Below are positions 1-64,000 of a DNA stretch of 64,000 nt, one piece after another (the first letter of the stretch is position 1; the number at the start of each line of letters is the position of its first letter). Source of the stretch: Actinoplanes sandaracinus (lineage in GTDB: Bacteria; Actinomycetota; Actinomycetes; Mycobacteriales; Micromonosporaceae); assembly GCF_030009775.1 (NCBI RefSeq), contig NZ_JASCTH010000014.1, positions 70,343 through 134,342 on the forward strand, written 5' to 3'. The translations under genes and the position numbers were made by a program. The notes under the pieces are model-generated. The model searched no databases. It saw only the letters and a list, made by a program, of their open reading frames with translations, and had not been told where the DNA came from.

Positions 1-1556
1 ACCAGCAGTTCCGTTTTCCCCAGGCGGCGGGTGAAGGCGTAGAGGCGCTCGTCGTGCGGCAGCAGCATGGTGAAGTCGCCCTCGACCACCGCGGGTTCGG
101 TCTTCCGCAGCTCGATCAGCTTCCGGTACCAGTGGAAGACCGAGTCCGGGTCGGCCCGCTGAGCGGCCGCGTTGATCTCGACATGGTTGGGGTTTACCGG
201 CAGCCACGGCGTGCCCGTGGTGAAACCGCCGTGCGGCGAGTCGTCCCACTGCATCGGGGTGCGCGCGTTGTCCCGGCCGCGGGCCCGCAGGACCGTCAGA
301 ACCTCCTCCGGGCTGCGCCCTTCCAGATCGACGGCCTGCCGGTACTGGCCGAGCGCCTCGATGTCGCGGAACTCGGTGATGGTGCCGAACGGATAGTTCG
401 TCATGCCCAGCTCTTCGCCCTGATAGACGTAGGGCGTGCCGCGATGCAGGTGCAGAACGGTGCCGAGCATCTTGGCCGAGGCGGCCCGGTGGGCGGGGCT
501 GTCGTCGCCGTACCGGGAGACGACCCGCGGCTGGTCGTGATTGTTCCAGTAGAGGCTGTTCCAGCCCAGGTCGGCGAGACCGGCCTGCCAGCGGCCGAGG
601 ATCGCCTTGAGCGCGGTGAGCTGGAGCGGCACGAGCAGCCACGGGTCGGGCCCTCGGTCCACCCAGACATGGTCGAACTGGAAGACCATGTCGACCTCGT
701 GCCGGGCCGGGTCGGTGTGCAGCCGGGCCTCCTCCACCGTCACGCCCGGCATCTCGCCGACGGTCAGCAGGCCGTCCCGGCCGGCGAAGACCTCGCGGTG
801 CATCTCCTGGAGGAACTCGTGCAGGCGCGGGCCGCCGATGAAGCCGGCGGAGCCGTCCGCGTACGCCGAACCGACCGACAGCCGCCCGTCCGGCAGAGAG
901 CCGTCCGCACCGATCACCTTGGAGATCATGTTGATGACGTCCATCCGGAAGCCGTCCACGCCCCGGTCCAGCCACCAGCGCATCATCGCGTAGACGGCCT
1001 GGCGGACCTCCGGGTTCTCCCAGTTGAGGTCGGGCTGCTTCCGCGAGAACAGGTGCAGGTAGTACTCGCCGGTCTTCTCGTCGAACTCCCAGGCCGGGCC
1101 GCCGAAGACGGAACCCCAGTTGGTCGGCTCGGCGCCCGGGGCGCCCGGTTCCATGCCGGGGCGGGCCGGACGCCACCAGTACCAGTCGCGTTTCGGATGG
1201 TCCTTCGCCGAGCGGCTCTCCAGGAACCACTGGTGCTCGTCCGAGCTGTGGTTGACCACCAGGTCCATGACGATCTTCATGCCCCGGGCGTGCGCTCCGG
1301 CGAGCAGCTCGTCGAAGGTCTCCAGGGTCCCGAAGAGCGGCTCGATGCCCTGGTAGTCGCTGATGTCATAGCCGTTGTCGTCCTGCGGCGACGAGTAGAT
1401 CGGGGACAGCCACAGCACGTCCACGCCGAGCTCGGCGAGGTGGTCGAGGTGATCGATGATGCCGCGCAGGTCGCCCATGCCGTCGCCGTCGGCATCGGCG
1501 AAGCTGCGCGGGTAGATCTGGTACACCACCGACTTCTTCCACCACGAATCCGTCAT
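1..1556 (-). CDS. GH13 alpha-glucosidase / oligo-1,6-glucosidase (3' end outside window)
   Basis: This is a cytoplasmic glycoside hydrolase of family 13 that releases glucose from short alpha-glucans; no signal peptide is visible. The reading frame is open from the ATG to the left edge, so about 518 codons are present and the C-terminus is missing. The N-terminus has the family signature SVVYQIYPRSFADADGDG. The catalytic triad is visible: Asp in DGFRMDV (about residue 205), Glu in TVGEMPG (about 267) and Asp in WNNHDQPR (about 340). The start is supported by an AGAAGAG ribosome site just upstream. It is divergent from a glycosyltransferase with an 82-bp shared promoter region. It resembles the second GH13 enzyme of this window at 21.7-23.3 kb, so the two are probably paralogues with different glucan preferences. 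Family certain, exact substrate unknown. Confidence 0.95.
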   Translation of the reverse strand, partial: MTDSWWKKSVVYQIYPRSFADADGDGMGDLRGIIDHLDHLAELGVDVLWLSPIYSSPQDDNGYDISDYQGIEPLFGTLETFDELLAGAHARGMKIVMDLVVNHSSDEHQWFLESRSAKDHPKRDWYWWRPARPGMEPGAPGAEPTNWGSVFGGPAWEFDEKTGEYYLHLFSRKQPDLNWENPEVRQAVYAMMRWWLDRGVDGFRMDVINMISKVIGADGSLPDGRLSVGSAYADGSAGFIGGPRLHEFLQEMHREVFAGRDGLLTVGEMPGVTVEEARLHTDPARHEVDMVFQFDHVWVDRGPDPWLLVPLQLTALKAILGRWQAGLADLGWNSLYWNNHDQPRVVSRYGDDSPAHRAASAKMLGTVLHLHRGTPYVYQGEELGMTNYPFGTITEFRDIEALGQYRQAVDLEGRSPEEVLTVLRARGRDNARTPMQWDDSPHGGFTTGTPWLPVNPNHVEINAAAQRADPDSVFHWYRKLIELRKTEPAVVEGDFTMLLPHDERLYAFTRRLGKTELL

Positions 1557-1602
1557 TGCTCTTCTCTAACACGAGAACCGGCTCGCTACCGGCGATGCAT
1601 AC

Positions 1603-1616
1603 TGACCACGTGGTTA
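1603..1616. promoter_or_regulatory. Operator-like palindrome between divergent genes
   Basis: The sequence TGACCACGTGGTTA contains a perfect 10-bp palindrome, ACCACGTGGT, in the 82-bp gap between the leftward alpha-glucosidase and the rightward glycosyltransferase. Its position fits a repressor or activator site serving both genes. The regulator is unknown and this is inferred from symmetry and position only. Confidence 0.4.
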
Positions 1617-1638
1617 TGGGTCGAAATTCTGGTTTGTC

Positions 1639-2637
1639 ATGAAGATCGCATTACTGGGACCGATCGCCTGGCGTACGCCGCCGAGGCACTACGGGCCGTG
1701 GGAACTGATCACCAGCCTCCTGGCCGAGGGACTGACCCGGCGCGGCGTCGACGTGACGCTCTTCGCCACGCTCGACTCGGTCACCGAGGCCACCCTCGAC
1801 GGCGTGGTCCCGACCGGCTACGAGGAGAGCGACGAGATCGACGGCCGGGTCTGGGAGGCCATCCACGTCAGTCACGCGCTGGAGCGGTCGGGTGAGTTCG
1901 ACCTGATCCACAACCATCTGGACTGGCTGCCGCTCGCCTTCTCGGCACACTCGCGGGCCCCGATGATCACCACGGTGCACGGCTTCTCCGGGCGCAACAT
2001 CCTTCCGGCGTACCAGCGGGCCCGGTCGCATTTCGTGTCGATCTCGGACAGTGACCGATCACCCGACCTCGACTATCTGGGCACCGTGTACCACGGTGTG
2101 GATCTGGCCGGACTGCCGTTTCATGCCGGCGGCGAGGATTTGATCCTGTTCGGGCGTATCCATCCGGACAAGGGCACCGACATCGCTATCGAGATCGCGC
2201 GCCGGGCCGGCCGCCGTCTCGTGATGTGCGGAATCGTGCAGGACCGCGCCTATTTCGCCGATCACGTGGAGCCATTCATCGATGATCGGCATGTCGTCTA
2301 TCTCGGGTCGGTAGGCCCGGAGGAGCGCGACACCATCCTGGGCTCGGGAGCGGCCCTGTTGCACCCGATCCGGTTCGCGGAACCATTCGGGCTCTCCGTC
2401 GTGGAATCGATGATCTGCGGGACGCCGGTGATCGCGTACCGCAAGGGCTCGATGCCCGAGGTGGTGGACGAGGGTGTCACCGGCCTGCTGGTGGACTCGG
2501 TGGACGAGGCGGTGACGGCCGTGGAGCGGATCGGAGAGGTCGACCGGGAGGCCTGCTCGGCGCACGCCCGGCGGCGCTTCTCGGCCGAACGCATGGTCGA
2601 CGAGTATCTGTCGATTTACCGAAAGATCGTCAGTTGA
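1639..2637 (+). CDS. Glycosyltransferase family 4
   Basis: A 332-residue GT-B fold glycosyltransferase of the GT4 type, expected to work in the cytoplasm with a nucleotide-sugar donor. The N-terminal half has the acceptor-side pattern (MKIALLGPIAWRTPP; FDLIHNHLDW). The C-terminal half has the donor motif EPFGLSVVESMICGTPVIAY followed by EVVDEGVTGLLV. The retaining-type E(x7)E pair lies within that stretch (EPFGLSVVE). The length is slightly short for GT4 but both lobes are complete. No clear Shine-Dalgarno site precedes the ATG. It heads a rightward block with a second glycosyltransferase, an alpha/alpha-barrel protein and a GH130 enzyme, which suggests synthesis and turnover of one oligosaccharide. 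Donor and acceptor cannot be read from sequence. Confidence 0.92.
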   Translation: MKIALLGPIAWRTPPRHYGPWELITSLLAEGLTRRGVDVTLFATLDSVTEATLDGVVPTGYEESDEIDGRVWEAIHVSHALERSGEFDLIHNHLDWLPLAFSAHSRAPMITTVHGFSGRNILPAYQRARSHFVSISDSDRSPDLDYLGTVYHGVDLAGLPFHAGGEDLILFGRIHPDKGTDIAIEIARRAGRRLVMCGIVQDRAYFADHVEPFIDDRHVVYLGSVGPEERDTILGSGAALLHPIRFAEPFGLSVVESMICGTPVIAYRKGSMPEVVDEGVTGLLVDSVDEAVTAVERIGEVDREACSAHARRRFSAERMVDEYLSIYRKIVS

Positions 2638-2797
2638 TTACCTAGATCTTGTTAACGTCGCAATGCGAATTGCGCGTTAAACGGGCCCCTTTTTCGGGTA
2701 CCCGTTCGGACGTTCATCCGCGGTGTACGACACCGTGCCCGCGCGCGCTGAGTCCGAGCTGCGGGTATGCAGCCCGGCCGAGGAGAAAGGCTTGGTC

Positions 2798-3952
2798 ATG
2801 CCCGCGACATACGGGTTTTTGAGCACTTATCCCCCCACTCAATGCGGTTTGGCGACATTCAATGCGGCTCTCGCGACACATCTCACCGGCGGCGCCGGTG
2901 GATCGGGGGTGGTACGCCTGCTCGCCGGCGACAACGCCAGTGGAGGGATCGCTCCCGACCGGGCCGCCCCGCGGGTCGTGCACACCTGGAACACCGACCG
3001 CCCCGGCGGATGGGTCGCCGCCGCCACCGCGCTCAACCGCTTCGACGCCGCGATCATCCAGCACGAGTACGGCATCTACCCCGGTGAGGCCGGCGCCGAG
3101 GTGCTCCCGGTCCTCCAGGCGCTGCGGATCCCGTCGATCGTGGTGCTGCACACCGTGCTGACGCACCCCGACCACCTTCAGCGCGCCGTCCTCGAACAGA
3201 TCGGCGTGGCCGCCGACGCCGTCGTGACCATGACCGACACCGCCCGGCAGCGGCTCACCACCCACTACGACGTGGACCCTCGCAAGGTCACGGTGATCCC
3301 GCACGGGGCCGCGAGCCACAACGGCACGCCCCGCGAGGACCACGACCGGCCGCAACTGCTGACCTGGGGCCTGCTCGGCCCGGGCAAGGGCATCGAGTGG
3401 GCGCTACGGGCGCTGGCCCACCTCGGCGACCTCCAGCCCCGCCCCGAATACACCGTCGCCGGGCGCACCCACCCCAAGGTGCTCGAACAACAGGGCGACG
3501 TCTACCGGGACTCGCTCAAGGAACTCGCCGCCGAGTTGGGGATCGCCGACTGCGTGCAGTGGGCCGACGTCTACCTCGAGGCGGCGGAACTGTCCCGGCT
3601 GATCCGCTCGGCGGACGCCGTGGTGCTGCCGTACGACTCCACCGAACAGGTCACGTCCGGGGTGCTGATCGAGGCCGTGGGCGCCGGAGTGCCGGTGGTG
3701 GCGACCGAGTTCCCGCACGCGGTGGAACTGCTCGCGGACGGGCCGGGCCTGCTCGTACCCCATCAGGACCCGGAGGCGATGGCGATCGCCATCCGTCACG
3801 TCCTCTCCGAACCGGGCCTGCCCGGCCGGCTCGCCGGCCTGGCCGGAGGGCCCACCCTGCGCTGGCCCGCGGTGGCCGCGCGGTACCAGGCCCTGGCCGC
3901 TCGACTGATCGCCGCCCGCCGCCCACTCGCTGCCGCGACGATCCCGGCCTAG
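2798..3952 (+). CDS. Glycosyltransferase (GT4-like)
   Basis: A 384-residue GT-B glycosyltransferase. The start is chosen at the ATG opening MPATYGFLSTYPPTQCGLAT because AGGAGAAAGG ends seven bases before it; an upstream ATG in the same frame (2723) lacks such a site and adds residues unlike the family. The N-terminus TYPPTQCGLATF is characteristic of a glycosyltransferase group that in other bacteria is found next to GH130 enzymes. A donor-site region TWGLLGPGKGIEW lies near residue 190 and VTSGVLIEAVGAGVPVVATE near residue 285. The next gene begins three bases after the stop, so the two are probably co-translated. Its partner genes (GT4, barrel protein, GH130) suggest a mannose- or glucose-containing product, which is inference. 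Confidence 0.9.
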   Translation: MPATYGFLSTYPPTQCGLATFNAALATHLTGGAGGSGVVRLLAGDNASGGIAPDRAAPRVVHTWNTDRPGGWVAAATALNRFDAAIIQHEYGIYPGEAGAEVLPVLQALRIPSIVVLHTVLTHPDHLQRAVLEQIGVAADAVVTMTDTARQRLTTHYDVDPRKVTVIPHGAASHNGTPREDHDRPQLLTWGLLGPGKGIEWALRALAHLGDLQPRPEYTVAGRTHPKVLEQQGDVYRDSLKELAAELGIADCVQWADVYLEAAELSRLIRSADAVVLPYDSTEQVTSGVLIEAVGAGVPVVATEFPHAVELLADGPGLLVPHQDPEAMAIAIRHVLSEPGLPGRLAGLAGGPTLRWPAVAARYQALAARLIAARRPLAAATIPA

Positions 3953-3955
3953 GGC

Positions 3956-5044
3956 ATGGCGCTGTCCCTGCGGCTGATCCCACCGCCCATCCAGTTGCGC
4001 GACGTTCCCGAACCCCGCTGGGACCACGTGTTCCGGCTCTCCGACGACACCGGGCTGCTGGAACACGCCCGCAACGCGACCGCCCGGCGCGAGCACGGGT
4101 ACTGCGTGGACGACGTGTCCCGCGGCCTGCTCGTCATCGCCCGTGAACGCCGCCCCGGGGCCGACCTCGTCCGGCTGGCCGAGCGCTACCTGGCGTTCCT
4201 GACCCACGCGCAGGGCGCCGACGGGTCCTTCCGGAACCGGATGAGCTACGACCGTCGCTGGCTGGACGAGCCGAGCCTCGGCGACTGGTGGGGCCGGGCC
4301 ATGTGGGGGCTGGGCACGGCCGCCGCCCGCGGCCCGTCCGGCTGGATCCGGCGGGAGGCGATGGAGGCGTTCCGGCTGGGCCTGCAGTGCCGGTCCACCT
4401 GGCCGCGGGCGATGGCGTTCGCCGGACTGGGCGCCGCCGAGGTGCTGCGCGCCGGGCCGCACGACCCGCCCACCGCCGAACTGCTCGGCGACGCGGCCAC
4501 CGTGATCGGGTTGCCCGGCTCGGATCCGGACTGGGTCTGGCCGGAACCGGAGCTCACGTACGCGAATCCGGCCCTCGCCGAGGTCGTCATCGCCGCCGGG
4601 GACCTCCTCGGCGACGAGGGCCTGCTCGTCGACGGTCTGCGGATGCTCTCCTGGCTCTGCGGCATGCAGGAGAAGGACGGTCACCTCTCGACCGTCCCGG
4701 TCGGTGGCTGGCGGCCCGGACCGGCCGCCGGCCGGCACCGCTTCGACCAGCAGCCGATCGAGGCGGCGGCGACCGCGGACGCCTGCGCCACCGCGGCCTC
4801 CGTCACCGGCGACGAGCACTGGGACGCCCCGCTCTTCCAGGCGATCACCTGGTTTCTCGGAGACAACGACACCGGAACGGTGATGTACGACCCTGAGACT
4901 GGCGGATGTTATGACGGATTGACGGCCAATGGTCCTAATCTGAACCAAGGAGCCGAATCCACCCTCGCGCTCGTCTCCACGCTGCTGCATGCCCGCACGC
5001 TGGCGAGCCGGAGCGCGACCCGACCCTCAGGCGGCCTAGCGTGA
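3956..5044 (+). CDS. Alpha/alpha-barrel glycosidase-like protein of the GT/GH130 block
   Basis: A 362-residue soluble protein. It is rich in Trp and in helical repeats (SLGDWWGRAMWGLGTAAARG; STWPRAMAFAGLG; QPIEAAATADACA), the pattern of a six-hairpin alpha/alpha barrel as in carbohydrate epimerases and glycosidases. I recognise it as the partner domain that in some bacteria is fused to the C-terminus of the preceding glycosyltransferase; here it is a separate gene three bases downstream. Its stop overlaps the GTG of the GH130 gene by four bases (GTGA). The catalytic activity is not established to my knowledge; it may trim, bind or transfer the glycan made by its neighbours. No signal peptide or membrane segment is visible. 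Confidence 0.85.
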   Translation: MALSLRLIPPPIQLRDVPEPRWDHVFRLSDDTGLLEHARNATARREHGYCVDDVSRGLLVIARERRPGADLVRLAERYLAFLTHAQGADGSFRNRMSYDRRWLDEPSLGDWWGRAMWGLGTAAARGPSGWIRREAMEAFRLGLQCRSTWPRAMAFAGLGAAEVLRAGPHDPPTAELLGDAATVIGLPGSDPDWVWPEPELTYANPALAEVVIAAGDLLGDEGLLVDGLRMLSWLCGMQEKDGHLSTVPVGGWRPGPAAGRHRFDQQPIEAAATADACATAASVTGDEHWDAPLFQAITWFLGDNDTGTVMYDPETGGCYDGLTANGPNLNQGAESTLALVSTLLHARTLASRSATRPSGGLA

Positions 5045-6528
5045 CAGCAACGGTGAACACCACCGACATCACCCGGCACAACATCACCATGGCCCCGGAC
5101 GGCCGGCGAGTCGTGATCAAGCTCTTCGTCCCCGGCGAGGACGCGCACATCACCCATAACCGGGCGTCCTGCCTGATCGAACGCATCCTGCAACTCGACG
5201 AGGCGGACATCACCGCCTCGCTCGACGACGTGCTCGCCCGGTTCTCCGGGCGGCACCACGACATCCTCGCCGTCTTCCAGCACCACTACGAGGTGGTCCA
5301 GCACCGCGTGCCGACGGAGATCGAGCTGTCGCCCGCCGCACGGACGCTGATCGGCGCCTACTTCAGCCACGAGTTCTCGGTGGAGGCGGCAGCGCTCTGC
5401 AACCCGTCGATGGTGCCCCACCCGGACCAGGGCGATCTCGCACCCGGCGAGATGCGGGCGGCACTCAGCCTGCGGCAGATCGGCGAGGGTCACATCTCGT
5501 CGATCGGCTTCTGCAGCGTGATCCTCGGCCCCGGCGCGGCGATCCGCCTGGAAGAACGGGACGGGCCGCTGGCGATCGGCCAGCGGGTCGGCGCGAAACA
5601 CATGAAACACCAGCTCTTCGCGGCGCTCGGCGACGAGGACATCGACAACGAGGCCTCGGCGTACGTCCTCAACGCCCTCCCACACCGATACGACGACACC
5701 GAGTTCGAGGAGGTGATCAGCCACCTGCCGGCCGAACTGCAGGCCCGGCCGACGACGCCGATGACCCTCGAACTGCTCCGCCGGATCGTCGGCGACGACT
5801 ACGCGGTCACGTTCCCGGCCAACACCCCACTGCACCAGCGGGTCCTCTGGCCCGCCACGCCGAGCGAGGGCCGGGGCATGGAGGACGCCCGGTTCGTGCA
5901 GGTGACCGACCCTGACGGGCGGCCCGCCTACCAGGCCACCTACACCGCCTACGACGGGTTCAACATCTCCGGCCGGGTCATCTACACCCGGGACCTGCGG
6001 CACTTCGAGGTCGCCACGCTGCACGGGCCGGCCGCCCGCAACAAGGGCATGGCGATGTTCCCGCGCTACATCAGCGGCAAGAAGTACGCGCTCTGCCGCT
6101 CCGACGGCGAGACCCTCGGCCTCGCCGTCCGGGACGATCAGCACCGCTGGCAGCACGTGGGGCCGCTGCTGGTTCCGCACCGCGGCTGGGACCTGATCCA
6201 GGTGGGCAACTGCGGATCACCGATCGAGACGGCCGCCGGCTGGCTGGTGCTCACCCACGGGGTCGGCCCGATGCGCCGGTACGCCATCGGCGCGATGCTG
6301 CTCGACCTGGAGAACCCCGAGCGGGTCATCGCCGACCTGCCGCAGGGACTCATCGACCCGGACGAGATCGAGCGCGAGGGGTACGTGCCGAACGTCCTCT
6401 ACTCCTGCGGAGGACTCGTTCACGACGGGCGGTTCTGGCTGCCGTACGCCTCCAGCGACGTCCGGATCAGTTTCGCCAGCATGCCCCTGGACCGCCTGCT
6501 GCACCGCATGCAGCCGGTGGGAGGCTGA
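5041..6528 (+). CDS. GH130 family glycoside phosphorylase/hydrolase
   Basis: A 495-residue member of glycoside hydrolase family 130, whose characterised members phosphorolyse or hydrolyse beta-mannosides. The five-bladed propeller signatures are visible: GRGMEDARFVQV with the likely catalytic Asp near residue 282, RNKGMAMFPRYISGK near 335, GNCGSPIET near 389 and LTHGVGPMRRYAIGAMLLDL near 405. An N-terminal extension of roughly 130 residues precedes the propeller, as in the longer beta-1,2-mannoside-type subfamilies. The GTG start overlaps the previous stop (GTGA), which implies translational coupling. As the last gene of a glycosyltransferase block it could recycle the product by phosphorolysis. 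Family assignment is firm; phosphorylase versus hydrolase and linkage are inferred. Confidence 0.93.
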   Translation: MTATVNTTDITRHNITMAPDGRRVVIKLFVPGEDAHITHNRASCLIERILQLDEADITASLDDVLARFSGRHHDILAVFQHHYEVVQHRVPTEIELSPAARTLIGAYFSHEFSVEAAALCNPSMVPHPDQGDLAPGEMRAALSLRQIGEGHISSIGFCSVILGPGAAIRLEERDGPLAIGQRVGAKHMKHQLFAALGDEDIDNEASAYVLNALPHRYDDTEFEEVISHLPAELQARPTTPMTLELLRRIVGDDYAVTFPANTPLHQRVLWPATPSEGRGMEDARFVQVTDPDGRPAYQATYTAYDGFNISGRVIYTRDLRHFEVATLHGPAARNKGMAMFPRYISGKKYALCRSDGETLGLAVRDDQHRWQHVGPLLVPHRGWDLIQVGNCGSPIETAAGWLVLTHGVGPMRRYAIGAMLLDLENPERVIADLPQGLIDPDEIEREGYVPNVLYSCGGLVHDGRFWLPYASSDVRISFASMPLDRLLHRMQPVGG

Positions 6529-6568
6529 CCGCTCTGCTGGGACCGCACCGCCTGCAGGCTTTCCTGGT

Positions 6569-7411
6569 TCAGACGGGGACCGTGCCCGCCACCACCCAGA
6601 TGGTGAGCACGGCCAGGAACGTGCCGCTCGCCCCGGCCGCGTCGACGCACGCCAGCCACTCGTCGCGCAGGCCGGGCGGGGTGGCCCAGGACTCCTCCGG
6701 CACCCGGGGGTTGACCATCGGCAACACCACCGCGGCCGAGGCCGGACTGGTGAACAGACAGGTCACCGGGATCGCGGTCAGGCCGCTCAGCCCGGCCGCG
6801 ACCAGCCGGCGCCGCAGGGTCCGCCCCATATCGGCCTGCTGCGGGGTGAAATGGCCGCTGACGTGCGCGAGCACCACCTTGCCCAGCCCGGCCGGCATGC
6901 CGTCGAAGGCGAGCGAATCCCAGTCGGTGTCGATCAGGCAGATCCGGCCGCCGGGGCGGGTCACCCGGACGAGCTCGGCGATCGCCCGGTCAGCGCCCTC
7001 GACATGCTGCAGGACCCGCTCGCACCAGACGCCGTCGACATAGTCGTCCGGCAGGTCGAGAGTGCGCACGTCACCGGTCAGATAACGCACGTTGCTGTCG
7101 TCGTGCCGGCCGACCGCGGCCGCGGTCACCGCCGACGAATGGTCCACCGCGAGAACCTCGCCCGTGCCGCCCACCTGGGCGGCGAGCAGCCGGGCCACCT
7201 CGCCGGCGCCGGAACCCGCGTCGAGCAGTCGCTGGCCGGCGGCGGGACACAACGCCTCGTACGCCGCGCGGCGAACCCGCCGGATCTCCGGATGGCGGCT
7301 CATCTCGGTGAGCGCGTCGAGCACCAATTCGGACATCTGGGTCGACAGGGCGTCGATGTCGGAAAAGGGCGTCCGGTCCTTCTGTGCGGGTTCCATGCGG
7401 CAATTGTTCAT
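6569..7411 (-). CDS. Class I SAM-dependent methyltransferase
   Basis: A 280-residue methyltransferase with a Rossmann fold. Motif I is LLDAGSGAGEVARLLA (about residues 62-77), the acidic end of motif II is EVLAVDHS, and VWCERVLQHVEGADRAIAEL followed by RVTRPGGRICLIDTDW forms motifs IV-V. The C-terminal region is typical of UbiE/arsenite-type small-molecule methyltransferases, but the substrate is unknown. A second in-frame ATG five codons downstream (MEPAQK) is an equally possible start, since neither has a clear Shine-Dalgarno site. It is convergent with the GH130 gene (40-bp gap) and divergent from the oxidoreductase across about 205 bp that contain an operator-like palindrome. Confidence 0.9.
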   Translation of the reverse strand: MNNCRMEPAQKDRTPFSDIDALSTQMSELVLDALTEMSRHPEIRRVRRAAYEALCPAAGQRLLDAGSGAGEVARLLAAQVGGTGEVLAVDHSSAVTAAAVGRHDDSNVRYLTGDVRTLDLPDDYVDGVWCERVLQHVEGADRAIAELVRVTRPGGRICLIDTDWDSLAFDGMPAGLGKVVLAHVSGHFTPQQADMGRTLRRRLVAAGLSGLTAIPVTCLFTSPASAAVVLPMVNPRVPEESWATPPGLRDEWLACVDAAGASGTFLAVLTIWVVAGTVPV

Positions 7412-7538
7412 CGCGCAAGCACCGTTCGGTGGTGGCGGTCATCCATCCGACAGGGGCGGCACCTGCTCTTTCGCTAGATCAAGCGCCCGATGTTCGCGAT
7501 CCGCACACGGCAGGATAGGGAAATCGAACCATACGCTC

Positions 7539-7559
7539 TGTGATGTCTTGTGCATCACA
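7539..7559. promoter_or_regulatory. Operator-like inverted repeat upstream of oxidoreductase
   Basis: TGTGATG and CATCACA form a perfect 7-bp inverted repeat separated by seven bases, about 58 bp before the oxidoreductase ATG and within the divergent promoter region. The spacing is wrong for a CRP site (TGTGA-N6-TCACA) and closer to what GntR- or LacI-type regulators bind. The regulator is not identifiable here. Confidence 0.4.
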
Positions 7560-7616
7560 CGTCACCGGCGAAATCACAGGCAACAGCCCGGCAACCAATG
7601 TGTAAAACTTCCGGGC

Positions 7617-8642
7617 ATGATCGAACGGGTTAAGTTCGGGCTGGTCGGCTACGGCACCGGCGGCCGGGTGTTCCACGCGCCGCTGATCGCGTCCGCCGCG
7701 AACATCGAATTCGCCGGCGTGGTCACCACCTCCGAGGAGCGCCGGGCCCAGGTCGCGGAGCAACTACCAGGCGTCGAGACGTACGACTCGATCGCCGCGC
7801 TCGCCGCCGCCGGCGTCCAGGCGGTGGCCATCTCCACCCCCGCCGCCACCCACGCCGCGCTGGCCGTCGAGGCCATCGAGGCCGGCCTCGCGGTGGTCGT
7901 CGACAAGCCGTTCGCGCTCGACGCCGACACCGCCCGCAAGCTGGTCACCACGGCCGAAGAGGCCGGCGTGCCGCTCACCGTCTACCAGAACCGGCGGTGG
8001 GACTCCGACTTCCTGACCATCCGCAAGCTGATGGAGAAGGGATCGCTCGGCACCGTCCGGCGATTCGAGTCACGGATGGAGCGGTGGGCCCCCGACCGGC
8101 TGCCCGGCGCCGCCGGCGGCGGCACCCTCCTCGACTTCGGCTCCCACATGGTCGACCAGGCGCTGCAGCTGCACGGCCCGGCCGAGCGGGTGTACGCCGA
8201 GGTCCGCGGCCCCGACGGCGGCCTCGACGACGACTGGTTCATGGCTTTGCACCACACCAGCGGCGTCGAGTCGCACCTGTGGGGCTCCTGGCGCCAGGCT
8301 GGCCCCGGCCCGCGCTTCCGGGTCACCGGCACCGCCGGCACCTACATCTCGCCCGAACTCGACTACCAGGAAACCCTGCTCAAGGGTGGCAAGACGCCGG
8401 CCAAGCTGGCCGACCGCTGGGGCGTCGAACCGGAACACCGCTGGGGCCATCTGTTCCGCGGCGCCACCGGCGCCCCGGTGGAGAGTTGCCGCGGCCGCTG
8501 GGACAGCTTCTATCCGGCGGTGGCCGCCGCCGTCCTCGGGGAGGGGCCGATGCCCGTCGACCCGTGGGACTCGGTCCGTGCCATGGAGATCCTCGACGCG
8601 GCCCGCCGCAGCGCCGCCACCGGCACCGCCGTCCCTCTCTGA
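7617..8642 (+). CDS. Gfo/Idh/MocA family oxidoreductase
   Basis: A 341-residue NAD(P)-dependent dehydrogenase acting on sugars or cyclitols. The start is set at the ATG of MIERVKFGLVGYGTGGRVFH; the frame is open further upstream but that part has no family similarity. The Rossmann motif GLVGYGTGGRVFHAPL (residues 8-23) and the family motif VVVDKPFALDADTARKLV with the EKP-like Lys (DKP, about residue 94) are present. The C-terminal half carries GGGTLLDFGSHMVDQALQL, typical of the YdgJ/inositol-dehydrogenase-like branch. Immediately after the stop lies a 15-copy 18-bp tandem array with no coding evidence. Substrate unknown; possible operator upstream at 7.54 kb. Confidence 0.93.
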   Translation: MIERVKFGLVGYGTGGRVFHAPLIASAANIEFAGVVTTSEERRAQVAEQLPGVETYDSIAALAAAGVQAVAISTPAATHAALAVEAIEAGLAVVVDKPFALDADTARKLVTTAEEAGVPLTVYQNRRWDSDFLTIRKLMEKGSLGTVRRFESRMERWAPDRLPGAAGGGTLLDFGSHMVDQALQLHGPAERVYAEVRGPDGGLDDDWFMALHHTSGVESHLWGSWRQAGPGPRFRVTGTAGTYISPELDYQETLLKGGKTPAKLADRWGVEPEHRWGHLFRGATGAPVESCRGRWDSFYPAVAAAVLGEGPMPVDPWDSVRAMEILDAARRSAATGTAVPL

Positions 8643-8646
8643 CAGC

Positions 8647-8916
8647 CCCACCATGGACGGCCGTCCCACCGTGAACGGCCGTCCCACCATGAACGGCCGT
8701 CCCACCATGAACGGCCGTCCCACCATGAACGACCGCCCCACCATGAACGACCGCCCCACCATGAACAGCCGCCCCGCCATGAACGACCGCCCCACCATGA
8801 ACGCCCGCCCCACCATGAACAGCCGCGCCACGCTGAGCGCCCATCCCACCGCGAACGGCCGCCCCGTCCTGAGCGGCCATCCCACCGCGAACGACCGCCC
8901 CACCATGGACGGGCCC
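8647..8916. repeat. 18-bp tandem repeat array, 15 units
   Basis: Fifteen contiguous 18-bp units with consensus CCCACCATGAACGRCCGY begin five bases after the oxidoreductase stop. Units start at 8647, 8665, 8683 and so on to 8899, with no phase slip. The first six or seven are nearly identical; those around 8827-8863 are most diverged. Because 18 is a multiple of three, all six frames stay open and give hexapeptide repeats (for example RPTMNG on the plus strand), but no frame has a ribosome site or a plausible start, so I treat it as non-coding minisatellite. Confidence 0.9.
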
Positions 8917-9199
8917 AGCCCTCATTAGCCGCCGCACCTGGACGGCCATCCCACCGGACGGCCTGCAGCATTCGCTGCCCCGGCACCCGTTCCAGCACCG
9001 TCTCTGGCGCAGCCCCCACGCTGCGCCGGAGCCGTCTCCAGGCCCCCACCGGCCACGACTCCCCAGCTCGCCAGGCCACTCCAGCTACTCCGGCACTGCC
9101 GCCGTGGGCGCCTGCCGACCTTGCTGCGTTGACCACCGAATCAGGTGGCCGGCGCATCAAGATCAGAGCTACGAGCCAAGAGTCACCCACCACCCTCGG
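8917..9199. other. Gene-free stretch between repeat arrays
   Basis: About 280 bp of GC-rich sequence with no ribosome site, recognisable protein or strong hairpin on either strand. It separates the 18-bp array from the 81-84-bp repeat family and is part of the 1.7-kb intergenic region between two convergent genes (stops at 8642 and 10350). Confidence 0.6.
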
Positions 9200-10056
9200 A
9201 CCTTGAAGCACCAACCACCGTTCCGGGTGGCCACCACACCAAGATCCCAGCCGCTGGGGCGACGACTCGCCACCGCACAGACCTTGAAGCACCAACCACC
9301 GTTTCCGGTAGCCACCGCACCAAGATCCCAGCGGCTGAGTCGACGACCACCGGCCCCCGCCACACCGTGAAGCAACAACCACCGTTTAGCGCCACACCGT
9401 GAAGCAACAACCACCGGTTAGCGCCACACCGTGAAGCAACAACCACCGGTTAGCGCCACACCGTGAAGCAACAACCACCGGTTAGCGCCACACCGTGAAG
9501 CAACAACCATCGTCTTAGGTGGTCACGCACCAAGATCGCGACCGTCGGCGGCCACGCTCGCCAGCCGCAGACCTTGACTCGCCAGCCGCAGACCTTGAAG
9601 CACCAACCACCGTTCCGGGTGGCCATCACACCAAGATCCCAGCGGCTAGGTCGACAACCACCACCACCGCCCAGACGTTGAAGGGCTAGCCATCGAAGGG
9701 CTAGCCACCACCGCGAGTGAAGCCCCCACCAACACCGCGACCGTTCTGTCGACAACCGCCGCCACCGCCCAGACCTTGGAGCAGCGACCACCGTTCCAGG
9801 TGGGCACCGCACCACGATCGCGGTCGGCACCCACCGCGGAGACCTTGAAGCACCGACCACCGTCTCAGGGAGGCATCGCACCAAGATCCCCACGGCCGGA
9901 CCGCCAACCACCGGCGACCGCGGAGACCTTGAGGCAGTAACCACCGTTTGGGGTAGCTATCGCATCACGATCGCGGCGGCTGGGGCCGACAACGCCGCGC
10001 TCGCGGACCTTGAAGCGCTGGCCACCGCATCGGGTGGACGGCGCAGCAAGATCCCG
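9200..10056. repeat. Degenerate 81-84-bp repeat family, two-box units
   Basis: Box A, ACCTTGAAGCACCAACCACC or close variants, occurs at 9200, 9281, 9592, 9675, 9773, 9842, 9926 and 10007, mostly 81-84 bp apart. Each copy is followed about 35-40 bp later by box B, CACCAAGATCCCAGCGGCTG or a variant (9237, 9318, 9529, 9630, 9811, 9869, 9962, 10046). Box A read forward resembles box B read in reverse (ACCTTG against ATCTTG), so units could fold. Minus-strand frames through it give only Trp/Gly/Val-rich repeats without start signals, so it is judged non-coding. Confidence 0.8.
9359..9518. repeat. 32-bp perfect tandem array, 5 units
   Basis: Five contiguous 32-bp units containing GTGAAGCAACAACCACCG and TTAGCGCCAC start at 9359, 9391, 9423, 9455 and 9487. 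Units 2 to 4 are identical, the first has one substitution and the last diverges at its end. The unit carries a shortened box A of the surrounding 81-84-bp family, which suggests a truncated family member that was then amplified. There are no spacers, so this is not a CRISPR array. Confidence 0.9.
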
Positions 10057-10060
10057 GCAG

Positions 10061-10340
10061 ACGTAACTAGACGGTGACCTCGCGGCGGACGTAGCCGGCC
10101 GGCGACCTCACGGCGGACGCGACTGGGCGGCGAGCCCGCGGCGGACGCGACTGGGCGGCTACCACGCGGCGGACGCGACCGGGCGGCTACCACACGGCGG
10201 ACGCGACCGGGCGGCTACCACACGGCGGACGCGACCGGGCGGCTACCACACGGCGGACGCAACCGGGCGGCTACCACACGGCGGACGCAACCGGGCGGCT
10301 ACCACACGGCGGACGTGAGGGGCGGTGGCGGTGCGGTGGG
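10061..10340. repeat. 28-bp tandem array, about 10 units
   Basis: Units of 28 bp (core GACCGGGCGGCTACCACAC preceded by GGCGGACGC) recur with exact 28-bp phase at 10061, 10089, 10117, 10145 and on to 10313. Copies from about 10173 to 10312 are nearly identical, while the leftmost three and the last are diverged, a gradient that suggests recent expansion toward the right. The period is not a multiple of three, which argues against coding. It ends a few bases before the stop of the leftward amidohydrolase. Confidence 0.9.
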
Positions 10341-10349
10341 TAGGGGCGG

Positions 10350-12179
10350 TCAGGGGGTGTAGGGGCGGACGTCGGCGCCGAGGACCCTCGCCGTTGCCAA
10401 GGAGTCCGCGAAGGCGGTGGGGGCCAGGTTCAGGCCGCCGGCGACCCAGGACACCGTGGAGCTGTCATTTTCGGTCATCGCGGCCAGGATGGCGTCGGGT
10501 GTCAGGCCGGCGGACTGCAGCAGGCGGATCTCACGGATGTTGATACCTGGCGGGAGCGGCCCGTTTCCGAGGTCGGTTCCGTAGCGGACGGCTCCGCCGT
10601 ACCCGATGAAGCGCCGTAGGTTGTCGACGGCGATCTCGCGGGCGGGGTCGGGTTCTCCCCAGCCGTGGATGTCCAGGGTGCTGATCCAGCGCATCCGCTG
10701 GGCACAAGCGCGCAGCAGCTCGTCGTCGACCCGCTCGGTCCAGGGCGTGTGCGCCAGCATGTCGGCTCCGGCGGCGTGTGTCGCGGCGACCGTTCCCGCG
10801 CCCTCCGCGTGCACGACCACCGGCAGGCCGCTCTTGTGGGCGGACGACACCAGGGCCGCCAGGACCGGTTGCGGCAGCGTCGGGCCGCCGGCGTGGGCGG
10901 TGACCTTGATCAGGGTGGCCCCGGCGAGCCTCGTCTCGGCCACCGCGGAGTCGGCGTCGGCAGCCGTGCGGATCTCCCGCCAACTGCCCGTCGCTGCCCA
11001 GGAGCGGTCGCTCGGATAGCCGCCAGGGGCGATCAGAAACGGTCCGGCGAAGCGGATGCGAGGCAGGTTCGCGTCCGGCCTCCGGGCACGGGCGGCAAGA
11101 TCGGAGACCTGGGAGGGTACGCCGCCGAGGTCCCACACCTCGGCGATGCCCCCGGCGCGAACCGTGCCGAGGTCGACCAGCGCCGAGTGCACGTGCGCGT
11201 CGACCAGCCCCGGAAGCAGGGTGCCGGGGAAACGCCGGGTGTCGGCTCCACCCGGGGCGAGTTCAGCGGGAACCGGCTTGATCACGCCGTCCGGGGCGAC
11301 GCGGAGGGCCACGCCGGTCCGTAGCCGCCCACCCCACCAAACCGAGTCGGCCAGCAGCCATTCCACCCGCCCGGCCCGGGCCGCGCCGATGCCGCCGACA
11401 TCCCCGCCACCAGACGCCAGGGTCGCCGCGCCACTGCCGCCAACAGCCGACCGCGCCGCACCGCTTCCGCCAGCCGCCGACACCGCACCGCCGCCAACAG
11501 CCGACCGCGCCGCACCGCTTCCGGCAGTCGCCTCAGGGCTGTCGGCCGAGTCACTGGCGGGAACCGTGTGTTCCTCGGCGACCGTGACCGTCGGTCGCGG
11601 CCCGGTGCGCCGGAGAGCCGACAGCCCGCACCCCGCGCCGGCGGCTGACCCGCCGCAGCAGCTCGGCGCGGTCGCCGGTGCTCCAGCCGACCCGCAGACA
11701 CCCGAGGCGCCGTCACCTGAAGACGCCTGCGAGGAGGTGGAGGAGGTTGACGGCGGGGGGCCGGCCGCGGGCTCGGTGGGCCCGGGCGTCGAGGACGAAA
11801 GCGCCCCGCCGCGCGACGCAGGCGAGGACGGCGAGGACGGCGAGGACAGCGAGGACGGCGAGGACAGCGAGGACAGCGAGGACAGCGAGGACGGCGAGCC
11901 AGTAGGCGCACCCGCGGACGAAGAAGCGGCTACCGGGCCGGCAGGCGCAGGCGAAGAGGCCGCGCCGGGCGGAGGAGGCGGCGAAGGGCAGGACACCTCC
12001 TCGGACTGCGGGGAGGACGAGGACGGCGAAGGAGACGGGGGCAGCGAAGGAGACGAGGGCAGCGAAGGAGACGGGGGCAGCGAAGGAGACGAGGACGGTG
12101 ACGGAGACGGCGGGGGCGGGGGCTGGCGGGCGGGTTCGGGTGCGGACGCCGGAGGTGTCGGGTGGGAGGGGCTGGTCAC
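10350..12179 (-). CDS. Metal-dependent amidohydrolase of the kynurenine operon, with long Ser/Pro-rich N-terminus
   Basis: A putative amidohydrolase-superfamily enzyme. The catalytic part (about the last 340 residues) has metal-site motifs VDAHVH (HxH), LIKVTAHAG (a Lys placed like the carboxylated bridging Lys), VVVHAEG, LAHTPW and RYGTDLGNG (the Asp). From GTG at 12179 the product is 609 residues; this GTG overlaps the kynureninase stop (GTGA), which supports coupling. The first 270 residues are then low-complexity Ser/Pro/Gly/Ala encoded by 9-bp (11824-11895) and 18-bp (12026-12097) minisatellites. An alternative GTG at 11366 (MEWLLADSVWWGG) would give a 338-residue enzyme of normal size. 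Its operon position after tryptophan dioxygenase and kynureninase suggests action on N-formylkynurenine or a related amide, since no other formamidase gene is present; this is inference. Confidence 0.8.
   Translation of the reverse strand: MTSPSHPTPPASAPEPARQPPPPPSPSPSSSPSLPPSPSLPSSPSLPPSPSPSSSSPQSEEVSCPSPPPPPGAASSPAPAGPVAASSSAGAPTGSPSSLSSLSSLSSPSSLSSPSSPSSPASRGGALSSSTPGPTEPAAGPPPSTSSTSSQASSGDGASGVCGSAGAPATAPSCCGGSAAGAGCGLSALRRTGPRPTVTVAEEHTVPASDSADSPEATAGSGAARSAVGGGAVSAAGGSGAARSAVGGSGAATLASGGGDVGGIGAARAGRVEWLLADSVWWGGRLRTGVALRVAPDGVIKPVPAELAPGGADTRRFPGTLLPGLVDAHVHSALVDLGTVRAGGIAEVWDLGGVPSQVSDLAARARRPDANLPRIRFAGPFLIAPGGYPSDRSWAATGSWREIRTAADADSAVAETRLAGATLIKVTAHAGGPTLPQPVLAALVSSAHKSGLPVVVHAEGAGTVAATHAAGADMLAHTPWTERVDDELLRACAQRMRWISTLDIHGWGEPDPAREIAVDNLRRFIGYGGAVRYGTDLGNGPLPPGINIREIRLLQSAGLTPDAILAAMTENDSSTVSWVAGGLNLAPTAFADSLATARVLGADVRPYTP
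11824..11895. repeat. 9-bp tandem repeat inside the amidohydrolase N-terminal frame
   Basis: Eight units of GAGGACRGC on the plus strand, in phase from 11824. On the coding (minus) strand they give LSS/PSS tripeptides. A related 18-bp array, GCGAAGGAGACGRGGGCA-like with four units, lies at 12026-12097. Both occur in the low-complexity stretch upstream of the catalytic domain. Confidence 0.85.
12026..12097. repeat. 18-bp tandem repeat near the amidohydrolase start
   Basis: Four 18-bp units beginning GCGAAGGAGACG at 12026, 12044, 12062 and 12080. On the minus strand they encode Ser/Pro/Leu repeats just after the GTG that overlaps the kynureninase stop. Length variation here would change only the disordered N-terminus, because the period is a multiple of three. 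Confidence 0.8.
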
Positions 12180-13408
12180 CGCGGGTTCTTCTCGATCAGG
12201 TCCCGCAGAACCGCCAGCCCCTGGTAGACCTCGGCGAAGCTGGTGCTCAGCGGCGCCGGCCCGATCCGCAGCCCGTCCGGCCGCCGGTAGTCCGGGATCA
12301 CGCCGCTGTCCCACAGAGGTTCCAGGTAGGACCGGAAACCTTCCTGCCGCAGCGTGACGTGGCCACCTCGCCGGGCGGGGTCGCGCGGGCTGGCGACGGC
12401 GACGCCGTGTGGTGCCAGCCACTCGTCCGCGAGGGCGAGCACATAGTCGGTGAGCTGCAACGACTTGGCGCGGACCGCTTCGATTCCGGCGGCTGCGAGC
12501 ATGTCGAGGTTGGCGTGCATGGGGACCATGGCGAGGATCGGCGGGGTGCCGCTGAGGAGCGCGCGGACTCCGGCCGCGGGCTCGTAACCGGGGCCCATCT
12601 CGAACGCCGCCCGGTGCCCCATCCAGCCTTGGATCGGCTGCCGCAGCTCGCCTTGAAGCTCCTGCCGCAGGTAGGCGAAGGCCGGCGCCCCAGGCCCGCC
12701 GTTGAGGTATTTGTAGGTGCACCCGACGGCGAGGTCGACTCCCCACTCGTCGAGCGCGATCGGCACCGAGCCGGCCGAGTGGCACAGGTCCCACATGGTG
12801 AGGGCCCCGGCGGCGTGCGCGATCCGGTTGATCGCGGCGACGTCGGCGAGCCAGCCCGACCGGTACGCGACATGGCTGAACAGCACCAGCGCGGTGTCCT
12901 CACCGACGACGTCGGCCACCTGTGCCGGGGCGATGCCGGCGGACGGGTCGGTCTCGATCCACACCAGTCGCAGGTCGCGCTCGGCGGCGATGCCTTCGAG
13001 CACGTACCGGTCGGTGGGGAAGTTGTCGGTGTCGAGCACGACGGTCCGTCGGCCCGGCCGGGCGTCGACCGCGGCCCGCGCCAGTTTGTAGATCAGGACC
13101 GTGGTCGAGTCGGCGATGACGGTCTGCCCGGGCGCCGCGCCGAGAGCCGCCGAGCCGAGCCGGTCGCCGAGGGTGAGCGGCCAGTCCAGCCAGCCTTCGT
13201 CCCAGCCGCGGATCAGCCGGCCGCCCCACTGTTCGCGGATGAACTGCTCGACGAGCCGGGCGGTGGCCTGCAGTGGCCGGCCCAGCGAGTTGCCGTCAAG
13301 GTAGGACAGCAGCTCGGCGGGCGGCGGCGTGATGAACTGCTCCCGGTACCCCGCGAGGGGGTCGGCCGCGTCGAGGGCGGTGGCTCGGGCGAGCAGGTCG
13401 ACGGTCAA
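12176..13408 (-). CDS. kynU: Kynureninase
   Basis: A PLP-dependent kynureninase of 410 residues that cleaves kynurenine to anthranilate and alanine in the cytoplasm. The PLP-binding Lys is visible in [15 protein letters not shown] (about residue 232), with the upstream cofactor motif [12 protein letters not shown] (about 208) and substrate-side residues in [18 protein letters not shown]. The start is taken as TTG at 13408, which overlaps the stop of the dioxygenase gene (TTGA); the next residues [19 protein letters not shown] match the family N-terminus and no ATG or GTG fits nearby. Its own stop overlaps the GTG of the amidohydrolase. The three genes are therefore likely translated as one coupled unit. 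Confidence 0.96.
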
Positions 13409-14256
13409 CGGGGCACTCCGATCTCGGTGCGGACGGCGTACAGCTCGGGGAAGAATGTCAGATCGAGCGCCGCCTTCAGGAAGCTGACCCCGCTGGATCC
13501 GCCGGTGCCCCGTTTGAAGCCGATCGTCCGCTCCACCGTCTTGAGGTGCCGGAACCGCCACAGCTGGAAGTTCTCCTCCAGGTCGACGAGTTCCTCGCAG
13601 GCCTCGTAGACGTCCCAGTTCTGCTCCGCGTTCTCGTAGATCCGCTGGAAGACCGGCACCAGGTCGGCGTGGTATTCGTACGCCTCGGTGATGTCCCGAT
13701 GCAGGATGTGGGCCGGCACCTGGTGTCCGCGCCGGGCCAGGAAGTGCAGGAACTCGTCGTAGACGCTGGGGGTCGCGAGCGCGTCGGCGAGCATCGCCCG
13801 GGCTTCCGGCTGGTCGTCGAAGACCGCCAGCATGCCCTTGTTCTTGTTGCCGAGCCGGAACTCGATCGCCCGGTACTGGTACGACTGGAAGCCCGACGAC
13901 GTGCCGAGGAAGCTGCGGAACTCCGCGTACTCCGACGGGGTCAGGGTGGCCAGCACCGACCACTGCTCGGTCAGGGTGCGCTGGATGTGCTTGACCCGGG
14001 CCAGCCCCTTGAGCGCGGGCCGCAGCTCGTCCTTCGCCAGATATTCCTGGACCGCGCGCAGCTCATGGACGATCAGTTTCAGCCAGAGCTCGGATGTCTG
14101 GTGCTGCACGATGAACAGCAGCTCGTCGTGATGCTCCGGCACGCTGACCGGGCGCTGCGCCTCAAGAATCTTGTCGAGGTGCAGGTACTCCCCGTACGAA
14201 AGATTGACCTTGAAGTCCTTGATGATGCCGTCCTCGAGCGGGCGCTGTGCCGACAT
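13405..14256 (-). CDS. kynA: Tryptophan 2,3-dioxygenase
   Basis: A haem enzyme of 283 residues that oxidises L-tryptophan to N-formylkynurenine, the first step of the kynurenine route. Family motifs are in place: [13 protein letters not shown] at the N-terminus, [19 protein letters not shown] (active-site His and aromatic residues), [14 protein letters not shown] carrying the substrate carboxylate Arg, and [20 protein letters not shown] with the proximal haem His near residue 240 and the GTGGSSG loop. Length matches bacterial enzymes. It lies 27 bp after the YchJ-like gene on the same strand and overlaps kynureninase by four bases. The pathway stops at anthranilate here, since no 3-hydroxylase is present. 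Confidence 0.97.
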
Positions 14257-14283
14257 GGCGAATCCACCTCCTCCCCAAGGAGA

Positions 14284-14682
14284 TCACAGCGGACCCCAGT
14301 ACACCCAGCGGCCGTCGTGCCTGACGAATCGGCTCTTCTCGGCCAGGACGCCGGGACGGCCGCCGTCGGTGTAGTGCGCCCGGAAATCGACGGTCCCTTC
14401 CGCGTCGAAGACGCCACCGCCGCCGTGTTCCAGCACCTCGAGGCGCGTCCAGCGCATCCCGGGCTCGGCGGTGACGGCCTCCGGCCGCGTCTGCGGGTGC
14501 CAGGTCCGCACCACATAGTCACTGTTGTCCAGCGCATAGGCGCTGAAACGCGAGCGCATCAACGCTTCCGGGTCCGCCGCGGGCCGGCCTTCATACAGAA
14601 GGCCACAACACATGTCGTACGAGCCACGCCCGCACGGGCACACGGAAGAGGATTTCCGGGGCTTGGGGGATCTGCGTGCCAT
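14284..14682 (-). CDS. YchJ-like SEC-C motif protein (UPF0225)
   Basis: A 132-residue protein of the YchJ/UPF0225 family. After a basic N-terminus it has the SEC-C zinc motif CPCGRGSYDMCCG (about residues 16-28) followed by the YchJ core ALMRSRFSAYALDNSDYVV and an NTF2-like C-terminal half ending in FVRHDGRWVYWGPL. The start is the ATG of MARRSPKPRK. The molecular role of the family is not established; the zinc motif resembles that of SecA's C-terminus. It may be the first gene of the kynurenine operon by spacing (27 bp), but a functional link is not implied. Confidence 0.9.
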   Translation of the reverse strand: MARRSPKPRKSSSVCPCGRGSYDMCCGLLYEGRPAADPEALMRSRFSAYALDNSDYVVRTWHPQTRPEAVTAEPGMRWTRLEVLEHGGGGVFDAEGTVDFRAHYTDGGRPGVLAEKSRFVRHDGRWVYWGPL

Positions 14683-14762
14683 GCGCCCAGTCTCTCGCAG
14701 CGGTCCTCGCGCACCGCCCCGGTATCCACAATCCATCGAACCCGCAGGCCGGTCCGCCGCCG

Positions 14763-15278
14763 TCAGTGGGCCTGCTGCTCCACTACGATTCCGCTGATCA
14801 CTTTCTGACAGCGGTCCAGTTCCTCGATCAGGCCCTGCATCTCCTCGATCGCGGACACGGCGTTCTGGGTGTCGGCGCGGATCCCGCCGACCTGGGTGCC
14901 GATCTCGCTGGTCGCGGTCGCGGTCTCGTTGGCCAGGTCCTTGACCTCGCTGGCGACGACGGCGAAGCCCCGTCCGGCCTCGCCGGCCCGGGCCGCCTCG
15001 ATGGTGGCGTTCAGCGCCAGCAGGTTGGTCTGCTTGGCGATCGTCGCGATGAGCTGCACCACCTTGCCGATCTCGGTGCTGCTGGCCTCGAGCCGCTGGA
15101 TCACCTGAACCGCGGTCTCGGCCGCCCGGACCGCGGCGTCGGTGGCCGCGGCCATGTCGTTGCTGACGTTGGCGAGCCGGTGCACCGAGTCGCGCTGCCG
15201 GTCCTGCGCCTGTGCCGCCCAGTCGTCCTGGCCGCCGCCGGACGACGACCATCCGTCATTCTGATCCCAGTCGGACAT
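14763..15278 (-). CDS. Minimal cytoplasmic chemoreceptor signalling-domain protein
   Basis: A 171-residue soluble protein consisting almost only of the cytoplasmic signalling hairpin of methyl-accepting chemotaxis proteins. The conserved tip [20 protein letters not shown] is at about residues 85-104, followed by [20 protein letters not shown]. There is no membrane segment, HAMP or ligand-binding domain; the N-terminus is a short Ser/Gly/Asp-rich tail ([16 protein letters not shown]). Typical chemoreceptors are three times longer. The start is the ATG preceded by AGAAAGG. No cheA or cheW gene is nearby. It may be a soluble receptor fragment that joins arrays through another sensor, or a decoy; it is divergent from the sigma factor gene. 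Confidence 0.88.
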
Positions 15279-15401
15279 GGTGATGGCGACCCTTTCTCTG
15301 ACGGTCGTCTCAAAACATCCCATCCCGCCCGCCGGCCGCGGGGCGTTTTCCCCGATCCAGCCCCGTCCCGTGCGGGTCTCCCCGGGGAACGTGGCGGCAG
15401 A

Positions 15402-16664
15402 ATGAGCCGGATGGATGGGGTGGAGAGCGTTCTCGACCGGGTGTGGCGCGACGAGGCGGCCGGCATGCTCGGGGTGCTGGGGCGGCGTCTCGGGGATCTG
15501 GACGCCGCCGAGGAGTCGCTCCAGGACGCCATCGCGGAGGCGCTGCGCCGGTGGCCGGACGAGGGCGTACCGGCGAATCCCGCGGGATGGCTGGTGACGA
15601 CGGCCTGGCGCAAGGCGATCGACCGGCGGCGCCGGGAGGCGAACGGCCGGGCCAAGGAGGCCGTGCTGGCGGCCGACCCGACTCACGGCCGGTCCTCCGG
15701 CGGCGCCGATCCGCTCTGGCCGCCGTCGGGTGACGACCGGCTGGCGGTGGTGTTCGCCTGTTGTCATCCGGCGCTGCCGGAGCCGTCGCGGGTGGCGCTC
15801 ACCCTGCACGCGGTCGCCGGACTGCCGGCGGAGACCGTGGCGGCGGCCTTCCTGCTCCCCCGGGCCACCGTGGCGCAGCGTCTGGTGCGGGCCAAACGGC
15901 ATCTGCGCGAGCAGGGAGTACGGGTGGAGACGCCCGAGCCCGGGGAACGCGCGACCCGTCTGCCGTCCGTGCTGCGAGTCCTCTATCTGATCTACAACGA
16001 GGGCTACCTCAGCACCTCGAGGGACGCCGTGGAGCGCCGGGAGCTGGCCCGGGAGGGGCTGGACCTGGCCCGGCAGCTGGCCGCCCTGGTGCCGGACGAG
16101 CCGGAGGCGGCGGGTCTGGCCGCTCTGTGCGAGTTGCACGAGTCCCGGGCCGCGGGCCGGTTCGGCGCCGACGGCCGGCTGGTGCTGCTGGAGGACCAGG
16201 ACCGGTCCGGCTGGGACCGGCGCCTGATCGGTTCCGCGCTGACGCGTCTGGCCGGGGCCGCCGCGCTGGACCGGCCCGGCCCGTACCAGCTGGAGGCGGC
16301 GATCGCGGCGCAGCACGCGCTGGCGCCGTCCTGGGAGCGCACCGACTGGGTGGCGGTTCGGGGACTCTACGACCTGTTGCTGAGGCTGCGCCCGACACCG
16401 GTGGTGCTGTTGGGGCGGGCGGTCGCGACCGGTTTCACGGCCGGGCCGGCGCGGGCTCTGGCCGAGGTCGACGAGTTGGGTGGCCGGCTCGGCGGTTACC
16501 GGCTGTGGCACGCGACCCGTGCCGACCTGTTGCGCCGCCTGGGCCGGACGGCGGAGGCCGCCGAGGCGACGCGGCGGGCTCTCGCGCTGGCCACCAATCC
16601 GGCCGAACGCGAGTTGCTCACCGGCCGCCTCGCCGCTCTCACCGCCCGTCTCGACGGCGCGTGA
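15402..16664 (+). CDS. ECF sigma factor with C-terminal DUF6596/TPR-like extension (ECF42 type)
   Basis: A 420-residue extracytoplasmic-function sigma factor. Residues 1-170 hold sigma region 2 ([39 protein letters not shown]) and region 4 ([36 protein letters not shown]). The remaining 240 residues form the long helical extension of ECF42 sigma factors, starting with [15 protein letters not shown]. The extension replaces an anti-sigma factor in known members. The start is the ATG of MSRMDGVES; a second ATG three codons later is possible. ECF42 genes are usually linked to YCII/DGPF-domain genes, and one lies here three bases beyond the stop on the opposite strand, which supports the classification. 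Confidence 0.94.
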
Positions 16665-16667
16665 ACC

Positions 16668-17021
16668 TCAGCGGACCATCTCCGGACGGACTTCGACACG
16701 GTCGCCGACGGCCGCGATGCCGGGCCAGCCGGAGGCCACCGCGATGGCCTCGTCCAGGTCGTCGGTGTCGAGCAGGAGGAACCCGCCGACCACTTCCTTG
16801 ATCTCGAGGTACGGGCCGTCGGTGACCTCGGGCGCGCCACCGGGCCCGGGGCTGATGGTCTTCCCCGTGCTCGACGGCGCCAGTTCAGCGCCGCCGGCGA
16901 CGATCTTCCCGGCCTCGGACCACTTCTGCCACCAAGTGTTGATCTCGTCCATCAGTCCTTCGGCCACCTCGGGGTCGGACCACTTCGACTCGTCCCCCAC
17001 GAGGATCATGACGTAGCGCAT
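16668..17021 (-). CDS. YCII/DGPF-domain protein
   Basis: A 117-residue single-domain protein of the YCII-related (DGPF) family. It begins MRYVMILVGDESKW and carries VTDGPYLEIKEVVGGFLLLD, in which the family DGPF tetrad appears as DGPY, then the C-terminal pattern EVRPEMVR. The family is ferredoxin-like in fold and of unknown chemistry, and is genetically tied to ECF42 sigma factors as a likely regulon member. Here it is convergent with the sigma gene with a three-base gap, rather than in the more usual tandem arrangement. A GAAGGAGAA-type ribosome site precedes the ATG. Confidence 0.92.
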   Translation of the reverse strand: MRYVMILVGDESKWSDPEVAEGLMDEINTWWQKWSEAGKIVAGGAELAPSSTGKTISPGPGGAPEVTDGPYLEIKEVVGGFLLLDTDDLDEAIAVASGWPGIAAVGDRVEVRPEMVR

Positions 17022-17150
17022 GGATCGTTCTCCTTCCGATCGGGTTGTCCTACCTCCTGACGATCGGGACGAGCCCGAATCGACATCGAGCATCCCGGCC
17101 GTGCCGCCGGAAGGGAAAGCGGCGCCCGCCTTGCACCGCGCTCGCACGTA

Positions 17151-17191
17151 TTTTGCAAGGACGGACTGACAGTGGTTCTTTTCTTGCAAAA
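17151..17191. promoter_or_regulatory. Inverted TTGCAA operator pair upstream of the LacI gene
   Basis: TTTTGCAAG (17151-17159) and CTTGCAAAA (17183-17191) form a perfect 9-bp inverted repeat with 23 bp between. Each half contains the palindrome TTGCAA, typical of operators of actinobacterial LacI-type sugar regulators. The second copy lies inside the presumed promoter of the LacI gene, so autoregulation is likely. Confidence 0.6.
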
Positions 17192-17211
17192 ATATGGCGT
17201 AGTATTCCGTC
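17176..17211 (+). promoter_or_regulatory. Probable promoter giving a leaderless LacI transcript
   Basis: A -10-like TAGTAT at 17200-17205 ends six bases before the GTG start at 17212, with a TTCTTT -35-like element 18 bp upstream. No Shine-Dalgarno site is present, so transcription probably starts at or next to the GTG. One operator copy sits between the two hexamers. Confidence 0.4.
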
Positions 17212-18213
17212 GTGACGAAACGACTAGCCGAGGTGGCGAAGAAGGCCGGAGTCAGCGAGGCGACCGTCAGCCGGGTGCTCAACGGGCGCAGCGGCGTCTC
17301 CGAGGCCACCCGCACGTCGGTGCTCACCGCGCTGGACGTGCTGGGTTACGAGCGCCCCACCAAACTCCGTGGCGAGCGGGCCCGGCTCGTCGGCCTGGTG
17401 CTCCCGGAGCTGCAGAACCCGATCTTCCCCGCCCTCGCCGAGGTGGTGACCGGCTCACTCGCGCAGCGCGGGTTCACCCCGGCGCTGTGCGCCCGCACGA
17501 TCGGCGGCGTGCCGGAGGCCGACTACGTCGAGATGCTGCTGGACCATCAGGTGTCCGGGGTGATCTTCGCCGGCGGCTCCTACGCGCTCGCCGACGCCTC
17601 GCACGAGCACTACCGGCGGCTCACCGAGCGTGGACTGCCCGTGGTGCTGGTCAACGCCGGGGTCGACGAGCTGGGCTTTCCCCGGGTGTCGACCGATGAC
17701 GCGGTGGCGGTCGAGCAGGCGTACGGGCACTTGCGCTCCCTGGGCCACGAGACGATCGGCATGGTGCTCGGCCCGGAGGGGCACGTGCCGTCCCGCCGCA
17801 AGTTGTCCGCGCTGCTCCAGGTGTCCGTGGCCGCCGACGCCGAGGCCTGGGTGGAGCGTTCCAGCTTCTCCATGGAGGGCGCCCGGGTGGCGGCGACCAA
17901 GCTGGTGGAGCGGGGCGTGACCGGCATCATCTGCGCCAGCGACGTGCTGGCTCTGGGCGCGATCCGGGCGGCCCGCCGGCTGGGCCGGTCGGTGCCGGGC
18001 GACGTGTCGGTGGTGGGCTTCGACGACTCCGCTTTCATGACCTGCACCGATCCGCCGCTGACGACGGTGCGGCAGCCGATCGAGATGATGGGCCAGGCCG
18101 CGGTGGACCTGCTGGTGAGCCAGATCGACGAGGCCCGGGTGCTCTCCGACGAGCTGCTGTTCGAGCCCGAGCTGGTGGTCCGGGGCTCGACGGGGCCGGT
18201 CCGCCGGGACTGA
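17212..18213 (+). CDS. LacI-family transcriptional regulator
   Basis: A 333-residue sugar-responsive repressor. The N-terminal helix-turn-helix LAEVAKKAGVSEATVSRVLN (residues 5-24) is followed by a hinge with VLGYERP and a periplasmic-binding-protein-like effector domain (LVGLVLPELQNPIFPALAEV; GVTGIICASDVLALGAIRAA; DVSVVGFDDSAF). Its operator-like TTGCAA repeats lie immediately upstream, and it precedes a sugar ABC importer and an alpha-glucosidase on the same strand, separated by a strong terminator. It therefore probably controls uptake of an alpha-glucoside. Start GTG with no Shine-Dalgarno site, consistent with a leaderless message. Confidence 0.95.
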   Translation: MTKRLAEVAKKAGVSEATVSRVLNGRSGVSEATRTSVLTALDVLGYERPTKLRGERARLVGLVLPELQNPIFPALAEVVTGSLAQRGFTPALCARTIGGVPEADYVEMLLDHQVSGVIFAGGSYALADASHEHYRRLTERGLPVVLVNAGVDELGFPRVSTDDAVAVEQAYGHLRSLGHETIGMVLGPEGHVPSRRKLSALLQVSVAADAEAWVERSSFSMEGARVAATKLVERGVTGIICASDVLALGAIRAARRLGRSVPGDVSVVGFDDSAFMTCTDPPLTTVRQPIEMMGQAAVDLLVSQIDEARVLSDELLFEPELVVRGSTGPVRRD

Positions 18214-18236
18214 TCGACGCGCTGACTGACGGCTCG

Positions 18237-18268
18237 AAAGCCGCCGACCGATGGTCGGCGGCTTTTTT
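18237..18268 (+). terminator. Rho-independent terminator after the LacI gene
   Basis: A perfect 13-bp stem, AAAGCCGCCGACC pairing with GGTCGGCGGCTTT, a 3-base loop (GAT) and a run of six T. It ends the LacI transcript and insulates it from the sugar transport operon. Confidence 0.92.
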
Positions 18269-18348
18269 GCGTACAAAAGCGGGTCAAGCGGCCGGAAGCC
18301 AGTAGCTGCCGCAGTTGAGTCGTGTTTTTTCATGGAAATATTGAAACC

Positions 18349-18377
18349 TTGCGAGTGTCTGCACGCCTCGTTACAGT
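18349..18377 (+). promoter_or_regulatory. Candidate promoter of the sugar ABC operon
   Basis: TTGCGA (18349-18354) and TACAGT (18372-18377) are separated by 17 bp. The -35 lies in CCTTGCGAG, one base from the CTTGCAAG-type half-site seen upstream of the LacI gene, so a weak LacI operator may overlap it. A good ribosome site (GGAGGG, 18447-18452) precedes the first gene. Confidence 0.4.
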
Positions 18378-18460
18378 GACTCCACTCACTACAGGAAACA
18401 GTCCTCACCACTCATCTCAGCGATGGCCATGAATAGACCCGATCCCGGAGGGATGGACAG

Positions 18461-19843
18461 ATGTCGGTACCGCAGTACCGGAGGGTCGCGGCGCTCGCGC
18501 TCGTGACCGGCCTGGGGCTCAGCCTGGCGGCGTGTTCCACCAAGAGCGAGGACGACGGCGGGACCGACGCCGCCGGCAAGGTCACCATCACGGTCGACTG
18601 CCAGCCGGTCGCCGCCCAGAAGGAGCTGCTGCAGAACTGGAACGCGGATGTCACCGAGTTCCAGAAGCAGAACCCCGACATCGCCATCAAGAGCGTGAGC
18701 GTCGGCCAGCAGTGCAACAACCCGCCGGACTTCACCGCCCGTCTGGCCGGCGGCACCACCACCGACGTCTTCTACGGCTACATGACCGACCTGCAACAGG
18801 TGCTGGACTCCGGTCAGGCGCTCGACATCACGCGGTACGTCACCAAGGACACCGTTCCCACCTGGGACAGCGTCGACCCGGCGCTCAAGGTGGTCTTCAC
18901 CGACGGCGGCAAGCTCTACGGCGTACCGGTGAAGAACTATTCGATGGGCCTGGTCTACAACAAGGCGCTGTTCCAGAGGGCCGGGCTGGACGTCGAGAAC
19001 CCGCCGAAGACCTGGCCCGAGGTCCGCGAGGCGGCCAAGAGGATCGCCGCCCTCGGCGACGGCGTCGCCGGGTACTCCGAGTACAGCGCCGGCAACACCG
19101 GCGGCTGGCACTTCACCTCGCTGCTCTACTCACAGGGCGGCACGGTCCTCTCCGAGGACGGCAAGAAGGCCACCTTCAACAGCCCGGAGGGCAGGCAGGT
19201 CCTGCAGAACCTCAAGGACATGCGGTACGGCGACGACAGCATGGGCAGTCGCCAGCTCCTGCAGTGGGGCGACCTGCTGACCAACGCGGCGGCCGGCAAG
19301 GTCGGCATGTTCATCGGCGCGCCGGACACCACACAGGCGATCGTCAGCCAGTTCAAGGGCAGGTTCTCCGACTGGGCGGTGGCGCCGCTGCCCGGCCAGA
19401 CCGGCCTGGCGAAGGGCACCCTCGGCGGCGGCGAGGGCTACTTCTTCAAGAAGGACCTCACGCCGGAGCAGGTCAGGGCCGGTCTGAAGTGGATCGCCTA
19501 CCAGAAACTGACGCCGGGCAAGGGCCAGTTCGACTACGTGCGGGCCAAGCCGCAGAACTACCCGGTCGGCCTGCCGCAGCCGCTGCTGTTCGCGAACGGC
19601 AGCGAGGCGCAGAAACAGGAGTTCGACCTGCGCAAGGCCAACGCCAACGTGCCGGTCGAGAACTTCGCGCTCTTCGAGAACAATCAGCTCCCGATCAAGG
19701 GCGAGCCGCGGAACGCGCAGGCGATCTACGCGGTGCTCGACTCGGCGATGTCCGGCGTCCTGACCGACCCGAACGCGCAGGTCGACGCCCTACTCAAGAC
19801 CGCTGAGGAGAAGGTGGGCCAGTTGCTGGCCGCCGGCAGCTGA
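18461..19843 (+). CDS. Sugar ABC transporter substrate-binding lipoprotein
   Basis: A 460-residue extracellular solute-binding protein (family 1) anchored as a lipoprotein. The signal peptide ends in the lipobox LAAC with Cys25. The mature part shows family patterns such as ARLAGGTTTDVFYGYM, LYGVPVKNYSMGLVYNKALF and AAAGKVGMFIGAPDTTQAIV. GGAGGG lies eight bases before the ATG. It is followed by two permease genes and a GH13 glucosidase, so the ligand is probably an alpha-gluco-oligosaccharide such as maltose-type sugar; the exact ligand is inferred. A LacI regulator gene lies upstream behind a terminator. Confidence 0.95.
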   Translation: MSVPQYRRVAALALVTGLGLSLAACSTKSEDDGGTDAAGKVTITVDCQPVAAQKELLQNWNADVTEFQKQNPDIAIKSVSVGQQCNNPPDFTARLAGGTTTDVFYGYMTDLQQVLDSGQALDITRYVTKDTVPTWDSVDPALKVVFTDGGKLYGVPVKNYSMGLVYNKALFQRAGLDVENPPKTWPEVREAAKRIAALGDGVAGYSEYSAGNTGGWHFTSLLYSQGGTVLSEDGKKATFNSPEGRQVLQNLKDMRYGDDSMGSRQLLQWGDLLTNAAAGKVGMFIGAPDTTQAIVSQFKGRFSDWAVAPLPGQTGLAKGTLGGGEGYFFKKDLTPEQVRAGLKWIAYQKLTPGKGQFDYVRAKPQNYPVGLPQPLLFANGSEAQKQEFDLRKANANVPVENFALFENNQLPIKGEPRNAQAIYAVLDSAMSGVLTDPNAQVDALLKTAEEKVGQLLAAGS

Positions 19844-19905
19844 CGACGCCCGGTGCGGGGGCCGTCCGTCCGGCCCCCGCACCCGAACACACAGGAGTGC
19901 CTCCC

Positions 19906-20847
19906 TTGGCGACCATCACCGCACCGGCCCCGGCTCGGCGGACCGCTCACCCCCGGCCGGCGACGACACGACGCCGCCGCAAGATCCAGGACAACCTGAC
20001 CGGGCACGCCTTCCTGATCGGGGCGGTCGGCTGCTTCGCCCTCTTCATGTGGTACCCGATGATCCGCGGCGTCGTGATGAGCTTCCAGCACAGCCGTCGC
20101 GGCGTGACCAGTTGGGTGGGCTGGGACAACTACATCCGCATCGTCAACGACCCGAGCTTCTGGACCGCGTGGAGGAACACCTTCCACTTCACCGGGCTCG
20201 CGCTGGTGCTCGGGTTCGTGCTGCCGTTCGTCGTCGCGATCCTGCTCAACGAGTTCCGGCACGCCAAGGGCTACCTGCGGGTGCTGGTCTACCTGCCGGT
20301 CATGCTGCCCCCGGCGTCGGCGCTCTACCTCTTCAAGTACTACGCGTACGACCCGAGCGAGGCGGGCCTGTTCAACGCACTGCTGAGAGCGGCGCATCTG
20401 CCCACGTCGGAGTGGATGCAGTCGCCGACGATGACGATGCCGGCCATGGTGATCGCCTCGACCTGGATGAACATGGGTGGCGCGGTGCTGATCTATCTGG
20501 CGGCGCTGCAGAACATCCCCGGCGACCTGTACGAGGCGGCCGAGCTCGACGGCGCCGGCCTGGTCAAGCGCATCTGGCACGTGACGATCCCGCAGACCAG
20601 GCTCATCCTGGCGCTGCTGGCGATGACGCAGATCGTCGCGACCATGCAGCTCTTCATCGAGCCGCTGATCCTCGCCAACGGCGCCGGCACGCAGGACTCG
20701 GCGACCTCGGTCGCGTACCTCATCTATCAGCACGGCTTCTTCCAGAACGACCTCAACGGCGCCGCCGCCCTGGGCGTGATCATGCTCGTGGTGCTGGGCG
20801 CCTTCTCCGCCGTCTATCTCCGGCTGAGCACGAGACAGGACCGGTAA
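19906..20847 (+). CDS. Sugar ABC transporter permease (MalF type)
   Basis: A 313-residue inner permease. TTG at 19906 is preferred as the start because ACAGGAG ends eight bases before it; the GTG at 19897 overlaps that site. After a basic N-terminus (RRTAHPRPATTRRRRK) six membrane segments follow. The EAA loop that contacts the ATPase is EAAELDGAGLVKRIWHVTIP near residue 208. Together with the next permease it forms the channel for the upstream binding protein. No ATPase gene is present in the operon, so a shared MsiK-type ATPase encoded elsewhere probably energises it. Confidence 0.93.
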   Translation: MATITAPAPARRTAHPRPATTRRRRKIQDNLTGHAFLIGAVGCFALFMWYPMIRGVVMSFQHSRRGVTSWVGWDNYIRIVNDPSFWTAWRNTFHFTGLALVLGFVLPFVVAILLNEFRHAKGYLRVLVYLPVMLPPASALYLFKYYAYDPSEAGLFNALLRAAHLPTSEWMQSPTMTMPAMVIASTWMNMGGAVLIYLAALQNIPGDLYEAAELDGAGLVKRIWHVTIPQTRLILALLAMTQIVATMQLFIEPLILANGAGTQDSATSVAYLIYQHGFFQNDLNGAAALGVIMLVVLGAFSAVYLRLSTRQDR

Positions 20848-20849
20848 CC

Positions 20850-21722
20850 ATGTCCCGAACCCTCATCTCGCATGCTCAGCTCCAGCGTGGGCGCGGCCGG
20901 GCGGTGTACTGGGCCCTGCTCGCCGTCGTCGTCACGGCGTTCACCCTGGTCTTCCTCGGGCCGCTCTACTGGATGGTCACCGGCGCCCTCAAATCGGGTC
21001 GGGAGATCGCGCAGATCCCGCCGACGCTCTTCCCGCGGGATCCGGAGTTCGGCAACTACGTGGACGCGTGGACCCAGTTGAACCTGGGGAAGCTGCTGTT
21101 CAACACGTTCTACTACGCTGCCGGTGCGGTGCTCTTCCAACTGGTGCTGGACACCGCGGCGGCGTACGCGCTGTCGAAACTGCGCCCGGTCCTCGGCAAC
21201 GTGATCCTGGGCGCGATGCTGGCGACGCTGATGATCCCGGCGATGGTGCTGATCGTCCCGCAGTACCAGACGGTGATCAGCCTGCCGCTGCTGGACATCA
21301 GCCTGATCGACTCGCCGTTCGCGATCTGGCTGCCGACGGTCGCCAACGCGTTCAACATCTTCCTGCTCAAGCGGTTCTTCGACTCGATTCCCGAGGAGAT
21401 CATGGCGGCCGCTCTCATGGACGGCGCGTCGCCGCTGCGTACCCTCCGGTCGATCCTGCTGCCGATGTCGCGGCCGATCCTCGGCGTGGTGTCGATCTTC
21501 GCGATGACCGCGGTCTGGAAGGACTTCCTCTGGCCGCTGCTGGTCATGCCGCACCCGCAGACCCGCACGGTCAGCGTCGGCATCTACGCCTTCGCCGGCG
21601 GAACCCCGCAGAACGTGGTGGTCGCCGCATCGGTGATCGCCGCCGCGCCGACCGTGGTCCTTTTCCTGATCTTCCAGCGCAACATCATGTCCGGTCTGAC
21701 CACCGGCGGTCTCAAAGGATGA
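20850..21722 (+). CDS. Sugar ABC transporter permease (MalG type)
   Basis: A 290-residue second permease subunit. It starts with MSRTLISHAQLQRGRGR two bases after the previous stop and has six predicted membrane helices. The EAA-loop motif is AAALMDGASPLRTLRSILLP near residue 188. The C-terminus is FQRNIMSGLTTGGLKG, the usual ending of MalG-like proteins. Its stop overlaps the start of the alpha-glucosidase gene (ATGA), which ties transport to hydrolysis of the imported sugar. Confidence 0.95.
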   Translation: MSRTLISHAQLQRGRGRAVYWALLAVVVTAFTLVFLGPLYWMVTGALKSGREIAQIPPTLFPRDPEFGNYVDAWTQLNLGKLLFNTFYYAAGAVLFQLVLDTAAAYALSKLRPVLGNVILGAMLATLMIPAMVLIVPQYQTVISLPLLDISLIDSPFAIWLPTVANAFNIFLLKRFFDSIPEEIMAAALMDGASPLRTLRSILLPMSRPILGVVSIFAMTAVWKDFLWPLLVMPHPQTRTVSVGIYAFAGGTPQNVVVAASVIAAAPTVVLFLIFQRNIMSGLTTGGLKG

Positions 21723-23275
21723 GTGAGGTGTCCGTGACGACTCCCTGGTGGTGTGACGCGGTGATCTACCAGGTCTATCCGCGCAGTTTCGCCGACGCGG
21801 ACGGCGACGGGATCGGTGACATCGGCGGCATCCGCGCGAGACTCGGTCACCTGCGGGACCTCGGTGTCGACGCGATCTGGATGGGCCCGTGGTACCCGTC
21901 CCCGATGGCCGACGCCGGCTACGACGTGTCGGATTTCCGGGACATCGATCCGGTCTTCGGCACGCTGGCCGAGGCGGAGGCTCTGATCGCCGAGGCGCAC
22001 GAGACCGGGATCCGGATCATCGTCGACATCGTGCCGAACCACGTCTCGTCCGAGCATCCCTGGTTCACCGCGGCTCTGCGGTCCGGGGACGCCCCGGAAC
22101 GGGACTATTTCTGGTTCCGCAAGAGTCAGAGCATGCCCACGAACTGGACCGGCGAGTTCGGCGGCACCACGTGGACGCGGACACCCGACGGCGACTGGTA
22201 CCTGCACCTGTTCACCCCGGAACAGCCCGACCTCAACTGGGAGCACCCGGCGGTCCGGGCCGAGTTCGAGGGCATCCTGCGGTTCTGGTTCGACCGGGGT
22301 GTGGACGGCATCCGGATCGACTCGGCCACGCTGCTCTGCAAGGATCCGGCCCTGCCCGAGGTGGTCGACGGCGAGCCGCACCCGTTCCACGATCGCGACG
22401 CTGTGCACGACGTCTATCGGTCGTGGCGGCGGGTCGCCGACGAATATCAGGACCGGGCGCTGATCGGCGAGGTCTGGATGCCCGAGGTGGAACGCTTCAC
22501 CGACTACCTGCGCCCGGACGAGCTGCACGCCGCCTTCAACTTCGACTTCCTCGGCTGCGCCTGGGACCCGGCCCTGCTGCGGGCGTGCGTCAACCGCACC
22601 CTGGAGGCGCACGCGACGGTCGGCGCCCCGCCCACCTGGGTAATCTCCAATCACGACGTGACCCGCCACGTCACCCGGTACGGCCGGTCGGACACCACGT
22701 TCAGCTTCGAGAACAATCTGGACGGCACCCCGGTCGACCTGGAGCTCGGCACTCGCCGGGCGCGGGCGGCGGCGCTGCTCACCCTCTCGCTGCCCGGCTC
22801 GGCCTACGTCTATCAGGGCGAGGAGCTGGGCCTCTGGGAGAACGAGAGCATCGGCGAAGACCGGATCCAGGATCCGATGTACGCCCGGCGCGGCCACACC
22901 CGGGACGGCTGCCGGGTGCCGCTGCCCTGGTCGGGAGACGAGCCGCCGTACGCGTTCACCACCGCCACCCCTTGGCTTCCCCAGCCGGCGGAGTGGAAGG
23001 ACCGAACCGTGCGGGCGCAGACCGGCGACCCGAACTCGATGCTGGAGCTGTACCGGGCCGCGATCCGCCTGCGCCGCACGCTGTCGCCGGAGTTCGCGTG
23101 GCTCGGCCTCGGCGCCGACGTGCTCGCGTACACCCGCGGCGCGGATTTCGCCTTCGTCCTCAACCTCTCCGGCTTCCCCGTCCCGATGCCGGAGCACCGG
23201 ACCCGCATGCTCGCCAGCGGCCCGCTCGACGGTGACCTCCTCCCCCAGGACACCGCGGTCTGGCTGCGCCTCTAG
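21719..23275 (+). CDS. GH13 alpha-glucosidase
   Basis: A 518-residue cytoplasmic alpha-glucosidase of family 13. The start ATG overlaps the permease stop. The N-terminus has VIYQVYPRSFADADGDGIGD, and the catalytic residues are visible as Asp in GIRIDSAT (about residue 202), Glu in LIGEVWMPE (about 251) and Asp in ISNHDVTRH (about 312). It probably hydrolyses the oligosaccharide imported by the two permeases, releasing glucose. It is a likely paralogue of the enzyme at the left edge of the window. A hairpin follows about 70 bp after the stop. Confidence 0.96.
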   Translation: MSEVSVTTPWWCDAVIYQVYPRSFADADGDGIGDIGGIRARLGHLRDLGVDAIWMGPWYPSPMADAGYDVSDFRDIDPVFGTLAEAEALIAEAHETGIRIIVDIVPNHVSSEHPWFTAALRSGDAPERDYFWFRKSQSMPTNWTGEFGGTTWTRTPDGDWYLHLFTPEQPDLNWEHPAVRAEFEGILRFWFDRGVDGIRIDSATLLCKDPALPEVVDGEPHPFHDRDAVHDVYRSWRRVADEYQDRALIGEVWMPEVERFTDYLRPDELHAAFNFDFLGCAWDPALLRACVNRTLEAHATVGAPPTWVISNHDVTRHVTRYGRSDTTFSFENNLDGTPVDLELGTRRARAAALLTLSLPGSAYVYQGEELGLWENESIGEDRIQDPMYARRGHTRDGCRVPLPWSGDEPPYAFTTATPWLPQPAEWKDRTVRAQTGDPNSMLELYRAAIRLRRTLSPEFAWLGLGADVLAYTRGADFAFVLNLSGFPVPMPEHRTRMLASGPLDGDLLPQDTAVWLRL

Positions 23276-23342
23276 GAGCACCCACCGCGACATCGAGAAC
23301 CCGACCAGCACATTCACCATCACCCGCAACTGACTCCGAGGA

Positions 23343-23371
23343 CAGCGCCCGGCCCTTCGGTCCGGGCGCTG
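23343..23371 (+). terminator. Hairpin downstream of the sugar operon
   Basis: CAGCGCCCGG and CCGGGCGCTG form a perfect 10-bp stem around a nine-base loop containing TTCG. There is no T run, as is common for actinobacterial terminators; the loop also allows extra CC/GG pairs. Confidence 0.6.
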
Positions 23372-23414
23372 CCGGGTTCTTGGAGTACTTGATTCATGGG
23401 CCTACCGTCGTGAC

Positions 23415-24245
23415 ATGCAGCCTGATCCGCGAGCCTCTGCCGGATGGCAGCAGCACCCGGCGCCTCCGGTCACCGGGTGGTGGTTCATCGTGCCGCTGGT
23501 CACCTTCGGCCTCCTCACGGCGCCGATGGTGCTGGCCGGGGCGGTCAAACTGCGGTCCCGGCCGCACAAGATCCTCGCGGGCGGATACTTCGCCGTCCTC
23601 ATGGCCGGCTGCGCGGCCTCCGCGGCGACCTCCGACGGCACCGAGTCGGCCGCGGCCATGCTGGTCAGCATCTCCTACTTCGTCCTCTGGATCGTCGGGA
23701 CGGTGCACGTCGCCATCCTCGCGAGCCAGGTCCGGGCCGACTTCTTCCGCAATCGGCGCCCGTCGCAGGCGTGGGGCACGGCCGCGCCCCACCCCGGCGT
23801 CGGCTACCACCCGCCGTCACGCCAAGGTCTGGGCCACCCACCCGCACGCCACGGCCTTGGCCACTACCCGGCGCCGCGGCCAGCCTGGGCGCAGGGGCGT
23901 GTCGACCCGGCGCTGGCCAAGGCCCAGTGGCGGCTCGCCCGCCGAGCGGAGGCCCGTCACCTCCAGGCTACCCAGCCGTCGATCGCCGCCGAGCTGATGA
24001 TCGGCCGCCCCGACCTGCCCGGCCGCCAGTACGACGACGGGGGCCTCGTCGACGTCAACCACGCTCCCGCCGAGTGGTTGATGCGCATGCTCTCCATCGA
24101 GCGCCCGCTCGCGGAGCGGATCGTCGAGGCCCGGCAGCTCCACAACGGCTTCGCCACCCCGGAGGAACTGATCGTCTACTGCGAGGGCCTCACTCCGGCG
24201 AAGCTCGAGCTGTTCCGCGACCGTCTGCTCTTCATCCCGCGCTGA
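23415..24245 (+). CDS. Membrane protein with C-terminal helix-hairpin-helix domain
   Basis: A 276-residue protein I do not recognise as a named family. It has a short cytoplasmic or extracellular N-terminus (MQPDPRASAGWQQHPAPP), three hydrophobic segments at about residues 22-40, 53-68 and 82-103, a Pro/His/Gly-rich linker, and a ComEA-type helix-hairpin-helix (VDVNHAPAEWLMRMLSIERP then ERIVEARQLHNGF and FATPEELIVY, about residues 213-255). Such a domain normally contacts DNA or proteins. A membrane-tethered version could act in DNA uptake or nucleoid attachment, but no competence genes are nearby. The last 17 bases of the gene, including the stop, are exactly duplicated downstream. Confidence 0.85.
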   Translation: MQPDPRASAGWQQHPAPPVTGWWFIVPLVTFGLLTAPMVLAGAVKLRSRPHKILAGGYFAVLMAGCAASAATSDGTESAAAMLVSISYFVLWIVGTVHVAILASQVRADFFRNRRPSQAWGTAAPHPGVGYHPPSRQGLGHPPARHGLGHYPAPRPAWAQGRVDPALAKAQWRLARRAEARHLQATQPSIAAELMIGRPDLPGRQYDDGGLVDVNHAPAEWLMRMLSIERPLAERIVEARQLHNGFATPEELIVYCEGLTPAKLELFRDRLLFIPR

Positions 24246-24262
24246 TCTTCATCCCGCGCTGA
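24229..24262. repeat. 17-bp exact tandem duplication across a stop codon
   Basis: TCTTCATCCCGCGCTGA occurs twice in direct succession (24229-24245 and 24246-24262). The first copy contains the last codons and the TGA of the helix-hairpin-helix gene; the second follows at once. It looks like a recent slip duplication. Confidence 0.9.
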
Positions 24263-24284
24263 AGGGGCGGGCACCCACGACCGG

Positions 24285-24767
24285 TCACAGGCCGGCCTCG
24301 TAGTTGCCGCCGTCACTGTCGACGTGGTCGTAGGTGTTGCCCGGCTCCCGCAGCGTGTGGCCCGGATCGAGGCTCACCGCCCCGTCCTCCTCGCGGGAGT
24401 CGCGGAACTGCTCGCCGGTGGTGAACGGCGTGAGCATGACCAGGAGGAAGCCGAGAAGAGCGGGCAGGATGCTCCAGCCCAGCCGGATGCCCCACACGAT
24501 GAGCAGCACCCCTCCTCCCGCCTGGACGAGCAGGACGGTGACGCCGAGAAGCAGTTGCCGGTTGCGCTGGGACCGGACCCACTCGGCGCTCGACAACCGC
24601 AGCGGCACGGTCTCGCCGCAGGTGCCACATGGTGTGGCGGTGTCCACCGTGCCGGCGCTGGGGCGCCGCGCCGTGATCGGGTGCAGGCGGTAGACGTCGG
24701 AGCCGGGCACGCGATGAGCCAGTTCCAGTCGGGGCGTCGCGTCGACCGGCGCCTGGCGAAGTCTCAT
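24285..24767 (-). CDS. Hypothetical membrane protein with CxxC motif
   Basis: A 160-residue protein of unknown function. A CGTC motif near residues 47-50 (TPCGTCGETVP) looks like half of a zinc knuckle. It is followed by two adjacent hydrophobic segments (LLLGVTVLLVQAGGGVLLIV; WSILPALLGFLLVMLTPF) and an acidic C-terminal tail with DHVDSDGGNYEAGL. The layout resembles small zinc-ribbon membrane proteins common in actinobacteria. It is convergent with the helix-hairpin-helix gene and precedes the SulP gene on the same strand, with about 100 bp to that gene's stop. Coding is supported by GC-rich third positions and sensible hydrophobicity; the function is not inferred. Confidence 0.75.
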   Translation of the reverse strand: MRLRQAPVDATPRLELAHRVPGSDVYRLHPITARRPSAGTVDTATPCGTCGETVPLRLSSAEWVRSQRNRQLLLGVTVLLVQAGGGVLLIVWGIRLGWSILPALLGFLLVMLTPFTTGEQFRDSREEDGAVSLDPGHTLREPGNTYDHVDSDGGNYEAGL

Positions 24768-24868
24768 CCAGGCAGATTATCGGCGGTCATGACGAGCGTC
24801 GATGGAACGAACGGTGCCCGTCACGGGGGCCGAACATCCGTGACGGGCGACGTTCGCGGATGGACCGG

Positions 24869-26995
24869 TCAGGCCGCGGGCAGCGACGAGACCGGCCGGG
24901 CGTCACCGAGGACCGGGTCGACCTCGTACATCCGGGCCTCGGCCAGGTCGAAGTACATCCCGGCGAGACGGAGACGGCCGGCGGCCTCGGCCGCCCGCAC
25001 CGTGGGCGAGGTACGCAGGTTCGCGAGCTGCTGGACCACGTTGTCGGCGCAGCAGCGTTCCTCGTCGGTGACGTCGCTGAACCGCACCCCGGAGAGGGCC
25101 AGCCATGCGCCGAGCGCCGAGCCGGCCCCGGCGGCGTCGTTCATCAGGGCCCGGACGGCGCCGCAGCCGGAGTGGCCGCAGACGGTGATGGTGGTGACGC
25201 CGAGGATGTTCACCGCGTACTCGACGGCGGCGCTGACCGAGGTGTCGCCCGAGGCGTGCGGCGGGACGATGTTGCCGATGTTGCGCACGCAGAACAGGTC
25301 GCCCGGGCCACTCGCGGTGATCAGGTTGGGGACCACGCGGGAGTCGGCGCAGGTGATGAAGAGCTGCTGCGGGCTCTGGCCGTCACGGGCCAGGTCGGCC
25401 AGGTGCGGGCGGACCAGCGGGGCCACGCTGCGTTCGAACTCGGCGATCCCGGCCTCCATCGCGCCCCGGCGCTGCTGGTCCATGTCTTGCCAGCGAGACC
25501 AGGAGCCGAGCAGCCGCGGGGTGCGCTTGCCGCCGCCGAGCCGGCCCGACGTGGCCTGGTGGAACCAGGAGTCGTGCACCTCCCGGATCCGCACCGCGCC
25601 GCCGGTCCGCTCGTAGCCCTCCCGCCAGTCCCGGATCGTCTCGAACGCCCCGTGGTCCAGGTAGTCCAGGTGCAGCTCGACGTCGATCTCGGCGCCCGGC
25701 GGCAGAGCGCCGAGTTCCCGGCTGAGGCGGGCCGACTCGACGAACGACAGGGTCCCGTTGATGGTGACCAGCCACTCGCCGGGGGCACGCTCGACCCGGC
25801 GGATGTCCGACCGGGCGAGCCGGCCCAGGATCAGGACCGCCGCCGTGATCATGCCGAGGGCGACGCCGGTGAGCAGGTCGGTGAAGACCACGCCGAGCGC
25901 CGTGACCAGATAGGTGGGCAGTTCCCGGTGCCGGGCGTAGGTGCGGATCTGGGCCAGGCTGACCAGCCGCAGGCCGACGACGATCAGCACGGCGGCGAGC
26001 ACCGCCATCGGGATGGCCTCCAGCAGCCCGGCACAGAGCAGCACGAACCCCGCGATCCACACGCCGTGCAGGATCGCCGACGCCCTGGTCCGGGCGCCGG
26101 CCGCCACGTTGGCCGAGCTGCGCACGATCACGCCGGTCACCGGCAGGCCGCCGAGCAGGCCGGACGTGGTGTTGGCGACGCCCTGGCCGACGAGTTCCCG
26201 GTTCAGGTCGGCGCGCGGCCCGTCGTGCAGCCGGTCGACGGCGACCGCGGAGAGCAGTGATTCGACGCTGGCGACCAGGGCGATGGTCAGCACCGCGACG
26301 GCGATCTCGCGAAGTGGCGCGTCCGGCCAGGCGGGCCGGATCAGGTTCGCGAGGGGCTCGCCGGGAAGCCGCACGCGTTCCACATCGGCGTCGACGGCGG
26401 CGGCGAGCGCGGTCACCGAGACCACGGCGACCAGGGCGGCGGGCAGCAACGAGACCTTCACGATGCGGGGCCACAGCACCAGCACCGCGACGGTGAGGGC
26501 GCCGAGCAGGGCGGCCGCGCCGTGGTGGGCGGCGATCTGGCCGGGCAGGTCGACGAGGTTGCGCCAGGCGGAACTCTGCGGCGCCCCGCCGAGCATCACG
26601 TGGACCTGGCTGAGCGCGATGACCACGCCGATGCCGGCGAGCATGCCGTGCACCACGGCCGGCGACAGGGCGAGAGCGGCACGGCCGAGGCGGGACACGC
26701 CGAGGAGGATCTGGACTCCCCCGGCGACCGCGACGATCGCGGCGGTGCCGGCGAACCCGAAGTCGGCGACGGTCCCGGCGACGATCACGGTGAGACCGGC
26801 AGCAGGGCCGCTGACCTGCAGCGGGGCGCCGCCGAGCGATCCGGCGACGATGCCGCCGATCACGGCCGCGACCAGGCCGGCGAGCAGGGGCGCACCCGAT
26901 GCCGCGGCGATGCCGAGGGAGAGCGGGATGGCGATCAGGAATACGACGATGGACGCCGGCAAGTCCCGGCGCAAAAACTGCGTCAAGTCGGACAT
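24869..26995 (-). CDS. SulP-family anion transporter fused to beta-carbonic anhydrase
   Basis: A 708-residue membrane fusion protein. Residues 1 to about 410 form a SulP transporter (RRDLPASIVVFLIAIPLSLG; SGLLGGLPVTGVIVRSSANV). A STAS-like segment follows (WLVTINGTLSFVESARL). The last 190 residues are a beta-carbonic anhydrase with zinc ligands in CADSRVV (about residue 549) and CGHSGCGAVRAL (about 607). The arrangement suggests bicarbonate uptake coupled to CO2/bicarbonate interconversion at the inner face of the membrane. The start MSDLTQFLRRDLP is chosen because it matches the family N-terminus; a longer frame upstream has no support. Such fusions are known in other bacteria; the transported ion here is inferred. 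Confidence 0.94.
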   Translation of the reverse strand: MSDLTQFLRRDLPASIVVFLIAIPLSLGIAAASGAPLLAGLVAAVIGGIVAGSLGGAPLQVSGPAAGLTVIVAGTVADFGFAGTAAIVAVAGGVQILLGVSRLGRAALALSPAVVHGMLAGIGVVIALSQVHVMLGGAPQSSAWRNLVDLPGQIAAHHGAAALLGALTVAVLVLWPRIVKVSLLPAALVAVVSVTALAAAVDADVERVRLPGEPLANLIRPAWPDAPLREIAVAVLTIALVASVESLLSAVAVDRLHDGPRADLNRELVGQGVANTTSGLLGGLPVTGVIVRSSANVAAGARTRASAILHGVWIAGFVLLCAGLLEAIPMAVLAAVLIVVGLRLVSLAQIRTYARHRELPTYLVTALGVVFTDLLTGVALGMITAAVLILGRLARSDIRRVERAPGEWLVTINGTLSFVESARLSRELGALPPGAEIDVELHLDYLDHGAFETIRDWREGYERTGGAVRIREVHDSWFHQATSGRLGGGKRTPRLLGSWSRWQDMDQQRRGAMEAGIAEFERSVAPLVRPHLADLARDGQSPQQLFITCADSRVVPNLITASGPGDLFCVRNIGNIVPPHASGDTSVSAAVEYAVNILGVTTITVCGHSGCGAVRALMNDAAGAGSALGAWLALSGVRFSDVTDEERCCADNVVQQLANLRTSPTVRAAEAAGRLRLAGMYFDLAEARMYEVDPVLGDARPVSSLPAA

Positions 26996-27170
26996 TTCGG
27001 CAATGTACCCAATGAGGGTTAACGGGTGATTACGGAAATGCTCCTTACCGTCAAGGCACAGCAAACCGCCACCTGGCACTCAGCCAGGCGGCGGCAGGCC
27101 ACCGGCCCACGAAGGCCAGGCGGCGGATAAGGAGCCGGCCGACCGGGAGCCGGACGGCGGGCGAACAGCT

Positions 27171-27225
27171 GGCCGTCTCTGAGCGCTGCTTCGCGAAGCC
27201 GGAGGCAGCGCTCGGAGACGGCCGG
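27171..27225 (-). terminator. Long hairpin downstream of the epimerase gene
   Basis: GGCCGTCTCTGAGCGCTGC (27171-27189) pairs with GCAGCGCTCGGAGACGGCC (27206-27224) with one mismatch; the middle TTCGCGAAGC can extend the fold. It lies just after the stop of the leftward epimerase gene. There is no U run. Likely terminator or mRNA stabiliser. Confidence 0.65.
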
Positions 27226-27228
27226 GGT

Positions 27229-28299
27229 TCAGGCCTTCCAGCGTTCGTTGTTCGACTCGTAGATCTCGCGCAGGATCGCCGGCACGTCGTAGGTCAGCTT
27301 CCAGTCCGGGTAGTGCTCCTCGAACCGCGCCGTGCTGCTGATCCACCACTGGTGGTCGCCGGCCCGGTTCTGGTCGACGTACTCGGTACGGGCCTCCAGG
27401 CCGGTGATCTCCGAAGCGATCTTGAACGCCTCGATGTGGCTGCAGTTGGAGAACCGGCCGCCGCCCATGTTGTAGATCTCAGCGACCCGGGGCGCGCGGT
27501 GGAACGCCTCGAACGCCGTGATCAGGTCGTGCGAGTGGATGGCGTCGCGGACCATCTTGCCCTTGTAGCCGAAGATCTTGTAGGTCCGCTGTTCCATGAC
27601 GCAGCGCATCACGTACGCCAGGAAGCCGTGCAGCTCAGCGGCGGAGTGACCCGGACCGGTCAGCGTGCCGCCGCGGAACACCGCCGTCGGCATGTCGAAG
27701 TAGCGGCCGTACTCCTGGACCATGATGTCGGCCGCGACCTTCGAGGCGCCGAAGACCGAGTGCATGCTGCTGTCGATCGACATGGTCTCGTCGATGCCGC
27801 CGTACCACCGGTGATCCTCGGGGAGTTCCCAGCGCGTCTCGTGCTCGACCAGCGGCAGTGAGTTCGGCGTGTCGCCGTACACCTTGTTGGTCGAGGTGAA
27901 GATGAACGGCGCGTCGATCGCGTGCCGCCGGGTCGCCTCCAACATGTTGATCGTGCCGACCGCGTTGACGTCGAAGTCGGTGAACGGCTCACGGGCGGCC
28001 CAGTCGTGGCTGGGCTGGGCGGCGGCGTGGATCACCAGGCCGACGTTCGAGCCGAGATCGGTGAAGAGCTTGTCCAGCCCGTCCCGGTCCCGGATGTCGA
28101 GGCTGTGGTGGGTGTAGCGGTCGCCGACCTCTTTGACCAGCTTCTGCAGGTTCCACTGGGTGGAGCCGTCGGCGCCGAAGAAATAGCCGCGCATGTCGTT
28201 GTCGACGCCGACCACATCCATGCCGAGGGCGGCGAAGTGCCGGACCGCCTCCGATCCGATGAGACCGGCCGACCCGGTGATGACGACGACGCTGCTCAT
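27229..28299 (-). CDS. NAD-dependent epimerase/dehydratase (CDP-paratose 2-epimerase-like)
   Basis: A 356-residue extended short-chain dehydrogenase/reductase. The NAD-binding motif is [13 protein letters not shown] (residues 7-19), with [10 protein letters not shown] carrying the active-site Thr/Ser. The usual YxxxK reads FGASK in [20 protein letters not shown], so the catalytic Tyr position is Phe; from memory this form recurs in close relatives, but I cannot check. [12 protein letters not shown] and [17 protein letters not shown] are typical of the CDP-paratose/tyvelose epimerase branch. The start is supported by CCGGAGGT seven bases upstream. It is divergent from the ATP-grasp ligase gene. 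The substrate is a nucleotide sugar, identity unknown. Confidence 0.92.
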
Positions 28300-28492
28300 A
28301 CTGACCTCCGGTTGTCGGGCGTCACCGGGCGAGACTACCGGTGAGCTGGACCAGTCTGGCCGCCCGGTCGGCAGTGTCGTGATCGTCATGCTTGACCGTG
28401 GCACGAAATGGGCACGTCACCAATTCGCCACATCCGATGGGGAGGCTCCGACGGATACCGGCGGTTTCATGACGAGTTCAAGGACGGTCGCG

Positions 28493-31084
28493 ATGACAGA
28501 GTCACTCCAGGCGGAACACCACCTGTCCCTCGGCCGGGCAGCACTGACTCTCGGGGTGGAGGAGGAACTCCACGTCGTCGATCTCGGAACGCGGGAGCTC
28601 GTACCCCGCGCTCCGGAGATCCTGGACCGGCTGGACGCCGCGCACTTCTCGGCGGAGCTGCACCGGTCGGTGGTGGAGACGAACACCCCGGTCAGCGGCA
28701 CCCTGGACGATCTGCGGACCGGGATCACACAGCGGCGCCGGGAGGCGATCGCCGTCGCCGAGTCGCTGGGGCTGGGCCTGGTCGCGGCCGGCACCGTTCC
28801 GCTGGTCGATCTGGACGCGCTGCCGGTCACCCCGACCTCGCGGTACCAGCGGATGCTGCACGAGTACCAGATGCTCGTCCGCGAGCAGCTGATCTGCGGC
28901 ACCCAGGTGCACGTCGGGGTTCCCGACCGGGACGAGGCGGTCGCGGTCGCCCAGCGGGTGACGCCGGTGCTGCCGGTGCTGCTCGCTCTCTCCACCAGCT
29001 CGCCGTACTGGATGGGCGAGGACTCCGGGTACGCCAGTGTCCGCTCGCTGGTCTGGATGCGCTGGCCGACCGCCGGCGACAGCGGCCAGCTGCACTCGGC
29101 CGAGGAGCACGAGGCGCTGGTCAGTGACCTGATCGCGTCCGGCACGATCAGCGACCCGAAGATGGTCTACTTCGACGTCCGGCCGTCCGCGCACGTGCCC
29201 ACGGTGGAGCTGCGGGTCACCGACTCCAGCCCCGACACCGAGACGATCGTGCTGCTCGCCGGGATCTTCCGTGGCCTGGTGCTGCGCGCCCAGCAGGACC
29301 ACCGGGCCGGCGTTCCCCTGCCCCGGCCGAGGCCGCCGCTGCACCGCGCCGCGATGTGGCGGGCCGCCCGGTCCGGCCTGGAAGGCGACCTGCTGGACCT
29401 GCCCCGCTCCCCGGTTCCGGTGCCGGCCGCCGTCGCGGTCGAGCGCTTGGTCGGCGAACTGCGGCCGCAGTTGGAGGAGCTGGGCGACTGGGACCAGGTC
29501 TTCGACCTGACCGTGCGGGCGCTGAGCCGGGGCAGTTCGGCCGCTCGCCAGCGCCGGGCGCTGGCCCGGCGCGGCCGGCTCTCCGACGTGGTGGACCTGC
29601 TGGTGACGGACACCCGGGGCGGGGTCACCGAGACCGGTCCGGCGGGCGTTCCGGCGCCGGCCCTGATCGAGGCGTACGCCGCCGACGGCGACGAGGCGTT
29701 CTTGAATGTGCCCGGCCCGGAGGGCCGGGTGGCGCCCGCCTACACCGGGATCCTGCCGGTGCTGACCTCGCTCGGCGCGACCGGCCTGCGGCAGCGGGAG
29801 GACGCCCGCGACGACGAGCAGCGGGCCCGCGGCATCACGTTCAGCGTGGCCGGCGAGGCCGCCACCCGGCTGTTCCCGTTCGACCTGGTACCCCGGGTGG
29901 TCCCCGCCGCCGACTGGAAGCGGCTGCAGGGCGGCCTGATCCAGCGGGTCCGGGCGCTGGACGCGTTCCTCAACGACGTCTACGGCGATCGGCAGGTGGT
30001 GGCCGACGGCGTCATCCCGGAGTGGGTCGTCAACGGCTCCCCCGAACTGCGGGCCAGCGGCGCCCTGATCAGCCGGCCCGCGGTGCGCACCCAGGTGGCC
30101 GGCGTCGACCTGGTCCGGGACGGGGCGGGCGACTGGTGCGTGCTGGAGGACAACCTGCGGGTGCCGTCCGGGATCGCGTACGCCATGCAGAACCGCCGTC
30201 TCACCTGGAGCGTCCTGCCCGAGTTGCCCCGTCCGGCGGCGCTGATCTCGGTGGAGGAGACTCCGCGCCTGCTCAAGACCGCCCTGCTGGAGGCGGCCGG
30301 CCCGGCCGCCGGTGACGATCCGGCGCTGGTCGTGCTCAGTCAGGGCCCGGACGACTCGGCCTGGTTCGAGCACCGGATGCTCGCCGAGGCGATGGGCGTG
30401 CCGCTGGTCCGCAGCACCGAACTGTTCGTCGACGAGCGCCGGGTGTGGCGTCTCAAGGACGGGCACCGGCACCCGGTCGACATCATCTACCTGCGGATGG
30501 GCGAGGACAGCCTGGTCCACTCCCCCGGCGCGGACGGCATGCCGCTCGGCCCCAGCCTGGTGGCCGCGTTGCACGCGGACACCGTGGTGCTGGCCAACGC
30601 GCTGGGCAACGGCATCGCCGACGACAAGTCGGTGTACGCCTTCGTGCCCCGCATGATCGAGTACTACCTGGGCGAGAAGCCGCTTCTCGCCGACGTGCCC
30701 ACCTATCTGTGCGGCATCCCGGAGCAGCGCGCCGAGGTGCTGCGCCGCCTCGACGAGCTGGTCTGCAAGCCGGTCGACGGTTACGGCGGCGACCGGATCG
30801 TGATCGGCTCCCACGCGACCGCGGAGGAGCTGGCGGCGCTGCGGCGGCAGATCAAGGCGGCGCCGCACCGGTGGGTGGCCCAGGAGATCGTCGACCTGTC
30901 GACGCATCCGGTCTTCGACGGGCACCGGCTCGCCCCGCGGCACGTCGACCTGCGCGCGTTCATCTTCACCGGGCGGCAATCGGTGGTGGCGCCGGCCGCG
31001 CTCACCCGGGTCGCGCCCGCCGGAAGCATGATCGTCAACTCCTCGCGGGGTGGCGGCTCCAAGGACACCTGGTTGCTCGGCTGA
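28493..31084 (+). CDS. Carboxylate-amine ligase (GCS2) fused to circularly permuted ATP-grasp ligase
   Basis: An 863-residue two-enzyme fusion. Residues 1 to about 370 form a glutamate-cysteine-ligase type 2 (YbdK-like) domain with LGVEEELHVVD, ICGTQVHVGVPDRDEA and VELRVTDSSPDTET. Residues from about 410 form a circularly permuted ATP-grasp domain (DUF404/407 type) with FLNDVYGDRQVV, CVLEDNLRVPSGIAYAMQNR, VSVYAFVPRMIEYY-like SVYAFVPRMIEYYLGEKP, and KPVDGYGGDRIVIG. Both halves are predicted to form amide bonds using ATP. The start is the ATG after AAGGAC; an in-frame ATG at 28469 is possible. The next gene, an amidotransferase, begins 31 bp later after a strong ribosome site. The product is unknown; a short modified peptide is the simplest inference. 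Confidence 0.93.
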   Translation: MTESLQAEHHLSLGRAALTLGVEEELHVVDLGTRELVPRAPEILDRLDAAHFSAELHRSVVETNTPVSGTLDDLRTGITQRRREAIAVAESLGLGLVAAGTVPLVDLDALPVTPTSRYQRMLHEYQMLVREQLICGTQVHVGVPDRDEAVAVAQRVTPVLPVLLALSTSSPYWMGEDSGYASVRSLVWMRWPTAGDSGQLHSAEEHEALVSDLIASGTISDPKMVYFDVRPSAHVPTVELRVTDSSPDTETIVLLAGIFRGLVLRAQQDHRAGVPLPRPRPPLHRAAMWRAARSGLEGDLLDLPRSPVPVPAAVAVERLVGELRPQLEELGDWDQVFDLTVRALSRGSSAARQRRALARRGRLSDVVDLLVTDTRGGVTETGPAGVPAPALIEAYAADGDEAFLNVPGPEGRVAPAYTGILPVLTSLGATGLRQREDARDDEQRARGITFSVAGEAATRLFPFDLVPRVVPAADWKRLQGGLIQRVRALDAFLNDVYGDRQVVADGVIPEWVVNGSPELRASGALISRPAVRTQVAGVDLVRDGAGDWCVLEDNLRVPSGIAYAMQNRRLTWSVLPELPRPAALISVEETPRLLKTALLEAAGPAAGDDPALVVLSQGPDDSAWFEHRMLAEAMGVPLVRSTELFVDERRVWRLKDGHRHPVDIIYLRMGEDSLVHSPGADGMPLGPSLVAALHADTVVLANALGNGIADDKSVYAFVPRMIEYYLGEKPLLADVPTYLCGIPEQRAEVLRRLDELVCKPVDGYGGDRIVIGSHATAEELAALRRQIKAAPHRWVAQEIVDLSTHPVFDGHRLAPRHVDLRAFIFTGRQSVVAPAALTRVAPAGSMIVNSSRGGGSKDTWLLG

Positions 31085-31115
31085 GCATTCTCAACCCCCT
31101 AGGGAGGAGTTCCAC

Positions 31116-32888
31116 ATGTGCGGAATCGCCGGAGAGATCTGTTACGGCGACCGGCCCGCGGACACCGAGGCGATCCGGAGGATGCTCCCGTGTCTGGAGT
31201 CGCGAGGACCCGACGGTGACGGATTGTGGGACCGAGGGAGGATCGCTTTCGGTCATCGGCGCCTGAAGATCATCGACCTGTCGGAGGCCGGCGCCCAGCC
31301 GATGACCGACGAGCGGCTGGGCCTGACCGTCGTCTTCAACGGGTGTGTCTACAACTATCAGGAGCTGCGCGAGGAGCTTCAGAAGAGCGGCTACACGTTC
31401 TTCTCGACGTCGGACACCGAGGTGATCCTCAAGGCGTACCACCGCTGGGGCGCCGACTGCGTCACGCGTTTCCTCGGCATGTTCGCCTTCGCGGTCGCCG
31501 AGCACGAGACCGGGACGGTCACCCTGGCCCGGGACCGGCTCGGGATCAAGCCGCTCTACCTGGCCGAGTCGCCGGGACGGCTGCGGTTCGCCTCGACGCT
31601 GCCGGCCCTGCTGGCGGCGGGCGGGGTGGACACCACCATCGACAAGGTGGCGTTGCAGCACTACATGACGTTCCACTCGGTGGTCCCGGCGCCCCGCACG
31701 ATCCTCTCCGGGGTGCGGAAACTGCCGCCGGCCACGGTACGGGTGATCCAGGCCGACGGGACGTCGAGTGAACGGGTGTACTGGGAGGCGTCGTTCACCC
31801 GTACCGTCGCCGCCTCGGACCGTGAGTGGGCCGAAGCGGTGCGGGACAAGCTCAAGCAGGCGGTGCGGCGGCGGATGGTCGCCGACGTGCCGGTCGGCGT
31901 GCTGCTCTCCGGCGGCCTGGACTCCAGTTTCATCGTCGCCCTGCTCGCCGAACAGGGACAGACCGGGCTGACCACGTTCAGCATCGGGTTCGATGCCGGC
32001 GGTGGCGAGAGCGGCGACGAGTTCGAGTTCTCGGATCTGGTCGCCAAGCAGTTCGGCACCGAGCACCATCAGATCAGGATCGGTCAGGAGCGGTTCCTGC
32101 CGGCGGTGCAGCGAACCGTGACGGCGATGAGCGAGCCGATGGTGAGCCACGACTGCATCGCGTTCAACCTGCTCAGCGAAGATGTGGCGAAGCAGGTCAA
32201 GGTCGTACAATCAGGGCAAGGCGCGGATGAGATCTTCGCCGGATACAGCTGGTACCCACCCCTCGCCGGCGTCCCCCGGGAGCAGGCCGCCGAGGCCTAT
32301 GCGAAGGAGTTCTTCGACCGGCCGCACAGCGACCTGACCCGGCAACTCAACCCGGAGTGGCTGGTCGGCCAGGACGTCAGCCGCGCCTTCGTGGAGGAGA
32401 GTTTCGGCCGGGCCGGAGCCACCACCGCCGTCGATGCCGCGCTGCGCCTCGACTCCCAGGTGATGCTCGTGGACGACCCGGTCAAACGAGTCGACAACAT
32501 GACTATGGCGTGGGGGCTGGAGGCACGCGTACCGTTCCTGGATCACGAGCTGGTGGAGATCGCGGCGGCCTGCCCGCCCGAGCTGAAACTGGCCCGCGAC
32601 GGCAAGGGAGTGCTCAAGGACGCGGCCCGCGGGCTGGTCCCGGACGAGGTCATCGACCGGCCGAAAGGCTATTTCCCGGTGCCCGGCATCCGGTACCTGG
32701 AAGGCCCGGTGCTCGACCTCGTCCGCGACGCGCTGCACGCGCCGGCGGCCCGGCAACGGGCGCTGTTCCGGCCGGAGTACGTCGAGGCGCTCCTGGCCGA
32801 CCCGAACACCCCGCGCACCACGCTCGGGGCGAACCAGTTGTGGCAACTCGCACTGCTGGAGATGTGGTTGCAGAACCTCAAGCTGTGA
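31116..32888 (+). CDS. Asparagine synthetase-family amidotransferase (N-acetylglutaminylglutamine amidotransferase-like)
   Basis: A 590-residue class II glutamine amidotransferase/asparagine synthetase. Cys2 in MCGIAGEICYG is the glutaminase nucleophile, with CLESRGPDGDG and VFNGCVYNYQELR in the same domain. The synthetase domain has the PP-loop VLLSGGLDSSFIVALL (about residues 263-278) and SGQGADEIFAGYSWY. The sequence resembles the branch that amidates N-acetylglutaminylglutamine to the osmolyte NAGGN more than true asparagine synthetase, judging from SQVMLVDDPVKRVDNMTMAW and neighbouring genes. GGGAGGAG precedes the ATG. It is followed by a peptidase whose GTG overlaps this stop. It probably amidates the product of the upstream fused ligase, which is inference. 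Confidence 0.93.
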   Translation: MCGIAGEICYGDRPADTEAIRRMLPCLESRGPDGDGLWDRGRIAFGHRRLKIIDLSEAGAQPMTDERLGLTVVFNGCVYNYQELREELQKSGYTFFSTSDTEVILKAYHRWGADCVTRFLGMFAFAVAEHETGTVTLARDRLGIKPLYLAESPGRLRFASTLPALLAAGGVDTTIDKVALQHYMTFHSVVPAPRTILSGVRKLPPATVRVIQADGTSSERVYWEASFTRTVAASDREWAEAVRDKLKQAVRRRMVADVPVGVLLSGGLDSSFIVALLAEQGQTGLTTFSIGFDAGGGESGDEFEFSDLVAKQFGTEHHQIRIGQERFLPAVQRTVTAMSEPMVSHDCIAFNLLSEDVAKQVKVVQSGQGADEIFAGYSWYPPLAGVPREQAAEAYAKEFFDRPHSDLTRQLNPEWLVGQDVSRAFVEESFGRAGATTAVDAALRLDSQVMLVDDPVKRVDNMTMAWGLEARVPFLDHELVEIAAACPPELKLARDGKGVLKDAARGLVPDEVIDRPKGYFPVPGIRYLEGPVLDLVRDALHAPAARQRALFRPEYVEALLADPNTPRTTLGANQLWQLALLEMWLQNLKL

Positions 32889-34786
32889 AGGGGACCCTGG
32901 TGGGTGGTCAGCTCCATCGCAACGACGTCACCGTGCTGCCGGCGGGCTGGACCAGCCCCGCCGGGCGGATCGAGTCGGAGATAGCCGGCAGTTGGTCGCC
33001 GGCCCTCTCCCCCGACGGCCGGCACGTCGCGTACGTCTCCGACCGGGACGGTGTGCCCGCCGTCTGGGTGCAACCGGTCGACAGCGAGCTGACCTTCCGC
33101 GTCGACACCGGGCCGGAACCGGTGTCGACGGTGCGCTGGTCGTCCGGAGGCGGCTGGCTGGCCTGCCAGATCGCCCCCGGCGGCGCGCCCCGGCACGAGA
33201 TCTGGCTGGTCCGGCCGGACGGCTCCGACCTGCACCAGGTCGCCGGGTTCGGCGCCGACACCGCCGACAACATGCGGTGGCTGCCGGGCCGGCCGGTCCT
33301 CGCCCTCACCGAGAACCTCACCACCGCCGTGCTGATCGACGTGGTCGCCGGGACCAGGACCGAGGTCACCGAGGGAGACCTCCTCTCGCTTCTCGACGTC
33401 GACCCCGCCGGGCGTTTCGCGCTGCTGCGGTACGGGCCCCGCGGCGCCCGCGAGATCGTCCTGCGCGACCTGTCCCGCGGCACCGAGAAGCCGGTGACCC
33501 GCGGCGAGAAGGCGGTGTTCAGCCCGGGCGGCGGCTGCGTCTACGCGCTCAGCCAGGACGGGGAGTTCCCCGCCCTGCTGCGGCTCGCCGGCGACGCCGT
33601 GGAACTGCTCGCCGGCTCACCCACACCCGAGCCACCCGCCGCCTCCTCCGGGGCGGGGCCGCTCGCCGCCGCTTCCGAGGCCGGGCCCCTCGCCGCCACT
33701 TCGGGGGACGAGCCGCTCGGCGGGCCGTCGGAGGTCGAGGACTTCGTGGTGACGGCCGACGGGCGTACCGCCGCGGTGTTGTGGAACGTCCGGGGCGGCG
33801 AGTCGGAGATCGCGCTGATCGGCCTGGACCACGACGCCGGCCGCGCCCCGGCGTTGATCTCGCCCTTGCCCGGCCTGGTCGCCACCGACCTCGCGTGGAG
33901 CTTCGACTCCTCGGCGCTGGCCTTCACCGCGGAAGGGCCGGGACAGCCGCACGGTGTCTGGGTCTGGAGCCGGGAGACCGGCCGGGTGCGGGCGGTCGCC
34001 GCCGACCCGGCCGCCGCCGACGCGGTCCGGCCGACGCTCGAGACGTTCCCGGCACACGACGGGCTGACGCTGACCGGCTGGCTCTTCCGGCCGCGGACGC
34101 CCGGCCCGCACCCGGTGGTGCTGTGGTTCCACGGCGGCCCCGAAGCGCAGGAGCGGCCCGGTCACGGGCCGCTCTTCCAGTCGCTGGTCAACCACGGAAT
34201 CGCGGTCTTCGCCCCGAACGTGCGCGGCTCCTCCGGCTTCGGGCGGTCGTTCGTCGACGCCGACAACGGGGCGCTGCGTCACGGTGCGATCGAGGACGTG
34301 CGCAGTTGCGTGCGGTTCCTGAGGTCCGCCGGGATCACCGGGCGGATGGGGATCATGGGACGGTCCTACGGCGGCTATCTCACGCTGGCGGCGCTGACCA
34401 CCTTCCCCGACCTGTTCGACGTCGGCATCGACGTCTGCGGGATGTCGGACTTCGCGACCTTCTACGAGCACACCGAGCCGTGGATCGCGGCCGCCGCGGT
34501 CAGCAAGTACGGCCACCCGGTCCACGACGCGGAACTGCTGCGCGAGCTGTCGCCGATCCACCGGATCGACCGGGTGCGGGCGCCGCTGATGGTGGTGCAC
34601 GGCGAGAACGACAGCAACGTGCCGGTGATCGAGGCCGAGCAGGTGGTGGCGGCGCTGGCGGCACGCGAGCATCCACATCGCTACCTGCTCTTCCCGGACG
34701 AGGGGCACGAGCTGCTGCACCGGACGTCGCGCGCCGAATATCTGCACGCCACGATCCACTGGCTGAAGACACACCTCCACGTGTGA
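32885..34786 (+). CDS. S9-family (prolyl oligopeptidase-type) peptidase
   Basis: A 633-residue serine peptidase. The first 370 residues form a WD40-like propeller (SPALSPDGRHVAYVSDRDG; AWSFDSSALAFTAEG). The C-terminal alpha/beta hydrolase has the nucleophile Ser in MGRSYGGYLT (about residue 494), Asp in VVHGENDSNVP (about 576) and His in FPDEGHELLHR (about 608). A Ala/Ser/Pro linker with a near repeat (SGAGPLAAASEAGPLAA) interrupts the propeller near residue 255. The GTG start overlaps the amidotransferase stop (GTGA). No signal peptide is visible, so it is cytoplasmic. Its place at the end of a ligase-amidotransferase operon suggests it hydrolyses the compound made by those enzymes. Confidence 0.93.
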   Translation: MKGTLVGGQLHRNDVTVLPAGWTSPAGRIESEIAGSWSPALSPDGRHVAYVSDRDGVPAVWVQPVDSELTFRVDTGPEPVSTVRWSSGGGWLACQIAPGGAPRHEIWLVRPDGSDLHQVAGFGADTADNMRWLPGRPVLALTENLTTAVLIDVVAGTRTEVTEGDLLSLLDVDPAGRFALLRYGPRGAREIVLRDLSRGTEKPVTRGEKAVFSPGGGCVYALSQDGEFPALLRLAGDAVELLAGSPTPEPPAASSGAGPLAAASEAGPLAATSGDEPLGGPSEVEDFVVTADGRTAAVLWNVRGGESEIALIGLDHDAGRAPALISPLPGLVATDLAWSFDSSALAFTAEGPGQPHGVWVWSRETGRVRAVAADPAAADAVRPTLETFPAHDGLTLTGWLFRPRTPGPHPVVLWFHGGPEAQERPGHGPLFQSLVNHGIAVFAPNVRGSSGFGRSFVDADNGALRHGAIEDVRSCVRFLRSAGITGRMGIMGRSYGGYLTLAALTTFPDLFDVGIDVCGMSDFATFYEHTEPWIAAAAVSKYGHPVHDAELLRELSPIHRIDRVRAPLMVVHGENDSNVPVIEAEQVVAALAAREHPHRYLLFPDEGHELLHRTSRAEYLHATIHWLKTHLHV

Positions 34787-34820
34787 CGCCGGTGCGGCCT
34801 GCCGGCCGTACCGGACCGGG

Positions 34821-35381
34821 GTGGAAAAGCGGATGACCGCGGGCGGTGAGGTCGGTAGCTTCGCGGGCATGTTGGCACTCGGGGAGAGGGAGATCCGCGG
34901 CTCCTTCGTGAACTGCAGCAAGGGCGAAGCGAGCCGGATCAAGATGCCGCCGGGGTTGTCGGACGGCAGCATCCCCTGGGATGACCTGGACTTTCTCGGC
35001 TGGACCGATCCGGGAGCGCCGTTGCGGGCGCTGCTCGTGGCGCCGGGCGAGAACGGGCCGACCGGGCTGGTGCTGCGGCGGCCGGAGCCGCGCCGGGTGG
35101 GCGGCGCCGTGCGGTCCAGCATGTGCCGGGTCTGCCTGACCGATCATGCCGCTTCCGGTGTGGCGCTGTTCGTGGCGCCACTGGCGGGAGCGGCGGGACG
35201 CAACGGAAACAGCGTCGGCGAGTACCTTTGCGCCGATCTGGCCTGTTCGCTCTATCTCCGGGGGAAGCGGCAACCGAAGATGCGGCTGGTGCGCCGGGAG
35301 GAGACGCTCACGCTCACCGAGCGGATCGACCGGGCGATGCGCAACCTCAGCGCGTTCACCACGCGGGTCGCCGCCGGCTGA
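34821..35381 (+). CDS. FBP-domain (FusB/elongation-factor-G-binding-like) zinc protein
   Basis: A 186-residue protein whose C-terminal half has a four-Cys treble-clef zinc site, CRVCLTDH (about residues 102-109) and CADLAC (about 138-143), the FBP_C domain of proteins related to FusB that bind EF-G. The N-terminal half contains GSFVNCSKGEASRIKMP and DDLDFLGWTDPGAP, a pattern common in actinobacterial FBP proteins. In staphylococci the family rescues EF-G from fusidic acid; in actinobacteria the role is unproven and could be ribosome recycling. The GTG at 34821 or the ATG at 34833 may be the start. It follows the peptidase gene by 34 bp. Confidence 0.88.
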   Translation: MEKRMTAGGEVGSFAGMLALGEREIRGSFVNCSKGEASRIKMPPGLSDGSIPWDDLDFLGWTDPGAPLRALLVAPGENGPTGLVLRRPEPRRVGGAVRSSMCRVCLTDHAASGVALFVAPLAGAAGRNGNSVGEYLCADLACSLYLRGKRQPKMRLVRREETLTLTERIDRAMRNLSAFTTRVAAG

Positions 35382-35525
35382 CCACGGGGTCGTCACCGCC
35401 TCGCGGGACCGTTGACGGCGCTCCATGTCACACCGGTCGTGCGCACCGCCACGGGCCGAGGCGGTCGCCGATCGCCCCTGTGGCATGGAAGGCTGCACGG
35501 GAGACTTCAGGAGCGAGGAAGCGCC

Positions 35526-36683
35526 GTGGGCATGATCAAAGTTGTCGGTCTCGTGCTGCATCCGCGCCGGGACTGTGGTTCCGCGATCGACGCCATCGTC
35601 GAGTGGGCCGCGAAACGGGGCGTGACCGTTCTCGGCCTGCCCGACGAGATCAGCCGGATCAACTGCGCGGCCGTCGCGGTCTCCGCCGAGGAGATGGTGG
35701 AACGCGCCGGGCTGCTGGTGAGCCTCGGCGGCGACGGCACCATGCTGCGGACGATGCGGCTGGTCGAGGGGCGTAAGACGCCGGTGCTCGGGGTCAACGT
35801 CGGGCGGCTCGGGTTCCTCGCCGAGGTGGATCTCGCCGGGCTTGAGGACGCGCTGTCCGCCATCGACGACCACCGCTACACCGTCGAGTCCCGGACGGCG
35901 GTGCGCACCACCCTGCCGGACGGGCGGGAGGTGTCGGCGTTCAACGACATCGCCCTGGTCCGGGTGCCGGGGCACGGGCTGGCCGCGGTCGGCATCCGGG
36001 TGGAGGGGCGCGGCTTCGTCAACTACGCCGCCGACGCCGTGATCGTCTCCACACCGACCGGGTCGACGGCGTACAGCTTCTCGGCGGGCGGCCCGATCGT
36101 CTCGCCGAACGTGGAGGCCCTGATCGTCAGCGCCGCAGCGGCGCACTCGTCGTTCAACCGGTCGCTGGTGCTGGACACGTCCGAGCATCTCGCTCTCGAC
36201 GTGCTGCCGAGCAGCGGCCGTCTGGCGATCGAGGTGGACGGCATCATCGAGGGCCACGCCGAGGCCGGTGCCCGGCTGGACGTGCGGCCGGTGCCGGCCG
36301 CGGCCCAGGTGATCCGTTTCGGCAGCACCTCCTTCTACGAACGGGCCCGCCGCAAGCTGCGGGTCGAGGGCAGCGCCTCGGCCGTCGCCGCCGACACCGA
36401 CAGCGCGGTCGTCGTCGACAGCTTCGAGCGGCGAAGGTATGAGGTGCTACTCGGTGGCGAGGTCGCCGGTGTCCTCGACTACCGCCGCGGCGACGGCCGG
36501 ATCGAGCTGCTGCGCACCGAGATCGACCAGGCGTTCTCCGGCCGTGGGCTGGCCGGCCGGCTGGCCGCGGCCGCACTGGCCGACGCCCGGTCGCGGGGGT
36601 TGCCGGTCGTCGCCGGTTGCCCGTTCGTCGCGGGCTATCTCGAACGCCATCCCGAACATCTCGCCGACGACCTCGGCCACTGA
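35526..36683 (+). CDS. NAD kinase fused to a GNAT (NATD1/YjdJ-like) acetyltransferase domain
   Basis: A 385-residue fusion. Residues 1 to about 285 are an ATP-NAD kinase that makes NADP, with VSLGGDGTMLRTMRL (about residues 61-75), NVGRLGFLAEV, FNDIALVR and STPTGSTAYSFSAGGPIVSP. The last 85 residues form a small GNAT-like domain, YEVLLGGEVAGVLDYRRGDG followed by QAFSGRGLAGRLAAAALADA and PFVAGYLERHPEH, as in NATD1/YjdJ proteins. Ordinary NAD kinases end before this. The frame is continuous with no internal ribosome site. GAGGAA precedes the GTG; an ATG two codons later is possible. The next gene starts 38 bp downstream and encodes an NADPH-type flavoprotein, so NADP supply may be linked to it. 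Confidence 0.92.
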   Translation: MGMIKVVGLVLHPRRDCGSAIDAIVEWAAKRGVTVLGLPDEISRINCAAVAVSAEEMVERAGLLVSLGGDGTMLRTMRLVEGRKTPVLGVNVGRLGFLAEVDLAGLEDALSAIDDHRYTVESRTAVRTTLPDGREVSAFNDIALVRVPGHGLAAVGIRVEGRGFVNYAADAVIVSTPTGSTAYSFSAGGPIVSPNVEALIVSAAAAHSSFNRSLVLDTSEHLALDVLPSSGRLAIEVDGIIEGHAEAGARLDVRPVPAAAQVIRFGSTSFYERARRKLRVEGSASAVAADTDSAVVVDSFERRRYEVLLGGEVAGVLDYRRGDGRIELLRTEIDQAFSGRGLAGRLAAAALADARSRGLPVVAGCPFVAGYLERHPEHLADDLGH

Positions 36684-36721
36684 CGACCATCCTGATCACG
36701 AGAGCTGAGGGCAACGTCACC

Positions 36722-38380
36722 ATGGGCCATGCCGCGATCCTCACGGTCGACGACGACCCGTCCGTCTCGCGCGCCATCGCGCGCGACCTACGGCGGCGCT
36801 ACGCCGACCGGTACCGGGTGATCCGGGCCTCGTCGGGCGACGAGGCGCTCGAGGTGCTGCGCGAGCTGAAACTGCGCGGCGGGCGGGTGGCGGTGATCCT
36901 CGCCGACTACCGGATGCCGCAGATGAACGGCATCGAGTTCCTGGAACACGCGATGGACCTGTTCCCGCACGCCCGGCGGGCGCTGCTCACCGCCTATGCC
37001 GACACCGACGCGGCGATCCAGGCGATCAACGTGGTCGACGTCGACCACTACCTGCTCAAGCCGTGGGATCCGCCGGAGGAGAAGCTCTACCCGGTGCTGG
37101 ACGCGCTGCTCGACGCGTGGGAGGCCACCGGCGAGCAGGAACTGCCCGACATCAGGCTGGTCGGGCACCGGTGGAGCGAGCCGTCCTTCCAGATCCGCGA
37201 CTTCCTCGCCCGCAACCTGGTGCCCTACAAGTACTTCGGCGCCGACGAGCCGGAGGGCCGCCGCCTGCTGGAGGCGGCGGAGGCCGGGCCGGAATCGGTG
37301 CCGCTGGTGGTGACCGCCGACGGGCGCGCGCTGTCCCGGCCGACCGTGCAGGAGATCGCCGAGGTGGCCGGCCTCTCCACGAACCCGGGCCGCGACTTCT
37401 ACGACCTGATCATCGTGGGCGGCGGGCCGGCCGGTCTGGGCGCGGCGGTCTACGGCGGCTCCGAAGGCCTCAAGACGCTGCTGATCGAGCGGCAGGCGGT
37501 CGGCGGGCAGGCCGGGCAGAGCTCCCGGATCGAGAACTACCTCGGCTTCCCGGACGGCATCTCCGGCGCCCAGCTCACCGACCGGGCCCGGCGGCAGGCC
37601 GACAAGTTCGCCGCCGAGACGATCAGCACCCGTGAGGTCGTCGGGCTCCGCGCCGACGGCTCGGCCCGCACGCTGACCTTCGCCGACGGCGGGGAGATCT
37701 CCGCACACGCCGTCCTGCTCGCGACCGGGGTGTCCTACCGCCCGCTGGTGGCCGACGGCGTCGCCGGCCTGACCGGGTCCGGGGTCTTCTACGGCTCGGC
37801 CGCCACCGAGGGGCCGGCCTGCGCCGGCACCGACGTCTACATCGTCGGCGGCGCCAACTCGGCCGGGCAGGCGGCGCTGTTCTTCGCCAAGTACGCCCGC
37901 CGGGTCACCCTGCTGGTCCGTGGGGACTCGCTGGAGTCCTCCATGTCGTACTACCTGATCCAGCAGCTCGCCCAGATCGACAACATCGAGGTGCGGACCC
38001 GCTGTGAGGTGATCGGCGCGCACGGCGACGGCCATCTGCAGGCGATCACCATCTGCGACAGCAAGAACGGTACGAAAGCGACCGTCGAGTGCGGGTACCT
38101 GTTCGTGTTCATCGGGGCGGAACCGCGTACCGACTGGCTCGGCGACACCCTGCTGCGGGACGGGAAGGGGTTCATCCGTACCGGAACGGACCTGCTCGTG
38201 AACGGGGAGCGTCCACGGGGATGGGATCGCGACCGGGATCCGTTCTATCTGGAGAGCAGTGTCCCCGGCATCTTCGCCGCCGGCGACGTCCGGGCCAGCT
38301 CGGTGAAACGGGTGGCCTCGGCGGTCGGTGAGGGTGCGATGGCCGTCGCGCTGGTCCACCGCTACCTGGAGGCCCCATGA
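36722..38380 (+). CDS. Response regulator fused to cysteine-less glutaredoxin-like and thioredoxin-reductase-like flavoprotein
   Basis: A 552-residue three-part protein. Residues 1 to about 135 are a receiver domain with the phospho-acceptor in VILADYRMPQMNG, plus LLTAY and LLKPW. Residues about 140-215 look like a thioredoxin/glutaredoxin fold (GHRWSEPSFQIRDFLARNLV and ESVPLVVTADGRAL) in which the CxxC position reads SEPS. From about 225 it is a thioredoxin-reductase-like FAD/NADPH domain (LIIVGGGPAGLGAAV; VYIVGGANSAGQAALF; VPGIFAAGDVR). The redox CxxC that should lie before the NADPH motif reads SAAT (GVFYGSAATEGPACAG). So both disulfide centres are missing. The stop overlaps the start of a histidine kinase (ATGA), its probable partner. 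Confidence 0.94.
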   Translation: MGHAAILTVDDDPSVSRAIARDLRRRYADRYRVIRASSGDEALEVLRELKLRGGRVAVILADYRMPQMNGIEFLEHAMDLFPHARRALLTAYADTDAAIQAINVVDVDHYLLKPWDPPEEKLYPVLDALLDAWEATGEQELPDIRLVGHRWSEPSFQIRDFLARNLVPYKYFGADEPEGRRLLEAAEAGPESVPLVVTADGRALSRPTVQEIAEVAGLSTNPGRDFYDLIIVGGGPAGLGAAVYGGSEGLKTLLIERQAVGGQAGQSSRIENYLGFPDGISGAQLTDRARRQADKFAAETISTREVVGLRADGSARTLTFADGGEISAHAVLLATGVSYRPLVADGVAGLTGSGVFYGSAATEGPACAGTDVYIVGGANSAGQAALFFAKYARRVTLLVRGDSLESSMSYYLIQQLAQIDNIEVRTRCEVIGAHGDGHLQAITICDSKNGTKATVECGYLFVFIGAEPRTDWLGDTLLRDGKGFIRTGTDLLVNGERPRGWDRDRDPFYLESSVPGIFAAGDVRASSVKRVASAVGEGAMAVALVHRYLEAP

Positions 38381-39846
38381 TGTCCGAAATCGACGAGGTC
38401 CGCCTCGAACCCTGCGCACCCGGCAAGCTCGACCCGGCCGAGCTGCGGACCCTGTTCCTGTTCGAGAAGCTGAGCGACGAGCAGCTCGCCTGGCTGGCCG
38501 AGCACGGCTGCACCCAGCGCGTCGCGTCCGGCGGCCTGGTGCTGCGCGAGGGCGATCCGGCCGTGTCGTTCTTCGTGCTGCTCAGTGGCACGGTGGCGCT
38601 GAGCCGCCGGGTCGGCGAGGACGACGTGACGACGGTCCGGACCGAACAGCGCGGCGTCTACATGGGCGCGACCCAGGCCTACGTGCGCGACGACGGGGTC
38701 CCCCGGAAGTACGCGGCGTCGATGCGGGCCCTCTCCGACAGCGAGTTCTTCGTGCTCTCCGCCGACGACTTCGGGTCGCTGATGCGCGAGTGGTTCCCGA
38801 TGGCCATCCACCTGCTGGAAGGGCTGACCCTCGGCTTGCAGAACACCCAGGCCGCGATCGGCGAACGGCAGCGGCTGGCCGCGCTCGGCGCCCTCTCCGC
38901 CGGCCTCATGCACGAGCTGAACAACCCGGCCGCGGCCGCCGCGCGGGCCACCAGCGCGCTGCGCCAGCGGGTCGCCGCGATGCGGATGAAACTCGGCAAA
39001 CTCGCCGCCGGCAAGGTCGCCCCGGACCGGCTCACCGCGCTCCTCGAGCTCCAGGAGGAGGTCATCGAGCGGGCCGCCAAGGCGCCGGCGCTGACCGCCA
39101 TGCAGACCGCCGACCTGGAGGACGAGCTCGGCGACTGGATGGACGAGCGGAACATCACCGGCGGCTGGGACGTCGCCCCGATCTTCGCGCAGGGCAACAT
39201 CGACACCGAGTGCCTCACCGAGTTGGAGTCCCGGCTCGACTCGCCCGAGCTGCTCGACCAGGCGATCCACTGGATCGGTTACGCCCTGGAGACCGAGCAG
39301 CTGATGAGCGACATCGAGGACGCCACCGGCCGGGTGTCGTCGCTGGTGCTCGCCGCCAAACAGTATTCCCACCTCGACCGTGCCGCCCACCAGTGGATCG
39401 ACGTGCACGTCGGCCTGGACAGCACCTTGGTGATGCTCACCCACAAGATCGGTGAGGGTGTCCGGGTGGTCAAGGAGTACGACCGGGAGCTGCCCGAGGT
39501 GCCGGCCCACCCGGCCGAGCTGAACCAGGTGTGGACCAACCTGATCGACAACGCGGTCCAGGCCATGAACGGCGCCGGCACGCTGACGATCCGCACCTAC
39601 CGGGAGGACGACCGGCTCGTGGTCTCGGTCGGCGACACCGGCCCGGGCATGCCGCCCGAGATCCGCAAGCGGATCTTCGAGCCGTTCTTCACCACGAAGG
39701 CGGTCGGCGAGGGTACCGGGCTGGGACTGGACATCTCCTACCGGATCGTGGTCAACGGTCACGGCGGTGACATCCACGTGGAGACGAAACCGGGCGACAC
39801 CCGCTTCCTGGTCCGGCTGCCCTTCGCCGAGCCCTCCTCCGCCTGA
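38377..39846 (+). CDS. Histidine kinase with N-terminal cyclic-nucleotide-binding-type domain
   Basis: A 489-residue soluble sensor kinase. Residues about 25-150 form a CRP/cNMP-binding beta-roll ([40 protein letters not shown]), although the cyclic-nucleotide phosphate motif is weak. The H-box is [20 protein letters not shown] with the phospho-His near residue 182, followed by an unusually long helical linker to the ATPase domain ([40 protein letters not shown]). No membrane segment is present. The ATG overlaps the stop of the receiver-flavoprotein gene, so the two form a two-component pair. The signal could be a nucleotide or redox state; this is inferred. Confidence 0.95.
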
Positions 39847-39847
39847 C

Positions 39848-40357
39848 CTACGGAAGCAGGCCCCGGACGTACGCCGCCTGGCCGGCGTGCCGGACGTCAT
39901 CGTCCAGCACGCTGACCAGGCGAACGCCGAGAGTCACCGGCGGATCCCACGCGGGGTCCACGATCCGGTCCAGGTCGGCCGGGGTCAGGCTTTCCAGCAA
40001 CCTGGTCGTACGGTCGTGCACGGCCCCGTAGTACTCCACCAGGGTCTGCCAGCTCTCCGGCCGGACCCCGGCGACCTGTTCCGCGGTGTGGCCGTAACCG
40101 GTGTCCGACGGATCGGCCTTGAGCCCGAACCGGGCCGCCCAGTCCCCCGTCACATAGATCTGCTCGCCACCGGTGATCTCGGTGACGTGGCTGTCCTGCA
40201 CGCGGGTCAGATGCCACACCAGCCAGCCGATCGGGTTGGCGCCCGGTTTCGGGGCCCAGCCCAGCCGGCTCGGAGTGAGGTCGCGGACGGCGGCCTCGAT
40301 CGAGCCGGGCAGGCGGCCGAAACCGTCCGCGAGAACGCCGGTGACGTCCATGCTCAC
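39848..40357 (-). CDS. DinB-like (DUF664) protein
   Basis: A 169-residue four-helix-bundle protein of the DinB/YfiT superfamily, likely a metal-dependent thiol or mycothiol transferase. Metal ligands fit VWHLTRVQDSH (about residues 47-57) and DDDVRHAGQAAYV near the C-terminus. GANPIGWLVWHL is typical of the actinobacterial DUF664 branch. Its GTG shares a base with the TAG of the upstream membrane protein gene (TAGTG); an ATG two codons later is possible and has better spacing from GGAAGGA. It is convergent with the histidine kinase (one-base gap). Substrate unknown. Confidence 0.9.
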   Translation of the reverse strand: MSMDVTGVLADGFGRLPGSIEAAVRDLTPSRLGWAPKPGANPIGWLVWHLTRVQDSHVTEITGGEQIYVTGDWAARFGLKADPSDTGYGHTAEQVAGVRPESWQTLVEYYGAVHDRTTRLLESLTPADLDRIVDPAWDPPVTLGVRLVSVLDDDVRHAGQAAYVRGLLP

Positions 40358-41205
40358 TATCCTTCCGGGACTACCTTGTCCGTTTCGCCCTGGTCCGTGG
40401 CACCCTTGTTCGTGGTGCCCTGGTCCGTGGCGCCCTTGTCCACCTCGCCGGTCTCCGGCTGGTCCGCGGCCGGGGGCGTCCCGGTCGGGGCGGTGGTCGT
40501 GGGTTTCTGCGTGGTCTCGTCCGGCGTCGCCGGAGTCTGGGTGACGGGCGCCTCGGTGGCCGGTTTCTTCGACGCCGGAGCCGGGGAGGTCCCACGGGAA
40601 GGCGCGGACGACTTCTGCGGGGCCGGCGCCGGCTCGCCCTCGTCGTTCTTGCTGTCCTTGCTCACGCCGTCGAACGTGATGGTCGGGCTGCCGCTGTCCC
40701 GCCCACTCGTGACATCCGCCGCGGACCGGCCGGCGAACAGCTCCGCCGTGGTCAGCGTGCCGATGCCGAGCAGGAAGAACGCTCCGGCGACGAGCATGAC
40801 CCGCTTCCAGCGGATCCGCCGCCCCGGCGCCGCCGTGGCGGTCTCCGGCGCGGTCGATGCCCCGGCGCCGCCGGCGTCCGCGGTCTTCTCCTCGGCCGCC
40901 TCCTCGTGCGCGGCGGGCACGTCGGCGGGTGAGTCGTCGGCCGCCGCCTCCACGGACGGCGTGCCCACGGCCGCCGGAGCGATCACGAACGCCGACTGCA
41001 GTCGCTTGCTGCCCCGATCGATGGAGCGGTGGTAGACCTCGGTGCCGATCGAGCTGACCACGCTGGCGAGCGCGGCCCCGATCAGCGTGCCGGCCACTCC
41101 GAGGAACGAGCCGAGCACGGCCGCGGAGACGGCCGCAAGCGTGCCCGCGATGGTCTTCGGAACGTCGATGCCGGACCAGAATCGGCCCTCAGCCTGAACA
41201 GACAT
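40357..41205 (-). CDS. Membrane protein with repeat-rich C-terminal tail
   Basis: A 282-residue protein without a named family. The N-terminus has a hydrophobic hairpin (TIAGTLAAVSAAVLGSFLGV; AGTLIGAALASVVSSIGTEV, about residues 18-56) found in many actinobacterial small membrane proteins. After an Ala/Glu-rich acidic stretch there is a basic stop (RRIRWKR) and a third membrane helix (VMLVAGAFFLLGIGTLTTAE, about 136-155). The rest is a Pro/Thr/Ala-rich tail ending in decapeptide-like repeats (GATDQGTTNK, GATDQGETDK) encoded by 30-bp DNA repeats near 40.38-40.44 kb. The tail is probably outside the cell. AGGAGGAC precedes the ATG. Function unknown. Confidence 0.8.
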   Translation of the reverse strand: MSVQAEGRFWSGIDVPKTIAGTLAAVSAAVLGSFLGVAGTLIGAALASVVSSIGTEVYHRSIDRGSKRLQSAFVIAPAAVGTPSVEAAADDSPADVPAAHEEAAEEKTADAGGAGASTAPETATAAPGRRIRWKRVMLVAGAFFLLGIGTLTTAELFAGRSAADVTSGRDSGSPTITFDGVSKDSKNDEGEPAPAPQKSSAPSRGTSPAPASKKPATEAPVTQTPATPDETTQKPTTTAPTGTPPAADQPETGEVDKGATDQGTTNKGATDQGETDKVVPEG

Positions 41206-41219
41206 GTCCTCCTAACCCC

Positions 41220-41236
41220 TGCATTGGGCGAATGCA
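41220..41236. promoter_or_regulatory. Inverted repeat in the gap between MFS and membrane-protein genes
   Basis: TGCATT and AATGCA form a perfect 6-bp inverted repeat with a five-base centre, in the 34-bp gap between two leftward genes. It may be an operator or a small hairpin; nothing identifies a regulator. Confidence 0.3.
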
Positions 41237-41239
41237 TGA

Positions 41240-42520
41240 CTAGGAGGCCTTAACCTCGCTTCCGGCCGCTAAACCCCGCGCGTCGGCGGCGACTCGTCGC
41301 CGGGCCAGCCGCCGGGTGCGCAGGATGCCCGCCACACCGACCGCCGCCACCAGGAACTGCACCGACATCGCGACCCGGAAATCATCGATGTGATAGTCGT
41401 TACCTCCGCCGGTGCGGGCGTCGAGAATCAGCCCGATCAGCTCGATCGTGACCAGCGCCGCCACGAACCCGCCGACGTTCACCAGGCCGGTCGCGGTGCC
41501 CAGCCGGCTGGGCGGATTGAAACTACGGGCGAAGTCGAACCCGATCATCGACCCCGGGCCGCCCAGGCCGAGCGCCACCACGAGCATCACCAGCAGCGGC
41601 AGCGGCGCGCGCCCGGGCCAGGCGAGGACCACCGCCCAGGTGATCATGATGATGGCCACGATGCCGAGCACCATCCGCGAGCGGCGCAGCGGGTGGCGCT
41701 GGGTGAGCAGGCCCAGTACCGGCCCGGCCGCCATGCCGGTCACCACGAACACGGTGAGCAGCACGCCCGCCGTGGTCCGGCTCAGGCCCTCACCGGCGAT
41801 CAGGAACGGCACGCCCCACATGAGCGCGAACACCGCACCGGTGAACGCCGTGGTGTAGTGCGCCCACAGGCCGAGCCGGGTGCCCGGATGCCGCCACGAC
41901 GTGCCCAGGTCGGCGCCGAGCTGCTGCCAGCTCATCGAACCGCCGCTGTTGACCCGCCGCTGCGGCGTGTCCCGCAGGGTGGCGAGCGCGACCAGCGCCA
42001 CGAGCACCCCGGTCGCGGCGGCGCCGAGGAACGCGGTGGTCCAGCCCGGACCGGCCAGCAGGGCGGCCATCGGCACGGCGGACAGCACCTGGCCGGTCTG
42101 CCCGATGATCCCGGTCAGCTGGGTCAGCACCGGCACCCGTTTCGCCGGGAACCAGTGCGGCACCAGCCGCAACACGCTGATGAACGTCATCGCGTCGCCC
42201 GCGCCGACCAGCACCCGGGCCACCATCGCACCGCTGAGCCCGTCGGTGAACGCCATCAGCGTCTGTCCGGCCGCCATCACGATCGCCCCGGACAGCACCA
42301 GGCGCAGTGACCCGAACCGGTCGAGCAGCAGGCCCACCGGAATCTGCAAACCGGCGTAGACCACGAGCTGCACCACGGCGAAGACGGCCAGGGCGCTCGC
42401 ACCGACACCGAAGCGCTCCTGGGCATCGAGCCCGGCCACGCCGAGTGAGCTGCGGTGCAGAACAGCGACGGTGTAGGCGGCTAGACCCGCGGCCCACACC
42501 GTCCAGGGACGCAGGGCCAT
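41240..42520 (-). CDS. MFS transporter
   Basis: A 426-residue major facilitator superfamily permease with about 12 predicted membrane helices. The N-terminal half carries HRSSLGVAGLDAQERFGVGA and the loop 2-3 motif region PVGLLLDRFGSLRLVL. The GLU/nitrate-type subfamily is suggested by GPGSMIGFDFARSFNPPSRL and GTATGLVNVGGFVAALVTIE, in which the NxGGF element recalls nitrate/nitrite porters and other anion symporters, but this is weak. It lies 34 bp upstream of the repeat-tailed membrane protein on the same strand. Substrate unknown; sugar-phosphate/organic-anion type is as likely as drug efflux. Confidence 0.92.
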   Translation of the reverse strand: MALRPWTVWAAGLAAYTVAVLHRSSLGVAGLDAQERFGVGASALAVFAVVQLVVYAGLQIPVGLLLDRFGSLRLVLSGAIVMAAGQTLMAFTDGLSGAMVARVLVGAGDAMTFISVLRLVPHWFPAKRVPVLTQLTGIIGQTGQVLSAVPMAALLAGPGWTTAFLGAAATGVLVALVALATLRDTPQRRVNSGGSMSWQQLGADLGTSWRHPGTRLGLWAHYTTAFTGAVFALMWGVPFLIAGEGLSRTTAGVLLTVFVVTGMAAGPVLGLLTQRHPLRRSRMVLGIVAIIMITWAVVLAWPGRAPLPLLVMLVVALGLGGPGSMIGFDFARSFNPPSRLGTATGLVNVGGFVAALVTIELIGLILDARTGGGNDYHIDDFRVAMSVQFLVAAVGVAGILRTRRLARRRVAADARGLAAGSEVKAS

Positions 42521-42637
42521 GGGACGCCTTCCAGCTGTCGCGGAACGTACCCCTCAACCCTTCTCCGCCACCGGTGCCACCTGCAACGTGCGTCTTCTCA
42601 CTGCCCGCCCGGCCGAGGAGGTCCGCCGCGGGCGCGA

Positions 42638-42687
42638 GCGGGCCGGTGACCGCACGGGCTGACTGCCCGAACCGGTCACCGGCCCGC
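42638..42687 (-). terminator. Perfect 15-bp hairpin downstream of the LPXTG gene
   Basis: GCGGGCCGGTGACCG (42638-42652) and CGGTCACCGGCCCGC (42673-42687) are exactly complementary around a 20-base loop. It lies about 47 bp past the leftward LPXTG gene's stop, so it is a likely terminator without a U run. Confidence 0.7.
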
Positions 42688-42699
42688 CTTGCTCTCACA

Positions 42700-42751
42700 C
42701 CTTGCGGTCACGCCTTGCGGTCACGCCTTGCGGTCACGCCTCGGTGTCACG
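42700..42751. repeat. 13-bp tandem repeat at the 3' end of the LPXTG gene
   Basis: CCTTGCGGTCACG repeats at 42700, 42713 and 42726, with a diverged fourth unit at 42739 that lies inside the coding sequence. The leftward stop codon (TGA, TCA on the plus strand) is inside unit three and is therefore repeated in the others. Confidence 0.85.
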
Positions 42752-43369
42752 GCGGCGCCGGGTGCGGGTCAGCCACAGCAACGCGATGCCGAGGAGCGTG
42801 GCGCCCACACCGGTCGCGCCGGCGACCATCAGCGGGGTGCCGGAGGGGCCGGTCGTCGGCAGGGTCTCGTCGTCGCCGTCATCGCCGTTGTCGTCGTCTC
42901 CGCCGCCACCGCCGTTGCCGCCGTCGTCGTCGCCCTCGTCCTCGTCCTCTTCCACGACGACCTCAACCAAGGCGGTGACCGTCTTGCCCGAGGTGAGCCC
43001 GGTCGCCACGAGCGTTGCGGTGCCCGCCTCGGCGAGCGGCACCTCGATGCTGAAGTTGCCGTTGGCGTCCGCCTTGGTAGTGATCTTCGCGAGTGCCGCG
43101 ACCTCGAAAGCGGCGAGGACGAACCCTCCGCTCGGCCGGTATGCCGCGGTCGAGTCGGAGCCGTCGTACCCGATGTCGATCGAGATGACCTCGAACGGCT
43201 GGAAGCCGGTGCCGGAGAAGGTGACCGTGCCGCCGGGCTCCACGGTGCCGTCCGAGATGACGGCGGGCGGTGGATCAGCCGGGTAGGGCACGGCGTGAGC
43301 GGCTGCCGGCGCCATGACCACTGCCGCGAACAAGCTGACCAGCAGGCTCACCACTCGGTGACAACGCAC
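42734..43369 (-). CDS. LPXTG-anchored surface protein
   Basis: A 211-residue secreted protein. A signal peptide (VVSLLVSLFAAVVMAPAAAH) is followed by an Ig/IPT-like beta domain (GTVEPGGTVTFSGTGFQPFE; ITTKADANGNFSIEVPLAEA), an acidic Gly/Asp linker (about residues 140-165), and a sortase signal LPTTGPSG, hydrophobic helix and RTRRRR tail. It is thus expected to be covalently attached to peptidoglycan. The GTG start follows GGGGGA by five bases. It lies next to the DUF4012 gene and the polysaccharide locus, so it may be part of the cell-surface programme. No sortase gene is present in the window. Confidence 0.9.
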   Translation of the reverse strand: MRCHRVVSLLVSLFAAVVMAPAAAHAVPYPADPPPAVISDGTVEPGGTVTFSGTGFQPFEVISIDIGYDGSDSTAAYRPSGGFVLAAFEVAALAKITTKADANGNFSIEVPLAEAGTATLVATGLTSGKTVTALVEVVVEEDEDEGDDDGGNGGGGGDDDNGDDGDDETLPTTGPSGTPLMVAGATGVGATLLGIALLWLTRTRRRRDTEA

Positions 43370-43431
43370 AGGGGTCCCCCGAAAATCGTGCGATTCGGCT
43401 TTTTGAGGATTTTTCCTCTCTGATGAGCAAT

Positions 43432-45270
43432 CTAGCGGCTGGCCGGGCAGCGGTCTCCGGATTCGGTCAACTGGGTCCAGGGCGCGATGCCGGGAGTCAA
43501 CCAGAGTCTCGGGGTCACCTTTCCGGCGTAACCGCCCGCGGGCACCCCGGTGAGCATCGTGGCCCGCAGGGTTCGCGTCTTGCCGGGCGGCACGTCGACC
43601 GTCACGATGCCGACCGCTCGCCGGCGGTCCCGGCCGGAGCCGAACGCCTGGGCAGCCCCGTCGAGCCGCATCGAGACCAGTGCTCCGCCGGTCGAGGTGT
43701 AGACCGACACGTTCGTACGGGTGGTGTACGGATCGCCGGCCAGGCCCAGTCCGAGGACGTACGCCGGCAGGCCCTTCGCCGGCGCGGTCGACCCCAGCGT
43801 CACGGTGAGAGTGAGCTCGCGGCGGCCGTCGGACCGGCAGGTGGGCGTGACGGCCAGCTCGGCGCGGTGGGTCAGGTAGTAGCCGAGCTTCGCCCCACTG
43901 CCGTCGTTGAGGAACACCCCCACCGTCGGCCGGTCGCCGTCGCTGGCCGGCAACACCCCGGCGAGGGTGCTGTTCTCCAGCAGCCGGTTCTCCTCCGGGC
44001 GCGTGCTCCACACCAGCAGCCGGCGTTCAGCCGCCGCCTGGGCCAGCACCGACTTGAGCGCCGCCGGATCGAGTGGCCGGCGCAACAGCGCCCGGAAGGT
44101 CGCCCGGGCCGCGGCCGCGAAATAGGCGTCCTGCTCCACCGGCGAGATGCCGTCGGCGTAGATCCGCGACAGCAGGAGGGGCACCGCGCTGTCGGCGGTC
44201 AGCGGCCGGCCGCCCGCCACGGGCACCGGGCCGAGCGCCCGGAGGAGGTAGGACAGGGCGACCGGGTCGGTGGCGAACACCCCGTCGACGGTCTGGCCGG
44301 TGCGGCGCCGGTACATCTCCCGGGCGAGTCGCGCGGTGGTGGGAAAGTGCGGGGTCAGGTTGATGTCCGCGGGGAAGGTGGCCAGCTTGTCGGTGTAGAG
44401 CTGCCGGTCGGACGGCGTCAGCGGCAGGACGGGTCGCGGGAACGGCTGGAGACCGGTCGCCGTGCCCTGGTCGGCGATGTCGATCCGGCCCCGGTCGGCC
44501 TCGAGGACGACGAAAGCGCCCGGCATGCCGCCGGTGGCGCGCACTTCCGCGAGATTCTGGAACAGCACCAGATAGGTACGCGACCCACCGTCCCCGAGCA
44601 TCGCCGGCAGCAGGGTGGCCGCCCGCGCCGCGGCGGTGATCATGCCGGACGCGCTGCCCATCTCGGCTCGCAAGCGCAGGACGGCCTCACGCACCGGGTC
44701 CGTCAAGCCGGTGTCCGCGATCGCGTCGACCGCCTGCCGCGCCCGCTGGAAGGCTCGGCCGGCCCGAGCGAGCTCCGGCGCGGCCCGTTTCATCGGCTCC
44801 AGGTTCAAACGCCCCCGGCCGGGCCCGAGCACTTCGCCGGCCAGCAGGCTCGCCGTGCTGACCAGTTGCGGCAGGCCGTCGTGGGCCAGCGCGTCCAAGG
44901 TGGTGGTGACGGCCCGGACTGCGATCAGGTCGTCGCCCGCGACCGGCAGGCGGCCGCCGAGGCGCCAGGCGAGCCCGTCCACGCCGGCCCGGGCGGCTCT
45001 GGTCTCCTCCTGCAACCGGCCGAGAGTGCCGCCCGCCGCCGGGTCGGCGGTCTGCAGTTGCTGCTGCAGCCGCTGGATCAGGCCGGCGGCCGCCCGCAGG
45101 TGGTCATGGGTGTCCCGGACCCGGAGGGCGGACCAGGTGGTGACGGCCGATCCGGTGACCACGACCGCCAGGAGGCCGGCGACCAGGGGAAGCCGTCGAG
45201 AGCGGCGCCCGGTGGCTCGCGGGCCGCGTTCCGGCTCAACGGCGTCCGTCGGTGCGCTCGTCGTGTCCAC
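43432..45270 (-). CDS. DUF4012-family membrane protein
   Basis: A protein of about 612 residues of the DUF4012 family. After a short basic N-terminus (GRRSRRLPLVAGLLAVVVTG) one membrane helix anchors a large extracellular part, with coiled-coil-prone helices (LIQRLQQQLQTADPAAG) and the conserved core YLVLFQNLAEVRATGGMPGA and DGVFATDPVALSYLLRALGP. The start is uncertain: GTG at 45270 has an AGGTGG site eight bases upstream, while an in-frame ATG at 45309 has none. The family is common beside exopolysaccharide genes in actinobacteria and clostridia but its role is unknown; it may assist export or attachment. It is divergent from capE across about 100 bp. Confidence 0.9.
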   Translation of the reverse strand: MDTTSAPTDAVEPERGPRATGRRSRRLPLVAGLLAVVVTGSAVTTWSALRVRDTHDHLRAAAGLIQRLQQQLQTADPAAGGTLGRLQEETRAARAGVDGLAWRLGGRLPVAGDDLIAVRAVTTTLDALAHDGLPQLVSTASLLAGEVLGPGRGRLNLEPMKRAAPELARAGRAFQRARQAVDAIADTGLTDPVREAVLRLRAEMGSASGMITAAARAATLLPAMLGDGGSRTYLVLFQNLAEVRATGGMPGAFVVLEADRGRIDIADQGTATGLQPFPRPVLPLTPSDRQLYTDKLATFPADINLTPHFPTTARLAREMYRRRTGQTVDGVFATDPVALSYLLRALGPVPVAGGRPLTADSAVPLLLSRIYADGISPVEQDAYFAAAARATFRALLRRPLDPAALKSVLAQAAAERRLLVWSTRPEENRLLENSTLAGVLPASDGDRPTVGVFLNDGSGAKLGYYLTHRAELAVTPTCRSDGRRELTLTVTLGSTAPAKGLPAYVLGLGLAGDPYTTRTNVSVYTSTGGALVSMRLDGAAQAFGSGRDRRRAVGIVTVDVPPGKTRTLRATMLTGVPAGGYAGKVTPRLWLTPGIAPWTQLTESGDRCPASR

Positions 45271-45320
45271 GGCATCCACCACCTGACAAATCGAAAATAG
45301 GCCCTTCATGGCATTTAAGT

Positions 45321-45333
45321 ACGCATAATGCGT
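45321..45333. promoter_or_regulatory. Palindrome in the promoter region of the polysaccharide locus
   Basis: ACGCATAATGCGT is a perfect palindrome of two 6-bp arms around one base. It lies in the divergent gap between the DUF4012 gene and capE, just 5' of a TTGACG hexamer (45333-45338). Probable regulator site for both directions; regulator unknown. Confidence 0.4.
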
Positions 45334-45366
45334 TGACGGCCCTTTTTCCGCAAATGAGGAGATGCC

Positions 45367-46401
45367 ATGCTGGTCGCGCTCTCTGGCCGCCGGTTCGCCA
45401 TCACCGGCGGTACCGGCTCGTTCGGGCATGCCATGGTCACTCACCTGCTCCGCTCCGGGGCCGCGGAAGTACGCGTGCTCAGCCGGGACGAGGCCAAGCA
45501 GGACCAGATGCGCGGCCGCCTGCGCGACGACCGCGTCCGGTACCACATCGGCGACGTCCGCGATCTCGGCACGGTGGCGCAGGTGACCCGCAACGTCGAC
45601 TTCGTCTTCCACGCCGCGGCCCTCAAGCAGGTGCCCTCGTGCGAGTTCTTTCCCCTCGAAGCGATGCGGACCAACGTGCTGGGCAGCGCGAACGTCGTCG
45701 AAGCCTGTGACCGCAACGAGGTCGGCTCACTGGTGCTGCTCAGCACCGACAAGGCGGTCCACCCGGTCAATGCGATGGGCATGACCAAGGCGCTGATGGA
45801 GAAGGTCGCGCAGGCCCACGTCCGGACCCGGCCGGACTCCGCCACCACGGTCTCCTGCGTGCGATACGGCAACGTCATGTACTCCCGCGGTTCGGTCATC
45901 CCGCTCTTCGTCGACCAGATCCGCCGGAACCAGCCGCTGACCGTGACGGACCCGGGGATGACCCGCTTCCTGATGTCGCTGGCCGACTCCGTGGACCTCG
46001 TCGAACGGGCGTTCACCCGTGCCACCCCGGGCGACATCTACATCCGCAAGGCGAGCGCCTGCACCATCGGCGACCTGGCCAACGCCATCGGCAACCTGTT
46101 CGGCGTCACTCCCAAACTCGAGATCCTCGGCATCCGGCACAGCGAGAAGACCCACGAGACCCTGGCCAGCCGCGAGGAGCTACGGCACGCGGAGGATCTC
46201 GGCGACTTCTACCGGGTGCCGCTGGACACCCGTGACCTCAACTACGCCCCTTACGAGAAGGAGGGCGTGCCGGGCACCGATCCGCTGTTCGACTTCAACT
46301 CGGCGAACGCGCCCCGCCTCGACGTGCCGGAGATCGAGGCTCTCCTGCGGACGCTTCCCGAGATCCGTGCCGAGCTCGGCACGGCGATGGCGGCGGCATG
46401 A
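45367..46401 (+). CDS. capE: UDP-GlcNAc 4,6-dehydratase/5-epimerase (CapE/FnlA/WbjB type)
   Basis: A 344-residue extended SDR enzyme catalysing the first step of UDP-N-acetyl-L-fucosamine synthesis: inverting 4,6-dehydration of UDP-GlcNAc with epimerisation. NAD(P) site ITGGTGSFGHAMV (residues 12-24). The active site is LLSTDKAVHPVNAMGMTKAL, with Met replacing the usual catalytic Tyr (MGMTK), as is typical of this dehydratase subfamily. RYGNVMYSRGSVIPLFVDQI and TDPGMTRFLMSLADSVDLV are diagnostic of CapE/FnlA/WbjB. GAGGAGA precedes the ATG. The next gene encodes CapF and overlaps the stop (ATGA). Confidence 0.95.
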   Translation: MLVALSGRRFAITGGTGSFGHAMVTHLLRSGAAEVRVLSRDEAKQDQMRGRLRDDRVRYHIGDVRDLGTVAQVTRNVDFVFHAAALKQVPSCEFFPLEAMRTNVLGSANVVEACDRNEVGSLVLLSTDKAVHPVNAMGMTKALMEKVAQAHVRTRPDSATTVSCVRYGNVMYSRGSVIPLFVDQIRRNQPLTVTDPGMTRFLMSLADSVDLVERAFTRATPGDIYIRKASACTIGDLANAIGNLFGVTPKLEILGIRHSEKTHETLASREELRHAEDLGDFYRVPLDTRDLNYAPYEKEGVPGTDPLFDFNSANAPRLDVPEIEALLRTLPEIRAELGTAMAAA

Positions 46402-47489
46402 CGGCCGGCCCCCTGGTGATGACCGGAACGACCGGCTTCCTCGGCTGGCACGTCCGGGTCCTCGCCCGAGCGCTCGGCCTCGGCGACCCGGTGCCGGTCA
46501 CCCGGTCCGGCCTCGCCGACACCGAGAAGCTCGCCGGACTGCTCAGCGGCGCCGACCGGGTGCTGCACGTGGCCGGCGTCAACCGGGGCGAGGCCGACAT
46601 CGGCAACCGGCGGCCGGCCGAACTGCTCGCCGCGGCGCTGCGCCGATGCGCCACGCCGCCGAAGAAGGTGGTGTTCGCGAACTCGGTCCAGGCCGGCAAC
46701 GGCACCGAATACGGCACCGGGAAGGCCGTGGCGGCCGCGACGCTGGCCGAGGCCACCCGCTGGTCCGGCTCCGACTTCCAGGACGTACGGCTGCCGAACC
46801 TGTTCGGCGAACACGGGCGGCCGCACTACAACTCGGTCGTCGCCACGTTCTGCCGGCAGCTCGCCGACGGCGGCACACCGCAGGTGCACCAGGACCGCGA
46901 ACTCGATCTGCTGCACGCCACCGACGCCGCGGCGCTGCTGCTCGGGGTGGACCTGCCCGGCGCGGGACGGGTCCGCTGCGGCGTCGGCGAACTACGCGAC
47001 CGGCTGCAGCGGATCGCCCGCTGCTACGCCCGCGGCGAGATTCCCGAGCTGACCGGCCGGTTCGACGTGCGCCTGTTCAACACCTACCGGTCGCATCACT
47101 TCCCGGCCGGTACGCCCTGCCGGCTGCCCCGGCACAGCGACGTCCGCGGTGACCTGATCGAGGCGGTCAAGGTGCACGGCGGAGGAGGGCAGACGTTCGT
47201 CTCGACCTCACGGCCCGGAGTCACCCGTGGCAGGCATTTCCATCTCGCCAAGGTGGAACGCTTCCTGGTGCTGCGCGGCGAGGCCGAGATCCGGGTACGC
47301 CGGTTGCTGCACGACGAGGTGACGACCTTCCGGGTGGCCGGTGACCGCCCGGCGTTCGTCGACATGCCGTCGATGTGGGCGCACGACATCACCAACGTCG
47401 GGGACGGGGAGCTGCTCACCCTCTTCTGGTCCAACGAGGTGTTCGACCCTGGCCTGCCGGACACGTACCCGGAACAGGTGTCGCCGTGA
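46398..47489 (+). CDS. capF: CapF-like bifunctional reductase/epimerase (SDR plus cupin)
   Basis: A 363-residue protein that performs the second step of UDP-L-FucNAc synthesis: C-3 epimerisation by a C-terminal cupin and C-4 reduction by the N-terminal SDR. The SDR part shows MTGTTGFLGWHVRVLARALG and FANSVQAGNGTEYGTGKAVA; the Tyr-Lys pair fits YGTGK. RLPNLFGEHGRPHYNSVVAT is characteristic of CapF. The cupin part has FVSTSRPGVTRGRHFHLAKV with the metal-binding His pair (about residue 278) and MPSMWAHDITNVGDGELL. It overlaps its neighbours by four bases on both sides, forming a tight operon. Confidence 0.94.
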   Translation: MTAGPLVMTGTTGFLGWHVRVLARALGLGDPVPVTRSGLADTEKLAGLLSGADRVLHVAGVNRGEADIGNRRPAELLAAALRRCATPPKKVVFANSVQAGNGTEYGTGKAVAAATLAEATRWSGSDFQDVRLPNLFGEHGRPHYNSVVATFCRQLADGGTPQVHQDRELDLLHATDAAALLLGVDLPGAGRVRCGVGELRDRLQRIARCYARGEIPELTGRFDVRLFNTYRSHHFPAGTPCRLPRHSDVRGDLIEAVKVHGGGGQTFVSTSRPGVTRGRHFHLAKVERFLVLRGEAEIRVRRLLHDEVTTFRVAGDRPAFVDMPSMWAHDITNVGDGELLTLFWSNEVFDPGLPDTYPEQVSP

Positions 47490-48709
47490 GGATCGGCGTG
47501 GTCAGTCAGTGGTATCCGCCGGAACCAGCACACATCCCGGAGAACCTGGCCCGCGGACTGGTGGCGCGCGGCCATCGGGTTCGCGTCCTGACCGGCTTCC
47601 CGAACTACCCCACCGGAACGCTCTATCCCGGTTACCGGCAGCGCTGGGCCGACACGTCGGTGATCGACGGGGTCACCGTGCGGCGGGTGCCGGAGTATCC
47701 GAGCCACGACCGGTCCGGGATCCGGCGGGCGGCCAGCTACCTGTCGTTCGCGGCCACCAGCTCCGCCGCCGCGGCCGGCTACCTGCGCGGCGCCGACGTC
47801 CTCTACGTCTACCTCACGCCGGCCACCGTCTTCGCCGCTCCGGCGTTGCTGCGCGCGTTGCGGGGGACGCCGGTCGTCGTACACATGCAGGACATCTGGC
47901 CGGAGTCGGTCGTCTGCTCGTCGATGGTTCCGGCCGGCGCCGCCGGCCGGCTGATCGGCGCCGCGCTGCACGCGGCGATGCGCCGGGTGTACCGGCTGGC
48001 CACGTCGATCGCCGTCATCGCGCCGGCGATGCGGGACATCGTGGTGGCGCGCGGGGCCGATCCGGCCCGGGTACGGGTCGTGCTGAACTGGGCCGACGAG
48101 TCGCTGTTCCGTCCGATCGAGGCGACCCCGACGGCCCGTGAGCGGATCGGGCGCCGTCGGCGCTGCACCATCATGTACGCCGGCACGATAGGACCGTTCC
48201 AGAACATCGAGGACTCCGTCCGTGCGGCCGCCGCCGTGCACGACCACGTCGACCTGGTCCTCGCCGGGTCCGGCATCGGTGAGGCCGCGGCCCGTGATCT
48301 GAGCACCGACCTCGGCACGGACAATGTCCGGTTCCTCGGCCGCCTGCCGATGGCCGACATGGCGGCCCTGTACGCCGCCGCCGACTTCCAGCTGGTCACG
48401 CTCAAGGACCTGCCGGTCTTCCGGGGCATCATCCCGTCGAAGCTGGCGGCCGCGCTGTCATGCGGCTCGCCGGTCGTCGCCTCGGTGGCGGGTGACTGCG
48501 CCGCACTCGTCGAAAGGCATGACATCGGGCTGGCCTGCCCGCCCGGGGACTGGCGATCATTGGCCGATCGCTTCCACCGCGCGGCCACGCTGCCGGCGGG
48601 CGAACGCGCCGCGATGGGCCGCCGGGCGCTGGACTGCTACCGCACGCGCATGTCCCAGCAGGCCGGGATCGGCCTGCTGGAGGACATGCTCCGAGAGGCG
48701 GCCCGGTGA
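47486..48709 (+). CDS. GT4 glycosyltransferase, probable L-fucosaminyltransferase (WbuB-like)
   Basis: A 407-residue GT4 glycosyltransferase. The N-terminus MRIGVVSQWYPPEPAHIPEN is typical of the WbuB-type group that transfers FucNAc. Other marks are VVHMQDIWPESVVCSSMVPA in the acceptor lobe and IIPSKLAAALSCGSPVVASV in the donor lobe. The GTG start overlaps the CapF stop. It sits between capF and the epimerase gene, the same neighbourhood as wbuB in enterobacterial O-antigen clusters, so it probably adds L-FucNAc to the lipid-linked repeat unit. Specificity is inferred from context. Confidence 0.92.
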   Translation: MRIGVVSQWYPPEPAHIPENLARGLVARGHRVRVLTGFPNYPTGTLYPGYRQRWADTSVIDGVTVRRVPEYPSHDRSGIRRAASYLSFAATSSAAAAGYLRGADVLYVYLTPATVFAAPALLRALRGTPVVVHMQDIWPESVVCSSMVPAGAAGRLIGAALHAAMRRVYRLATSIAVIAPAMRDIVVARGADPARVRVVLNWADESLFRPIEATPTARERIGRRRRCTIMYAGTIGPFQNIEDSVRAAAAVHDHVDLVLAGSGIGEAAARDLSTDLGTDNVRFLGRLPMADMAALYAAADFQLVTLKDLPVFRGIIPSKLAAALSCGSPVVASVAGDCAALVERHDIGLACPPGDWRSLADRFHRAATLPAGERAAMGRRALDCYRTRMSQQAGIGLLEDMLREAAR

Positions 48710-49827
48710 GAGTGATGACGGTGGTGGGCACCCGACCGGAGATCATCCGGTTGTCCCGGGTGATCGTGCGCCTGAGCCGCGCCGTCGACCACGTGCTCGT
48801 GCACACCGGCCAGAACTGGGACCCCGCGCTGCGCGACGTCTTCTTCGATGAGCTGGGCCTGCCCGAACCCGACCGCAACCTGGCCGTGGACCCCACCTCT
48901 CTCGGCACCGTCCTGGCCGGCGTGCTGACCGGCGTGGAGGCCGCCATCCGCGAGGTGCGGCCGGACGCTCTGCTGGTGCTCGGCGACACCAACAGCTGCA
49001 TCGCCGCGCTGATCGCCCGGCGCATGGGGGTGCCCGTCTACCACATGGAGGCCGGCAACCGCTGCTTCGATCTCAACGTGCCCGAGGAGACCAACCGGCG
49101 CCTGGTCGACCACGTCAGCGACTTCAACCTGGTCTACACCGAGCACGCCCGCCGCAACCTGCTGGCGGAGGGACTGCATCCACGCCGGATCATGCACACC
49201 GGCTCACCGATGCGGGAGGTCCTGGAGCACTACCGGGAGGTGATCGAGTCCAGCGACGTCCTGCACCGGACGGGGCTGTCCTCCGGGTCCTACTTCCTGG
49301 TCAGCGCCCACCGGGAGGAGAACGTGGACGACCCCGGGCGTCTGCGCCGCCTGCTCGAATGTCTGCGGACGGTCCACCGCGAATGGCGGCTGCCGGTGCT
49401 GGTGTCGACTCATCCCCGGACCCGGGACCGGTTGGAACGAGCCGAGGTCGGATCCCTCGACGGCATCACCTTCCATCCGCCGTTCGGCTTCTTCGACTAC
49501 GTCCACCTGCAGACGCACGCCCGGTGCACGCTGTCGGACAGCGGCACCATCAGTGAGGAGTCGGCGATCCTCGGCTTCCCGGCGGTGTGCCTGCGCGAGT
49601 CGATCGAACGCCCGGAGGCCCTCGACACCGGCGCCATCCTGTTGACCGGTCTGGAGGCCGACGGCATCCGGGCGGCGGTCGAGACGGCCACCGGGCGGCG
49701 GGCCGCCTGTCCGGCCGACTACACGATCGCCGACACCTCGGCGCGGGTCACCGCGTTCATCCTCTCCACGGTCCGGCAGCACCGCGCCTGGGCCGGCATC
49801 CGGGTGCCGGAGCGGGACGAGCGATGA
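48706..49827 (+). CDS. capG: Non-hydrolysing UDP-sugar 2-epimerase (CapG/FnlC/WbjD type)
   Basis: A 373-residue WecB-like 2-epimerase, the last step to UDP-L-FucNAc. It has VVGTRPEIIRLSRVIVRL at the N-terminus, LVLGDTNSCIAALIARRMGV, YHMEAGNRCFDLNVPEETNR with the catalytic acids, and LVSAHREENVDDPGRLRRLL. The GNRCFDLNVPEE variant (rather than GLRSFDRRMPEE) separates the FnlC/CapG branch from ordinary WecB. CTLSDSGTISEESAILGFP is the UDP-binding region. The GTG overlaps the preceding stop. It could be annotated wecB on family grounds, but co-location with CapE and CapF favours CapG. Confidence 0.94.
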   Translation: MRVMTVVGTRPEIIRLSRVIVRLSRAVDHVLVHTGQNWDPALRDVFFDELGLPEPDRNLAVDPTSLGTVLAGVLTGVEAAIREVRPDALLVLGDTNSCIAALIARRMGVPVYHMEAGNRCFDLNVPEETNRRLVDHVSDFNLVYTEHARRNLLAEGLHPRRIMHTGSPMREVLEHYREVIESSDVLHRTGLSSGSYFLVSAHREENVDDPGRLRRLLECLRTVHREWRLPVLVSTHPRTRDRLERAEVGSLDGITFHPPFGFFDYVHLQTHARCTLSDSGTISEESAILGFPAVCLRESIERPEALDTGAILLTGLEADGIRAAVETATGRRAACPADYTIADTSARVTAFILSTVRQHRAWAGIRVPERDER

Positions 49828-50957
49828 CGCTGCGGGTCCTCGCCACCTCCAACGTCTTCGAGCCGGGGTTCCGCGGTGGCGGGCCGGTGCGCTCGCTCGC
49901 GCTTCTGCTCGACACCATTCCGCCGGACATCGACCTCACGCTGGTCACGCAGGACCGCGACGTGAACGCCACCGAGCCGTACCCCGGCCTGTCCGGCGAG
50001 TGGGTCCGGCGCGGCCGCGCGGACGTCTTCTATCTGCCCGTCCATGACCGCCGGGCCTGGCTGTCGCTCTGGCGGAGACTGCGGACCACGGCGTTCGATG
50101 TGCTCTACGTCAACAGCCTGTGGTCACCGGTCTTCACCGTGGTGCCGGTGCTCGCCTGCCGGATGCGTCTCGTCCGGGCCGATCACGTGGTCGTGGCCCC
50201 CCGGGGCGAGTTCTCCATGGGCGCCCTGGCCCAGAAGTCATGGAAGAAACGGCCCTTCGCGATCGTGTGGGGCAGGCTGCTCAAGAACATGGGAGCCACC
50301 TGGCACGCGTCCACCGCGCGGGAGGCTTCCGAGATCCGGGCCGTGTACCCCTGGGCCCGGATACGGGTAGCCCTCGACCAGGTGGCATTGCCGGCAGAAC
50401 CACTGCCTCCGCTGGTTGATCGGGAACAGCCACGGTTCGTCTTCATGAGCCGGATCGTGCCGAAGAAGAACCTGCTGACGGCGATCGAGGCACTCGGCAG
50501 ACTCCCGGGCCAGGTGCAGTTGGATGTCTTCGGGCCGATGGAGGACGCTGCGTACTGGCAGCGATGCCTGCGAGTCATCAAGGAAACCGGCACCACGGAC
50601 CGGGTGCACTATCGCGGAGAACTCCCGCCATCCGCGGTTCGTCAGACGTTCCAGCGGTACGACGCGTTCATCTTCCCGACCTGGGGCGAGAACTTCGGTC
50701 ATGTCATCGCCGAGAGCCTGTCGGCGTCCTGCCCGGTGATCTGCTCCGATCAGACGCCGTGGAGCGCGGTCCTCTCGGCCGGAGGCGGCGCCGCGATCCA
50801 GAACCTGTCCGCCGGCAAGCTGAGCGCCGAGATCGGCCGGGTGATGGCCAGGTCCCCGGCCGAGCGTCTTGCCGCCCGGCATGCCGCCGGCGCCGCCTAC
50901 CGCGCCTGGCACGCGAGCCACAGCAACGAGAACTTCCTGTCCACGCTCACCCGATGA
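49824..50957 (+). CDS. GT4 glycosyltransferase
   Basis: A 377-residue glycosyltransferase of the GT4/EpsF-type group. The N-terminus has SNVFEPGFRGGGPVRSLALL with the Gly-rich loop; the middle has VVAPRGEFSMGALAQKSWKK, and the donor lobe has FVFMSRIVPKKNLLTAIEAL and IFPTWGENFGHVIAESLSAS containing the E(x7)E pair. It is the last of four genes joined by four-base overlaps (ATGA here). It probably extends the lipid-linked repeat unit that contains L-FucNAc. The sugar donor is not predictable. Confidence 0.92.
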   Translation: MTLRVLATSNVFEPGFRGGGPVRSLALLLDTIPPDIDLTLVTQDRDVNATEPYPGLSGEWVRRGRADVFYLPVHDRRAWLSLWRRLRTTAFDVLYVNSLWSPVFTVVPVLACRMRLVRADHVVVAPRGEFSMGALAQKSWKKRPFAIVWGRLLKNMGATWHASTAREASEIRAVYPWARIRVALDQVALPAEPLPPLVDREQPRFVFMSRIVPKKNLLTAIEALGRLPGQVQLDVFGPMEDAAYWQRCLRVIKETGTTDRVHYRGELPPSAVRQTFQRYDAFIFPTWGENFGHVIAESLSASCPVICSDQTPWSAVLSAGGGAAIQNLSAGKLSAEIGRVMARSPAERLAARHAAGAAYRAWHASHSNENFLSTLTR

Positions 50958-50988
50958 CAGGCACCTGCCACGAGACGGAGACGTGCCG

Positions 50989-51762
50989 ATGACAGCTCAC
51001 ACCGTCCTGCCCGGAGGCTCGGCGGCCCGCTCGCGGCCCAGGGCCCGGGACTTCGAGAGGCACATGCGCGGGGGCGGCCTGCTCACCGTGGCGATGAGCC
51101 AGCGCCTCGGCGCCCGTCTCTGCGTACCGGCCCACCGGCTGGGCATGCGGCCCAGTGCTCTGACAATCGCCAACCTGGTGTGTGGCACCGGCGGATCGGC
51201 TCTCGCCGTCCTCGGCGGGCCCCGCTTGTCCACCGGCATCGCGGCTGTCCTGCTCTGGCAGCTCGCCTACTGCTTCGACTGCGCGGACGGGCAGCTCGCC
51301 CGGTACACCGGCCGGACCAGCGAGGCCGGAGCCCGGCTGGACGTGATGTGCGATCTGGCGGTGCACGCCGCGGTGGTCATCGCGATCGTGGTCTCCACAG
51401 CGTGGTACGTCCCCACGGCGCCACACTGGCTGGCGTCCGCGTTCTCCTGCGCCGTCATGATCAATCTATGCGCGTCCGCGCTGGCGACGAGCGGTCCGGC
51501 GGCCGGCAGCCTGTTCACCGACAACAACCGTGCCGTCGTACGGGCCGGCGGTCTGCTGTTCGACTATCCGGTGTTTCTCACCGCGTACGCCGGGTTCCTG
51601 ACTTTCCTTCCCGGGCACCTGGACCGATTTCTTCTCGGAGTGCTCACCGCCAACCTCCTCTTCCTGGCCGTACGGCTGGGCAAAGCGGCGAACGTCAGCC
51701 TTCGGTGGCAGAGGTGCCCGGACCGGACAGCGGACCCGGCCGGCAGCCAGCCGCGTCGGTGA
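50989..51762 (+). CDS. CDP-alcohol phosphatidyltransferase-family membrane enzyme
   Basis: A 257-residue integral membrane enzyme. The family motif is intact: the Asp at the start of DCADGQLARYTGRTSEAGAR (residues about 95-114), followed by LDVMCD, giving DxxDGxxAR(x8)GxxxDxxxD with all metal-binding Asp residues. About six hydrophobic segments follow (HAAVVIAIVVSTAWYV; LFDYPVFLTAYAGFLTFLPG). Characterised members transfer a phospho-alcohol from a CDP-alcohol. In a polysaccharide operon it may decorate the glycan or its lipid with a phospho-alcohol, or make an inositol-type lipid; this is inference. The ATG has GGAG eight bases upstream; its stop overlaps the next GTG. Confidence 0.92.
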   Translation: MTAHTVLPGGSAARSRPRARDFERHMRGGGLLTVAMSQRLGARLCVPAHRLGMRPSALTIANLVCGTGGSALAVLGGPRLSTGIAAVLLWQLAYCFDCADGQLARYTGRTSEAGARLDVMCDLAVHAAVVIAIVVSTAWYVPTAPHWLASAFSCAVMINLCASALATSGPAAGSLFTDNNRAVVRAGGLLFDYPVFLTAYAGFLTFLPGHLDRFLLGVLTANLLFLAVRLGKAANVSLRWQRCPDRTADPAGSQPRR

Positions 51763-53396
51763 ACGACGACGCGGTGGACCGCCGGGCGGTCGCCGAGCGC
51801 CCGGACGAGACCGTCTCGCTGCTCCGAGCCGGCCGCGGGATGGCGATCGGCGCGCTGGTCTCCCGCATCACCGGTTTCGGCCGTCTGGTGGTGATGGCAG
51901 CCGCTCTCGGCCTGGGCACCGAACTCCTCGACAGCTACAACGTGGCGAACACCATCCCCAGCGTCACCTACCAACTGGTGTTCGGGGGCCTCGCCACCAG
52001 CCTGATCATCCCCGCGGTCAGCCGGGAACTGGCGCGCGACCGGGCGGCCGGGTTCGCCTACGCCCAACGGCTGCTGTCGGCGACCGCGTATGTCCTGGCC
52101 GCGGTGGTCGCACTCACCGTCGTCCTCGCGCCGTTGCTGGTCGAGCTGTACTCGCCGGGGCTGACCGAGGAGCAGAAGCGACTGACTGTCGTCCTCAGCC
52201 GCTTCTTCCTGCCGCAGATCCTGCTCTACGGCATCGGTGCCACGGCGGCCGCAGTGCTCAACTCGCTCAGCGGGCACAGCGCCCCGATGTGGGCGCCGGC
52301 CGTGAACAACGTCATCGTCATGGCCATCGGCCTGGGCTACATCGGAGCCGGCGGCAGCACCGAACTCGGCGAACTGTCCGGCCGGCACGAGCTGTTCCTG
52401 GGGGCCGGAACGACCGCCGGGGTGATCGGCCAGGCCGGGATGATCCTCTGGGTGCTGCGACGGCAGGGCTTCCCCCTGCGGCTGCGGCGGGACCTCAGAG
52501 GCATCGGCATAGGTCGTACCGCCCGGCTCGGCGGGTGGGTGCTGTTGACGGTGATCGCCAATCAGGCCGCGTTCACGATGGCCATCCGGTCGGCCTCGCA
52601 CCTCGGCCCGGGAGCGGTGAGCACCTACCAGACCGCTTACGCGATCTTCCACGTCCCGTACGCCGTGGCCGCCGTCTCGGTCATCGTCGCGGCGCTGCCC
52701 CGGATGAGCCGTGCCGCTGCCGTCCACGACACCGAAGAACTGTCCGCGCACCTGGCGCACAGTCTCCGCGCCATCCTGTGGGTCACCGCCCCGGCGGGCG
52801 TCACGCTGCTGGTGCTCGGCCCGGCCCTGAGCGCCATCCTGTTCGCCCACGGCAACAGCGCCGCCGACGCGGTGGCCCTGGTCGGTTCGACGGTTCGCGT
52901 CTTCGGGCTCGCCGTCGTGCCGTTCGCCGCCTATGCCGCGCTGACGGCCGCTTTCAACGCCGCACAGGACACCCGGACCGCCGCCGTCATCAACATGCTC
53001 GTGGCGGCGGCCGCGGTGACCGGGTTCGTGGGATCCGCCCGCTATCTGACCGCGGAGCACGCGCTCGCGGGGATCGCCGCCAGCTATGCCGTGGCATACA
53101 CGCTCGGATGTCTCACTGCCGCCGCCGTGCTGTGCCGGCGGCTTCCGGGCATACGCCTCAGCTTCTTCCGCGGCGGCCGTCCGCGGACCGCCCTCGCCGT
53201 ACTCCTGGTCGCGGCGATCGAAGCGCTGGTCTGGCATGCCGTCGTACGCCTCACCGGACCGGGGTTCGCCGGCTCTGTCGCCGCCTGCTCGTGCGCGACC
53301 ATCTCCGCCGGCGTCGTCTATCTCCGGATCACGGCCGAGGGCCGTACCCGACCGGTGATCGATCCCCGTGCCGGCGATCTCGGGCGATCTCGGTGA
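51759..53396 (+). CDS. murJ: MurJ-family lipid flippase
   Basis: A 545-residue polytopic protein of the MurJ/MVF branch of the MOP exporter superfamily, with about 14 membrane helices. Diagnostic segments are GALVSRITGFGRLVVMAAAL at the N-terminus, SYNVANTIPSVTYQLVFGGL, RFFLPQILLYGIGATAAAVL and FNAAQDTRTAAVINMLVAAA. In this context it probably flips the undecaprenyl-linked FucNAc repeat unit, standing in for Wzx; the housekeeping MurJ would be encoded elsewhere. Its start overlaps the previous stop (GTGA). The last 79 bases of the gene overlap the 3' end of the opposite-strand polymerase gene. Confidence 0.9.
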   Translation: MNDDAVDRRAVAERPDETVSLLRAGRGMAIGALVSRITGFGRLVVMAAALGLGTELLDSYNVANTIPSVTYQLVFGGLATSLIIPAVSRELARDRAAGFAYAQRLLSATAYVLAAVVALTVVLAPLLVELYSPGLTEEQKRLTVVLSRFFLPQILLYGIGATAAAVLNSLSGHSAPMWAPAVNNVIVMAIGLGYIGAGGSTELGELSGRHELFLGAGTTAGVIGQAGMILWVLRRQGFPLRLRRDLRGIGIGRTARLGGWVLLTVIANQAAFTMAIRSASHLGPGAVSTYQTAYAIFHVPYAVAAVSVIVAALPRMSRAAAVHDTEELSAHLAHSLRAILWVTAPAGVTLLVLGPALSAILFAHGNSAADAVALVGSTVRVFGLAVVPFAAYAALTAAFNAAQDTRTAAVINMLVAAAAVTGFVGSARYLTAEHALAGIAASYAVAYTLGCLTAAAVLCRRLPGIRLSFFRGGRPRTALAVLLVAAIEALVWHAVVRLTGPGFAGSVAACSCATISAGVVYLRITAEGRTRPVIDPRAGDLGRSR

Positions 53397-54712
53397 TCCC
53401 GCGCCGACGACCAGAACACCTGGAACACCAGGAGCACGGCCAGCAGGATGACGACGTGGGAACCGGTCCGCGAGGCGTAACTGAAGGACCCCGCCCACAG
53501 CACGTCGATGACTCCCGCCGCGGCGACGCTCGCCAGGGTGTACCGGATGAGATTGTCGTGCCGGTCCAATACCGAGGAGGCCGCGGACACCAGGTAACGA
53601 TCCAGGATACGAAGCAGAATCCCGGCGCTGGGAACGAAGAACAGACCAGGGATCCCGAAGTTGAACAGCCATTCGCCGAGATAGAGGGCGACCTCGGAAT
53701 GGTTCGTCCCGATCAGGCCGGGTCGCAGCACCGGCACCAGGTCGGCGCCGAGGCCGACCGGCTTCTCCGGCCACATCCGGCGCGGAACCAGCGCCACCAC
53801 CGCCGCCCAGAACGTCTGCCCCCACGCGTGAGGCACACTGCCGGCGTCCTCGAGGGCGAGCAACCGGGCGAATTGATAGAGCGGGTGGACGATCGACTCG
53901 AACCCGTTCTCCTGCGTTCCGTTGCGCATCTCGGCGACGAGCGCGACTCGGAGCGCGGCCAGCGCCGTGAGCGCCGGCACCGCGCCGACCAGCACCACCA
54001 GCTTGACGATCCGCCCACGCGTTCGGTGTGACAGCACGATCAGGAAAGTGAATCCCAGCGAGGCCAGCACGATGCGGCCGAACCCGGTGAAGAAGTACTG
54101 CGTGTATGCCGCGACGGCGGCCGCCGTCGTGACACCACACACCACCCATCCCCACCCCTCGGCGCGGAGGATCAGCCCGGCACCGATGAGCGCGGTACCG
54201 GCGAAGGCTATGGCGGCCAGGACGAAACCGGTCGTCGTTCCGGCGTCCTCACCCACCAGCCAGATCGCTGTGGACAGCAGCGCCAGTCCCCACCACACCA
54301 CCGCCGGGGAACCACGGTTCACCGTGAAAGGCCGCTCCGGTTCAGGCCGATGACCGGCCCAGAAGATCGCCCATGTCACCAGGTGCAGGAAATATGCCCA
54401 GGACACCGCAGTGAGGATCAGGTCCAGCGTCGGCCCGGGCGGCTGGATGAAGGTGTGATAGAGACCGGCGAACCCGACGAAAAGAGCGAACGAGAAGTTA
54501 TAGACCCCGACCGCGGTGATCCGGTTACCGTCATGCGACCAGAAGATCCATAGCCCGAAGACGACGCAGACGGCGGAGAGGCCGCCGAGGGCGGCCATCC
54601 GGGCGTCGGTTCCGATCAGCCAGCGTACGGCGAGCATGCCGACACCAGCCGCGGCCCAGGCGGCAACGGCGGAGCCGATCGCGACGGTGGAGCCCTTCGG
54701 CCGCCTCGTCAC
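53318..54712 (-). CDS. O-antigen polymerase-like (Wzy-type) membrane protein
   Basis: A 464-residue polytopic membrane protein with about 11-12 hydrophobic segments and a large central loop (RNGTQENGFESIVHPLYQFA; VPRRMWPEKPVGLGADLVPV) like that of O-antigen polymerases and ligases. Further support is YLGEWLFNFGIPGLFFVPSA. Sequence conservation in the Wzy family is poor, so the call rests on topology, the loop and its position beside flippase and initiating-transferase genes. Start GTG. Its 3' end overlaps the MurJ gene by 79 bp tail-to-tail. It would polymerise repeat units on the outer side of the membrane. Confidence 0.8.
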   Translation of the reverse strand: MTRRPKGSTVAIGSAVAAWAAAGVGMLAVRWLIGTDARMAALGGLSAVCVVFGLWIFWSHDGNRITAVGVYNFSFALFVGFAGLYHTFIQPPGPTLDLILTAVSWAYFLHLVTWAIFWAGHRPEPERPFTVNRGSPAVVWWGLALLSTAIWLVGEDAGTTTGFVLAAIAFAGTALIGAGLILRAEGWGWVVCGVTTAAAVAAYTQYFFTGFGRIVLASLGFTFLIVLSHRTRGRIVKLVVLVGAVPALTALAALRVALVAEMRNGTQENGFESIVHPLYQFARLLALEDAGSVPHAWGQTFWAAVVALVPRRMWPEKPVGLGADLVPVLRPGLIGTNHSEVALYLGEWLFNFGIPGLFFVPSAGILLRILDRYLVSAASSVLDRHDNLIRYTLASVAAAGVIDVLWAGSFSYASRTGSHVVILLAVLLVFQVFWSSARDHRDRPRSPARGSITGRVRPSAVIRR

Positions 54713-54760
54713 GCCGACCGCCGTCCATCGGCGCGGCGAGCGGCGAGGACGCTCGATACG

Positions 54761-55783
54761 TCAGGCACGTGTCCAGTTCTCTTTCTGGAGGCCGGGTAGC
54801 CGCCGGCATGCGGCACGCCGCCGCGCGAGCAGGGTGGGCAGGGCCATGTAGGCGATCAGCAGCAGAACGCCGGCGGCGTCGGTTGCCAGCCGTGCCGTGA
54901 CGGGCAGCCCCTCCGCGACGAGTCCGGCCGCGCTCAACACAGCGCCGACCGCGACGGTCGTGGCGGTGACGGCCTGATGTGACCAGCCGACATCGGTGAG
55001 CCGTTGAAACGCGTGCGAGCGGTGCGGCGCGTACCACCGCTCGGACCGATAGACCCGCCGGACGAGGGTGCAGCCGGTGTCGGTCAGATAGAGCGCCAGC
55101 GGGGCCAGCACCGCCTCGAGCGCGAGGCCGGCCATCAGGGCGTACACCGCGACGGCCGCCAGCAGGGCGCCGAGGCCGTAGGCGCCGACATCGCCGGGGA
55201 AGACCTTCGCCTGCCCGGCGTTCCACGGCAGGAAGGTGGCCGCGGCCACCACCGTCACGACGCCGACGAGAGTCAGCACCGGTACGCCGTGGATCCATCC
55301 GGCCGTCGCGTAGACACCGCCGGAGAGGATCGCGTTCGCGGCGGACATGCCGTTCAGGCCGTCCATGAAGTTGAAGACGTTGGCGTACCCGACCAGCCAC
55401 AGGGTGGCCAGGGGGAACACCACCGTCCAGGCGGGACCGAGGTGGCCGGGAACGGTCAGCGCCGCCGCCGCGACGACTCCCGCGCCGCACTGCAGCGACA
55501 GGCGTACCGGTATGGAGGCCCCGCGTAGGTCTTCCAGCAGGCCGATGCCGCCGAACAGCAGCAGCGGCACGACGAAGACCCGGGTCGTCTCATCGATCGA
55601 CAATGCCGCCACGAGGGCCATCACGATCGCGATGCCCCCGCCACGCGGGGTCGGCACGGTATGCGAGGAACGCTCGTTGGGAATGTCCAGGATCGACCGG
55701 CGCACCAGCACGCGAACGACCACCGGTTGCAGGCACACACCGATCACCCCGGCGATGATCGAGCCGGTCAGCAGAACGTGCAT
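54761..55783 (-). CDS. WecA/MraY-type undecaprenyl-phosphate sugar-phosphate transferase
   Basis: A 340-residue polytopic enzyme of the glycosyltransferase 4 (polyprenyl-phosphate) family that starts glycan synthesis by moving a HexNAc-phosphate to undecaprenyl phosphate. Motifs: RSSHTVPTPRGGGIAIVMAL near the N-terminus, LLEDLRGASIPVRLSLQ, ANVFNFMDGLNGMSAANAIL (about residue 140), KVFPGDVGAYGLGALL (about 193) with the catalytic Asp, and RSHAFQRLTDVGWSH (about 258), the His-rich cytosolic loop. About ten membrane helices. It precedes the polymerase gene on the same strand and is divergent from the tyrosine phosphatase gene. Confidence 0.93.
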   Translation of the reverse strand: MHVLLTGSIIAGVIGVCLQPVVVRVLVRRSILDIPNERSSHTVPTPRGGGIAIVMALVAALSIDETTRVFVVPLLLFGGIGLLEDLRGASIPVRLSLQCGAGVVAAAALTVPGHLGPAWTVVFPLATLWLVGYANVFNFMDGLNGMSAANAILSGGVYATAGWIHGVPVLTLVGVVTVVAAATFLPWNAGQAKVFPGDVGAYGLGALLAAVAVYALMAGLALEAVLAPLALYLTDTGCTLVRRVYRSERWYAPHRSHAFQRLTDVGWSHQAVTATTVAVGAVLSAAGLVAEGLPVTARLATDAAGVLLLIAYMALPTLLARRRAACRRLPGLQKENWTRA

Positions 55784-55909
55784 CCCTATATCGGCCCGTT
55801 CGGAGGATTTGACCCGTTCGCTGCCGGCGGTGAGTCACATGGTGGCATCGTGCCGGGGAGAACGGCCGGGGAGCGGGAGCCGGCCGCGGACCGATCGAGG
55901 TGGACCGTC

Positions 55910-56548
55910 ATGGACCAGGAACAGTTCCGAGTGCTGGTGGTCTGCCACGCCAACCTGTGCCGGTCGCCGATGGCCGAGCGGTTGCTGCGACACGGGCTGG
56001 CCGCCCGGCTCGGCTCGGACGACGCCGCGTTCCAGGTGGGCAGCGCCGGCACCCACGCCGAGGCGGACCGGCCGATGCACCCCCTCGCGTGGCAGGTGCT
56101 GACACAGGCGGGCGTCGGCTCGGCCGGTTTCCGCAGCCGGCCGCTGACCGGGAACCTGGTGGCCGAGGCGGATCTGGTGCTGACCGCGACCCGGCGGCAG
56201 CGCTCGGCGTGCGTGTCGCTCGACCCGGCGGCGGTCCGCCGGACGTTCACGATGAGGCAGTTCGGCCGGTATGCCGCGGCATTCACCGCTCCGGACGCGG
56301 CGCCGGCGACGCCACAGCAACGGCTGCGGGCACTGCTCGAACGGGTTCCCCTGATCCGGGCCGGGCTACCGATCGTGCCGGCCGACCAGGACGACCTACC
56401 GGACCCGGTGCAGCAGCAGATCACGGCGTTCCGGCAGTGCCGTACGACGATCGAACAGATCGTCGAGGCGATGGCGACCCTCATCGCGGGGAACCCACCC
56501 ACCCTGCCTTCGGCCCCTCCGCCGGCTGTTCGGCGTCTTCGGGCGTGA
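55910..56548 (+). CDS. Low-molecular-weight protein tyrosine phosphatase
   Basis: A 212-residue phosphatase of the LMW-PTP family. The P-loop VVCHANLCRSPMAERLLRHG begins near residue 10 and contains CxxxxxRS with the nucleophilic Cys. The general-acid Asp fits DLPDPVQQQI (about residue 158). It is longer than the usual 150-residue enzymes by an insertion of about 50 residues before DLPDP. The start is the ATG following GAGGTGG. It probably dephosphorylates the BY-kinase encoded convergently just beyond; the two genes overlap by 68 bp at their 3' ends. Such kinase/phosphatase pairs control capsule and exopolysaccharide assembly. Confidence 0.93.
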   Translation: MDQEQFRVLVVCHANLCRSPMAERLLRHGLAARLGSDDAAFQVGSAGTHAEADRPMHPLAWQVLTQAGVGSAGFRSRPLTGNLVAEADLVLTATRRQRSACVSLDPAAVRRTFTMRQFGRYAAAFTAPDAAPATPQQRLRALLERVPLIRAGLPIVPADQDDLPDPVQQQITAFRQCRTTIEQIVEAMATLIAGNPPTLPSAPPPAVRRLRA

Positions 56549-57962
56549 CGTCCGCCGGGGCGGCGGTGGTCTCCTTGGCGCTGCCGTCCATCCGGCGACG
56601 GTGATTCCCGCGGCCCTCCTTGGACGCGTACTCGTCGTAGTAGTAATAGGCGTCGGCGCCCTTCGTGGCGAGCATGTTCAGCACACAGCCGAGAAGCCTG
56701 GCGTCCACCGCGCCCAGCGCCTTGACCGCCGTAGCCACCTGGACGCCGGTGGTCTTGCCCACCCGGGCCAGCAGCAGAGCCCCGTCGGTGCGGGCCGCGA
56801 CGACGGCCGCGTCGGTGACCGGCAGCAGCGGCGGGCAGTCGACGACCACGATGTCGAACGCCTCCCGCAGTTCGGTCAGCAACTGCGCCATGTGGTGCGA
56901 TCCGAGCAGTTCGCTGGGGTTCGGCGGGAGAAAGCCGCTCGGCAGCACGAAGAGGTGCTCGCCGTACTGCTGCACCACGTCGTCGAGGGCCGCCTGGCCG
57001 GCCAGCACCGTGGTCAGCCCGACCCCGCCCTCCAGACCGAGGTAGTCGGCGACCCGTGGGCGGCGCAGATCCGCATCCATGATCAGGACCCGTTGCCCGT
57101 TCTCCGCGCACAGCATCGCGAGAGCGCAGGCTGTCGAGGACTTCCCCTCGCCCGGCATCGCGCTGGTGACCACCAGCGTCTTGATCGGCTTGTCGACATC
57201 GACGTACTGCAGGTTGGTTCGCAGTTGCCGCAGCGCCTCACCCCGGGCGGAGTGTCCCGCACCCGGCGCGGTCATCTGCCCGGACTTCATCGCGGGGTCG
57301 AACGGCAGGCCGCCGATGACCGGGGCGCCGGCGAGCGCCTGCAAGTCCTCCGGGCTCTTGACTGTCGTGTCGAGCAGTTCTCGCAGGATCGCCGCACCGA
57401 GGCCGACGAGGAGACCGAGCACCGCGGCGACCGCGAGAGAGCGCACCGGACGGGGCGAGACCGGGCCGTCCGACGTCTCCGGCCCGGCCACCACCTCCAC
57501 CTTGACCGAGGAGATCTGCTGGCCCAGTGGTGTCTCCAGGGACTCCACGCGATTCTTGAACCGGACTGCCAGCGCGGTGGCGACCTGCTGGGATCGCTCC
57601 ACTGACGTGTCCGTGACCGTCGCCCGCAACAGGACGGTCTCCGGCACCGCTTCCGCGGAGATCCGCTCACGGACCTCCGCCGGAGTGAGACCGAGGCGCC
57701 GGTCCATCGCTACGAGCACCGCCAGCCGGTCGCTGGTCAGCAGGTCCTGATATGACCGGACGCGTTGCTGGGAGAAGAGCCCGCCCTGGTACGCGTCGGA
57801 GACCCCGGTGTTCGGGGTGGTGATGAAGAAGGTCACGGACGTCGCATACAGCGGCGTGGTCTGCATCGTGACCAGCGTGGCGATGCCGAGCGACAACAGC
57901 ACCGCGGTGAGCAGCATCCACCACCGCTTGCGAGCGATCCTGATGTAGTCGCGCAGATCCAT
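56481..57962 (-). CDS. BY-kinase with Wzz-type chain-length domain
   Basis: A 493-residue polysaccharide co-polymerase and tyrosine autokinase. Two membrane helices (about residues 16-36 and 176-196) enclose an extracellular Wzz domain. The cytosolic kinase has Walker A SAMPGEGKSSTACALA (about residue 266), Walker A' VLIMDADLRRP and Walker B IVVVDCPPLLPVTDA, followed by a tyrosine cluster DAYYYYDEYASK (about 440) for autophosphorylation. Both modules are in one chain, as in proteobacterial Wzc, whereas Firmicutes split them. The start is the ATG of MDLRDYIRIARKRWW. It regulates chain length with the opposing phosphatase. Confidence 0.95.
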   Translation of the reverse strand: MDLRDYIRIARKRWWMLLTAVLLSLGIATLVTMQTTPLYATSVTFFITTPNTGVSDAYQGGLFSQQRVRSYQDLLTSDRLAVLVAMDRRLGLTPAEVRERISAEAVPETVLLRATVTDTSVERSQQVATALAVRFKNRVESLETPLGQQISSVKVEVVAGPETSDGPVSPRPVRSLAVAAVLGLLVGLGAAILRELLDTTVKSPEDLQALAGAPVIGGLPFDPAMKSGQMTAPGAGHSARGEALRQLRTNLQYVDVDKPIKTLVVTSAMPGEGKSSTACALAMLCAENGQRVLIMDADLRRPRVADYLGLEGGVGLTTVLAGQAALDDVVQQYGEHLFVLPSGFLPPNPSELLGSHHMAQLLTELREAFDIVVVDCPPLLPVTDAAVVAARTDGALLLARVGKTTGVQVATAVKALGAVDARLLGCVLNMLATKGADAYYYYDEYASKEGRGNHRRRMDGSAKETTAAPADVTPEDAEQPAEGPKAGWVGSPR

Positions 57963-58000
57963 GCAAGCCCCCGAATCATGAAGAAAGCCCACAATATCGG

Positions 58001-58016
58001 TTTTAGGCCTCTAAAA
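58001..58016. promoter_or_regulatory. Inverted repeat upstream of the BY-kinase gene
   Basis: TTTTAG and CTAAAA are perfect inverted arms around GCCT, about 40 bp upstream of the leftward BY-kinase start. It is AT-rich within GC-rich surroundings, as promoters and operators are. No regulator can be named. Confidence 0.35.
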
Positions 58017-58075
58017 GACTCTAATGCGACGTTACGTGGAGCAAAGGGGGTTTGCCGATCAGCAGGCCGCGCGGA

Positions 58076-59053
58076 TCAACGGCGGGTGGCGCGGGCCAGG
58101 AAGCGGTCGGGGACGTCCTCGTAACTGTCGAGGCGCCAGCCGGAGGCGGCCAGCAGCGGGCCGAGCCGCTCCTCGCTCAGCGGCTCGCCGGGTCGCAGCG
58201 TGCGGCCGTGGCGGGCGGCCAACGCGGCGCGGCCGGTCGGGTGGAAGATCGCCAGCACTCCGCCGGCGCGGGTCACCCGGGCGAGTTCGGCGAGCCCGGC
58301 CTCCGGATCGGGCAGATGGTGGACCAGACCGGCCGCGAAGATCACGTCAGCGGTGGCGTCAGCGACCGGCAGGCGGCGCGCGTCGGCCAGCACCAGAGTG
58401 GCGCGGTCGTCGCGGCCGGCCCGGCGGGCGGCGTCGAGCATGCCGAGCGTGAAATCGAGCCCCAGGACCCGGCCGTCCGCGCCGGCCGCGGCGGCGAGCG
58501 CGGGCAGCGCCCGCCCGGTGCCGCAGCCCACGTCCAGGACGACGTGGCCGGGACGCACCCCGGTCAGGCGCACGGCCTCGGCGTAACGAGGCATGTCGTC
58601 GCCGAACTTGGTGTCCCAGTCGGCGGCGCGGGCGGCGAAGAAGGCGCGGCTCTCGGAGAGGTACCACCGATCGACGCCGGCGAGGTCGGGATGGAGGTGG
58701 CGGATCACCGGCCACTCCGGATCGCGGTGGTCGATCACGACCTGGGCGCGGCCCTCGCCGTCGCCCTCGGCGAACCGGTGGCGCGGGCCGCCGCGCAGGA
58801 ACACCAGGATGCGGTCGGTGGCCGGTTCGAGGACGTTGAGCGCGGAGTCGAACATGCCGCCACCCGGCCCGGTCAGGCCGAGCACCGCGTCGACCCGCCA
58901 GGCCCGGGCCGTGGTGGGGAACGCGGCGGCCAGGCGGGCCGCGAACGCGGCGGCGGCACCCGGGTCACCGCCGTCGACGATCACGGTGAGCGGGGCACGC
59001 GGCGCCAGAACCTCGGCGAGCAGTGCGGTGACTTCGGCGATGCGTTCCGGCAC
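58076..59053 (-). CDS. SAM-dependent methyltransferase with N-terminal kinase-like relic
   Basis: A 325-residue protein. The C-terminal half is a class I methyltransferase: VVLDVGCGTGRALPALA (about residue 172), FAAGLVHHLPDPEAGLAELA and ARVTRAGGVLAIFHPTG. The N-terminal 150 residues resemble a uridine-kinase-like P-loop domain, with APLTVIVDGGDPGAAAAFA where the Walker A would be, but the GK(S/T) is lost. RHLHPDLAGVDRWYLSESRA links the halves. The start is the GTG of VPERIAEVTALLAEV, whose N-terminus fits kinase-like relatives. Substrate unknown; the ATP-binding function is probably gone. Confidence 0.88.
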   Translation of the reverse strand: MPERIAEVTALLAEVLAPRAPLTVIVDGGDPGAAAAFAARLAAAFPTTARAWRVDAVLGLTGPGGGMFDSALNVLEPATDRILVFLRGGPRHRFAEGDGEGRAQVVIDHRDPEWPVIRHLHPDLAGVDRWYLSESRAFFAARAADWDTKFGDDMPRYAEAVRLTGVRPGHVVLDVGCGTGRALPALAAAAGADGRVLGLDFTLGMLDAARRAGRDDRATLVLADARRLPVADATADVIFAAGLVHHLPDPEAGLAELARVTRAGGVLAIFHPTGRAALAARHGRTLRPGEPLSEERLGPLLAASGWRLDSYEDVPDRFLARATRR

Positions 59054-59205
59054 GCACTCAGCATGCCGGGGCCGGCGTGACGTGCGCAACGCTCAACGGG
59101 CGCACTCTTTGTGCCAGTTTGTCACCGGACATTCGCGGTGCCGGGAACCGGCCGGGCTCCGGACGCAGTCGAACACCGGGAGGCGAGCGGCGAGACGGAG
59201 AACCG

Positions 59206-59733
59206 ATGAGGGGACTTGCGGCGATGGTCGTGGCGGCCGTCCTGGCGGTGGGCGGATGCGCCGGCACCGGGAAGTCCGACAACGGCGGTGAGGGCGATGG
59301 GGCTCCTCCGGCGCGCGGCGAACCGGGCGGGGCCGGACCGGGCGGGGCCGACCCCGCCGGGAGCGGGCTGGTCGAGTTGCGGATCCTGGCGGACGAGTCG
59401 CTGACCGAGGCGTTCGGTGCGGTCGAGCAGGGGTTCGAGCAGCACCATCCGAACGTCGAGGTCGTCGTCACGTACGCCGACGGCGGCAACCTGGCCCGCC
59501 GGATCGCCGGTGGCGAACCGGCGGACGTCTTCGCCACCGATGACCTGTTCGCGATGCGGACGGTGACCGATGCCGCGAAGGCCGCGCGACCCGAGGAGTG
59601 GGGCGGCGGACGGCTCACCGTGACCGTGCTCGCGCATCCGGCCGCCCCCGCGGCGGCGGCGTCGTTCGTCGACTTCCTGCGCGAGGGCGACGGGCGGCGG
59701 ATCCTGATCGAGACCGGCCTGCTGAGGCCCTGA
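59206..59733 (+). CDS. Short ModA-like substrate-binding lipoprotein
   Basis: A 175-residue lipoprotein with lipobox VGGC (Cys18) and a Gly/Pro/Ala-rich linker. It has the start of a ModA-type molybdate-binding protein (LRILADESLTEAFGAVEQGF; GEPADVFATDDLFAMRTVTD) and its end (AAAASFVDFLREGDGRRILI). The usual middle of the family, about 80 residues carrying much of the second lobe, is missing between DAAKAARPEE and GGGRLTVTVLAHP. ModA proteins are about 230-260 residues. No ModB or ModC gene is near. It may be a decayed gene or a trimmed binding protein; I cannot tell which. The ATG is preceded by GACGGAGAA. Confidence 0.8.
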   Translation: MRGLAAMVVAAVLAVGGCAGTGKSDNGGEGDGAPPARGEPGGAGPGGADPAGSGLVELRILADESLTEAFGAVEQGFEQHHPNVEVVVTYADGGNLARRIAGGEPADVFATDDLFAMRTVTDAAKAARPEEWGGGRLTVTVLAHPAAPAAAASFVDFLREGDGRRILIETGLLRP

Positions 59734-59737
59734 ACGG

Positions 59738-60406
59738 TCAGATCGAGGTGCGGCCGGACCAGGAACGGCCGGTGGACAGATTGGCCGTGCCGCCTTCCAG
59801 CGTCGCCCGGTGCACGGCCCGGGCGAGCGGCGCGCCCCATCGCGACCGCGGCCCGCCGTAGGGCGCGGCCGTCCCGGTGAGCGGGCAGAGCACGCAGACG
59901 GCATCGGTGGCGGTGCCGGTGGCGGCCAGGCCGAGATCGCGCAGCGCCTGCGCTTTGGCCTCGGTGACGGTGGCGACCATGTTGATCAGCGCACCGTCGC
60001 CGAGCCGCTGCGGCACCCACGCCACGATGTTGATCGTGCCCGGCTGATGATCGAAACCGGCCGCGGAGGAGGCGGCCTGGATGGGCGCGCCCAGGCCGAC
60101 AGTCGCGTGGACCCGCACCCCGTCATCGTCGGCGGCGACGACGTCGGCCACGTCGACCCCGGTGAGCATGCCGACTCCGGGGCCGGTGAGGCCGAGGTCC
60201 ACGGCGAGGGCGGCCAGGTGCGCGTCCGGATCGGGGCGGGCGTAGGACATCGACACCGAGGCGTTGACGAGCCACTCGCGGGGCCCGGCGCCACCGCCGA
60301 GGACCGCGCTGGAGACCGCCAGCAGCGGCTCGGGGAAACGCCAGATCAGCAGGGGAACGTCGAGGCCGTCCTCCCGGCGATGCGTCAGCGAGGGTTCCGC
60401 GAACAT
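59738..60406 (-). CDS. cbiZ: Adenosylcobinamide amidohydrolase (CbiZ)
   Basis: A 222-residue CbiZ-family enzyme that cleaves the aminopropanol side chain of adenosylcobinamide to give adenosylcobyric acid, allowing salvage of incomplete corrinoids. Family marks are LVNASVSMSYARPDP near the N-terminus, VGMLTGVDVADVV, INMVATVTEAKAQALRDLGL and ATGTATDAVCVLCP near the C-terminus. It is a single-domain form without a Cbi transport gene nearby. It converges with the ModA-like gene with a four-base gap. Confidence 0.9.
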   Translation of the reverse strand: MFAEPSLTHRREDGLDVPLLIWRFPEPLLAVSSAVLGGGAGPREWLVNASVSMSYARPDPDAHLAALAVDLGLTGPGVGMLTGVDVADVVAADDDGVRVHATVGLGAPIQAASSAAGFDHQPGTINIVAWVPQRLGDGALINMVATVTEAKAQALRDLGLAATGTATDAVCVLCPLTGTAAPYGGPRSRWGAPLARAVHRATLEGGTANLSTGRSWSGRTSI

Positions 60407-60506
60407 TGCCGGATCTTACTTTCACCCGAAGGCGGGAACGGCCCGGATCGCGGTGGCGCTCCTCACGACCACCCGGCGGCGCGGGACGCCGGATCCGGTT
60501 CGCTGC

Positions 60507-61046
60507 TCACTTCCACTCGGAGGCGAGGACCGCCCAGATCTCGGTGTCGTTGCGGACGCCGTTCCACGGGTACGACGAGCGCAGTCGCCCCTCGCAGGTC
60601 ATGCCGAGCCGCCGGGCGACGTTGGAGCTGTCGGTGTTGTCGGGGTTGCAGTGCCATTCGGCGCGCTGCAGGCCACGTGTGTTGAACGCCCAGTCGATCA
60701 GGACGCGGGCCGCCCGGGTGACCAGGCCCCGGCCGGTCGCGGCCGGTTCCAGCCAGACGCCGACCTCGCAGTTGCCGGAACCGGCGTTGAAGGCGACGAA
60801 CATGGTGCCGCCGACCAGGGTGCCGTTGAGCCAGATGCCGTACAGCCGCTGGGTGTCACGGGCGGCGTTGTCGGCGTAACGCTGAAGGGTCGCGGTGGCA
60901 CTGGCCAGGTCGGTGCTGACGCTGGCCCACGGGATCCACGGGTCGACGGTGGCACGGGCCCGGTCCATGTGAGCGAGGAACTCCTCGGCCTGCCAGGGTT
61001 CGAGCGGGCGCAGCTGGGCATCTTCGGTGAGATCGACAGCGAACAC
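60507..61046 (-). CDS. GNAT acetyltransferase (RimJ/RimL-like)
   Basis: A 179-residue N-acetyltransferase. The acetyl-CoA motif is VGVWLEPAATGRGLVTRAAR (about residues 96-115, containing the Q/RxxGxG/A variant TGRGLV). RAEWHCNPDNTDSSNVARRL is the motif B region of RimJ/RimL and ribosomal-protein-serine acetyltransferases, and LGMTCEGRLRSSYPWNGV follows. The start is the ATG of MFAVDLTEDAQLRPL. It is on the same strand as cbiZ but 100 bp away. Substrate unknown. Confidence 0.92.
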   Translation of the reverse strand: MFAVDLTEDAQLRPLEPWQAEEFLAHMDRARATVDPWIPWASVSTDLASATATLQRYADNAARDTQRLYGIWLNGTLVGGTMFVAFNAGSGNCEVGVWLEPAATGRGLVTRAARVLIDWAFNTRGLQRAEWHCNPDNTDSSNVARRLGMTCEGRLRSSYPWNGVRNDTEIWAVLASEWK

Positions 61047-61125
61047 CGGGGAAGCCTAGAACATGGCCGCGGGGTAGGGCCTTAAGCCCGTACCCGGCGC
61101 CGCGCGGAAGGCGCACGATGGAGAC

Positions 61126-62097
61126 ATGAACGACAGCGACGAGGTCAAGCGGGTGCTGGTCCAGGCGGCGGACGCCGCCCGGTTCGCCCCGTCGATCCAC
61201 AACACGCAACCGTGGCGCTGGGTGGTCCGGGAGGACCGCCTGGAACTGTTCGGCGTGGCCGAGCGGCAGCTCCGGGAGCAGGATCCGGACGGGCGGATGC
61301 TTCTGCTCAGTTGCGGCACCGCCCTGCACCACGCGCTGGTGGCTCTGGACGCCGAGGGCTGGCGGCACGAGGTGGAGCGGCCGGCGGGCGAACCCCTCGC
61401 CACCATCCGGGCGACCGGACAGGTTCCGGCGCGGCCCGAGGCGACCCGGCATTTCCAGATGCTGCAGGTTCGACGGACCGACCGGCGGACCGTGACGGAC
61501 GAGCCGGTGCCCGAGGACACACTGCGTCACCTGGTGAAGGTGACCCAGGAGGGTGGGGCCCGGCTGCACGTGCTCGGCCGCGACCAGGTGCTGGCGCTGG
61601 CGGTCGCGGTGGACCGCGCCGGGCACGCGGAGTCGCACGACGACCGCATCCGGGCCGAGACCGCCGCGTGGGTGGGCGGCGAACGGCCCGGGGGCACCGG
61701 CATCCCGGCCTCGGCGCTGCCCGAGGAGGTGCCGCTCACCACGGTCGCCGAGCGTGACTTCAAGGTCGCGGGCACTCTGGCGGCGGGCGACGGGCACGAT
61801 CAGGCGGCGACGTACGCGGTGCTCTACGGGCCGGGCGACGGCCCGCAGGACTGGCTGCGCGCCGGGGAGTCGCTGAGCCGGCTGTGGCTGGCCGCGACCG
61901 AGCAGGCGGTGAGCCTGCTTCCGCTGAGCAGCCCGGTGGAGATCCCGTTCACCCGGCAGACGTTGCGCCGGATGCTCGGTGACATCGGTTTCCCCTACCT
62001 GGCCGTGCGGCTGGGGACGCTGGATCCGGCCCACTCGGCGCCGCCGAAGACGCCCCGGCTCCCGGCCGGTCAGGTCATCGAGATCGTCCCGGGGTGA
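61126..62097 (+). CDS. Nitroreductase-family protein (Acg-like)
   Basis: A 323-residue flavin-binding protein of the nitroreductase superfamily, the Acg-like branch found in mycobacteria and other actinobacteria. It begins AADAARFAPSIHNTQPWRWV, the hallmark of that branch, with RRTDRRTVTDEPVPE (about residue 117-131) and PFTRQTLRRMLGDIGFPYLA near the C-terminus. Acg-type proteins are linked to dormancy and hypoxia in mycobacteria; some sequester flavin rather than reduce substrates. No membrane segment. It is divergent from the GNAT gene and convergent with the sulfatase gene. Confidence 0.9.
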   Translation: MNDSDEVKRVLVQAADAARFAPSIHNTQPWRWVVREDRLELFGVAERQLREQDPDGRMLLLSCGTALHHALVALDAEGWRHEVERPAGEPLATIRATGQVPARPEATRHFQMLQVRRTDRRTVTDEPVPEDTLRHLVKVTQEGGARLHVLGRDQVLALAVAVDRAGHAESHDDRIRAETAAWVGGERPGGTGIPASALPEEVPLTTVAERDFKVAGTLAAGDGHDQAATYAVLYGPGDGPQDWLRAGESLSRLWLAATEQAVSLLPLSSPVEIPFTRQTLRRMLGDIGFPYLAVRLGTLDPAHSAPPKTPRLPAGQVIEIVPG

Positions 62098-62103
62098 CCG
62101 GGC

Positions 62104-63774
62104 TCACTGCGGATCGCCCTCGGGACCGAAGGCCGCGAGGAATCGGTCCCGGAAGGTGTCCATCCGCCAGACCGGGGCGGCCGGGTCCGGCTTGAGGCCG
62201 TCGGTCCAGCCCCAGGAGGCGATCCGGTCGAAGACCTTCGGGTCTTTGGCGACGATGGTGATCGGCACGTCGCGGGTGGCGTCGGAGCCGACCACGACCG
62301 AGGCCGGCTGGTGGTCGCCGAGGAAGACCATCACCAGGTCGTCGTCGGCGTACTTCTCGACGTGGCCGAGCAGGCTGTCGATCGAGTAGGCGATCGACTC
62401 GGCGTACACCGCCCGGACCCTCGACTCGTCTTTCCAGATGTCGGCCGTCGACTCGGCGCCGGAGACCATCGGGCCGTAGACGCTGCCGTCGCCGATGGCG
62501 TCCCAGTCGAGCGTGTCCGGCACCGGCGTCCACGGGGTGTGGCTGGAGGTCAGGGTGATCTCGGCGAGCAGCGGGCCACGGCCGGGCCGGGAGTACTCCA
62601 GCTTCTGGAAGGCGGACATCACGTACTGGTCGGGCATCGGTGACCAGCTGAACTTGGGGCCGCGGTATCCGAGGGTGTAGGCGTCGTAGATCTGGTCGTA
62701 CCCGTAGAACCGGCCCTCGGGCCAGGCGTAGATGATGCCGGGTTCGACGCCGACGGCGCGGTGGCCGGTGTTCTTGAACGCCCGGGTGAGGGTGAGCCGG
62801 TCGCTGGAGACGAGGCTGCGGTACCGCTGTTCGTTGTCGATCCACAGTCCGGACAGGAACGTCGAGTGTGCGAGCCAGCTCCCGCCGCCGGCGGTCGGCG
62901 AGCTCAGGAAGCCGCTGCGGGAGGCGAACCCGGCCGCTTCCAGTTTCGCCCGGTTGGCGGTGAGGCTGCCGAGGACCGCGCTGTTGTAGGCCGGGTCCTC
63001 GATGGCGTCGCGCCCGTAGCTCTCGATGAACGACAGGATCACGTCCTTGTCGCGCAGCGCGGTGAGCATCTGGTCGGCGGGCCGGTCACGGTAGGCGTCG
63101 ACCCGCACCTCCTCGGCGAACCGCTTGCGGTCGGCCAGGTCGTTGGGCAGGGCGAGGGCGGTGTGTGCGGCCAGGTCGGCGGCGGCGTGCGAGGCGACCG
63201 GCAGGCCGCCGATAAACTGGAAGCCCATCACGGCGAGGGCCACCCAGGCCGCGCCCACGGTGCCGAGGCCACGCCAGGCGCCGGCCCGGTGGTCGAGGGC
63301 GACGGCGCTGAGCCGCTGGACCGCCCAGGTCATCACGGTCACCAGCCCGGCCGAGGCGAGCACTAGGCCGACGGCGAGGCCGACGGTCGCGGGCTTGCCG
63401 ATCGCGTCGATCAGGAAGTTGAACGCGTCGTCGAACAGGATCCAGTCGAGCACCGGGTCGAAGCGCCGGGCCAGCACGGCGAAGAAGCCGATGTCGATCA
63501 TCTTGATCACGGTGAGCAGACCGAGCAGCACGCCGATCCCGAGGGTGAGCGGGCGGCGGGCCCGGCCGAGGCGTCCCCGTTCGGGTATCAGCAGCAGGAG
63601 GGCTCCGGCGACGAGCGCCTCGACCGGGATTCGCAGGAGCGCGGTGAAGACCGAGTTGCCGGGCGGCAGACGGGTGATCTGGTCCGGAACGATAAGCGCG
63701 AGGAACACCAGAATCGCGGCGAATCCCGTAGTCACATGCCGGATGACCCGGCGGTACGGCTTCGTTTGGCTCAC
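62104..63774 (-). CDS. Membrane-anchored sulfatase-like hydrolase
   Basis: A 556-residue protein of the alkaline-phosphatase/sulfatase superfamily. The N-terminus has five hydrophobic segments (VTTGFAAILVFLALIVPDQI; LTLGIGVLLGLLTVIKMIDI; VGLAVGLVLASAGLVTVM) and the rest is extracytoplasmic. Catalytic-domain marks are VILSFIESYGRDAIEDPAY (about residue 250), SSPTAGGGSWLAHSTFLSGL, where the nucleophile should lie, and VMVFLGDHQPASVVV (about 487) with the metal-binding Asp and His. The layout is like LTA synthase and phosphoethanolamine transferases but without enough similarity to name a substrate. The GTG start follows AAGGAGAC. It is divergent from the TetR gene. Confidence 0.9.
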   Translation of the reverse strand: MSQTKPYRRVIRHVTTGFAAILVFLALIVPDQITRLPPGNSVFTALLRIPVEALVAGALLLLIPERGRLGRARRPLTLGIGVLLGLLTVIKMIDIGFFAVLARRFDPVLDWILFDDAFNFLIDAIGKPATVGLAVGLVLASAGLVTVMTWAVQRLSAVALDHRAGAWRGLGTVGAAWVALAVMGFQFIGGLPVASHAAADLAAHTALALPNDLADRKRFAEEVRVDAYRDRPADQMLTALRDKDVILSFIESYGRDAIEDPAYNSAVLGSLTANRAKLEAAGFASRSGFLSSPTAGGGSWLAHSTFLSGLWIDNEQRYRSLVSSDRLTLTRAFKNTGHRAVGVEPGIIYAWPEGRFYGYDQIYDAYTLGYRGPKFSWSPMPDQYVMSAFQKLEYSRPGRGPLLAEITLTSSHTPWTPVPDTLDWDAIGDGSVYGPMVSGAESTADIWKDESRVRAVYAESIAYSIDSLLGHVEKYADDDLVMVFLGDHQPASVVVGSDATRDVPITIVAKDPKVFDRIASWGWTDGLKPDPAAPVWRMDTFRDRFLAAFGPEGDPQ

Positions 63775-63829
63775 GTCTCCTTCATACGCCGGGTCCCCGG
63801 ATCTGGTTCGACCGGGTAATCCGTTTGTC

Positions 63830-63847
63830 TGAGTGAGCACTCGCTCA
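63830..63847. promoter_or_regulatory. TetR-type operator in the divergent promoter region
   Basis: TGAGTGAGCACTCGCTCA is an 18-bp near-perfect palindrome: arms TGAGTGAG and CTCGCTCA differ from exact symmetry at one position. It lies between the leftward sulfatase gene and the rightward TetR gene, 14 bp before the TetR ATG, as expected for autoregulation. Confidence 0.65.
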
Positions 63848-63861
63848 TTAGAGTGGCGCTC

Positions 63862-64000
63862 ATGGAACCCAGGCGCAGACGCGTCCCGGCGATGGCGCCG
63901 GAGGAACGGCGGGCCGCCCTCATCGCGGCGACCATCCCACTTCTGCACGAGCACGGCCCGGAGGTGAGCACCCGGCAGATCGCCCACGCCGCCGGGGTCG
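63862..64000 (+). CDS. TetR-family transcriptional regulator (5' part only)
   Basis: The first 46 codons of a TetR regulator are present; the gene runs off the right edge. After a basic tail (MEPRRRRVPAMAPEERR) the helix-turn-helix begins: ALIAATIPLLHEHGPEVSTR and QIAHAAGV. The ligand-binding domain is outside the window. A TetR-type palindrome just upstream suggests that it represses itself and perhaps the divergent sulfatase gene. Confidence 0.88.
   Translation, partial: MEPRRRRVPAMAPEERRAALIAATIPLLHEHGPEVSTRQIAHAAGV

Follow-up and report, generated by a model that had tools for sequence, protein, structure and literature searches.

The closest described relative of the locus studied here is the gene trio for N-acetylglutaminylglutamine amide (NAGGN), asnO/ngg/M42, whose members are recognized by the NCBI models TIGR03104 (NAGGN amidotransferase), TIGR03103 (NAGGN synthetase, Ngs) and TIGR03106 (trio M42 hydrolase). 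The ligase of this trio combines GNAT and ATP-grasp domains, lies downstream of the amidotransferase (AT) and is accompanied by a hydrolase of the M42 family. In bifunctional glutathione synthetases (GshF/GshAB), a single chain contains a gamma-glutamyl ligase and, after it, an ATP-grasp. Ligases of the GCS2 fold activate a carboxylate by phosphorylation, in most cases that at the gamma position of glutamate, and then link it to an amine; GhExE is described as their Mg/ATP signature (PMC2588565). The PEG-induced amidotransferase FRAAL1888 of Frankia alni was paired with an acyltransferase by its paper (PMC5768760).

The window, that is the whole stretch of 64,000 nucleotides of Actinoplanes sandaracinus DNA that was analysed, carries on its plus strand a ligase fusion, an AT and an S9 hydrolase in this order. 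The first gene (28493..31084, 863 aa) encodes a bifunctional ligase composed of GCS2 and a circularly permuted type 2 ATP-grasp (PF04107, PF14403/PF04174), the second (31116..32888, 590 aa) an AsnB-type glutamine amidotransferase of the NAGGN (TIGR03104) family with the nucleophile Cys2, an SGGxD loop and Gln368, and the third (32885..34786, 633 aa) an S9 (prolyl oligopeptidase-family) hydrolase, the proposed recycling enzyme. The fusion stop and the AT start are separated by 31 bp, and the GTG start of the S9 gene overlaps the AT stop by 4 bases (GTGA). Coordinates, domains, gap and overlap all agree with a preliminary description of the trio, which had also called its ligase unrelated to that of the NAGGN trio; this latter statement needs qualification, as the ATP-grasp families indeed differ, one of them being circularly permuted, but both ligases contain an ATP-grasp domain. 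The two units are alike in their compact set of ligase, AT and hydrolase and in a full-length TIGR03104 member as AT, whereas the window has GCS2 plus circularly permuted ATP-grasp in place of GNAT plus ATP-grasp, S9 in place of M42, the ligase upstream instead of downstream of the AT, and different AT tail motifs.

The AT consists of GATase_7 and Asn_synthase domains, scored 954.2 bits against TIGR03104 (cut-off 570.1) and was the sole match over this cut-off in its own genome (10.19 Mb, 99 contigs); ATs on plasmids of Sinorhizobium and Azospirillum share 59-64% identity with it. The two other defining genes of the NAGGN cassette were searched for in the same genome and neither was found, as no protein exceeded the TIGR03103 cut-off of 569 (best 177.4 bits, on another contig) and none matched TIGR03106 at E <= 0.001. 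The trio is thus not a member of the NAGGN cassette. Although it stands outside by membership, we infer that it works like this cassette and that its product would serve as a solute.

Residues Cys2, Ser265-Gly267, Asp269, Gln368, Asp371, Glu372 and Lys517 are identical in all 120 aligned ATs. In human asparagine synthetase (ASNS), the free amino group is received in a pocket formed by Ser362-Gly363-Glu364 together with Asp367-Glu368, and the E364A and E364Q variants are both inactive (PMC6748925). Gln368 of the AT aligns with human Glu-364, the place at which a Glu is the criterion for asparagine synthetase B, and Gln was found there in 120 of 120 ATs. Because Gln368 stands where an asparagine synthetase needs Glu, ordinary asparagine synthetase activity of the AT appears unlikely; Gln368 with Asp371/Glu372, kept in both of the locus types distinguished below, would fit an acceptor with a blocked amino group, as in a peptide. 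The AT does exceed the cut-off of the asparagine synthase model TIGR01536 (449 bits, cut-off 267.1), as does the AT of L115, a typical NAGGN locus (448.4 bits), which might suggest that the AT is a common asparagine synthetase whose metabolic neighbours have nothing to do with it. This explanation is scarcely credible, since the TIGR03104 score is double, the invariant Gln corresponds to a substitution that inactivates human ASNS, and the AT adjoins the fusion throughout the family survey and diverges together with its neighbours (see below).

In the fusion, the GCS2 domain (28550..29380, residues 20-296; PF04107, 176.8 bits) bears GVEEE, an instance of the GhExE signature, at residues 21-25, of which G21, E23, E24 and E25 do not vary among the 35 aligned fusions. 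The circularly permuted ATP-grasp domain (29891..31015, residues 467-841) is complete, matching CP_ATPgrasp_2 (PF14403) with 422.3 bits over profile positions 1-374 of 374 and resembling the type 2 protein of structure 3n6x (340.9 bits), and the residues E552 D553 N554, K759, D819 L820 R821 and N849 S850 S851 G853-G855 are invariant in the same 35 fusions. The GCS2 part resembles YbdK-type carboxylate-amine ligases (1r8g, 1tt4) in GhExE and other motifs and passes TIGR02050 (275.6 bits for the fusion, cut-off 176.4), but differs from them in being fused to an ATP-grasp and in forming a clade of its own with stand-alone copies from Streptomyces. Of the 8000 candidates scored, 4117 were relatives of the fusion with E <= 0.001, and near relatives carry the NCBI name "carboxylate--amine ligase/circularly permuted type 2 ATP-grasp protein". 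The fusion also exceeded the cut-off of the subfamily model NF010041 (359.1 bits, cut-off 332), which is titled glutamate--cysteine ligase, and the order of gamma-glutamyl ligase and ATP-grasp recalls that of the bifunctional glutathione synthetases, so that a glutathione-amide-like thiol might be envisaged, in which GCS2 would join Glu and Cys, the ATP-grasp would add a third residue and the AT would amidate the C-terminus. We regard such a thiol as very improbable, since the GCS2 domain is closer to YbdK (90.3 bits) than to plant GCL (at most 28 bits), the AT belongs to the NAGGN family and the analysis gives no pointer to cysteine. GshF/GshAB differ from the trio, whose ligase domain is GCS2, whose ATP-grasp is circularly permuted and which has an amidotransferase downstream.

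The S9 hydrolase (PF00326, 149.8 bits) has the triad Ser494/Asp576/His608, which is present in 36 of 38 S9 frames, the other two being short and gapped there. Its best solved-structure matches are acylaminoacyl peptidases (5l8s, 2qzp, 1ve6); the catalytic triad is retained and the match lies mainly in the catalytic domain, residues 369-631. Acylaminoacyl peptidases act on N-blocked peptides.

A one-genome-per-species scan gave at least 588 confirmed AT relatives. References were the proteins of the window and those of the L115 trio from Azospirillum, whose members exceed the cut-offs of TIGR03104, TIGR03103 and TIGR03106. Among the best 80 of these at least 588 loci, a set that over-represents close relatives and whose ratios are no census, Ngs was found within 8 kb of the AT in 28 (M42 in 18 of these, S9 in none), and GCS2 and/or a circularly permuted ATP-grasp (CPAG) in 48, referred to as type II loci (S9 in 41, trio M42 in 0 of 48). 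Another M42 match, at L073, lies slightly past 8 kb. In two loci S9 is the only partner, their contigs being truncated 2133 and 230 bases upstream of the AT, and two Kocuria loci have no Ngs, GCS2, CPAG, S9 or M42 within 8 kb. Type II hosts include Actinoplanes relatives, Micromonospora, Pseudonocardia, Actinomycetospora, Actinomadura, Actinoallomurus, Geodermatophilus, Modestobacter, Klenkia, Kineosporia, Curtobacterium, Rathayibacter, Glaciihabitans, Amnibacterium, Streptomyces, Rubrobacter and others. No osmotic-stress genes stood out beside the loci in 64 hand-chosen proteins of the 160 listed flank proteins.

The composition of these loci varies. Modestobacter and Klenkia have the order AT, S9 and stand-alone ATP-grasp, and Rubrobacter has GCS2 and ATP-grasp as separate genes and lacks S9. 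In a Streptomyces group of 13 ATs, GCS2 occurs without an adjoining ATP-grasp (the contig of L119 is cut before any GCS2), and when five Streptomyces genomes were searched with the fusion, an ATP-grasp match at E <= 1e-20 was found only in G296; these loci suggest that the AT can be supplied by GCS2 without an ATP-grasp. A further AT clade of eight Micromonosporaceae loci (support 100) is accompanied in 6 of these loci by a GCS2 from a different lineage and in 4 by a glutamine synthetase. The Streptomyces-type loci without ATP-grasp and the Rubrobacter loci without S9 count against a strict scheme, since some of its steps are not universal. Seen as an exchangeable system, the ligases would comprise GNAT/ATP-grasp, GCS2 with circularly permuted ATP-grasp, GCS2 alone and another GCS2 lineage with or without glutamine synthetase, and the hydrolases M42 or S9, perhaps others.

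Comparison of 48 Ngs ATs with 45 GCS2/CPAG ATs left 5 of 590 positions that passed a type-diagnostic filter (E398, I525, R567, T569 and G571), three of which fall in 567-571. When Ngs ATs were compared with all other types (117 ATs; L077, L079 and L136 left out), the most informative columns were 567, 572, 571 and 569, and the region 564-575 averaged 0.46 bit per column against 0.07-0.14 in eight other regions. This putative specificity stretch (32805..32840) reads NTPRTTLGANQL in the window. Two patterns composed after inspecting the data, [LI]T[PVA]... and xxxxG[SAY], assign 47 of 48 Ngs ATs and 69 of 72 others to their type; L031, L139 and the pair of ATs from Kocuria deviate. Six later loci were also compared, of which three with Ngs (L186, L187, L191) and two with the fusion (L188, L189) fit the patterns, and L190, beside another GCS2 lineage, fits neither. 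As judged from the alignment, the AT core is nearly unchanged across the ligase switch and the tail stretch changes with the ligase type, so that the stretch can be used as a sequence test separating the two locus types. It falls in the C-terminal tail for which structures of human ASNS show no density (PMC11615228), and it may touch the substrate.

Genome surveys were carried out at three taxonomic levels. The family of the window was represented by 121 genomes, of which 34 have the AT, 17 the full fusion and 15 TIGR03103; an AT lies within 600 bp in 17/17 fusion genomes and 15/15 Ngs genomes, no genome has both fusion and Ngs (0/121), and G374 and G390 have an AT without either. In 249 genomes of the order, 123 have an AT and 24 the fusion, and the AT is adjacent in 19 of these 24. 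Among the other fusion genomes of the order survey, the AT of G585 is on another contig, at the contig edge, G601 has only a distant, lower-scoring AT (903 bits), and no AT was found in G474, G531 and G653; leaving G585 aside, 4 of the 24 fusions are without an AT linked to them. In 296 genomes of the phylum an AT over the cut-off was found in 31, and among the matches listed a full-length fusion occurs only in G000 and G086, both with AT. Strict linkage of fusion and AT, complete in the family, thus does not extend to the order. Nor do the two types exclude each other everywhere: they do so in the family, but in G594 and G647 a fusion locus is accompanied by a second AT with Ngs (L186, L187).

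Fusion and S9 are retained without an AT at L183 (G653) and L184 (G531), the former having an opposite-strand xylose isomerase-like gene between them, and because of these two loci the ligase may serve without amidation. They would also suit ligases that add residues to a peptide or protein as a tag or modification, and peptide-tagging enzymes do exist among circularly permuted ATP-grasps and GCS2-fold ligases. For other members of these ligase groups, peptide or protein residue attachment was reportedly proposed by Iyer in 2009. PafA belongs to the GCS2-like superfamily (PMC2588565). Such a tagging function is nevertheless improbable here: among frames of at least 100 aa no conserved small peptide or fourth gene turned up beside the loci, no family accounting for more than 3 of the 64 flank proteins, and the known partner pathway of the AT family yields a free small molecule.

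A tree was computed from 109 ATs after removal of 12 near-copies or short rows and of 2 outgroup rows; in it 64 non-Ngs rows group with a support of 96, and Rubrobacter and L136 fall outside. When all 68 non-Ngs ATs were forced into a clade, the likelihood was 12.07 log units above that of the free tree (p-AU 0.703), so a single ligase switch is compatible with these sequences, not proved by them. The AT-linked GCS2s (fusions, Streptomyces copies and the AT-less Streptomyces copy of G161) were separated from the other 24 GCS2s with supports of 100/99. In a quick tree the AT-linked ATP-grasps except those of Rubrobacter, but including the stand-alone ones of Modestobacter and Klenkia, form a 34-row group (SH-aLRT 91) apart from generic stand-alone circularly permuted ATP-grasps. 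Divergences of AT, GCS2, ATP-grasp and S9 correlate with r = 0.90-0.96 in 31 same-strand loci, window included, and 0 of 999 permutations reached the observed value in each of the six pairs, with shared ancestry of the hosts contributing. With many genera and correlated divergences, the recurrence of the trio exceeds chance. The preliminary description had likened the trio to that for NAGGN, with ligase and hydrolase exchanged, and had proposed that co-occurrence be sought outside the genus. The likeness is borne out by the TIGR03104 membership of the AT, the 80-locus comparison and the genome surveys; the exchange holds among the 80 loci, in which GCS2/CPAG pairs mostly with S9 and never with M42; and the trio was indeed found in many genera, 31 loci diverging together. 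The other objection foreseen in that description, ordinary asparagine synthetase activity of the AT, is made unlikely by Gln368. Of the different products that it had envisaged, a gamma-linked amide is plausible, whereas nothing in the data speaks for a cysteine-containing one.

The best explanation of these data is that, relative to the NAGGN cassette, the AT was retained and both its peptide ligase and its recycling hydrolase were replaced. On balance we put at about even the chance that the trio is an actinobacterial variant of this cassette making a different, probably gamma-glutamyl, peptide amide solute that is recycled by S9. A gamma-glutamyl peptide is proposed as the first product because of GCS2-fold chemistry and the GhExE signature in the window, and by analogy with this chemistry a gamma-linked product is plausible. 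GCS2 would activate glutamate by phosphorylating its gamma-carboxylate and couple it to the amine of another amino acid. Glutamine is the likeliest candidate for this second position, since the AT core, which deals with the C-terminal residue, scarcely differs from that of the NAGGN enzymes. The ATP-grasp would then add a further residue or a cap, and the AT would adenylate the C-terminal carboxylate and amidate it, taking the ammonia from glutamine. The resulting peptide amide, uncharged overall, would act as a compatible solute, a role for which gamma-Glu-Gln amide, a zwitterion without net charge, would be suited, and the acylaminoacyl-peptidase-like S9 enzyme would hydrolyse and recycle it. 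What the sequences show directly is the gene order, the domain content, the intact catalytic motifs, a clean separation of the ligase types, the joint divergence and an AT tail that changes with the ligase; which substrates are used, whether the linkage is gamma, in which order the steps follow, whether the product is a solute and what S9 does are predictions.

That the AT core hardly changes might just as well indicate that the product has stayed the same, and this counts against the gamma-glutamyl reading. The fusion might then be a non-orthologous replacement of NAGGN synthetase, with acetylation elsewhere and NAGGN as the final product. Besides the almost identical AT core, the absence of any family genome with both Ngs and fusion agrees with such a replacement, as does the resemblance of S9 to peptidases of N-blocked peptides. 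The solute is used in the family, since NAGGN is produced by a Micromonospora strain that possesses asnO and ngg (PMC8146288). We nonetheless hold synthesis of NAGGN by other enzymes to be unlikely, though worth serious consideration: the trio is without GNAT, no acetyltransferase occurs among the 25 commonest families of the 64 flank proteins (out of 160 listed), G594 and G647 carry a complete Ngs locus together with a fusion locus, the AT tail differs with the ligase type, and GCS2 enzymes activate the gamma-carboxylate.

In the open-licence literature searched, neither metabolite data for the source organism or any type II locus nor a description of the operon was found, and its novelty in print is limited to that literature. 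A salt-induced compound, ABAGG of Micromonospora profundi, was considered and rejected, being an anthranilate-glycine-glycerol ester and not a peptide amide (PMC10513789).

The TIGR03104 equivalog names such ATs after NAGGN, and Streptomyces plasmid records bear that name; type II loci are without NAGGN synthetase despite this NAGGN-derived AT name. Going beyond the window, we tentatively suggest, at somewhat short of even confidence, that TIGR03104 ATs form the fixed component of an exchangeable system whose ligases and hydrolases are swapped and that the resulting family of peptide amides is read by the AT C-terminal stretch; the window product would then be an undescribed gamma-glutamyl peptide amide serving soil actinobacteria as a new compatible solute. 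Should the product be that of the NAGGN cassette, a second route to NAGGN exists. If it differs, actinobacterial annotations and counts of NAGGN clusters mislead, and a class of amidated peptide solutes has gone unrecognised.

Two Kocuria amidotransferases of the TIGR03104 family (L077 and L079) carry HTPLRSN as the C-terminal tail motif, which is close to that of the NAGGN type. Despite this NAGGN-like motif, both were placed among the type II enzymes, those accompanied by GCS2 and/or the circularly permuted ATP-grasp, in the amidotransferase tree. The neighbourhood search, which extended to 8 kb from the amidotransferase gene, found none of the reference ligases and hydrolases at either locus.

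A second amidotransferase subtype was represented by eight loci in Micromonosporaceae (L126-L133), of which six contain a GCS2 of another lineage and four a glutamine synthetase near the amidotransferase, the nearby gene being often on the opposite strand. In a Pseudonocardia MAG, the GCS2/ATP-grasp fusion is separated from the amidotransferase by an oppositely oriented gene for a type III glutamine synthetase (L067:7647-10064). The Streptomyces genome G161 retains a GCS2 of the amidotransferase-linked type (locus L144); no amidotransferase over the cut-off was found in this genome, and no match was present across the 12 kb of the locus examined.

Other fused proteins are encoded near the trio in the window, including a carbonic anhydrase domain joined to a sulfate permease family transporter (24869-27079, minus strand) and a single chain with NAD kinase and GNAT-like acetyltransferase domains (frame 35412-36683). 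The region 36617-39846 encodes a fusion of a response-regulator receiver and a pyridine nucleotide-disulphide oxidoreductase and, after it, a protein that combines a cNMP-binding domain and a histidine-kinase-like ATPase; these genes possibly form a redox/cyclic-nucleotide signalling pair.

The S9 hydrolase is absent from the locus of a Rubrobacteraceae MAG (L089), in which a DUF1028 protein (11806-12594) is encoded after the amidotransferase and may take the hydrolase role.
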